From Candidatus Kapaibacterium sp. (lineage in GTDB: Bacteria; Bacteroidota; Ignavibacteria; Kapaibacteriales; UBA4661): a stretch of 33,500 nucleotides of DNA. Every line of letters starts with the position of its first letter. The first letter of the stretch is position 1. The notes beneath the pieces are model-generated. The model was not told the origin of the DNA. It worked only from the letters and a program-made list of their open reading frames with translations, and ran no database searches. Positions 1-33,500 of the stretch are shown here, piece after piece. The stretch lies in assembly GCA_025358765.1 (NCBI GenBank), contig JANYIG010000007.1, positions 1 through 33,500 on the forward strand, in the 5' to 3' direction. The position numbers and the translations under genes were made by a program.

Positions 1-838
1 AGACGAGATTATCCAACACCTGCGTGAATGCTGTATGGTCTGTCTGAGCAATTGCTGTTGCGGGCGCATTCACGGCGAGTGTGATGTGCTTGTTGTTTGC
101 ATGAAGTCTGTATTCTTCGACGATGTTCACTACAATCGGTACAACATCTACAGGTTCTACGCTGAAGGTAAAATTTCCCGTATCCAATGCGTGAAGATTC
201 AAAAGATTATCAATCAAACATACCATGCGGTCTGTCGCCAAATTCAGGTCGTCGGCATACGTCTTGAGTTGAGCGGGCGTGATATCCGCACGTTTGCGTT
301 CTAATAACTCTGCGAGCAAATGAATGTTGGAAAGCGGGTTTTTTAGGTCGTGCGCGATGATGCCCAAAAACTCTTCACGTTCTTGGTCGAATGCCTGCAA
401 ATGCTGGTTTTGCTCAGTGATGATGTCGCTGTACTGCTTGATTTTGAGGTGCGTCCGTACGCGTGCCAGCAATTCCGCAAAGAAAAACGGCTTGGTGATA
501 TAGTCTACCGCCCCAGCCTCAAAACCACGCACGATATCTTCGGTGTCGGTGCGAGCCGTGAGGAAAATTACAGGAATATGTGCCGTTTGCGGGTCGCTTT
601 GCAATTGCTTGCAGACTTCAATGCCGTCAATATCGGGCATTTGTACGTCGAGAAGTATCAAATCTGGCATCTGCGCCGCAACGGAATCCAAAGCGCCTTT
701 ACCGTTGGACGCAACGTTTACACTGTAGCCATTTTCGCCCAAAATACTGCCCAACACCTGAAGGTTGCGTGGGATGTCGTCCACAATGAGGATGAGTGGT
801 TCGCGGTTGCTCGATGAGAGATACGAAGAGTGTTCCAT
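1..838 (-). CDS. Response regulator receiver-histidine kinase, 3' part cut by window edge
   Basis: The minus-strand reading from the ATG at 838 stays open to the window edge, giving 279 residues with no stop. An N-terminal receiver domain (about residues 14-130) has the acidic pair D20/D21, phospho-acceptor D64 in LILLDVQMPD and K116 in YITKPF. A short coiled linker leads to a HisKA domain with the H-box FLGIIAHDLKNPLS (H163). The catalytic ATPase domain must lie beyond the left edge. There is no membrane segment, so this is a cytoplasmic kinase whose activity is probably set by phosphorylation of its own receiver. It starts 51 bases after the stop of the large hybrid kinase on the same strand, so the two are probably co-transcribed and the hybrid kinase may feed this receiver (inference). 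Domain assignment is sure; the signal is unknown. Confidence 0.9.
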   Translation of the reverse strand, partial: MEHSSYLSSSNREPLILIVDDIPRNLQVLGSILGENGYSVNVASNGKGALDSVAAQMPDLILLDVQMPDIDGIEVCKQLQSDPQTAHIPVIFLTARTDTEDIVRGFEAGAVDYITKPFFFAELLARVRTHLKIKQYSDIITEQNQHLQAFDQEREEFLGIIAHDLKNPLSNIHLLAELLERKRADITPAQLKTYADDLNLATDRMVCLIDNLLNLHALDTGNFTFSVEPVDVVPIVVNIVEEYRLHANNKHITLAVNAPATAIAQTDHTAFTQVLDNLV

Positions 839-889
839 TACGATGAATTGGCGTGATTCGATGTTGTAGGCTAAGTTTTGTCTTGAACT

Positions 890-3800
890 TTACACCGAAG
901 AATGCGAATGTGCAATTTGCGTAATTCGCTCGACAATTGCAGGAAATTTTTCCAGCGTGGCGGGAATTTTTTCCACGTCAAAACGCTGCACTTGACGCTC
1001 TAAAACGACTCCAAACTCCTCGAGCGGCGCAACGCCGTACCGCACGCCAAGAGCTTTCAAGCCCTCGGCAAACTGCTTGATTTGCTTATTGTTCAACGTC
1101 CGGCGAATAGCATTCCACTGTTCGATATATTCGCTGCGAAGTAGGACTAAAAGCTTTCCAAGCTCAGTTTGTACTGCCTCGGACGGTTGCCAATCCTGCA
1201 AGCGAGTATCCATACCGTTCTCCAGCACTATAGCTGTAGAAGGTATCACATTATTTACGGTATGGGACAGAAAACGCTTGAGCTGGTTTAAAAGCTCATC
1301 TTTGGTGAATGGTTTGCTCAAAAATCCATCGCAAATATCCGCGATCACTGTCGTATCCTCTTTCATCGCTGAGGCGGTGAGTACAATGACCGGAATATGG
1401 CGGGTTTCAGAGTGTGTTTTGATGATGCGCGTAGCTTCTGTGCCATCCATATTTGGCATTCGCATATCCATCAAAATAATATCCGGCTGCTGTTGCCGTG
1501 CCGTCTCTACCGCTATTTTGCCGTCATTTGCTGTGATAATCCGAACGTTCGATTTCGCCAAAACGCCTTTGACCAAATCACGGTTCAGTTGAATATCGTC
1601 CACTACGAGAATAAGCGGGTTGTTGAATATGACCCTTCCGTTTTGTTGAGTCTGGTGTGCGGGTGATTCTTCTGGCAGAGCTGTGATGGTCTGCGTGTTT
1701 GGCAGCACAACGCGGAAGAGCGAGCCTTTGCCAACCACACTTTCTACTGCAATCGTACCGTTCATCATCTCCACAAGTCGTTTTGTAATCGTGAGTCCGA
1801 GCCCCGTACCGCCATATTTACGGGAGCTTTGTCCTTCTTGCTGCCGGAATGCCTCGAAAATATCGTGCTGCTGCGACGTGGGAATACCAATGCCTGTATC
1901 TTCTACTTCAATCACAAGTTGCACCGAAGCCTTAGCTCCATTGGTATGGAAATCTATAGAATCATTCGTCATTGTTTTGACCGAAAGGCGGATAAATCCT
2001 TCATCGGTAAATTTCACGGCATTGCCAACGAGGTTGAAGAGAATCTGCCGGAGCCGAATTTCATCCGCCAGTAGCGCCGTCGAAACGCCCACATCCGTCT
2101 GAATACGCCATTCTAAGCTCTTTTCTTGAATCCGCGCCGAAAAAATTGTCGAGATTTCACTCACAAGCTCCTTGATGTCAAGCGGTTCGTAGTGAATCTC
2201 GAAGCGACCCGATTCAATTTTCGACAAATCAAGAATATCGTTGATAAGCCGCATCAGCGTTTTTCCGCTTGCGTCAATCGCTTGCAGATAGCTTTGTTGC
2301 TGGTCGGTCTGCATTTGCTCATGGAGCAAACCCGTAAAACCCAGAATGGAGTTCATTGGTGTACGGATTTCGTGCGACATATTCGCCAGAAACTCCGATT
2401 TAGCACGATTGGCAGCATCGGCAGCTTCTTTTGCTTGAATTATGCCTTGCTCATAGATTTTGCGCTCGCTGATGTTTTGTGCTGCCACCAACACCTGTCG
2501 TATTGCGCCTTCTGCGCTGTAAAGCGGCGTTACGCTCATGTAATATGTGTTGTCGTCTAAGCTTACTTCGAATGTACTTTCTTGTCCGTGGAATGCCTCG
2601 CGCAAACGCGGCTCAATTACGGCAACGGCGCTTGCCTCCAACACCTCGTCTAATGTTTTGCCCAAAAAATCTTGCTGCGTGAATATGTGTGGCGCAAGTT
2701 CTTTACCTGCAACGTAGGCGTAGCGAAGGTCTTTGTAGAAAATCTGCACCGAACCATTTGGGTAGTTTTCCGCAATCGCACGGAAGCGGTTCTCGCTCTG
2801 GCGTAGCGTGTCGTTCAGGGTTTGCAGCTCGTTTGTGCGCTGCTCGACTTTTTCTTCTAACGTTTCGTTCAAGGTTTGAAGGGATTCCTCCGCCTGTTTG
2901 CGTTTGGTGATGTTTTGCGAAATTACCATGCCCGCGAAGATTTCACCTTGATTGTTCCTAACGGGAACAGTCGTCAGAACATAATTATTATTCTGAAACT
3001 TAATTTCCATTACTGTCGGCGTTCCGGCAAGAGCATTACGGAAAAACGGTTCTGTCGTCTCGGCGAGGTTTGCCGGAAATGCTTCGCGGAGCGTTCGCCC
3101 TTCCACGCTTTCTTTCGTTAGACCAAATTCCGCCAAACCCTGTCCGCCTGCAACCAAGTAGCGAAGGCTTGTATCGAACAGGTAAACCGCGCCGTCGGGG
3201 TAATTTGTGATAAGAGTTCGGTATAATTCTTCGCTGCGCTGAATGTCTTCTTTAGCGCTTTCGAGCATGGCGGTACGTTCTTGGACTCGTTGTTCGAGTG
3301 TGCGATTCAGATGACGGATTTTGTCGAGTGATTGGCGAATATTGTCCACCATCGTGTTGAATGAGGATGCAAGCGAGCCAATTTCATCCCGCGTCGAAAC
3401 AGTCACAGATTGGTTGATATTTCCTGCCGCCACCTGATTTGCGGCGGCTTCTAATGCCTGAATCGGACGGCTTACGAGCCGTGCAATCCACAGTGCGACA
3501 ATCACCACCACCACCGAAGCCAAAATCAATGCGGCTATCACGAGCCAGAGCGCTTGCTCGTAGATTGTTTCGCTTTGCGTGACGGCTATCTCACTGCCAT
3601 CTAAAGTCAGTATCACCAAACCTTGCAATTTTTCGTCTAATTTCGCATAGAGCGACCGTGATTCGCCGTAAAGTACGGCAGTCGCATCAATTTTTCGGTT
3701 TGTGCCGGACAGTATGATGAGTTTCAGGTGTGCTTCTTTGTAGAGTGCAAGTAGTGTATGAATTTCGTCGCATTTGGCGCGTTCGGGAGCAGAGGAGGCT

Positions 3801-4126
3801 TGAGCGCGATAAGCACGTTCGCTTTGCTCGAATCGTGCGAGGTCGAGATTCATCAAGCTATCAATTTCCTGCATTTTCTGTATGTCGAAGGTAATAACAT
3901 GACGGTTTTCACGGTAGCGCATGTCGGAAAGCGTCTTGGTCATGTCCGCGAGGCGGTAAAACGAGGGCAGCCATTTTCGATTTATTTCAGCAGACTTACT
4001 GCTGACTTCCGCCATTTTGAACAGACCAAATACATTTGTTGCAATCAGCACCAGAAGTGTTGCACCAAAGGCAACAAGGAGCTTTGCGGCAATTTTGAGG
4101 TCATAGAACCAATGTATGAGGCGCAT
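890..4126 (-). CDS. Membrane hybrid sensor histidine kinase (HAMP-PAS-PAS-HisKA-HATPase-REC-HPt-like)
   Basis: This 1078-residue inner-membrane kinase has a first membrane helix at about 15-35 and an extracytoplasmic helical sensor at about 36-190 resembling four-helix-bundle chemoreceptor sensors. A second helix (about 192-214) and a HAMP linker follow. Two PAS domains lie at about 300-410 and 447-557. The HisKA H-box is FLANMSHEIRTPMN with H585. The ATPase domain shows DTGIGI (743-748) and GGTGLGL (772-778). A receiver domain has D843/D844, phospho-acceptor D887 and K938. The last 90 residues look like an HPt fold, but the position that should carry the phosphorylated histidine is E1021. 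The ATG at 4126 is preceded by AAGGAA six bases upstream. The tandem receiver-kinase downstream suggests a phosphorelay pair. The sensed signal cannot be told from sequence. Confidence 0.93.
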   Translation of the reverse strand: MRLIHWFYDLKIAAKLLVAFGATLLVLIATNVFGLFKMAEVSSKSAEINRKWLPSFYRLADMTKTLSDMRYRENRHVITFDIQKMQEIDSLMNLDLARFEQSERAYRAQASSAPERAKCDEIHTLLALYKEAHLKLIILSGTNRKIDATAVLYGESRSLYAKLDEKLQGLVILTLDGSEIAVTQSETIYEQALWLVIAALILASVVVVIVALWIARLVSRPIQALEAAANQVAAGNINQSVTVSTRDEIGSLASSFNTMVDNIRQSLDKIRHLNRTLEQRVQERTAMLESAKEDIQRSEELYRTLITNYPDGAVYLFDTSLRYLVAGGQGLAEFGLTKESVEGRTLREAFPANLAETTEPFFRNALAGTPTVMEIKFQNNNYVLTTVPVRNNQGEIFAGMVISQNITKRKQAEESLQTLNETLEEKVEQRTNELQTLNDTLRQSENRFRAIAENYPNGSVQIFYKDLRYAYVAGKELAPHIFTQQDFLGKTLDEVLEASAVAVIEPRLREAFHGQESTFEVSLDDNTYYMSVTPLYSAEGAIRQVLVAAQNISERKIYEQGIIQAKEAADAANRAKSEFLANMSHEIRTPMNSILGFTGLLHEQMQTDQQQSYLQAIDASGKTLMRLINDILDLSKIESGRFEIHYEPLDIKELVSEISTIFSARIQEKSLEWRIQTDVGVSTALLADEIRLRQILFNLVGNAVKFTDEGFIRLSVKTMTNDSIDFHTNGAKASVQLVIEVEDTGIGIPTSQQHDIFEAFRQQEGQSSRKYGGTGLGLTITKRLVEMMNGTIAVESVVGKGSLFRVVLPNTQTITALPEESPAHQTQQNGRVIFNNPLILVVDDIQLNRDLVKGVLAKSNVRIITANDGKIAVETARQQQPDIILMDMRMPNMDGTEATRIIKTHSETRHIPVIVLTASAMKEDTTVIADICDGFLSKPFTKDELLNQLKRFLSHTVNNVIPSTAIVLENGMDTRLQDWQPSEAVQTELGKLLVLLRSEYIEQWNAIRRTLNNKQIKQFAEGLKALGVRYGVAPLEEFGVVLERQVQRFDVEKIPATLEKFPAIVERITQIAHSHSSV

Positions 4127-4297
4127 AAAAATTTCCTTCAGAAAGGATAACGAGAGATGTGGTGGTGAAATTCTTCAGAAGACAAAGGACACGAGTAGTA
4201 CGCACGGTATGGGAAGATACAAAATTTTCGTTTCTTTCGTTGTTGTGTTGTTTGCGTCCTTTTCTTTCTGGCTGATAAAGGAATGAAACATGATCTT

Positions 4298-6202
4298 TTA
4301 GCGTAAATACACAGTTAGCACGGAAATATCTGCGGCAGAAATACCCGCAATCCTTGATGCTTGCCCAAGCGACGCTGGGCGAATTCGTGCGAGTTTTTGC
4401 CGTGCTTCGGTGGAAAGCGATTTAACGGTAGCATAATCCAATGTTTCGGGAATTTTCTTCTCTTCATTTGCCGCGAACACGCTTATCTCCTTCATTTGGC
4501 GGTCAATATAGCCGCTATACTTAATTTCGATTTCCGCCTGTTCAACAATTTTTGCAAATGAAGATGATGAATACTCTTTCCAATTCGTCATTCCTAATTC
4601 CCAATTTTTCATTCCTGATTCTCCACTCCCAATTTCCAATAGCGCTTCCAATGTTGTTCCGCCGCGCCTTGCGAGAAGGTCAATCGTCGCAACTTCGCTT
4701 GTGGTCGGTTCTCCGACGGATTCTAAATATCCATTAACCTCCGCGGGTCGTAGCTTCGTGGTTTTAGCGTAGTCAAGCGTATATTGGATACGCTCTTCGC
4801 GTTCGAGCATTTGCTCACACGCCGCTTTGTCAATCAACCCAAGCTGGAAGCCGTGGCGCATTAAGCGGCGGTCGGCGTTATCTTGGCGCAGAAGCAGGCG
4901 GTACTCTGCCGATGATGTGAAAATCCTATATGGCTCTTCGGTACTTTTGTTCACGAGGTCGTCAATCATTACGCCGATATACGCCTCTGAGCGTTTGAGC
5001 GTAAATTCACCCTCGCCCTTGATTTTCAGTGCAGCGTTTACGCCAGCAACAAAGCCTTGCGTAGCGGCTTCTTCGTAGCCTGATGTACCGTTTATCTGCC
5101 CCGCAAAAAACAATCCCGCAATCGCCTTCGTTTCAAGCGTGAAGCGCAGTTGGAATGGAAAAAAGAAATCGTATTCGACGGCATAGCCAGCGCGAAGCAG
5201 TTGCGCGTTCTCCAAACCAGAAATCGTGTGCAAACCGCGCAGTTGGATGTCGTCGGGTAAACTCGTCGAAAAGCCATTGACATAAATGGAGTTTGTGTTC
5301 AAACCCTCCGGCTCAAGCACGATGTGGTGTGAGTCGCGCTGTGCAAAACGGTCAATTTTATCCTCAATCGAAGGACAGTAGCGCGGTCCCGACCCTTGAA
5401 TCCGTCCGGTGAACATTGGCGAACGGTCGAAACCCTCGCGTAGCACAGCGTGGGTTCGTTCGTTCGTGTGTGTGCCGGAACACACAATTTTGTTTTCGAC
5501 GGATGTCGTGCGATGCGAAAAAGGCTGCGGATGCTCGTCACCCGCGTGCGGCTCTGTCTTTGACCAATCCACGCTTTCTGCCGCAATACGAGGCGGAGTG
5601 CCAGTTTTCAGGCGACCTTTCTCTAAACCGTAGCTTGCGAGCATATCCGAAATGTCCGTCGCAGCTTGTTCGCCCACGCGCCCTCCCGCCGTACAGTTCA
5701 AACCCGTAAACATTTTTCCATTCAAGAACGTACCGCCACAGAGTACGACAGCCCGGCATTTGAGTTCACTACCGTCGTCAAGTTTGACACCGCGAACCGT
5801 GTCATGGTTTACCAAAATCTCCACCGCAGCGCCGTCCACGAGTGTCAGATGCTCTGTTGTTTGCAGTAATTCCTGAGCATAGCGTGGATACAGGTCTTTA
5901 TCGTTTTGTGAACGGGGCGACCACACGGCTGGACCTTTGGAGCGGTTAAGCATCTTAAATTGCAGCCCGCTTTTGTCTGCTATCATGCCCATCACGCCGC
6001 CTAAGGCATCAAGCTCCTTCACAAGATGCCCTTTTGCCGTACCGCCGATTGCAGGATTGCACGACAAACGTCCGATGGATGATAAATCCATTGATACAAG
6101 CGCCACCTTTAGCACTCCAGCACCAACCCGTGCGGCAGCAACACTGGCTTCAATGCCCGCATGACCACCTCCAATAACGATAATATCAAATATGTTGTTC
6201 AT
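4298..6202 (-). CDS. mnmG: tRNA uridine-5-carboxymethylaminomethyl modification enzyme MnmG (GidA)
   Basis: FAD-dependent partner of MnmE that installs the carboxymethylaminomethyl group on the wobble uridine of certain tRNAs. The protein has 634 residues, close to the usual 620-630. The N-terminal dinucleotide-binding loop is IIVIGGGHAGIEA (about 8-20). The conserved Cys block SCNPAIGG has C48, and the second conserved Cys lies in RYCPSIEDKI. The C-terminal domain ends with the family-typical ASLGQASRIAGIS stretch. The unusual feature is a roughly 20-residue low-complexity insert at about 521-541 (SGMKNWELGMTNWK). It is encoded by an iterated AT-rich repeat (4580-4638) in the variable linker before the C-terminal helical domain. 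The reading frame stays open, so the enzyme is probably active. The gene appears monocistronic; mnmE is not in the window. Confidence 0.97.
   Translation of the reverse strand: MNNIFDIIVIGGGHAGIEASVAAARVGAGVLKVALVSMDLSSIGRLSCNPAIGGTAKGHLVKELDALGGVMGMIADKSGLQFKMLNRSKGPAVWSPRSQNDKDLYPRYAQELLQTTEHLTLVDGAAVEILVNHDTVRGVKLDDGSELKCRAVVLCGGTFLNGKMFTGLNCTAGGRVGEQAATDISDMLASYGLEKGRLKTGTPPRIAAESVDWSKTEPHAGDEHPQPFSHRTTSVENKIVCSGTHTNERTHAVLREGFDRSPMFTGRIQGSGPRYCPSIEDKIDRFAQRDSHHIVLEPEGLNTNSIYVNGFSTSLPDDIQLRGLHTISGLENAQLLRAGYAVEYDFFFPFQLRFTLETKAIAGLFFAGQINGTSGYEEAATQGFVAGVNAALKIKGEGEFTLKRSEAYIGVMIDDLVNKSTEEPYRIFTSSAEYRLLLRQDNADRRLMRHGFQLGLIDKAACEQMLEREERIQYTLDYAKTTKLRPAEVNGYLESVGEPTTSEVATIDLLARRGGTTLEALLEIGSGESGMKNWELGMTNWKEYSSSSFAKIVEQAEIEIKYSGYIDRQMKEISVFAANEEKKIPETLDYATVKSLSTEARQKLARIRPASLGQASRIAGISAADISVLTVYLR
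4580..4638. repeat. Iterated AATT/CATTCC repeat inside mnmG
   Basis: On the plus strand the stretch is built from near-copies of CCAATT/ATTCCTAATTCCCAATT separated by CATTCCTGATT. It is read on the minus strand as SGMKNWELGMTNWK. This word composition is typical of short intergenic iterated repeats and unlike the surrounding mnmG sequence. It lies exactly in frame in a variable linker. The TTCGTCATT word is shared with the repeat at 7931-7993. Confidence 0.6.
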
Positions 6203-6331
6203 AATTTCCGTGTGAATGAAATTTGGTAACGCCTCAAATGCGAAAATACGGAACTGACGCTAAATTTTCTGTATAACCGTCGTAACGTGTATAGACGTAT
6301 CATTCTCAACCGTAGTATGGAAGAGTTTTTC

Positions 6332-6748
6332 ATGGAGTTTTCGCCCGAAACAACCGCTGTGTTGGAATATTTAGATGCGTTCACGCAAAACAATCTCCGC
6401 AAACGCAATGATATTGGAAGCATTCTGGAGGCTGCGTCAAAGCTTGGAGCGGCAGCGGAATTTAACAATCTCGTCTTCGTCGGTAAGGTATCGTGGAACT
6501 TATATTCTGCCATACGCCGCATCACGCCGAACGATGAGGGTTATCAAACGCTTGAACGTGAGTTTGCCACGAACATGAATCAACTGCGGGCAGAATTACT
6601 TTTTTTTGTCACAAACACCCCTGACGAGCAACAACAGCGCTTTGAACAAATTTATCTTGGCTTGGGACAAGGAACAATGCGAAATCTGGTGGATTTAGCA
6701 CACGATTTGGCACGGTTCAAGGATTTGCAGGCCGAGCAGAAACGGTAG
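6332..6748 (+). CDS. Hypothetical helical protein
   Basis: This is a 138-residue, mostly helical, soluble protein with no recognised domain. It begins MEFSPETTAVLEYLDAFT and has a charged C-terminus. In-frame ATGs also exist at 6287 and 6317. I chose 6332 because GGAAGAG (6319-6325) sits six bases before it, an almost ideal Shine-Dalgarno, whereas 6287 has none. The gene is divergent from mnmG, and its last 32 bases overlap the 3' end of the convergent glycosyltransferase gene. There is no signal peptide or membrane segment. Coding is supported by an open frame of good length, normal composition and the ribosome-binding site. Function is unknown and I do not recognise the family. Confidence 0.7.
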   Translation: MEFSPETTAVLEYLDAFTQNNLRKRNDIGSILEAASKLGAAAEFNNLVFVGKVSWNLYSAIRRITPNDEGYQTLEREFATNMNQLRAELLFFVTNTPDEQQQRFEQIYLGLGQGTMRNLVDLAHDLARFKDLQAEQKR

Positions 6749-7919
6749 CAGAGGTGGTGGTAGGAATCGTAGGTTCAGCGAGATGGACAAAAGCCGTCGT
6801 GCCAAGTGTTTGGCGTGTTTGAATAACCCCTTCCAATCGTTCAACCATCAGTCGCGCAGAATTATCCCAATCAAATTGCCGTGCAAAAGCCACTGCGCCT
6901 TCACTTAAACGTAGTCTCAACCCATCATCGGAAAGCAGCGTTATAAGCTCGTTCGCAAGTTGCTCAATATTACCATACTCATAGAGCAAACCACTCTCGC
7001 TGTGCCGCACGGAATCACGCAATCCGGGAACGTTGGCGGAAATAATGGGCGTTCCGCAGGCGTTCGCCTCAATGTTGATAATGCCCCATCCTTCTTTCAT
7101 GGAAGGGTTCACTACACAATGCACTGCTGCCAAAGCGCTTGCCTTCTGGCTTTCCGAGATAAAACCACAAAATCGTACAGCATCCTGCACACCAAGCGTC
7201 GCCGAAAGAGCTTGTAATTCCGGCTCTGCATCGCCTTTGCCCATGATGCGGAGTTCGACTGTTGGTAGTGATTTCCGAACAATCGCAAATGCTTGGAGCA
7301 AGTGGTGAACGCTTTTGTAGCGTTTTAAGCGCCCGAAGTACGCAATCGTCGGCACGGCGTGTTTTCGCAAGACCGCAAAGGGAAACTGTTTTTGATCAAT
7401 GCAATTATAGATAATCGAAAAATTCTCTCTGCGAAACCCACGCTCTACAAACTCCTGCAAGGTGCTTTCCGACACAACCGCAAACGGCATTGTTCTATAG
7501 ATATGGTTCATCAACCATTCGGCGGCATAAACGTAGCTTCCTGAAATACGCCCCACCTCTGCAAAGATGCTGTGTGCAAAAAGGTGGTGTGCAATCACAA
7601 GAAGTGGTTCTTTGACAAAAAGCGGCGTAAAAAAGGGGATTTTGTTCAGGTCGTCCACAACGATGTCGTAGCCTTCATGCCGAAAGCGCGTGAGGTAGCG
7701 TAACGGAATAAAAGCATTGAACACATTTCTATGCCCTTCGCGGATAACGCGGATTCCGTCAATGGTTTCTTCGGGTTTTGCGCCTCGATAGGATGAACAA
7801 AAAAGCGTAACGGCGTGACCTAGAGCGGCAATGCGGGAAAAGATTTCGTGCAAATGAGTTTCTGCACCGCCCGCATGGGGGTTGGTGATGTCTTGCCAAT
7901 TAAAAATGAGAATCTTCAT
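6717..7919 (-). CDS. Glycosyltransferase family 4
   Basis: GT-B-fold retaining glycosyltransferase (GT4), 400 residues, cytoplasmic. The N-terminal domain begins MKILIFNWQDITNPHAGGAE, with the glycine-rich acceptor-side loop. The C-terminal nucleotide-sugar domain has AYFGRLKRYKSVHHLL (R197 and K202 as the likely phosphate-binding basic pair). It also has the E-x7-E signature in KEGWGIINIEANACGTP (E276, E284). It probably transfers a hexose during cell-surface polysaccharide or glycolipid synthesis; donor and acceptor cannot be told. The final 25 residues are Thr/Ser/Pro-rich and lie outside the catalytic fold. This is where the gene overlaps the convergent gene ending at 6748. It lies downstream of the T9SS-sorted protein gene on the same strand, separated by the inverted repeat at 7931-7993. 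Confidence 0.93.
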   Translation of the reverse strand: MKILIFNWQDITNPHAGGAETHLHEIFSRIAALGHAVTLFCSSYRGAKPEETIDGIRVIREGHRNVFNAFIPLRYLTRFRHEGYDIVVDDLNKIPFFTPLFVKEPLLVIAHHLFAHSIFAEVGRISGSYVYAAEWLMNHIYRTMPFAVVSESTLQEFVERGFRRENFSIIYNCIDQKQFPFAVLRKHAVPTIAYFGRLKRYKSVHHLLQAFAIVRKSLPTVELRIMGKGDAEPELQALSATLGVQDAVRFCGFISESQKASALAAVHCVVNPSMKEGWGIINIEANACGTPIISANVPGLRDSVRHSESGLLYEYGNIEQLANELITLLSDDGLRLRLSEGAVAFARQFDWDNSARLMVERLEGVIQTRQTLGTTAFVHLAEPTIPTTTSATVSARPANP

Positions 7920-7930
7920 GTACCTGTCTA

Positions 7931-7993
7931 TTGGTCATTCGTGGAAAAGCCTCGTAACAGCGCTCCCACAAATGACCAATAACGAATGACCAA
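7931..7993. repeat. Inverted repeat with iterated AATGACCAAT words
   Basis: TTGGTCATTCGT (7931-7942) is the exact reverse complement of ACGAATGACCAA (7982-7993), with 39 bases between. AATGACCAAT also occurs as a direct repeat at 7971-7980 and 7985-7994. It fills the gap between the T9SS-protein gene and the glycosyltransferase gene. It could fold in RNA, but no T-tract follows, so I do not call it a terminator. Confidence 0.65.
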
Positions 7994-8001
7994 TGACAGA
8001 A

Positions 8002-9489
8002 TTACCGTGAGACAAGAAACTTCTCCGCTAATTTAAAGGTTTTGCCCCGAACAACACAGATATACATTCCATTGGAAAGCTGCGAAATGTCAAACGGCAG
8101 ATTGTTCGTGCCAGTTTTTGCCTCGCCAGTGTAAATATCCATCACTTTTTTACCGAGTAAACTATAGGCAAATACTTCAATGTATTGTGTGTCGCCAAGG
8201 CTTACTTGCACTGTACCCCTCTCACTTCCTACATCGGAGGTCACCTGTACGCGATTGTCCTTATGTGTTGTGTCCGCAATCCGTTGTGAAGCATCTTGAA
8301 TTACAGCACGAGTAAGGTTTTTCGACGTAATGCTCGCAATGCGTCCGCCTTTAACGGCATCATTGTTATACATATTTCCGTAGGTAACACCCGCCAATAG
8401 GAGGTTTTCATTTGCTTGGAGCGCATGAATGCTAGTATTTTTCAAATCTAATGTGGTATTTACGCCATCGTTAAATTCAAACCATGAATTGCCGCAGTCA
8501 TCGGAAAACAACACCCCCCGCGATTCGGTGCCGACAAAAATGGCGTGTGGCACTCCGGGAAAATCGCCCGTCAGAATGGTGTTGATGTTCGACTGGAACA
8601 ACGCTTGATACCGTGCAGGGCTGATGTCGAGCCATTCCATTGATTTCGTTTCAGGGTTCTTCAGTGTTCCGAGTAGGAGTTTTTCTCTACTGCCCGACGA
8701 AACAACTAAACCGTTGCAGGGGACTTTGATGGCTCTGGTTTGACTTTCGATGCTCAAATCTTGATTGATGTACGAAATACTCAATACGGAGGATTCGTCT
8801 GCCCTGCGAGCCGTTGGCATTTGCGTCCAAGTAGTTAGCTGTAGTGCATTGAGGTCGTATTGGAATGTCCCCCGTGTGCGTGTTCCTGCGTAGAGCGCTC
8901 CATTTCTGGCGTACAGGGAAAGTACGTCATAACGAAACTCGTCATCTACCCGTGACCAAAAGACGAGTTTTTTGCGATTCAGTCCGCTTGATAGTTTCGA
9001 CAAGCGCATCGCCCACACACCATTGTCGGTACCCAAAAACAGCGTTGTGTCTTGGACGAGCAATGTGTTGAATGACGAGGCGAGAATATTGGTGCTAATG
9101 GGATTCCATACAATACTATTCTCATCCGTCGTTCGGCGGTTGATAACAGCAGCAAAAACACCGCCATTGGCGCTTGCTACGAAAACGAGGGAATCAACAA
9201 CAGCAATAGAGCGAATATCCCGCAAGCCGGGCGGGATTCCGGCGCTTATATCTATCCACCGTCCATGTATTCCTGTTCCTGTGCGGTCGGCAAAAATGCC
9301 TTCGGGCGTTCCCATAAGAACAACAGCATTATTGCTACCACTACGAACAGATGCTAAGGCTTGCACTGCGCCCCAATCGTACTCTGGGCGTTCCATGACT
9401 TCCCATTGGGCGCGAGCAGTGTAGGCAGAAAAACAGACGATGAAACAAAGAACAAAGAGTGAATAGATACGGTGTAAAGTTTGGTTCAT
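8002..9489 (-). CDS. Secreted propeller-like protein with T9SS type A C-terminal sorting domain
   Basis: This is a 495-residue exported protein. The ATG at 9489 starts MNQTLHRIYSLFVLCFIVCF, a good signal peptide ending near AYTARAQ; a TTG further upstream (9516) would add nine residues without improving it. The body contains recurring strands of the type LFLGTDNGVW, LYAGTRTRGTFQ and IFVGTESRGVLFSDD, as in BNR/Asp-box-like beta-propellers. The last 75 residues match the type IX secretion sorting domain: an EVFAYSLLGKKV strand, FDISQLSNGMYICVV, and a terminal basic segment ending LVSR. That predicts passage through the Por/T9SS machinery and release or anchoring at the cell surface. The sorting domain is the best evidence in the window for a Bacteroidota-type cell. 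Ligand or enzyme activity is unknown. Confidence 0.88.
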   Translation of the reverse strand: MNQTLHRIYSLFVLCFIVCFSAYTARAQWEVMERPEYDWGAVQALASVRSGSNNAVVLMGTPEGIFADRTGTGIHGRWIDISAGIPPGLRDIRSIAVVDSLVFVASANGGVFAAVINRRTTDENSIVWNPISTNILASSFNTLLVQDTTLFLGTDNGVWAMRLSKLSSGLNRKKLVFWSRVDDEFRYDVLSLYARNGALYAGTRTRGTFQYDLNALQLTTWTQMPTARRADESSVLSISYINQDLSIESQTRAIKVPCNGLVVSSGSREKLLLGTLKNPETKSMEWLDISPARYQALFQSNINTILTGDFPGVPHAIFVGTESRGVLFSDDCGNSWFEFNDGVNTTLDLKNTSIHALQANENLLLAGVTYGNMYNNDAVKGGRIASITSKNLTRAVIQDASQRIADTTHKDNRVQVTSDVGSERGTVQVSLGDTQYIEVFAYSLLGKKVMDIYTGEAKTGTNNLPFDISQLSNGMYICVVRGKTFKLAEKFLVSR

Positions 9490-9615
9490 AGGCAATGAAA
9501 AGTGTATAGAGGACAAACGGATTTGTAAAGAATAAGTTACAAAAAAAGACTACCAAAGTCCATCACTCCTTTCATCAATGCTAAATTTAACGTTTTTTAA
9601 CCATTAAGCCAGTAT

Positions 9616-11052
9616 TTATCGCTTCACTGATTGTATTGCAGCTTCGATGTCTTCTGCTTTGCGGGGTAATTTGGCGGAAAGAATGAGCGCATCGCCATCG
9701 GTCACAAGTACGTCATCCTCTATGCGGATGCCGATGTTCCACCATTTTTTATCGCAAGGGCTTCCTTCGGGAATATAAATGCCCGGCTCAACCGTCAGCA
9801 CCATTCCGGGTTGTAAGGCGGAGTACGTACTTGCATCATGCACATCCAAGCCTATGTGATGCGAAGAACCATGCGGAAAATACCATTTATAGTCATCGGG
9901 ATTTGTGATAATGCCAAGTGCCAGAAGTCCTTTGCGAATCACATCCACCGCCCGACTATGTGGAAAGCGCCAGTCCACGCCTTTTTTGCACTCGGCAATT
10001 GAAGCATTTTGCGCCTGATATACCAAATCGTAAATTGCCTTCTGTTCGGCAGAGTATTTACCATTTATCGGAATTGTCCGCGTGATGTCTGCCGTATAGC
10101 CATGATATTCTGCCCCACAATCCATCAAAAGTAACTCACCGTCCTTGATTTGACGGCGGTTCGCAATGTAATGCAGAATGCAAGCATTCGCTCCCGAACC
10201 GACGATGGAAGCATAGCCCACGTCCTCAGCGCCAAGCTGCTTGAAGGTAGATTCCATCAGCGCTTCACATTCGTATTCCCTCATTCCGGCACGTGTATAT
10301 TTCATTGTGGCAAGATGTCCCGCAACGGAGATGTCTATTGCCTTTTGCAGCAAACGTAGTTCGGCAGTGTCTTTCATTTGGCGCATTTCAGACAGTAGTT
10401 TTTTTTGCGAACGAATGATGAGGTTTGGGTTTTTCGTGGTGAGGCGTTGTTTCATAGCTGCGTCGAGCGAAACAGATTCGCCGGAAAGCGTTTCTGTAAC
10501 TTGCGCCGTGGGCAGTGTCGTGATGTAAAGCGTGTCCCGCGTAGCCATAATTTGCGCCAATACAGCACTGAACCGCGCGTAATCAAGAGCTTTTATGCCA
10601 AATTCTTTTTCTGCACCGTCTGTGCCGCTCGTTACGCCCGTCCAAAGCTCTTGCGAGGGGTTACGTTTTTGTACGAAAAGTATTTCCGTGAGGCGCTGTC
10701 CCGAAACGCTATCCACGTACCCGCTCGGCACAAGTACCAGAGCGCTTTTGGGCTCGTTGAAACCCGAAAGATACAGAAGGTCGCTGCTTTGACGGTATTC
10801 GTAATCCACATCATTCTGACGGTTTCGCACGTCTGCTGCCAGAAAGACCGCCACTGTGCGGTTCGACATCGTTGCCAGAACGCGTTCCCTGCGTTGTTTG
10901 TACACCATCGCCGGAGCATCATCGGCGGCGCGTCCTTCACCTCGATATTGTACGCCGGGCGGTTGCGCCTGTAATGGTGCGATTGTCAAAGAAATTATGC
11001 AATGGGTAATAATCAGTAGGAACGTCGAAGAAAAGGATATAAGCGGCTTCAT
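9616..11052 (-). CDS. Secreted Xaa-Pro aminopeptidase (M24B, PepP-like)
   Basis: Metallo-aminopeptidase that removes N-terminal residues preceding proline, 478 residues. The start at 11052 ([17 protein letters not shown]) gives a clear signal peptide ending near APLQAQ. The upstream extension to 11220 would bury the signal peptide and run into the divergent pgi, so I reject it. The N-terminal creatinase-like domain includes [16 protein letters not shown]. All five expected metal ligands are visible in the M24 domain: two Asp in [20 protein letters not shown], His in [15 protein letters not shown], Glu in [11 protein letters not shown] and Glu in [11 protein letters not shown]. It is predicted to act in the periplasm or outside the cell in peptide breakdown. 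It lies upstream of the T9SS-protein gene on the same strand with a 126-base gap. Confidence 0.93.
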
Positions 11053-11172
11053 TGGATTGTGCGAATTTTGTATATTGAGACGGTGTTTTTTTGCAAGATT
11101 ACGGCGAAAATCCGCATCGAACAACATCATTTTTCCCAATTTGTCCCACGCTGTTTTTTTACACCGAATTGT
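11053..11172. promoter_or_regulatory. Divergent intergenic region between pepP-like gene and pgi
   Basis: These 120 bases must hold the promoters of both divergent genes. The region is AT-rich with two long T-runs on the plus strand (near 11083 and 11154). I could not assign convincing -33/-7 elements or an operator. Confidence 0.4.
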
Positions 11173-12843
11173 ATGGCACAACTCTCTTCCTTGCCTGAAT
11201 GGAAATCGCTTCAACAGCATTTTTTCATTGTACGCGACACTACGATGCGTGAGCTTTTCGACGAGAATCCGCAGCGCTTTGATGAGTTTTCATTGCACTT
11301 CAAATTTCGTGCAAACGAAATCCTCGTGGATTTCTCAAAACACCGCATTACCGACGAAACGCTTGATATGCTCGTAAGCCTTGCTCAATGGCGTGGTGTG
11401 GCTGCGATGCGTGATGCTATGTTCGCTGGCGAGGAAATCAATCTCACCGAACGACGTGCGGTGTTGCACGTGGCTCTCCGCAATCGTTCTGGCAAGCCCA
11501 TATTGCATAAAGGCAAGGATATAATGCCCGACATACTTGGTGTGCTTGCCCGCATGAAAACCTTTGTAAGCGAAGTACGCAGCGGTAAGCGGAGGGGTTT
11601 TAAGGGAAGAACGTTTACAAATATTGTGAATATAGGGATTGGCGGCTCGGATTTGGGTCCGAAAATGGTTTGTGAGGCACTGAAACATTATGGTAAACGG
11701 AACGTGAGTGTGCATTTCGTCTCAAACGTGGATGGTACGCATATTGCCGAAACACTCAAACGCTGCAAACCCGATAACACGCTCTTTATAATTGCATCCA
11801 AAACCTTTACAACGCAGGAAACTATGACGAACGCGCAAACAGCGCGTGAATGGTTCCTTGCAGGCGGCGGCACGGAGGCAGACGTTGCCAAACACTTTGT
11901 GGCGGTTTCCACGAATGCCAGCGCTGTCAAGCAATTTGGGATTGACACGGCGAATATGTTCGAGTTCTGGGATTGGGTCGGCGGTCGGTTTTCGTTGTGG
12001 TCAGCGATTGGTCTGCCGATAGCGCTTGCCGTTGGGTTCGACAAATTCGAGCAGTTACTCGCGGGTGCTCATGCTATGGATGAACATTTCCGTACTACAA
12101 AACTTGAGAAAAACATTCCGGTGATTTTAGCGCTTTTGGATGTATGGTACACGAATTTTTTTCATGCCGAGTCACACGCAATCTTACCGTATGATGAGTA
12201 TTTACGGTATCTTCCAGCATTTTTGCAGCAAGGTGAAATGGAGAGTAATGGCAAGTCTGTACAGCGTGATGGGCGGCAGGTAGATTGGCAAACGAATGAA
12301 ATTATCTGGGGTGAGGCGGGAACGAACGGGCAACATGCGTTTTACCAGCTTATCCATCAAGGCACGAAGTTGATACCGTGCGATTTCATAGCACCTGCAA
12401 TCTCGCATAATTGCACCGACGTACGGAATAACGATCATCACAAAAAATTACTCTCAAATTTTTTCGCTCAAACCGCCGCCTTAATGCAGGGAAAAAGCGC
12501 CGATGAAGTGATTGATGAATTGGAACAAGGCGGCATTTCCGCAGAAAACCTCGAAGCACTGTTGCCGCATAAAATATTTGATGGTAACAAGCCCACAACT
12601 ACTATTCTCTGCAAACAAATCAATCCGTTTACGCTTGGGGCGTTGATTGCGATGTACGAACATAAAATATTTGTCAAAGGCGTAATTTGGAATGTGAACT
12701 CATTCGACCAATGGGGCGTGGAGCTTGGCAAACAACTTGCGAACCAGATTCTGCCGGAGCTTCAGGATGCCGCTCTTGTTACATCGCATGATGTCTCTAC
12801 GAACGGTCTTATCAACGCTTGGAAGCAGATGGCGGGTCTATAA
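11173..12843 (+). CDS. pgi: Glucose-6-phosphate isomerase
   Basis: Interconverts glucose 6-phosphate and fructose 6-phosphate in glycolysis and gluconeogenesis; cytoplasmic. With the ATG at 11173 ([17 protein letters not shown]) the protein has 556 residues, the normal length of the long family. The reading frame extends 114 bases upstream, but that part has no family similarity. Visible signatures are [10 protein letters not shown] (about 154-163), [14 protein letters not shown], the catalytic Glu in [10 protein letters not shown] (E357), the ring-opening His in [10 protein letters not shown] (H388) and the C-terminal [14 protein letters not shown] with the active-site Lys. Nothing is missing. 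The gene is divergent from the Xaa-Pro aminopeptidase and convergent with the Gcr-type gene, with only 35 bases between the stops. Confidence 0.97.
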
Positions 12844-12878
12844 TAAATATAAATTACGCAATTCGCCTTGCTTTTCGT

Positions 12879-14957
12879 TCAATGCTGCGAAGAACTTCCA
12901 ATGGCATTTTTTGGTGGGAAAAAGAACTCACTTGGATGCTTTAGGAAATACTTGCCTACGAGTTCCACCAGTTTTGCCGATTGTTTGAATGTGACTTTGC
13001 GGGAACGCATTGCCACAAAGAGTGCCAGCGAAAAACTCACAATGAAGTTCATAAAACCGATACCAAAAATGCCAAGCGATGTCCAGACAATTTGACTGCG
13101 CGTCACGTCATTTCCCACACTTGCAATCGCAATGCCGAAACTTGCCGATGAGAACGTGATGTGGCGAATATCAATCGGTAGCCCAAAAATAAAGCCTACT
13201 GTAGCCGCCGAGCCGAGCAATAAACCTAGAAAGAAGTTCCCTGCCATTGCGCCGAGATTTGTTTCGATATATGCCGCGAAGCTCTCCAATACATCTTTTG
13301 GCAGAAATCGTTTCAAAAGTGGATGTTGACGCAAGCGTTCGGGGATGTTGCTGAAAACCACGCGGTTGTCAAAATATCCCGACATCAACCCCGCCGAAAA
13401 TAGCATGGTTCCTGCGATGGCGGCATAGAACAGTGAACCACTCAAAAACGGATGGAGTTCGGCAATCATTTTATGTGCTTTATGCTCGTCTGCAAGCGGC
13501 ACCCCGATAATGTAAAATATCCATCCAAGCACGTAACCAAGCGGGAAAGCGATGATGAGGTTCCCAACAAAAGAAATAAGCTGACTGCGGGAGATTTTGG
13601 AAATCATCACCACAAGATCCGGCAACGACAATGCCTGTTTCGATCCTTCTTTGCCACCATCTTTTTTCTTCGTGTCTAACGATTCAGCAATCGTGGAAGC
13701 AGTCATAGCAGGCTGTTTGGTGGCAAGCGCAAAACCTAAAATGTGGATCACAATAAAGCCGGTGCCATATGTTAAACCGTAGGAAAGTGCCTCGCCAAAT
13801 GGCGGAAGATGGAGATAATAGAAAAAAAGTTTGATTGCCGCCAGAAACACAACAATGAGACCGCCACCCATCGAAGCAAAAAGAAAGAGTTTGAACTCCA
13901 GCCGCGAAGACGTGATATAGTGTTCGCCAGTTTTTGCGGCGTTTTCCGCCACCTGAAAAGCCAACATTCCCGTATTGTCATTGATGTGCTTGGAGAGGCT
14001 ATGCTTCTGGTTTTCCTCACGGACGACTTCCTTCAGAAACTCAACAATGGTAAGGCTCAGAGCCTGTGGATTAATTTCATCAGGTTTGAGCGTGAGTTTT
14101 ACAAGCGTTCGCAAACGGTTGATGTGCTGGGAGATGCGTTGCATCTGGTACGTGAGGTCGAGGCTCGCACCAAAATGTCCGCGATACTTCCGCAGGTATT
14201 CCACGCAGTCCGCACACTGACGTAGCATCACGAGCGCGTGGTCGTCAGCATTGCTATCCTTGTCTTCGGGGTGAATGTTTTGTTTGCGAATAAACTCTAC
14301 ATATCGCACCAGTTCTCGATTTTGCGTCATAAAAGGCGAATTTAATTCCTCGAACTCCGGCAACCGCGTAAGGATATCCGCTTCCAAACCCATTGCTGCG
14401 AGTTTGTGCGAGAGAATTAGTGTCGCGTTCAGCAGTTGGTGGTATGTACCCTGCTGCACATCCACCACATCGTTCACAATGATTGCGCTCCCCAAACCCA
14501 ATACGTCCAAGAGTTCCACAAGTAAATCATCCGAAAGCGACATTAACCAAAGATGGTCATCGTTTTCGTGGAACACCAAATGTATGAGGTCGCGCAGGGA
14601 TTTTGGGTTGTAAACGGGAGGTAGAATCAGATGCGTAGCTTTTTGAAATGCTTCCGAGAAAAAACCGCTTTGCGACTGCAAGCCTGATTCGGTGTACAGC
14701 GGAATATGGTCAGCGGCGTTTAACAGGTCAAGAATATAGCTGCGAAGCGATGTGCGAAAGCTATCATTCTCACGTAGCAGTTTTATCAACGCTTTCAGGC
14801 GTTTGGTCGCAACTTCCCGCCGTTTGCTGATGAAGAGCTGACCCGGGCGAATTGCCTCCACCAACTCAATCAAATGTTGTGGATTGCCGCGTTCGCCACG
14901 TCCAGTAAGTTCAGCATCATCAATAATATTTGAGAGAACAACGCTTATTTCTGTCAT
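12879..14957 (-). CDS. Gcr-family membrane protein (commonly annotated site-specific recombinase)
   Basis: This 692-residue protein resembles the SpecificRecomb/Gcr family named after a gonococcal gene. It has a cytoplasmic, Leu-rich helical N-terminal half of about 350 residues. About six membrane helices follow (roughly 361-382, 388-413, 460-486, 503-525, 568-592, 622-650). The family-typical segment ALATKQPAMTASTIAE is present between helices. I see no tyrosine- or serine-recombinase motif, so the recombinase label is not supported here; the architecture is that of an inner-membrane protein. I chose the ATG at 14957 because AAAGG (14962-14966) precedes it. The in-frame ATG at 14993 lacks a site and adds an uncharacteristic His-rich start. 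It is separated by 51 bases from the BatA-like gene upstream. Function unknown. Confidence 0.82.
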   Translation of the reverse strand: MTEISVVLSNIIDDAELTGRGERGNPQHLIELVEAIRPGQLFISKRREVATKRLKALIKLLRENDSFRTSLRSYILDLLNAADHIPLYTESGLQSQSGFFSEAFQKATHLILPPVYNPKSLRDLIHLVFHENDDHLWLMSLSDDLLVELLDVLGLGSAIIVNDVVDVQQGTYHQLLNATLILSHKLAAMGLEADILTRLPEFEELNSPFMTQNRELVRYVEFIRKQNIHPEDKDSNADDHALVMLRQCADCVEYLRKYRGHFGASLDLTYQMQRISQHINRLRTLVKLTLKPDEINPQALSLTIVEFLKEVVREENQKHSLSKHINDNTGMLAFQVAENAAKTGEHYITSSRLEFKLFLFASMGGGLIVVFLAAIKLFFYYLHLPPFGEALSYGLTYGTGFIVIHILGFALATKQPAMTASTIAESLDTKKKDGGKEGSKQALSLPDLVVMISKISRSQLISFVGNLIIAFPLGYVLGWIFYIIGVPLADEHKAHKMIAELHPFLSGSLFYAAIAGTMLFSAGLMSGYFDNRVVFSNIPERLRQHPLLKRFLPKDVLESFAAYIETNLGAMAGNFFLGLLLGSAATVGFIFGLPIDIRHITFSSASFGIAIASVGNDVTRSQIVWTSLGIFGIGFMNFIVSFSLALFVAMRSRKVTFKQSAKLVELVGKYFLKHPSEFFFPPKNAIGSSSQH

Positions 14958-15008
14958 AATGCCTTTATGGTTATGGTGTGTTGAAATGAGCATGGTTCGT
15001 ATCTGTCG

Positions 15009-17183
15009 TTATTCAGCGCTTACTGCTGCTGCACGGCGCGAAATCACCATTTCGGCAATCGCACAAAGAATCGCCAGCATGACGAAAAATTTCCAAAGCT
15101 CCGTACCAGCACCTGCGCGAAGTATATCGGCGTTGAAGTTCTGGTATTCCTCAATAACACGAATTTGCTCTGGTTTCGGTACGCGCTTGGCAATTTCTTT
15201 TACGAGATCGTCCGGCATAAGCAACGTGATTGCTGATTCTGACGCTGGTGGATTAACCGATAACGTTTGAATAATTTTCCCGTCCTGTGTTTGCACGGAA
15301 TACACGCCGGGCTGACGCAATGCCTCCAAAGCAAGCGAAGCTCCTGACGGCATCACAACTGGCTGGCGAACGGATTCAGTATTGTTCGGGTCGAACACGG
15401 TAAACGTTCCAGAAGCATATTTGCCTGAAAGTAGGATGTTTACGGGCTGACCGACAGTGCTTTCCATGCTGCTCGTTGCCGTTGCCGTCAAGTACATTGC
15501 CGCGCGGTTCACAATCGTCACAAACATGCCAGTGATAGGGAAATTGCCAAAATTCGTTGTCGGTGGCGCGGCGCAATAAAATACTTTTCCGTTACTAATC
15601 TTGCTTTCGGCAAGAAATACGCCGTCGGGTAGGTCAATAAGCGCCTGTGAGGGCAATGCGTCTTTTATGAGCGGCAGAGCGCGGAGCAGTTTGGGCGACT
15701 CGACGGTGCGGGGGGTCGAGCCTTCTTGTGGAGCTTGTGATGATTGCCCGCTCGTTGTCTTGAATACGCCCGTAAAAAGCGGATGAGATTTGTCCACGAA
15801 CGAGAATTCCGCAGGTTGTTCGGCACGGTATTCTTTATTTACCGCCTGACCAAGCTGGAAGGCGCTTAAAATCGTACTATTGTAGGATGCAATATCGCTT
15901 TTGTCACCCGCAAAGATGAATACGCCGCCGCCATTTTGCAGAAAATTTTGCAACCGTGCGATGTCGCTGATGCTAAAACGCGGTAGATTCACGAGGTACA
16001 GCGCATCAAATTCATTGAGATTCGCCGCAGAAAGTGCTTCTGGTGGCAGCTGCAAGACGTTCGATTTTCCACCAATGGCAGCATCGGGCGCAAGTGCGAG
16101 TGCCAGAAAATTCGTCTCCTGTGAAATACCAACAATGCCGATTCTGGGTTTTTCGGGCAGCACAAACGCGAAATAACGTCTATTGTCTGCATCCAGGACA
16201 TCGCCTTCGACTTCCACGCTTGCCTTCACAAGTCCATTTTTTGCGTTTCCTTGTATGGCGGAGCGTTCAGGCGCAGCAGCAGCGATAGGGATAGTACGAG
16301 TTTCGCCGGCTGGGATATCTACGGTACGCTGCGCTACACGTTCGCTGTTCATCATAAGGCTCACAATCACTCCTTGAGCGGCTTCCGCGCCACTATTGCG
16401 AATGCGGGCTTCTACCTCGACGGGTTTGCTCGGCTCGAAAATGCGGGTTATTAGGTGCAGCGAATCTACCGAAAGATTGCGTTCGCCAGCTTTGGAGCCA
16501 ACACCAATGGGAATCAAATACAACGCCGTGGAAACGTTGAAGAGCTTCAGCGAGTCGGTTTGTTCGTCGTGGAGAATGTTTTTTTGCGCGTCCGTAATAA
16601 TGAATACTTCGCGGTTCAGGTTTTTCGAGTTCGAGACAATCGAAGATGTCAGTCGCAGCGCCGATTCTAACTTTGCTGTCGTGTAAGAGGTTGGTATTTT
16701 CTGGATTTCTTCGCGCAAAAGCCCAAAATCTCGCGTAAATTCAAAAAAGCGTTTATCCGATAAATCTGCCATCTGCACGAGCGCCACTTCATCGCCTTCG
16801 CCAAGTGTTTTTATGATATTCAAGGCTGCATCTTTTGCCTGCTTTAGCCGCACACCACGCTCGTCTGCTACTTCCATGCTGAACGAATTGTCGATGATAA
16901 TGACGACCGAACTTTTTGCTCGCGCTCCTAATCCCGGAAACGAAGTTTTCACTGCCGGACGAGCAAACGCCAACACCGCAAACACTACAATCAACACGCG
17001 CAGCAACAGCAAGAGCAACTGCGTCATCTTAAGTTTGCGAATTTTTGTTTTTTGGAGTTCCTTCAGAAACGCAAGTGTGCTAAACTCAACCGTTTGGAGC
17101 TTACGAAGGTTGAACAGATGCAACAAAATGGGAATCGAAGCGGCGGCAAGCCCAAGAAGAACGAGAGGATTGAGAAACTGCAT
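15009..17183 (-). CDS. BatA-like membrane protein with von Willebrand factor A domain
   Basis: 724 residues. The N-terminus, MQFLNPLVLLGLAAASIPIL with a second helix at about 54-76 (LLLLLLRVLIVVFAVLAFAR), is the BatA membrane-anchor domain. It is followed by a VWA domain with a MIDAS motif at DNSFS (D98, S100, S102), so metal-dependent ligand binding is plausible. A long beta-rich central region follows, then a GATase-like segment around VFIFAGDK. A last membrane helix lies at about 697-716, leaving a short basic tail. Proteins of this architecture are common in Bacteroidota and often sit near MoxR ATPase/DUF58 genes in envelope stress clusters; those partners are not in this window. It probably acts on the periplasmic face of the inner membrane. 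Exact role unknown. Confidence 0.88.
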   Translation of the reverse strand: MQFLNPLVLLGLAAASIPILLHLFNLRKLQTVEFSTLAFLKELQKTKIRKLKMTQLLLLLLRVLIVVFAVLAFARPAVKTSFPGLGARAKSSVVIIIDNSFSMEVADERGVRLKQAKDAALNIIKTLGEGDEVALVQMADLSDKRFFEFTRDFGLLREEIQKIPTSYTTAKLESALRLTSSIVSNSKNLNREVFIITDAQKNILHDEQTDSLKLFNVSTALYLIPIGVGSKAGERNLSVDSLHLITRIFEPSKPVEVEARIRNSGAEAAQGVIVSLMMNSERVAQRTVDIPAGETRTIPIAAAAPERSAIQGNAKNGLVKASVEVEGDVLDADNRRYFAFVLPEKPRIGIVGISQETNFLALALAPDAAIGGKSNVLQLPPEALSAANLNEFDALYLVNLPRFSISDIARLQNFLQNGGGVFIFAGDKSDIASYNSTILSAFQLGQAVNKEYRAEQPAEFSFVDKSHPLFTGVFKTTSGQSSQAPQEGSTPRTVESPKLLRALPLIKDALPSQALIDLPDGVFLAESKISNGKVFYCAAPPTTNFGNFPITGMFVTIVNRAAMYLTATATSSMESTVGQPVNILLSGKYASGTFTVFDPNNTESVRQPVVMPSGASLALEALRQPGVYSVQTQDGKIIQTLSVNPPASESAITLLMPDDLVKEIAKRVPKPEQIRVIEEYQNFNADILRAGAGTELWKFFVMLAILCAIAEMVISRRAAAVSAE

Positions 17184-17226
17184 AATTTATCGGGTGTGTG
17201 GTACGATGTATGGTGAAGATTGAAGA

Positions 17227-17439
17227 TTATTGATGTTCGATTTTGCCAACACGTGCTTCCAAGCGCTCTACACGGGCACGCAATTCACGTGTATCGTTCA
17301 AAACGGCATATTCCAATGCACCTAAACGGTCATTCACGATTTTCATTTCTTGCTTCATTTCACGTTGCTCTTGCTTGATTTCACGGAGTTCATCCAGCAT
17401 CAGCGACATGAGTTCCACAAGTTTTTCTTCGTTATTCAT
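17227..17439 (-). CDS. Small coiled-coil protein
   Basis: A 70-residue, very hydrophilic helical protein starting MNNEEKLVELMSLMLDELRE. It has heptad-like spacing of Leu/Met/Val across its whole length and many Glu, Lys and Arg, so it is probably an oligomeric coiled coil. The ATG at 17439 has AAAAGG (17448-17453) eight bases upstream, which supports a real gene. It sits 43 bases upstream of the BatA/VWA gene on the same strand and could be its operon leader. There is no domain I recognise. A regulatory or scaffolding role would be a guess. Confidence 0.72.
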   Translation of the reverse strand: MNNEEKLVELMSLMLDELREIKQEQREMKQEMKIVNDRLGALEYAVLNDTRELRARVERLEARVGKIEHQ

Positions 17440-17700
17440 CGCGTTTGCCTTTTAATTGATTGAATTCTTACGAAAAATAGCACACAAAACTGAGTTGTCC
17501 AAGAATTGTCAACAATGTTGTGAAACAGTACTTGCCATGCCCGCAAAAACGTATCAACGGCGTTTCCCGTGTAAAGCTGGTTATCCAAAGCATAGATCAT
17601 AAAGCGCGAAGGCGTGATTGTTGTGTGAATGCACGTTCGTAGCTATATTGCCACAGAATAATTGTCTCATCACTCTTTCTCGTTTTTTTCCGTTGTTTGT
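17440..17700. promoter_or_regulatory. Divergent intergenic region upstream of polA
   Basis: These 261 bases separate the small coiled-coil gene from polA. The region has no convincing ORF, repeat or hairpin. A frame open upstream of polA (from 17662) lies over a pyrimidine-rich stretch with a T-run directly before the polA ATG; I take this as leader, not coding. I could not name the promoters. Confidence 0.4.
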
Positions 17701-20595
17701 ATGGCAAAATTTCTCCTCTTCGATGCAATGGGACTTGTGTTCCGTGCTTATCACGCCATGAGCAAAATGGGCTTGCAAGCTCCCACCGGAGAGCTTACTG
17801 GCGCAGTGTTTGGATTTGGAAATATTCTTTCCACAATTTTGAACAAGGAAAAACCGGATTACGTCTGCGTTGCGTTCGATACCGCCGCGCCCACGTTCCG
17901 CCACGAACGTTTTGAGCAGTATAAGGCTCACCGCCCCGAATTTCCTGCTGACCTCGCGCCACAACTACTTCGCATTAAACAGATGGTGTCGCTGCTGAAT
18001 CTGACACAAATCGAAATGCCCGGTTTTGAGGCGGATGACATCATCGGAACGCTTGCACTTCGTGCGGCTGCTTCGTCCGACGTAGATGTATTCTGCGTTA
18101 CGAGCGACAAAGACTATTGCCAACTTGTTACCGACCGAGTGAAATTGCTCAAGCCCGGTTTTACGATGGGCGAGTATGATGTGATGGATATTGAAGGCGT
18201 TCACAAAAAATTCGGCGTTGCACCCCACCAAGTAATTGACGTATTAGCACTTATCGGCGACGCTTCCGATAACGTACCGGGCGTGAAAGGCATTGGCGAA
18301 AAAACGGCGATTCCACTCATACAGCAATATGGTTCACTTGAAGCGGTGTATGAACATTTGCCAGAAATTAGCAAAGAAGCCGTTCGCAAGAAACTTGAAG
18401 CTGACCGTGAGATGGCGTTTCTCTCAAAAGAGCTTGTCACTCTTGACCTCAACGTGCCAGTGGATCTGCATCTGGAGGATTTTGTCCGCCGGAAACCCGA
18501 CACGGAGACGCTTCGGGAGTTTTTCTTGTCGTTGGGCTTTCGCACAATGCTGGGAAAATTTATTGCCCCAGAAGTAAACGCTTCTACTGCTGCGAGGGCA
18601 GGAGCACAAGAAAACATAGCAATACCGCCCACACAAACTTCATTAAAAACCATTCGTGATACGCCGCACGAATACATACTTGTGGATACGCCGGAAAAAC
18701 TCAACGTTATGGTGGAAGAACTGCAAAGTGCCTCACTACTTTCATTCGACTCTGAAACGACATCACTGGATATGATGAACTGCGATATCGTGGGTATGTC
18801 CTTTGCAAGCAAAGAAGGGCGGGCATTCTACGTTCCTTTCACAATAAATGAGAATGATGTACAACCGCAAACGTTGGAAGAATCAAGGGAATCGGAGCAA
18901 TCAGAAAAATTAACCATACAGGGGAATTTATTCGATGCTCCCCAATCTACACAAATCAAACCCATTGCCCATTACCCATTATTGATTGCTGCTTCCCTTA
19001 AGGCTCTTCTTGAGAACCCTCTGATTCCAAAGTGCGGACAAAACGCCAAGTTTGATGCGGTAATTTTGCGGCGTTATGGTGTAGATGTGTCACCAATTGC
19101 CTTTGATTCAATGCTCGCAAGCTACGTGCTGAACTCCGACATGCAGCACGGCATGGATGCGCTCGCTCAAAAATGGCTGGAATACAAGCCTGTGCCAATT
19201 TCGGATTTGATTGGCGAGAAGAAAAAAGAACAAATTTCTATGCGTGACGTGGCTGTGGAACGTGTGGCAGAATACGCCGCCGAAGACGCAGACGTGACGC
19301 TCAAACTCGCCTTGCGTCTGCGAGAGGAATTGCAAAAAGAAGGTTTGTTGGATTTTGCCGAGCGAGTGGAGTTTGCTGTGGTGGAAGCACTAACGGAAAT
19401 GGAATTTAATGGTGTTGCGATTGATACACCTGCGCTCGGTACGATTTCTGTTTTATTGAAGCAACAAATGGATGACCTTAAACGCCAGATTTTCCGCGAG
19501 GTGGAGCAATATGGCGTTGGTGAATTTAATGTGGATTCGCCCAAACAACTCGGCGAAATTTTGTTCGAGCGTATGAAAATTCCGCCTCTCAAAAAGACAC
19601 AAACTGGCTACAGCACAGATGCTTCAGTGCTGGAAGAGCTTTCGGAAAATTATCCGATTGCCGAACTTATGCTTGAATACCGCCAATATGCAAAACTTCA
19701 ATCTACCTATGTTGAAGCGCTTCCAAAAATGGTCAATGCCCGAACGGGGCGTGTTCATACAACGTTCAATCAGACCATTGCTGGTACGGGGCGTTTGTCT
19801 TCGACCGATCCGAACCTGCAAAATATACCGATTCGCACCGAACTTGGGCGCGAAATCCGTCGAGCATTCATCGCTCAAAAGCCTGAAATGGTCTTGCTTT
19901 CAGCTGACTATTCGCAGATTGAATTACGAATTATGGCGCATATTTGTGGCGACGAAACGTTGGTGAACGCCTTTAAGAATGGCTTAGATATTCATGCGGC
20001 AACGGCAGCAACGCTCTTTGGCGTGGGTGTTGACCACGTAGAGCGCGACCAGCGCCGCGTTGCAAAGACGGTGAATTTTGGTGTGATGTACGGGCAGGGC
20101 GCATTTGGTTTGTCGAAACAACTTAAAATCTCGCGTTCCGAGGCAAAGGAGATTATTGATAATTATTTCATCAAATATCCACGCATCAAAGAATATATTG
20201 ATTCAACTATCGCCAAAACCCGCGAAATAGGCTACGCTCAAACGCTTATGGGTAGGCGGCGTTATTTTTCTGACATCACGAGCCATAACCGCGTAGCTCG
20301 CACTGGCGCTGAACGTGCGGCAATCAATATGCCGATTCAAGGCACGGCGGCGGAGATGATGAAACTCGCAATGGTGGCAGTTTACCGAGCAATGAAGGAG
20401 CAAAACCTCCAGTCAAAGATGCTCTTGCAAATCCACGACGAGTTAGTGTTCGAGATGATTCCTGAAGAAGAGTATATCCTTCCAAACCTTGTCAAATCTT
20501 GCATGGAAGGTGCGATGGCGCTCGGCGAAGGAGAAAATGCTGTGCCTATTGTGGTGGAATTAGGAACGGGCAAAAACTGGGCAGAAGCACATTAG
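17701..20595 (+). CDS. polA: DNA polymerase I
   Basis: Family A polymerase for Okazaki-fragment maturation and repair, 964 residues from the ATG at 17701 (MAKFLLFDAMGLVFRAYH). All three domains are present. The 5'-3' exonuclease (about 1-290) includes GFEADDIIGTLA and SDKDYCQLV. The 3'-5' exonuclease (about 325-545) keeps its metal-binding D350 and E352 in FDSETTSLD, so proofreading is probably intact. The polymerase has motif A LLSADYSQIELR (D736), O-helix RRVAKTVNFGVMYG (K789, Phe at 793) and motif C QIHDELVFE (D913). A loop of about 45 residues (384-428) interrupts the exonuclease domain; it is acidic and low-complexity, and its end is encoded by the CCCATT repeat at 18961. The stop is only 23 bases from the convergent anmK stop. 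Confidence 0.98.
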   Translation: MAKFLLFDAMGLVFRAYHAMSKMGLQAPTGELTGAVFGFGNILSTILNKEKPDYVCVAFDTAAPTFRHERFEQYKAHRPEFPADLAPQLLRIKQMVSLLNLTQIEMPGFEADDIIGTLALRAAASSDVDVFCVTSDKDYCQLVTDRVKLLKPGFTMGEYDVMDIEGVHKKFGVAPHQVIDVLALIGDASDNVPGVKGIGEKTAIPLIQQYGSLEAVYEHLPEISKEAVRKKLEADREMAFLSKELVTLDLNVPVDLHLEDFVRRKPDTETLREFFLSLGFRTMLGKFIAPEVNASTAARAGAQENIAIPPTQTSLKTIRDTPHEYILVDTPEKLNVMVEELQSASLLSFDSETTSLDMMNCDIVGMSFASKEGRAFYVPFTINENDVQPQTLEESRESEQSEKLTIQGNLFDAPQSTQIKPIAHYPLLIAASLKALLENPLIPKCGQNAKFDAVILRRYGVDVSPIAFDSMLASYVLNSDMQHGMDALAQKWLEYKPVPISDLIGEKKKEQISMRDVAVERVAEYAAEDADVTLKLALRLREELQKEGLLDFAERVEFAVVEALTEMEFNGVAIDTPALGTISVLLKQQMDDLKRQIFREVEQYGVGEFNVDSPKQLGEILFERMKIPPLKKTQTGYSTDASVLEELSENYPIAELMLEYRQYAKLQSTYVEALPKMVNARTGRVHTTFNQTIAGTGRLSSTDPNLQNIPIRTELGREIRRAFIAQKPEMVLLSADYSQIELRIMAHICGDETLVNAFKNGLDIHAATAATLFGVGVDHVERDQRRVAKTVNFGVMYGQGAFGLSKQLKISRSEAKEIIDNYFIKYPRIKEYIDSTIAKTREIGYAQTLMGRRRYFSDITSHNRVARTGAERAAINMPIQGTAAEMMKLAMVAVYRAMKEQNLQSKMLLQIHDELVFEMIPEEEYILPNLVKSCMEGAMALGEGENAVPIVVELGTGKNWAEAH
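18961..18980. repeat. Three CCCATT direct repeats inside polA
   Basis: CCCATT occurs at 18961, 18968 and 18975 in a seven-base rhythm and is read as part of PIAHYPLLIA. It sits at the edge of a low-complexity loop in the 3'-5' exonuclease domain. The composition resembles intergenic iterated repeats rather than conserved coding sequence. Confidence 0.5.
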
Positions 20596-20618
20596 AAAAA
20601 AAGTTCTTGATGGGTTGT

Positions 20619-21854
20619 TCATGGAATCGAAATACTCCCCAATACCGCTTTACGGCTTGCTCCTGTGACCGACGGCAGATTGCCGTGCAAGCCGCCAAGC
20701 GTCCTGTACGCCAAGTAGCCAAAAAAAATCGCTTCTTTTCCATCGGCAGGAATGCCGTAGGCATCCGTTGTTTCAACAGTCATATCGGGGAGTTCGCGGC
20801 GCAGCGCGTCCATCAAACAAGGGTTGTTTGTGCCGCCGCCGCCAGCAATGATGCGTGTGTGAAGGCTATTGTCAATAAAATTGTTTTCGACCGCAAAACG
20901 ACGAATGTTCTCGGCAACGCTCCACGCCGTGTATTCCGTGACCGTTCGTACGACATCTTCGGCGGGCTGGGCATCGAAATATGTGTATTCAAGTGCTTTT
21001 TCAAGAAATTCTTTGTTGAAAAGCTCGCGTCCGGTGGATTTTGGCGGTGGAAGTGTAATATACGGTTCGTCCTTTAATGCCTCCATAAAGCGCGAAAGCA
21101 CACGTCCCGCTGCACCAATGCTACCACCAGTGTCATACCGTTTGCCAAAAAACTTGAGTGTAGAAGCATCTATGAGCAGGTTACTCGGTCCCGTATCAAA
21201 GGCAATCACACGTTCTTCCGACGCTCCGGCAGGGATAATCGTAATATTGGCAATTCCACCAAGATTAAGCGCAATAACGTTTTCATCGGCTTTGCGAAGG
21301 AAATGGTAATCGAACATCGGCGCGAGCGGCGCTGCCTGCCCTCCAAGCGCCATATCTGCGGCACGGAAGTCGCCTACGACCGGCACACCAAGCAGGTTCG
21401 CCAATATTGAGGGCGAGCCGAGTTGCAGCGTGGAGCGCACCGTGGTTTCGCCAAACCCCACGCCTGTTGGTTGATGCCACACCGTTTGCCCGTGCATTCC
21501 GACCGCCTCTAACGCATTCACCGCCACGCCCGCTTGTACACAAGCTTTGCGAACAGCCTCAGCGTATAAATGGCTTAACCCTGTATGAACGGTTGACACA
21601 TCAATAATAGATACAGACTCAGCTTTATCAATGTTTGTCGCCTTTGTCATTGCTTTGAGTGTTTCCGCAACGGCGGGTGGAAAATCAAGCGCTATTGAGC
21701 TTTTCAGCCGCATGGCGTGATTGTCGCCGTTTCGATAAAACTCCACCACAGCGGCATCTATGCCGTCGAGCGATGTTCCAGACATCAAACCACCCATCAA
21801 ACGCGGCGCTGAAAACCACAGGTCAGAAAACCAATCTCGTGAAGAGCTTACCAT
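20619..21854 (-). CDS. anmK: Anhydro-N-acetylmuramic acid kinase
   Basis: Cleaves and phosphorylates 1,6-anhydro-MurNAc to MurNAc 6-phosphate in peptidoglycan recycling; cytoplasmic, ATP-dependent. 411 residues, slightly longer than the usual 370-400 because of an N-terminal extension of about 18 residues. The signature GGLMSGTSLDGIDAAVVEF lies at about 21-39. Other family blocks are VVGDFRAADMALGGQAAPLAP (split by the catalytic Asp region), FDTGPSNLLID, DTGGSIGAAG and IIAGGGGTNNPCL. The start ATG at 21854 lies four bases from the stop of the outer-membrane protein gene upstream (21858), so the two are almost certainly co-transcribed. No murQ or other recycling gene is present nearby. Confidence 0.95.
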   Translation of the reverse strand: MVSSSRDWFSDLWFSAPRLMGGLMSGTSLDGIDAAVVEFYRNGDNHAMRLKSSIALDFPPAVAETLKAMTKATNIDKAESVSIIDVSTVHTGLSHLYAEAVRKACVQAGVAVNALEAVGMHGQTVWHQPTGVGFGETTVRSTLQLGSPSILANLLGVPVVGDFRAADMALGGQAAPLAPMFDYHFLRKADENVIALNLGGIANITIIPAGASEERVIAFDTGPSNLLIDASTLKFFGKRYDTGGSIGAAGRVLSRFMEALKDEPYITLPPPKSTGRELFNKEFLEKALEYTYFDAQPAEDVVRTVTEYTAWSVAENIRRFAVENNFIDNSLHTRIIAGGGGTNNPCLMDALRRELPDMTVETTDAYGIPADGKEAIFFGYLAYRTLGGLHGNLPSVTGASRKAVLGSISIP

Positions 21855-21857
21855 TGC

Positions 21858-22652
21858 TTAAAATCTCCATCCTACGGTAAATGTAAAGAACAATCCGCCG
21901 AAGTCTCGAATGGGCGGTATCTGTGTTGTTGAGCTATTCATGCTTTCCAGCCCATCGCCGCCAAAGGGTATGACATAATACCGCACCACAATATTGCTGA
22001 TGGAGTTACCGACAGAGGGAAGGCTCGTGCCGAGTCCAATAAATCCCCCGAACCGTGCATACACCGTAGCTTCACCGAATGATGGGAAGAATTCGTAATA
22101 GGTATTGTCACGGATGTACGGCGCTGCAATTACAAACGTTGAGCCAATTCCCGCTTGCACAAACGGTTTGAGGGCATCGGTGAAACTTAGAGCGCCAAGT
22201 TTGTATTGAACGCCAACAGTCAGTGGAAGCATAAACAAACGATTGAGTTTGTCGGGTACAATGTAGCGTTGAAGCCGCCAGTCTGCCACTTCGTATTCAT
22301 CGGAGTTTTGCCTACCGGAAAAGAAAAAATCTGCAACTAGCGTCAGAGAAGATGAAAGTTCGTGTTGATAAAACCCGCCAAATCCAAAACCATTACCCGA
22401 AAAGATAATATTCATGCCCGAACCATTGACGGCGCGGCGCGTTGTCTCAACCTTTTCAATAAACGGTCGTGCTGGCGTGAAGACGATAAGTGTGTCATCC
22501 TCAAATGAAGGCGGTGTAGGCTTCTTCTGTGCAAACAGCGCAGTGCTGAACATCAGACACAAGGCGGTAGTGACAGCAACAGTGGTGGTTACCAACGTTT
22601 GGGCACAGCGTGTACTGATGCGAAGAACACGAGGAGTTTTTATATCGTTCAT
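21858..22652 (-). CDS. Outer-membrane beta-barrel protein
   Basis: 264 residues. The ATG at 22652 (MNDIKTPRVLRIST) is preceded by GAGAGG (22660-22665) seven bases upstream and opens a signal peptide ending near ALFAQ. The frame extends further upstream, but without a signal-compatible start. The mature protein has alternating aromatic/glycine strands such as FGFGGFYQHELSSSLTLVADFFF, a proline-containing periplasmic N-terminus and a terminal strand FFTFTVGWRF. This ends in a C-terminal aromatic (Phe), as expected for a BAM substrate. I read it as a small porin-like barrel of the OmpA/opacity type. It leads an operon with anmK. No specific function can be assigned. Confidence 0.82.
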   Translation of the reverse strand: MNDIKTPRVLRISTRCAQTLVTTTVAVTTALCLMFSTALFAQKKPTPPSFEDDTLIVFTPARPFIEKVETTRRAVNGSGMNIIFSGNGFGFGGFYQHELSSSLTLVADFFFSGRQNSDEYEVADWRLQRYIVPDKLNRLFMLPLTVGVQYKLGALSFTDALKPFVQAGIGSTFVIAAPYIRDNTYYEFFPSFGEATVYARFGGFIGLGTSLPSVGNSISNIVVRYYVIPFGGDGLESMNSSTTQIPPIRDFGGLFFTFTVGWRF

Positions 22653-22843
22653 GTTGTTGCCTCTCGTTCTGAGTTTCTGAATTGGTAGTGATAGTTGGAG
22701 AGATACGAACCAGAATACTTCATTCAAAAGTAGCAATTTCACGCATGGAACGCAATATTTTCTACGTTCTTGAGCAATTAAAATCGTACGTGTCTGTTGA
22801 ACCACGATTATCAAAGAGCATTATTATTTGCATTATTAGCGTT

Positions 22844-22947
22844 TATTCCGATTACTTTTGTATGTCATGCCAGCGAAGGCTGGAATCCAGATGTGGTGCG
22901 GACTCCGGCTGGGGCTGGCATGACAGCTCCGTACAATAATCGGAATA
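22844..22947. repeat. REP-like nested imperfect palindrome
   Basis: The outer arms TATTCCGATTA and TAATCGGAATA enclose inner arms TGTCATGCCAGC and GCTGGCATGACA. Between them lie GAAGGCTGGAATCCAG and CTCCGGCTGGGG. The inner unit is of the dispersed GTCATGCCAGCGAAGGCTGG type found in many bacterial genomes. It would fold into a long hairpin and carries no ORF of its own. Confidence 0.8.
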
Positions 22948-22967
22948 GGCTCTTTTGAGTGATTATT

Positions 22968-22997
22968 GCAAATGATTTGCTATTGCAAATGATTTGC
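22968..22997. promoter_or_regulatory. Two tandem 13-bp palindromic operators (putative Zur/Fur-family box)
   Basis: GCAAATGATTTGC occurs twice, at 22968-22980 and 22985-22997, offset by 17 bases. Each copy is a perfect 6-1-6 palindrome and extends to TGCAAAT-G-ATTTGC, the 7-1-7 layout used by Fur-superfamily repressors. The pair overlaps the -33 element and spacer of the promoter before the receptor gene, the place expected for a repressor. Assignment to Zur rests on the downstream ZnuD-like receptor and is inference. Confidence 0.65.
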
Positions 22998-23007
22998 GCT
23001 AAATTTG
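22977..23007 (+). promoter_or_regulatory. Bacteroidetes-type promoter of the TonB-dependent receptor
   Basis: TTG at 22977-22979 is followed after 20 bases by TAAATTTG at 23000-23007. This fits the Bacteroidetes sigma consensus TTG-N19/20-TAnnTTTG exactly. The predicted transcription start falls at about 23011-23014, on or beside the ATG at 23012, so the mRNA may be leaderless or nearly so. No Shine-Dalgarno precedes this start. Confidence 0.5.
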
Positions 23008-23011
23008 CCTC

Positions 23012-25519
23012 ATGAACTTCCTCCTATCTGAGAATAACTGCACAAGAAACATTTTCGTTACAGCTACACGCTCATCAGTGTTGAGCTGCCTTACAGCGAT
23101 TTGGTTTATTATGGTGCTGGTGTTTGGCTTCATATCTGATAACCTCTTAGCACAGGAATATGGCGTTCTTTCCGGTATGGTGCGTGATGCTGCCAACGGA
23201 AAGCCACTTTCGGGTGCGGTTGTTGTTCTTAAAGACTCGTCGCTTAAAGAGCCATCCAAAGGAAAGATTACAAACAATAACGGGCAATTTGAATTTATGA
23301 ATTTGCCGCAGAGAGCTTACATAATAGATGTGCATCTGCTTGGTTATGCTCATAATACACAACGTCTTGTAATACGTGACAGCATAGTGCTGATAGTCAC
23401 TCTGAAGCAAGAAGCCGTAAAACTTGCGGGCATCAAAGTAGATGGGCAACGCACAACAAACACGGGTTCTGCCACACAACAAACAACGCTTATCAGCGCG
23501 GCTGAACTTGACCGTGAGCGCGGACAAACGCTTGGCGACGCGCTCAAAACCGTTACAGGTGTAACATTATTGCAAACAGGACCCTCGATTGCAAAACCCG
23601 TCATTCGTGGGCTTCATAGTCAGCGTGTGTTGGTGCTGAATGCGGGCGTGGCTCAAGAAGGGCAGCAGTGGGGGGCTGAACATGCACCAGAAATTGACCC
23701 ATTTGCCCCAGCACAGATTGAAGTTCTGAAGGGTGCTGCTGGTGTTGAGTACGGGATGGGTGCTATTGGTGGTGTGGTGCGACTGTTGCCCCGCGAACTA
23801 CCCGCGACAAATATCATTCGTGGCGAGGTATCGCTCAATGGTTTTACGAACAATAGACAGGGCGCGTCGTCGGCATTTGTGGAGGGCGGAACACCTTTTG
23901 ATGGCTTGGGATGGCGCTTGCAGGGTAGTTTACGGCAAGCTGGCGATACCAAAACGGCAGAATACGTGATGGGAAACACAGGCTTCCGCGAGGCGAATGG
24001 CTCCCTCAATGTCGGCTACAAGCGGCGAGACTACGGCATTGAGGCATATTATTCGCATTTCAGCACGGAATTAGGCATTTTTCGTGGTTCGCACATAGGC
24101 ACGTTGAATGACTTGCTTCGTGCTATTGAGTACGGGCGACCGTTTGTGGATTATACATTTTCCTACGACATTAATCCGCCCAAACAAGAAATCACGCATG
24201 ATTTGTGGTCGGTGAGCGGTTTTTATGCTATGGGCATCGGTCGTTTAGAGATGCAGTACGGTTGGCAGCAAAATAATCGCAGCGAATACGATGCCCATAA
24301 CTTCCGTGTGCGGGATTCAGTCAATCTTCTCTCTGCCCTGGCACGTCCAGCATTAGGATTGGAATTGACCACGAACTCTCTCGACTTGAAGCTCCGGCAT
24401 ACTCCCATTACCATCGGTGAGGGTACACTTTCTGGCACGGCGGGAATGAGTGGTACACGCCAGAGTAATGCCCGCACGGGGCGTGTCTATTTGATTCCGG
24501 GTTTTCGGGCGTACAGTGGCGGCATTTACGCACTTGAAAACTATGCTGTAGGTGATTGGCTCTTTAATGCCGGTGTACGGTTTGACACACGCTACGTACA
24601 GATTTACGGCATCGAAGCTCGCAATCTGCCGGATACCACACAAATATTCTCGAGTGTGACGGGTGCTTTGGGGGTACTTTGGTATTTCAACGGCAATCGT
24701 GATGGAAAAGACTCTGCATCAACGAATGGTTGCTGGTCGCTTGCGATGAACCTTACATCCGCATGGAGACCGCCACAGGTGAATGAGCAGTTTAGTAACG
24801 ACGTGCATCACGGTACAGCACAGTTTGAAATTGGCGACCCGAATCTCCGCCGCGAACGCAGTTACGCAGCAGATATGACGCTTCATTATAACGAAGCAAG
24901 CATTCATGCGGAGTTCAGCGTGTATTGTAATTTGATAAATGACTTTATCTTTTTGCTACCCGATGTGCAAAATCCAACTGTCACAGTGCGCGGGACGTTC
25001 CCGACATTTCGGTATCGTCAGGCAAAGGCGTTATTGCGTGGCGTGGAAACACAAATACGATGGCAAATGTTTGATGAATTTTCGCTTGGCGGGAATCTAT
25101 CGCTCGTGCGTGGTGACAACCTCAACACGAACGAGCCGCTTTTCCAAATGCCTGCCGACCGCCTACGGTTGAATGCAAGGTGGGATGCGCCGTTCACGGG
25201 AACATTGCACAGTGTGTACGTGGAACTTATTTCAACGCTCGTTCGGCGGCAAGACCGCGCTCCGGCAAATGTTGATTATGCGCCACCACCCGCCGGATAC
25301 GGGCTTTTGGATATCACATTTGGGGGCGCATGGAAGCTCTGGGAACAGCCTGTACGCTGGAATATCAGCGTTCAAAACATGTTGAACAACGCATATCGAG
25401 ATTATCTGAGCCGCTACCGTTATTTCACCGATGATGCGGGACGAAATATTGTTATTCGCATCTCGATTCCATTTGGTATGGATCCGCTAAAGGCAGAATC
25501 GAATGGACATCAACAATAG
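23012..25519 (+). CDS. TonB-dependent receptor, ZnuD-like, probable zinc/metal importer
   Basis: This outer-membrane receptor has 835 residues. After a long signal region (cleavage near DNLLAQ, about residue 48) comes a carboxypeptidase-regulatory-like domain (about 50-135: GVLSGMVRDAANGKPLSGAV). The plug domain has VIRGLHSQRVLVLNAGV and IEVLKGAAGVEYGMGAIGG. A C-terminal 22-strand barrel ends VIRISIPFG before a short tail. In the plug, QQWGAEHAPEIDP (E223, H224) sits where ZnuD receptors carry the Asp-His metal-binding pair. That makes zinc the best substrate guess; iron, copper or an organic metal complex remain possible. The lipoprotein gene follows 62 bases downstream. Tandem palindromes over its promoter suggest repression under metal-replete conditions. 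Confidence 0.85.
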   Translation: MNFLLSENNCTRNIFVTATRSSVLSCLTAIWFIMVLVFGFISDNLLAQEYGVLSGMVRDAANGKPLSGAVVVLKDSSLKEPSKGKITNNNGQFEFMNLPQRAYIIDVHLLGYAHNTQRLVIRDSIVLIVTLKQEAVKLAGIKVDGQRTTNTGSATQQTTLISAAELDRERGQTLGDALKTVTGVTLLQTGPSIAKPVIRGLHSQRVLVLNAGVAQEGQQWGAEHAPEIDPFAPAQIEVLKGAAGVEYGMGAIGGVVRLLPRELPATNIIRGEVSLNGFTNNRQGASSAFVEGGTPFDGLGWRLQGSLRQAGDTKTAEYVMGNTGFREANGSLNVGYKRRDYGIEAYYSHFSTELGIFRGSHIGTLNDLLRAIEYGRPFVDYTFSYDINPPKQEITHDLWSVSGFYAMGIGRLEMQYGWQQNNRSEYDAHNFRVRDSVNLLSALARPALGLELTTNSLDLKLRHTPITIGEGTLSGTAGMSGTRQSNARTGRVYLIPGFRAYSGGIYALENYAVGDWLFNAGVRFDTRYVQIYGIEARNLPDTTQIFSSVTGALGVLWYFNGNRDGKDSASTNGCWSLAMNLTSAWRPPQVNEQFSNDVHHGTAQFEIGDPNLRRERSYAADMTLHYNEASIHAEFSVYCNLINDFIFLLPDVQNPTVTVRGTFPTFRYRQAKALLRGVETQIRWQMFDEFSLGGNLSLVRGDNLNTNEPLFQMPADRLRLNARWDAPFTGTLHSVYVELISTLVRRQDRAPANVDYAPPPAGYGLLDITFGGAWKLWEQPVRWNISVQNMLNNAYRDYLSRYRYFTDDAGRNIVIRISIPFGMDPLKAESNGHQQ

Positions 25520-25581
25520 TATTTACCTAGCTGACACAGCCATTCTCATCATTATTTTCTCAAAAGGAGCATTGTATATCT

Positions 25582-26166
25582 ATGAAACGTTTTTTGTTGT
25601 TCGGCGTTGTGATGAGCATGGTATCAGCGCTGTTGCTGGTCAGCACGGGGTGTAAAAAAGAAAGTAATCCAGCGGACAGTGGCAATCAGTTAGAAGAAGT
25701 ATTGCCAAATGTTGTGACGCTCACGCTCACGAGCAGCAACCCGCAAGAAATCGTTAAAGCAATCTGGCGCAGCACAAGCACCGCCGTCAATGCTGCAGCA
25801 GTCGTTCGGATTGATACTCTGCGTCTAACCGCAGGTAGAACCTACACTGGCATCATCGAAGCACAAAACGATCTCAAAACCCCGATTATTGATTTAACAC
25901 AAGATTATAAACGCCTCCAAGACGAGCATCAGTTTTTTTACACGCCAACTGTTGGCATATCCAACCGTGTAACGTTTATCCTCACCGACAAAGACAGTAA
26001 GGGACTCCCTATTGGCTTGAATTATACGGTTTCTGTGTCGGCGGGCGGTGTTGTATCGGGTAATCTCAATATTGTACTTGGTCACTACGATGATATGAAA
26101 AAAGATGGCATAACAAGAAGTCCTGAAAGCGATATTGATATTACATTCCCCGTGGCAGTGCAGTAA
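25582..26166 (+). CDS. Lipoprotein partner of the TonB-dependent receptor
   Basis: 194 residues beginning MKRFLLFGVVMSMVSALLLV, followed by STGC with lipidation Cys24; the serine at -3 is slightly atypical. The mature part is beta-rich: VVTLTLTSSNPQEIVKAIWR, then GRTYTGIIEAQND, DEHQFFYTP and a final DIDITFPVAV strand. Bacteroidota lipoproteins of this pattern, with an acidic/His segment near EHQFFY, recur directly after receptors with the EHxPEID plug motif. I recognise the pairing from memory and cannot name a formal family. It probably sits at the outer membrane and helps bind metal. AAAAGGAG precedes the ATG but about 12 bases away. A strong terminator follows 25 bases after the stop. Confidence 0.78.
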   Translation: MKRFLLFGVVMSMVSALLLVSTGCKKESNPADSGNQLEEVLPNVVTLTLTSSNPQEIVKAIWRSTSTAVNAAAVVRIDTLRLTAGRTYTGIIEAQNDLKTPIIDLTQDYKRLQDEHQFFYTPTVGISNRVTFILTDKDSKGLPIGLNYTVSVSAGGVVSGNLNIVLGHYDDMKKDGITRSPESDIDITFPVAVQ

Positions 26167-26190
26167 ATGTAGGGGGTATAAACAGCAATA

Positions 26191-26232
26191 AGGCTATCCC
26201 AAACGTTCTACGTTCAGGATAGCCTCGTTTTT
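26191..26232 (+). terminator. Rho-independent terminator of the receptor-lipoprotein operon
   Basis: AGGCTATCC (26191-26199) pairs with GGATAGCCT (26217-26225). Inside is a second stem AACGT/ACGTT around a three-base loop. CGTTTTT follows at 26226-26232. It lies between the lipoprotein stop and the convergent cytochrome c stop and may also slow transcription from the other side, though the T-tract there is poor. Confidence 0.88.
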
Positions 26233-26255
26233 GAAAATTTTTGCGAGCCTTCGAG

Positions 26256-26702
26256 TTATTTCTTCTTCGGCTTGCCTTCGGCGCGAACTTTTTTTACCTC
26301 TGCTGCTGTCGTTGTTCCACCCGGATTACCCCATGAATTCATCACGTAGGTCACGGCTGCCGCAACATCTTCATCGGTGTAATTCGATGGAATTGGGTTC
26401 ATCACGCCATTATACTCTTTGCCATTAACGGTTAATTTGCCGTTTCTGCCCCAGAGTACCCCCAAAATCACATCTTTGATGCCTTTGGTTTTGATGTAAT
26501 CCGAGCTGGCAACGGGTGGATACACGCTTGCCAAGCCCTGACCATTCGCCTGATGGCACGTCAGGCAGTACGCCTTATAGACTTTTTCGCCTTTGGTCAT
26601 CATTGCGGCTTTATCTTGTGCATGAACCGTAGGGGTAAATGCAGTACCCACAAACAATACAGCACTTATCGCGATTGCTGCACGGAATGTTGAGAATTTC
26701 AT
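26256..26702 (-). CDS. Periplasmic class I cytochrome c, likely electron donor in the nir cluster
   Basis: 148 residues from the ATG at 26702, with AAAGGA (26709-26714) six bases upstream. The signal peptide MKFSTFRAAIAISAVLFVGT ends near VHAQ. Heme attachment is at YCLTCH (C46, C49, H50), and the likely distal ligand is M101 in GVMNPIP. From residue 38 on it aligns well with the C-terminal heme domain of the NirK encoded at 30084-31595: both share NGQG/EGQG after the CxxCH, NGKxYN, TDEDxAAxxT and a SWGNxGG-EVKKxR end. It is therefore probably a diffusible donor or exchange partner for NirK or the oxidase. The C-terminus is Lys-rich. The longer upstream reading from 26834 overlaps the globin and is rejected. 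Confidence 0.93.
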   Translation of the reverse strand: MKFSTFRAAIAISAVLFVGTAFTPTVHAQDKAAMMTKGEKVYKAYCLTCHQANGQGLASVYPPVASSDYIKTKGIKDVILGVLWGRNGKLTVNGKEYNGVMNPIPSNYTDEDVAAAVTYVMNSWGNPGGTTTAAEVKKVRAEGKPKKK

Positions 26703-26773
26703 AATGTATCCTTTGAAAGTATGAGTGAATGGTGCTACAACATGAGATTGCAGCGAATAAGTTCTGTTTGAAA

Positions 26774-27207
26774 TTAACCGTGTTCGTAGCCACGTTTGAT
26801 GAACTCGATCGCACGATTGAAGCACAGCCGCCATTCTTTTCCTAACTGCTCGGTGAAACGCGGGTCACATTCGGAAACTGTTTGTATCAGGCTGTCGGTC
26901 CAATGAGCGTACATCCAAGGCTCAATATCGTGAACACCTTTGCTATGGCTATGTCGCAAGTGTTCCATCGGAGACTGCGCCACTTTTTTACCTTCCGCAT
27001 CAGCAAACATAAGAGACATATTCAATCCATGTCGCAGTAGATGCTTTTGTGTGGCTAAGTCCGTATTGGCAAATTTTGCGCGAATTGCCGGATGGCTCGC
27101 TAAGAAAATGTCATAAAACCAATTGAAAAATTATTATTCAACAAACATCTACCAAAACTATGTTTAACGCGAATAAAGGAAATGTCAAGGTCTTCCGCGT
27201 CGTGCAT
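26774..27207 (-). pseudogene. Globin, split by a one-base frameshift
   Basis: Read from the ATG at 27207, the minus strand gives MHDAEDLDISFIRVKHSFGR then CLLNNN, and then runs out of frame to a stop at 27100-27102. One frame over, directly after an in-frame TAA at 27131-27133, it continues FFNWFYDIFLASHPAIRAKF, HLLRHGLNMSLMFAD, HLRHSHSKGVHDIEPWMY and ends KRGYEHG. Joined, the parts make a globin of about 144 residues with a normal N-terminal helix and the F-helix His region. The break is at a run of five A on the plus strand (27126-27130); six would restore the frame. It may be a pseudogene, a sequencing or assembly error at a homopolymer, or a slippage switch. Its place beside nirK genes suggests NO or O2 binding. 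Confidence 0.8.
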
Positions 27208-27309
27208 GTTTTGTTGGATGGATCCCTCTGTAAAATCAGGTATAGGTAAAGATAAAAAAAATAATGGGTTCATGAGATAGATGTATGACGATATTTTTTT
27301 AGATGCTGT

Positions 27310-27777
27310 TCACGATTTCTGGCTCTGGGTGTATGCTGATTTTAGAAGCGGCACGGACAGCACTGGACAAGGTGCGGAACGCAACACGCGTTCGGTAGTG
27401 CTGCCAAAAAGTAGATGTGCAACACCACGTCTTCCGTGTGTACCCATACTGATAACGTCCACATGCTGCTCCCGTGCGTAGCGGACGATTTCATCCTCTG
27501 GATGCCCTGTTAATACAGCAGTGCTGACCTGTATGCCTTTTTCTTTAAGCGCGGCAGCAAGTTTTTGGAGTTCTTCGCCGGCGGATTTTTCAATAGTTAC
27601 CGTTAGGCTTTCATTATCAATTGCTCCCCACTCAGTCATATATGCCAATGGCTCTACAACGTGAATAATATGCAATTTTATAGAGGAATTCTGACCTAAG
27701 GCAAGAGCAAAATCAAGTGCACGTACCGAATATTCGGAAAAATCCGTTGGCACAAGGATGGTAGTAAGCGTTATCAT
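27310..27777 (-). CDS. Universal stress protein (UspA family)
   Basis: 155-residue cytoplasmic single-domain Usp. The N-terminal strand TTILVPTDFSEYSVRALDFA carries the nucleotide-binding Asp. The ATP-binding signature G-x2-G-x9-G-(S/T) is intact in GTHGRRGVAHLLFGSTTE, so it is of the ATP-binding subtype. The last strand is CPVLSVP. It lies 95 bases downstream of the second Sco gene and 102 bases upstream of the broken globin, in line with the nir cluster. Usp genes frequently accompany anaerobic respiration genes, and induction under low oxygen is plausible but not shown by any site I could find. Confidence 0.93.
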   Translation of the reverse strand: MITLTTILVPTDFSEYSVRALDFALALGQNSSIKLHIIHVVEPLAYMTEWGAIDNESLTVTIEKSAGEELQKLAAALKEKGIQVSTAVLTGHPEDEIVRYAREQHVDVISMGTHGRRGVAHLLFGSTTERVLRSAPCPVLSVPLLKSAYTQSQKS

Positions 27778-27872
27778 AATGACTCCATGAAGATAAGTTG
27801 ATGAAATAATTCCTACGTTGTTGTTTTAGAGGATTCAGAAACTTTTATCTATCGGTCTTTATCGTGAGTGGG

Positions 27873-28472
27873 TTACTGCTTGATTACTTTCGCAATAGCT
27901 TCCAGCGCTGCCGTTGGGTCTGCACCCAAGCCAATTTGTTGATATGCTATTTCGCCTTTGACATTTAAAATAGTAATGATGTTAGAATGAGCAAAATCAC
28001 CATTTGCGTCCTGTTTGTAGTTCACACCCAGCACCGCCGCAAACCGTCGCACGTCGAGTTTCGAGCCTCGAAAGAGCGTCCAATGCTTTAGGTCTAAGCC
28101 GCTTTGAGAAGCAAATTCACGTAGCTTTTTAGGAGTGTCGCGTTTTGTATCGAATGAAAATAATAGAAAATCAATGTTATTTTTTTGTTCAGAAGGTAGT
28201 CGGCGCTCCAAAGCCTGCATGTCGGCTGCAATGCGTGGGCAGGCGTATTTACAGCTTGTGAATACCATCGCTACTACGTGGATTTTTCCTTTAAGTGTAT
28301 CCAGCGAAACCGTTTGACCATCTTGATTTGTCCATATAGAGCCAAGATTATAGATGGAGGCATCGCTCAATTGTTGTTTTGCTTTTGTTTGTTTTGACGA
28401 TGACTGTGCCGCCACATCATGAATGTTGAGAACAAGATGTACGACGACAGCAAGCAATAAAAAGGTTTTCAT
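27873..28472 (-). CDS. Sco1/SenC-family copper chaperone, signal-peptide form
   Basis: Thioredoxin-fold copper-delivery protein of 199 residues. The N-terminal hydrophobic signal MKTFLLLAVVVHLVLNIHDV ends near AAQ and has no lipobox. The copper-binding pair is in FTSCKYACPR (C74, C78), and the third ligand is H162 in DFAHSNIITI. The fold markers SFDTKRDTPKKL and WTLFRG are present. It starts 31 bases after the nirV stop. With nirK and a heme-copper oxidase-like gene in the same run, it probably inserts copper into one of these enzymes. This is the second Sco of the cluster; the other is a lipoprotein. Confidence 0.93.
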   Translation of the reverse strand: MKTFLLLAVVVHLVLNIHDVAAQSSSKQTKAKQQLSDASIYNLGSIWTNQDGQTVSLDTLKGKIHVVAMVFTSCKYACPRIAADMQALERRLPSEQKNNIDFLLFSFDTKRDTPKKLREFASQSGLDLKHWTLFRGSKLDVRRFAAVLGVNYKQDANGDFAHSNIITILNVKGEIAYQQIGLGADPTAALEAIAKVIKQ

Positions 28473-28503
28473 AGTATTATTCGGAATAAACTCTCATAAA
28501 CGA

Positions 28504-29310
28504 TTATCTATCTTTCGCACAACGAAATCCCAGATTTGCTGTTGTATAATAAGCTTTCAAGCTGCCTCGAAACCCGTAACGCATAAACGCTGCATAGTCA
28601 GATGGATTTGCCGAGAATACTGAAGCCGAACCGCAAAAAAGTGTTCTTTCCAACCCTGAATCCCCGCGCGACTCGCCGCTTGTGAGCGAGGAGTTAAAAT
28701 CTTCCACCCACTGCCACACCAAGCCATGCAGGTCAAACACGCCAAAATCGTTTTTGAACGTCGAACCCACACGCGGCAGCACAGAAAGCGTCGGTTTGCT
28801 ATACCATTCCAAAATGTACTTAGCGGGGTTGCCTTTCGTTTCTGGAAGCGATCGTTTATAGGCGGCTGCAGCAAGCTCCCATTCCGCAGTTGTAGGCAGT
28901 CGTTTGCCCCGCCACTCAGCATATGCGCTCGCTGCAAACCACGATACATTCACCACCGGAGCATCAGGTGGTGCTTTGTCTCCCAAAATTGTATCGCCTT
29001 GCCAGTGTTTTAAGTATGTGGAATCCGCAAAAATACCCTTAACACGCGAGCGCTGCCACGAGGAATTGTGTTTGACAAATTCCAAAAAGTCGCGGTTTGT
29101 CACCAGATACACATCTAAATAAAACCCTACAACACGTATTGATTCAGTCTTCCCATCTTGCTTGTAGAGTGGCTTGTACGTGCCTGCCGGAATAAAAGCC
29201 ATCGCACCCGTTGCGGAAGGCGCTACAGTGAACACTGGCATTGGTTTACCGAAGGTACTCACAAACACAAGGGAACAGCCAAGAATTATGGAAGTATAGG
29301 TTTTCATCAT
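28504..29310 (-). CDS. nirV: NirV-like formylglycine-generating-enzyme-family protein
   Basis: 268 residues with an N-terminal signal-like segment (MMKTYTSIILGCSLVFVSTF), then a single SUMF1/FGE-sulfatase fold domain: FIPAGTYKPL, VVNVSWFAASAYAEWRGKRL, PTTAEWELAAAA, FGVFDLHGLVWQWVEDF and the C-terminal GFRGSLKAYYTTANLGFRCA. Proteins of this family encoded next to copper nitrite reductase genes are called NirV (first described beside nirK in Rhodobacter). Here the gene lies in the same run as nirK, with only the hemolysin III gene between, which supports the name. FCGSAS replaces the usual RGGSW, so oxidase activity on a sulfatase is unlikely. Its biochemical role is not established; a part in maturing periplasmic NirK is inference. 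Confidence 0.85.
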   Translation of the reverse strand: MMKTYTSIILGCSLVFVSTFGKPMPVFTVAPSATGAMAFIPAGTYKPLYKQDGKTESIRVVGFYLDVYLVTNRDFLEFVKHNSSWQRSRVKGIFADSTYLKHWQGDTILGDKAPPDAPVVNVSWFAASAYAEWRGKRLPTTAEWELAAAAYKRSLPETKGNPAKYILEWYSKPTLSVLPRVGSTFKNDFGVFDLHGLVWQWVEDFNSSLTSGESRGDSGLERTLFCGSASVFSANPSDYAAFMRYGFRGSLKAYYTTANLGFRCAKDR

Positions 29311-29385
29311 GATGTTATTTCATAGTCAGTTGACAGAGTAGCGCAAATATATACAGACTTCATTCTGTCTTCTCCGCGCCCAATA

Positions 29386-30042
29386 TCAGGGAATAACATA
29401 TTCAAAAACGGCAATAAAGTGACAAATACTGCCAGCAAGAACACATAGATGCCAAAGCGCATGATTGTATGGTATTTTTTTCCAAAGGTACAAAATCGAG
29501 CCGCCACTGTATATCAGACCTCCAATAAGCAGCCACAGTAAAGCGTGAGTAGGAATGCGCTCAAGCATTGGCTGGATGGCAAATGCTGCAGCCCATCCCA
29601 TCGCTACATATACAAGTGTCGAAATAAGTCGAAATCGCCCCGTAAAAAACACCTTAAACACAATGCCAGCCAACGCCAAACTCCAAATAACACCTAACAG
29701 AGACCAGCCCCAAACAGTATCTCGCAAAAATACCAACATAAATGGTGTGTAGGTGCCGGCAATGAGCAGGTAAATCGAACAGTGGTCGAAAACCCGCAGC
29801 GCTCTTTTGATGCTGGGTTTGCGAAATGAATGATAAAGTGTTGATGCAGTGTACAGTAGCACCAAACTTGCGCCGTACACGCTCGCGGTGACAATATGCC
29901 AAGCATCGCCTCGCAAAGCAGCAAACACCACCAATAGCGTTAAACCAACAACCCCAAGCAATATCCCAAGACCGTGCGTCAGCGCATTGGCGAGTTCCTC
30001 ACGCTGGGAGTATTGCCGAATGTTCATCTTGTTTGTAGCCAT
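29386..30042 (-). CDS. Hemolysin III family (PAQR-type) membrane protein
   Basis: 218 residues and seven predicted membrane helices, inner membrane. The PAQR/HlyIII metal-site residues are all in place: the Ser and His of LYTASTLYHS, the Asp of RVFDHCSIYLLIAGTYTPF and two His in HALWHLCVLAGSICHF. ANALTHGLG near the N-terminus is also typical. Members are thought to be zinc-dependent membrane hydrolases of ceramidase type; despite the name, haemolysis is not a general property. The ATG at 30042 follows AAGGG about six bases upstream. It sits 41 bases after the nirK stop and 75 bases before nirV, in line with the nitrite-respiration genes, an unexpected companion. Confidence 0.93.
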   Translation of the reverse strand: MATNKMNIRQYSQREELANALTHGLGILLGVVGLTLLVVFAALRGDAWHIVTASVYGASLVLLYTASTLYHSFRKPSIKRALRVFDHCSIYLLIAGTYTPFMLVFLRDTVWGWSLLGVIWSLALAGIVFKVFFTGRFRLISTLVYVAMGWAAAFAIQPMLERIPTHALLWLLIGGLIYSGGSILYLWKKIPYNHALWHLCVLAGSICHFIAVFEYVIP

Positions 30043-30083
30043 CTGAGACCCTTCCTTCCTTGCGTCGTGGTTATTTGGTAAAG

Positions 30084-31595
30084 TTATTCGTTCGCCGCTG
30101 TTGCTTTTTTGCTACTATTGCGTATTTTTTTGACTTCTTCCGGCGAAACCGCATCACCGCCATTACCCCAACTTGAACGTACAAATGTCAGCACGGCTGC
30201 AATGTCTTCGTCAGTCAAAGTTTGGGCTGGCATTACATTATTGTACGGTTTACCGTTTACTTGAACCGTGCCTTGTAAGCCCTTCAGCAGTACCTCGATG
30301 GCACGTTGTTTGTCTGCCATGAGGTAATCAGACTTTGCAATCGGCGGAAACACGGTTGGAACGCCCTGTCCTTCGGCTTGGTGACACGCCACGCAGTTTG
30401 CTGTAAAAATTGTTTTACCTTTAGTCTTTAACTCTGCTTGCGACAGAGGCGCAGAAGGTTTTGCGGCTTCTTCGGGCATTTTTTGGATAGCTCCACCTTC
30501 GGGCAAATACACAAAATCACTTTGTTTGCCGGAGTAAATTTCCTTGTTTTCTGCGCCTTCTACCTTTATCATTCCAATCGCTCCCTTGTTGAAGGCACGG
30601 AAAATTGAGTGATCCACCAAAATATACGTACCCGGCACTTCGCATTTGAATTCTACAATTGCTGAACCACCCGCCGGAATGAGAGTTGTTTGCACGTTTT
30701 TCTGGTTCGGAAGCACACCACCTTCGGTATAAACTTTGTCAAAAATTTCACCGATAATATGGAAAGATGACACCAGATTTGGTCCACCATTGCCCACAAA
30801 CACCCGAATTGTTTCGCCAACCTTTGCTTTGACAGCGTTGTCGCCTGCAAGAGCGCCGACAGAGCCGTTAAATACTACATAGTCAGGGTCTTCGTGGACG
30901 GCTTTTTCCATAGAAAACGGCTGTACGCCAGCATCGCCATACTTGCCTTCCGTGTAGAACTCACTTTGCACTACGTACAATTCCTTATCTACTTTCGGTA
31001 GCCCTTCTTTTGGCTCCACGAAAATCAAACCATACATGCCGTTGGCAATGTGCATCCCAACAGGCGCAGTGGCACAATGATACACGTAGAGACCCGGATT
31101 GAGCGCCTTAAACGAAAACTGTGAGCTGTGTCCGGGTGCAGTAAATGAAGCCGCCGCCCCGCCGCCTTGACCTGTAACAGCGTGCAGGTCAATATTATGC
31201 GGCATTTTGCTTGAGGGGTGGTTGTTCAAATGAAACTCCACATCGTCACCCTCACGGATGCGGATGAACGGACCGGGTACGGTGCCGCCAAATGTCCAAA
31301 ACGTGTATTCCACGCCGTCTGCGAGGCGTTTAACGACTTCGCGGGTTTCCAAATGAATTATCACTTTTTTAGATTCCGTGCGGTTTGTGGGCAGCGGTAC
31401 TTCCGGTGCGTAGGTCATCGGTAGCACTTCATCTCCTGTGGCAGAAACATTTTTTGCCGTAGATGATTTGTCGCCATTACGGTTATCAACCTCCGCTGAC
31501 GGCTTGCAACCCCCAGTAAACCCAGCAAACAATGTCATAACAAGTAACAAGAGTATGGCTGTTCGGCGGGAAATTTGTGAATAAAATGCATTCAT
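30084..31595 (-). CDS. nirK: Copper nitrite reductase NirK fused to a C-terminal cytochrome c domain
   Basis: Reduces nitrite to nitric oxide in the periplasm. 503 residues; the N-terminal signal ends in GFTGGC, so Cys30 is probably lipidated and the enzyme tethered to a membrane. Two cupredoxin domains follow. Type 1 copper ligands: H133, C174, H182 and M187. Type 2 copper ligands: H138, H173 and H329. The catalytic pair is D136 (in HNIDLHAV) and H279 (in SSFHIIGE). After a proline/alanine-rich linker (about 375-390) comes a class I heme domain with CVACH (C401, C404, H405) and Met455 as the likely axial ligand. This is the three-domain heme-tethered NirK layout, in which the cytochrome passes electrons straight to type 1 copper. 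All active-site residues are intact. A Sco gene lies 38 bases upstream. Confidence 0.97.
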
Positions 31596-31633
31596 TATAA
31601 CAACTCCAAAAAAATAAGTAGAATCGAAATGGT

Positions 31634-32257
31634 TTAATAAGGTTGATTGCTGGCAATATGTTTCAAAGCATCACGTACTGTTTCCGGTTCCACACTGCTG
31701 CCTTCATATTCCTTGCAAACACCTCCACGAGCGTCTATCAGACAAATGCGGTCGGTGTGATCAATAAAATACACCTTCTCGCCTGTTTCAGTCAGCGTTG
31801 TGTAAGTTTTTTGTGTAATAATGTCATACCGTTGCATGAGCGAATCCACTATATGTGTATTGCCTGTCAGAAACATCCAGCGACCATTTTTCACCGCTTC
31901 GTCCAATCCATGCAGCGCAGCGTATTCCAGTAGATGGCTTGGGGTATCTCGTTCGGGGTCGAACGTTAGTTCCACAAAGACGATGTTTGTATCCTGTATT
32001 TGGTGTGCAATCCGCTTCATTGTGCTGGTAATTATCTCGCATACGCCCGCGCAGTGTGTGTAGATGAACCCTACAACGAGCGTTTTGCCGCGCAAACCAT
32101 CCGGAAACCTGATTGAAGTACTATCCTGCGCTATAAGTGCAAAACCTGTGTCTTGTACTGTTTGCTCAACGGACTGTTCAGCAGATTGTTTAGCGCAGCC
32201 CGCGAGCAGAACAATTGCTGCGATAAGATACGATGCGGCACAAGTCATTCTCTTCAT
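31634..32257 (-). CDS. Sco1/SenC-family copper chaperone, lipoprotein form
   Basis: 207 residues; the signal ends in the lipobox LLAGC, giving lipidated Cys21. The short linker is rich in Gln and Glu. The thioredoxin-like domain carries THCAGVCEI (C69, C73) and the distal copper ligand H167 in [25 protein letters not shown] is the usual strand-turn. It differs from the other Sco of the cluster in sequence and anchoring, so the two may serve different copper sites, for example Cu-A/Cu-B of the oxidase and the centres of NirK (inference). It lies between the truncated hemoglobin gene and nirK, with gaps of 44 and 38 bases, consistent with one transcript. Confidence 0.93.
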
Positions 32258-32301
32258 AGTCGTAATTGTATATTACCTCAAGGGTGATGAAACATCGTGC
32301 A

Positions 32302-32670
32302 TTATCGAACAATCTGCAAATACATGGAGGTGGCAATTGCCTGAGCGCGAGCTTTTGCCTCCGTTGCACGTCGTCCCTCAAAAAGCTCATCTACCGCATT
32401 GTGGAACAACAGAAGCCATCGGTCAAAATGAACGGCAGTGAGCGTCATCATGCCGTGCAATTGCTGATGCTTTGCCATAGGATTGCCACGGTAGCTGTTC
32501 GTTCCCAATAAAAGCGTTTCCCAGAAATCCGTTACTATAGGCAGATGACTCTTGAGGTTGATTTTGGCAACATCTGTGAAGATAAAGCCTATTATTTCGT
32601 CCTGAAGGGCTTGCGAGTAGAAATGCGTGAGCAAACACTCTATATCATGCCGTGTTTCAATGTCTTTCAT
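32302..32670 (-). CDS. Group III truncated hemoglobin
   Basis: 122-residue single-domain 2-on-2 globin. Start MKDIETRHDIECLLTHFYSQ; then IGFIFTDVAKINLKSHLPIV; the E-helix region is DFWETLLLGTNSYRGNPMAKH. The F-helix His lies in KHQQLHGMMTLTAVHFDRWL, a stretch very characteristic of group III. The C-terminus ends in SMYLQIVR. Likely role: binding or detoxifying NO or handling O2 near the nitrite reductase; group III members have few worked-out functions. The ATG is only two bases after the stop of the oxidase-like gene, so translation is probably coupled. It is intact, unlike the second globin at 26774-27207. Confidence 0.94.
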   Translation of the reverse strand: MKDIETRHDIECLLTHFYSQALQDEIIGFIFTDVAKINLKSHLPIVTDFWETLLLGTNSYRGNPMAKHQQLHGMMTLTAVHFDRWLLLFHNAVDELFEGRRATEAKARAQAIATSMYLQIVR

Positions 32671-32672
32671 GG

Positions 32673-33500
32673 CTACTTTCCTTGTGGTTGCGAGCTTGGC
32701 TGTTGGGTATCTTCTGGAGTATCGGGCGCAGGGCTGAGCGGCGAATACCCCGGAGCATTGTTAAATGTCCCACGTGCAACGTCGTACAACACTGGTGTGT
32801 AGGCTATCACAATCATCACGACGGCAATCAGAATCCAAGGCTTGAGGTTCAAGAAGAGTTTTGCTGGCTCATCGTGATATGCCTCCGAAAGCGGGAATTC
32901 CAACACTTCTTCGCGGACTTTTTTCGAGAATGCGGTTGTGAAGAATACAATAAAGTATATCAACATCGCCAGCGACATGACACACGCACCAATCAACGTG
33001 ATATAGACATATACCGACCAATCAGCGCGGTAAAGCGGGCTATCGGGGTTCATATAGCTTTGCCCCAAATTCGTGCGTCGCGGTTCTCCGTGCAAACCTC
33101 CACGCATTAAGCCTGACGAGAACGTGAACAGCCCAACCATCCATAAATACGGAACCGAAAGTACGAGCGACTTCAAGCGGAGATCCTTGCCACCCACTTT
33201 GACCACAAGATATAAACTCATGCCTAAAAAGGCGAGGAACACTGGTCCGGCAACACCCAATGTCGCCTTCCAGATGATTTCACCACTCCTCGCATTCAGC
33301 GCAAGGAGCTGCCCTTTTTCGTCCTGGCTGGCAATATACAGGCGATCAGCTGAGGATTCGAGCGAGCTGATTTTGAAACCCTCAAGCCGATTAAACCACA
33401 GCACATTGCCCGTTTGCGCATCGCAACAGGTGATCGTCTCATTCCTCGCGAGTAACACCTTGCCAGCCTCAGTGATCTGAAAGAGTGGCTCAGCCACAAG
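32673..33500 (-). CDS. PQQ-type propeller segment joined to C-terminal helices of a ba3-type heme-copper oxidase, 5' end outside window
   Basis: The frame is open to the right edge; 275 residues are visible. The first 80 or so contain two PQQ-type beta-propeller repeats, CDAQTGNVLWFNRLEG and LNARSGEIIWKATLG, with the Trp-docking pattern. From residue 82 (VAGPVFLAFLGMSLYLVV) four membrane helices follow. With GLHGEPRRTNLG, FPLSEAYHDEPAKLFLN and IVIAYTPVLY they match the last part of subunit I of ba3-type (B-family) heme-copper oxidases or related NO reductases. In that family, GHFH-type heme ligands should stand just before VAGPVFLAF; here the propeller takes their place. The C-terminal tail is Pro/Gln-rich. 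As read, this ORF cannot ligate heme through that helix. It may be a true fusion, a rearranged remnant or an assembly join near 33260. Confidence 0.75.
   Translation of the reverse strand, partial: LVAEPLFQITEAGKVLLARNETITCCDAQTGNVLWFNRLEGFKISSLESSADRLYIASQDEKGQLLALNARSGEIIWKATLGVAGPVFLAFLGMSLYLVVKVGGKDLRLKSLVLSVPYLWMVGLFTFSSGLMRGGLHGEPRRTNLGQSYMNPDSPLYRADWSVYVYITLIGACVMSLAMLIYFIVFFTTAFSKKVREEVLEFPLSEAYHDEPAKLFLNLKPWILIAVVMIVIAYTPVLYDVARGTFNNAPGYSPLSPAPDTPEDTQQPSSQPQGK

What the first reader, a model, noticed from the sequence alone, without database searches (positions are those of the whole stretch)
32673..33500. Propeller sequence fused directly to the end of a heme-copper oxidase, skipping the heme-ligand helix
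One open frame passes from two PQQ-type propeller repeats into the last helices of a ba3-type oxidase (or related NO reductase) subunit I. The switch is at about 33255-33265. The GHFH-bearing helix that should precede VAGPVFLAF is absent. By hand count the last 200 bases are about 53% G+C, against about 46% in a 120-base sample of the oxidase part, which hints at two sources. Either this is a new propeller-oxidase fusion heading a nitrite/NO operon, or it is a recombination scar or misassembly.
Basis: partly seen in the sequence, partly recalled or inferred. Interest (0 to 1): 0.65.

Follow-up and report, generated by a model that had tools for sequence, protein, structure and literature searches.

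The report
Chimeric contig tip on oxidase gene
The apparent propeller-oxidase fusion is most likely an assembly artefact: 246 bases of an unrelated propeller gene are stuck onto the broken end of a contig inside an ordinary ba3-type cytochrome oxidase gene, whose missing front half lies intact on another contig of the same genome.

Summary
One open frame (32673-33500, minus strand) passes from two PQQ-type propeller repeats into the last helices of a ba3-type cytochrome c oxidase subunit I, and the GHFH heme-ligand segment is missing. The switch is exact, at 33254/33255. But base 33500 is the physical end of contig C87, so the "fusion" is only the outermost 246 bases of a contig. Contig C269 of the same genome carries the regulator, subunit II and the front of subunit I. 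It reads unbroken through GHFHMT|VAGPVFLAF and ends inside the gene. Its last 239 bases match window 33254-33016 at 233/239. The two contigs complement each other: joined, they give a 587-residue subunit I in the operon order coxB-coxA-SCO seen in ten relatives. No match in about 390 same-class genomes spans the junction with an oxidase; every oxidase match starts exactly at the breakpoint. The downstream genes occur once, and the propeller DNA occurs nowhere else in the assembly. The breakpoint lies mid-helix, three residues after a heme ligand, so the product could not be an oxidase. Best reading: a chimeric contig tip at a site of strain polymorphism. A real rearrangement in a minor strain cannot be excluded without reads. 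Low interest.

The parts
33255..33500 (-). foreign tip of the contig: two PQQ-type propeller repeats, open at the contig end
   Evidence: PF13360 3.7e-9; no other copy in the genome; no close relative in 395 genomes of the phylum, best matches 26-39% identity
33254..33255 (-). junction (breakpoint); identity with contig C269 starts here and there is none before it
32673..33254 (-). 3' part of coxA, ba3-type cytochrome c oxidase subunit I (193 residues, VAGPVFLAF onwards)
   Evidence: 7deg 6.9e-49; 52-64% identity to ten relatives
33016..33254 (-). overlap with the end of contig C269 (C269:19690-19928), 233/239 identical, 4 of 6 differences silent
32302..32670 (-). bacterial-type globin, next gene of the operon
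   Evidence: PF01152 7.6e-7
31634..32257 (-). SCO1/SenC copper chaperone; a SCO gene follows coxA in all ten relatives examined
   Evidence: PF02630 2.5e-19; synteny
30084..31595 (-). copper nitrite reductase (NirK) with C-terminal cytochrome c domain
   Evidence: TIGR02376 4.7e-112, above cut-off; PF00034 1.5e-15

Best explanation
Contigs C269 and C87 (the window) are the two halves of one ordinary ba3-type oxidase operon: Rrf2 regulator - coxB - coxA | coxA - globin - SCO - nirK. The assembly broke inside coxA, where two sequence variants about 2.5% apart are present. On C87 the broken end was extended by 246 bases of an unrelated propeller gene, making a chimeric contig tip. The reading frame stays open across the join by chance. 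There is no propeller-oxidase protein. Shown: the overlap, the intact copy, the single copy of the downstream genes and the operon order in relatives. Inferred: that the join arose during library preparation or assembly, and that the two variants are strains.
For: The window is a whole contig and the tip is at its physical end. C269 ends inside the same gene, overlaps by 239 bases at 233/239, and reads unbroken GHFHMT|VAGPVF. Only one copy of the downstream part and only one ba3-type front half exist. The joined protein has 587 residues against 570-617 in relatives, and both halves are similarly close to each relative. All ten relatives examined keep coxB-coxA-SCO in order, with no propeller match there. 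In the class, all 17 oxidase matches other than the genome's own begin at query residue 81, with frames of 594-653 aa. The V of VAG aligns to chain residue 389 of Thermus ba3 (1ehk), so the breakpoint falls just after heme ligand His386 (His numbering from my own knowledge), in the middle of helix X, where a domain fusion makes no structural sense. Chimeric contigs are a known result of closely related strains in metagenome assembly graphs (PMC7299287).
Against: No reads or coverage were available, so the join itself was not tested. The junction shows no shared bases on the C269 side, so no repeat explains it; a short shared stretch on the propeller side cannot be checked because the propeller's true continuation is unknown. 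The frame stays open through the join, at about one chance in three or less. That the genome is metagenome-derived is inferred from its fragmentation and is not stated by any tool.
Confidence: 0.87

Rival explanations
1. A real DNA rearrangement in one strain or in a second locus: a deletion or illegitimate recombination joined a propeller gene to the 3' part of coxA, leaving a non-functional scar, while another strain (C269) keeps the intact gene.
For: The C87 and C269 copies differ at 6 of 239 bases, mostly silent, so two biological variants probably exist. The junction has no homology on the C269 side, as in illegitimate recombination. The propeller's relatives include a propeller of the same genome (C240, 32%) and of a same-family genome (35%), so a source in the same lineage is possible.
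Against: The downstream genes exist once and C269 needs exactly this sequence as its continuation. The tip is only 246 bases long at a contig end. The rest of the propeller gene was not found in the assembly. No relative shows it.
Confidence: 0.11
2. A genuine, expressed propeller-oxidase fusion protein with a new function.
For: One uninterrupted frame of at least 275 codons.
Against: The fusion would lack the heme ligands and most of the catalytic subunit, and would enter the oxidase in mid-helix. The intact gene front exists in the genome. No relative has the fusion among 391 class members.
Confidence: 0.02

Closest known systems
ba3-type cytochrome c oxidase subunit I (Aquifex 7deg; Thermus thermophilus 1ehk)
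   Same: the oxidase part aligns over nearly its whole length; with C269 it gives a full-length subunit I with GHFH, next to a CuA-domain subunit II and a SCO chaperone
   Different: on the window contig the first two thirds of the gene are replaced by 246 bases of propeller
PQQ-type beta-propeller repeats (PF13360, BamB-like)
   Same: two repeats match the profile above cut-off
   Different: only two blades are present, cut off by the contig end; relatives elsewhere are 26-43% identical and were never found joined to an oxidase
Chimeric contigs of metagenome assemblies
   Same: a switch between unrelated sequences at a contig end, in a region with two close variants
   Different: not proven by reads here

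Membership tests
ba3-type cytochrome c oxidase subunit I | sequence match to solved ba3 subunit I over the C-terminal helices | tested here: met
   7deg 6.9e-49, 1ehk 1.4e-8
ba3-type cytochrome c oxidase subunit I | heme-ligand histidines (GHFH) in helix X | tested here: not met
   absent in the window frame as assembled; present in C269 immediately before the overlap
ba3-type cytochrome c oxidase subunit I | CuA-bearing subunit II encoded next to it | tested here: met
   on C269, directly upstream of the gene front: COX2 PF00116 2.1e-11
Nitric oxide reductase (NorB/qNOR/eNOR) | no His-Tyr pair (HPxxY) in helix VI, as oxidases have | tested here: not met
   GHPLVYFW motif in C269 coxA, and a subunit II of oxidase type beside it; meaning of the motif from own knowledge
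Genuine propeller-oxidase fusion | full-length fused frame conserved in relatives | tested here: not met
   no match spans the junction with an oxidase in 391 class genomes; the two matches running past it (G444, G415) are metallophosphatase-like proteins with a propeller, by reading of their frames
Chimeric contig tip | reads do not support the junction | not testable with these tools
   no reads held
Chimeric contig tip | the same gene continues correctly on another contig | tested here: met
   C269 overlap 233/239 and unbroken frame

The most novel reading that the evidence does not exclude
A minor strain of this species really carries a propeller gene recombined into the 3' end of its ba3 oxidase gene, possibly expressed as a membrane-anchored propeller that uses the oxidase's last helices as anchor.
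Probability: 0.03. Interest if true: 0.35.

Novelty: not a real feature. Interest (0 to 1): 0.05.

Why it matters
It matters mainly as a caution: an open frame at a contig end that joins two unrelated families should be checked against the other contigs of the same genome before it is called a fusion. If the fusion were real it would be a new domain arrangement, but it could not work as an oxidase.

Tried and rejected
1) Looked for the source of the propeller DNA in the same genome, in 395 genomes of the phylum, in genome contigs and in viral contigs: no close match, so its origin stays unknown. 2) Composition and codon use: weakly unusual (codon score at the 8th percentile, third-position G+C in the top 2%), not decisive for a foreign origin. 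4) Two matches that run across the junction position (G444, G415) were read: both are metallophosphatase-like proteins ending in a propeller, with no oxidase. 6) The left end of the window contig was searched for a similar near-identical overlap with another contig: none.

Full report
What is there. Its first 82 codons hold two PQQ-type propeller repeats (PF13360). The remaining 193 are the C-terminal helices of a ba3-type cytochrome c oxidase subunit I, closest among solved structures to the Aquifex enzyme 7deg (6.9e-49; organism name of 7deg from own knowledge). The switch is at 33254/33255.

The end of the window is the end of the contig. The window is contig C87 of a 4.86 Mb draft genome in 362 contigs, and C87 is exactly 33500 bases long. 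The propeller part is therefore only the last 246 bases of a contig.

The missing half is on another contig. A search of the same genome with the fused protein found contig C269, which ends in the same gene. C269 carries an Rrf2-type regulator, a subunit II with a COX2 (CuA) domain, and the front of subunit I. It reads through NTSWMPGHFHMT-VAGPVFLAFLGMSLYLVV without a break until the contig stops at base 19928. Its last 239 bases match window 33254-33016 at 233 of 239 positions; four of the six differences are silent. Before that point the two contigs share nothing.

The two contigs complement each other. The part of C87 downstream of the overlap occurs only once in the genome, and there is only one ba3-type front half: one search lists one other COX1 gene, on C113, but it aligns at only 28% over part of this front half, so it is a different type. 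Joining the C269 front (394 residues, up to GHFHMT) to the C87 back (193 residues) gives 587 residues, against 570-617 in ten relatives. The front is 64-74% and the back 52-64% identical to each relative. In all ten relatives coxB, coxA and a SCO gene follow each other in this order, and none has a propeller match there.

Survey. Of 391 genomes of the class, all 17 with an oxidase match other than the genome itself start at query residue 81, at the breakpoint, and lie in frames of 594-653 residues. Matches to the propeller part are weak (29-43% identity) and separate. The two that run well past the breakpoint, in G444 and G415, are metallophosphatase-like proteins with a propeller and no oxidase, by reading of their frames.

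Anatomy. The V of VAG aligns with chain residue 389 of 1ehk. In Thermus ba3 the heme ligands of helix X are His384 and His386 (own knowledge), so the break lies just after the second ligand, inside a transmembrane helix. This is not a place where domains are expected to be joined in nature, and the product could not be an oxidase.

Origin of the tip. The 246 bases occur nowhere else in the assembly. The genome's other propellers (C25, C240, C156, C70, C52) are not the source; the C240 one is 32% identical. No close relative was found in 395 genomes of the phylum, in genome contigs or in viral contigs. Composition is mildly unusual but not decisive.

Mechanism, shown and inferred. Shown: the overlap, the intact copy, the single downstream copy, the conserved operon. 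Inferred: two strains about 2.5% apart broke the assembly in coxA, and a chimeric read or a wrong graph path extended the broken end of C87 into a propeller gene. Chimeric contigs caused by closely related strains are described in a review of metagenome assembly (PMC7299287); in one benchmark 1-2.2% of contigs were chimeric (PMC7329831). Without reads a real rearrangement in a minor strain cannot be excluded; I give it about one chance in nine.

Verdict.

Noticed in passing
window 30084-31595 (-): Copper nitrite reductase with a C-terminal cytochrome c domain, in the same gene run as the ba3 oxidase; tethered NirK-cytochrome fusions are known from other bacteria (own knowledge).
   Followed up: partly
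window 32302-32670 (-): A bacterial-type globin sits between coxA and the SCO gene; none of the ten relatives examined has a match to it at this locus.
   Followed up: partly
window 27873-29310 (-): A second SCO gene next to an FGE-sulfatase-domain protein, further down the same strand.
   Followed up: no
L075 (G444:C258) and L076 (G415:C33): Proteins of about 610-640 residues joining a metallophosphatase-like front to a PQQ-type propeller; two similar copies in one family of the class.
   Followed up: no
window 2-838 (-): The other end of the contig also cuts a gene, a response regulator joined to a histidine kinase by reading of the frame; no near-identical overlap with another contig was found there.
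   Followed up: partly
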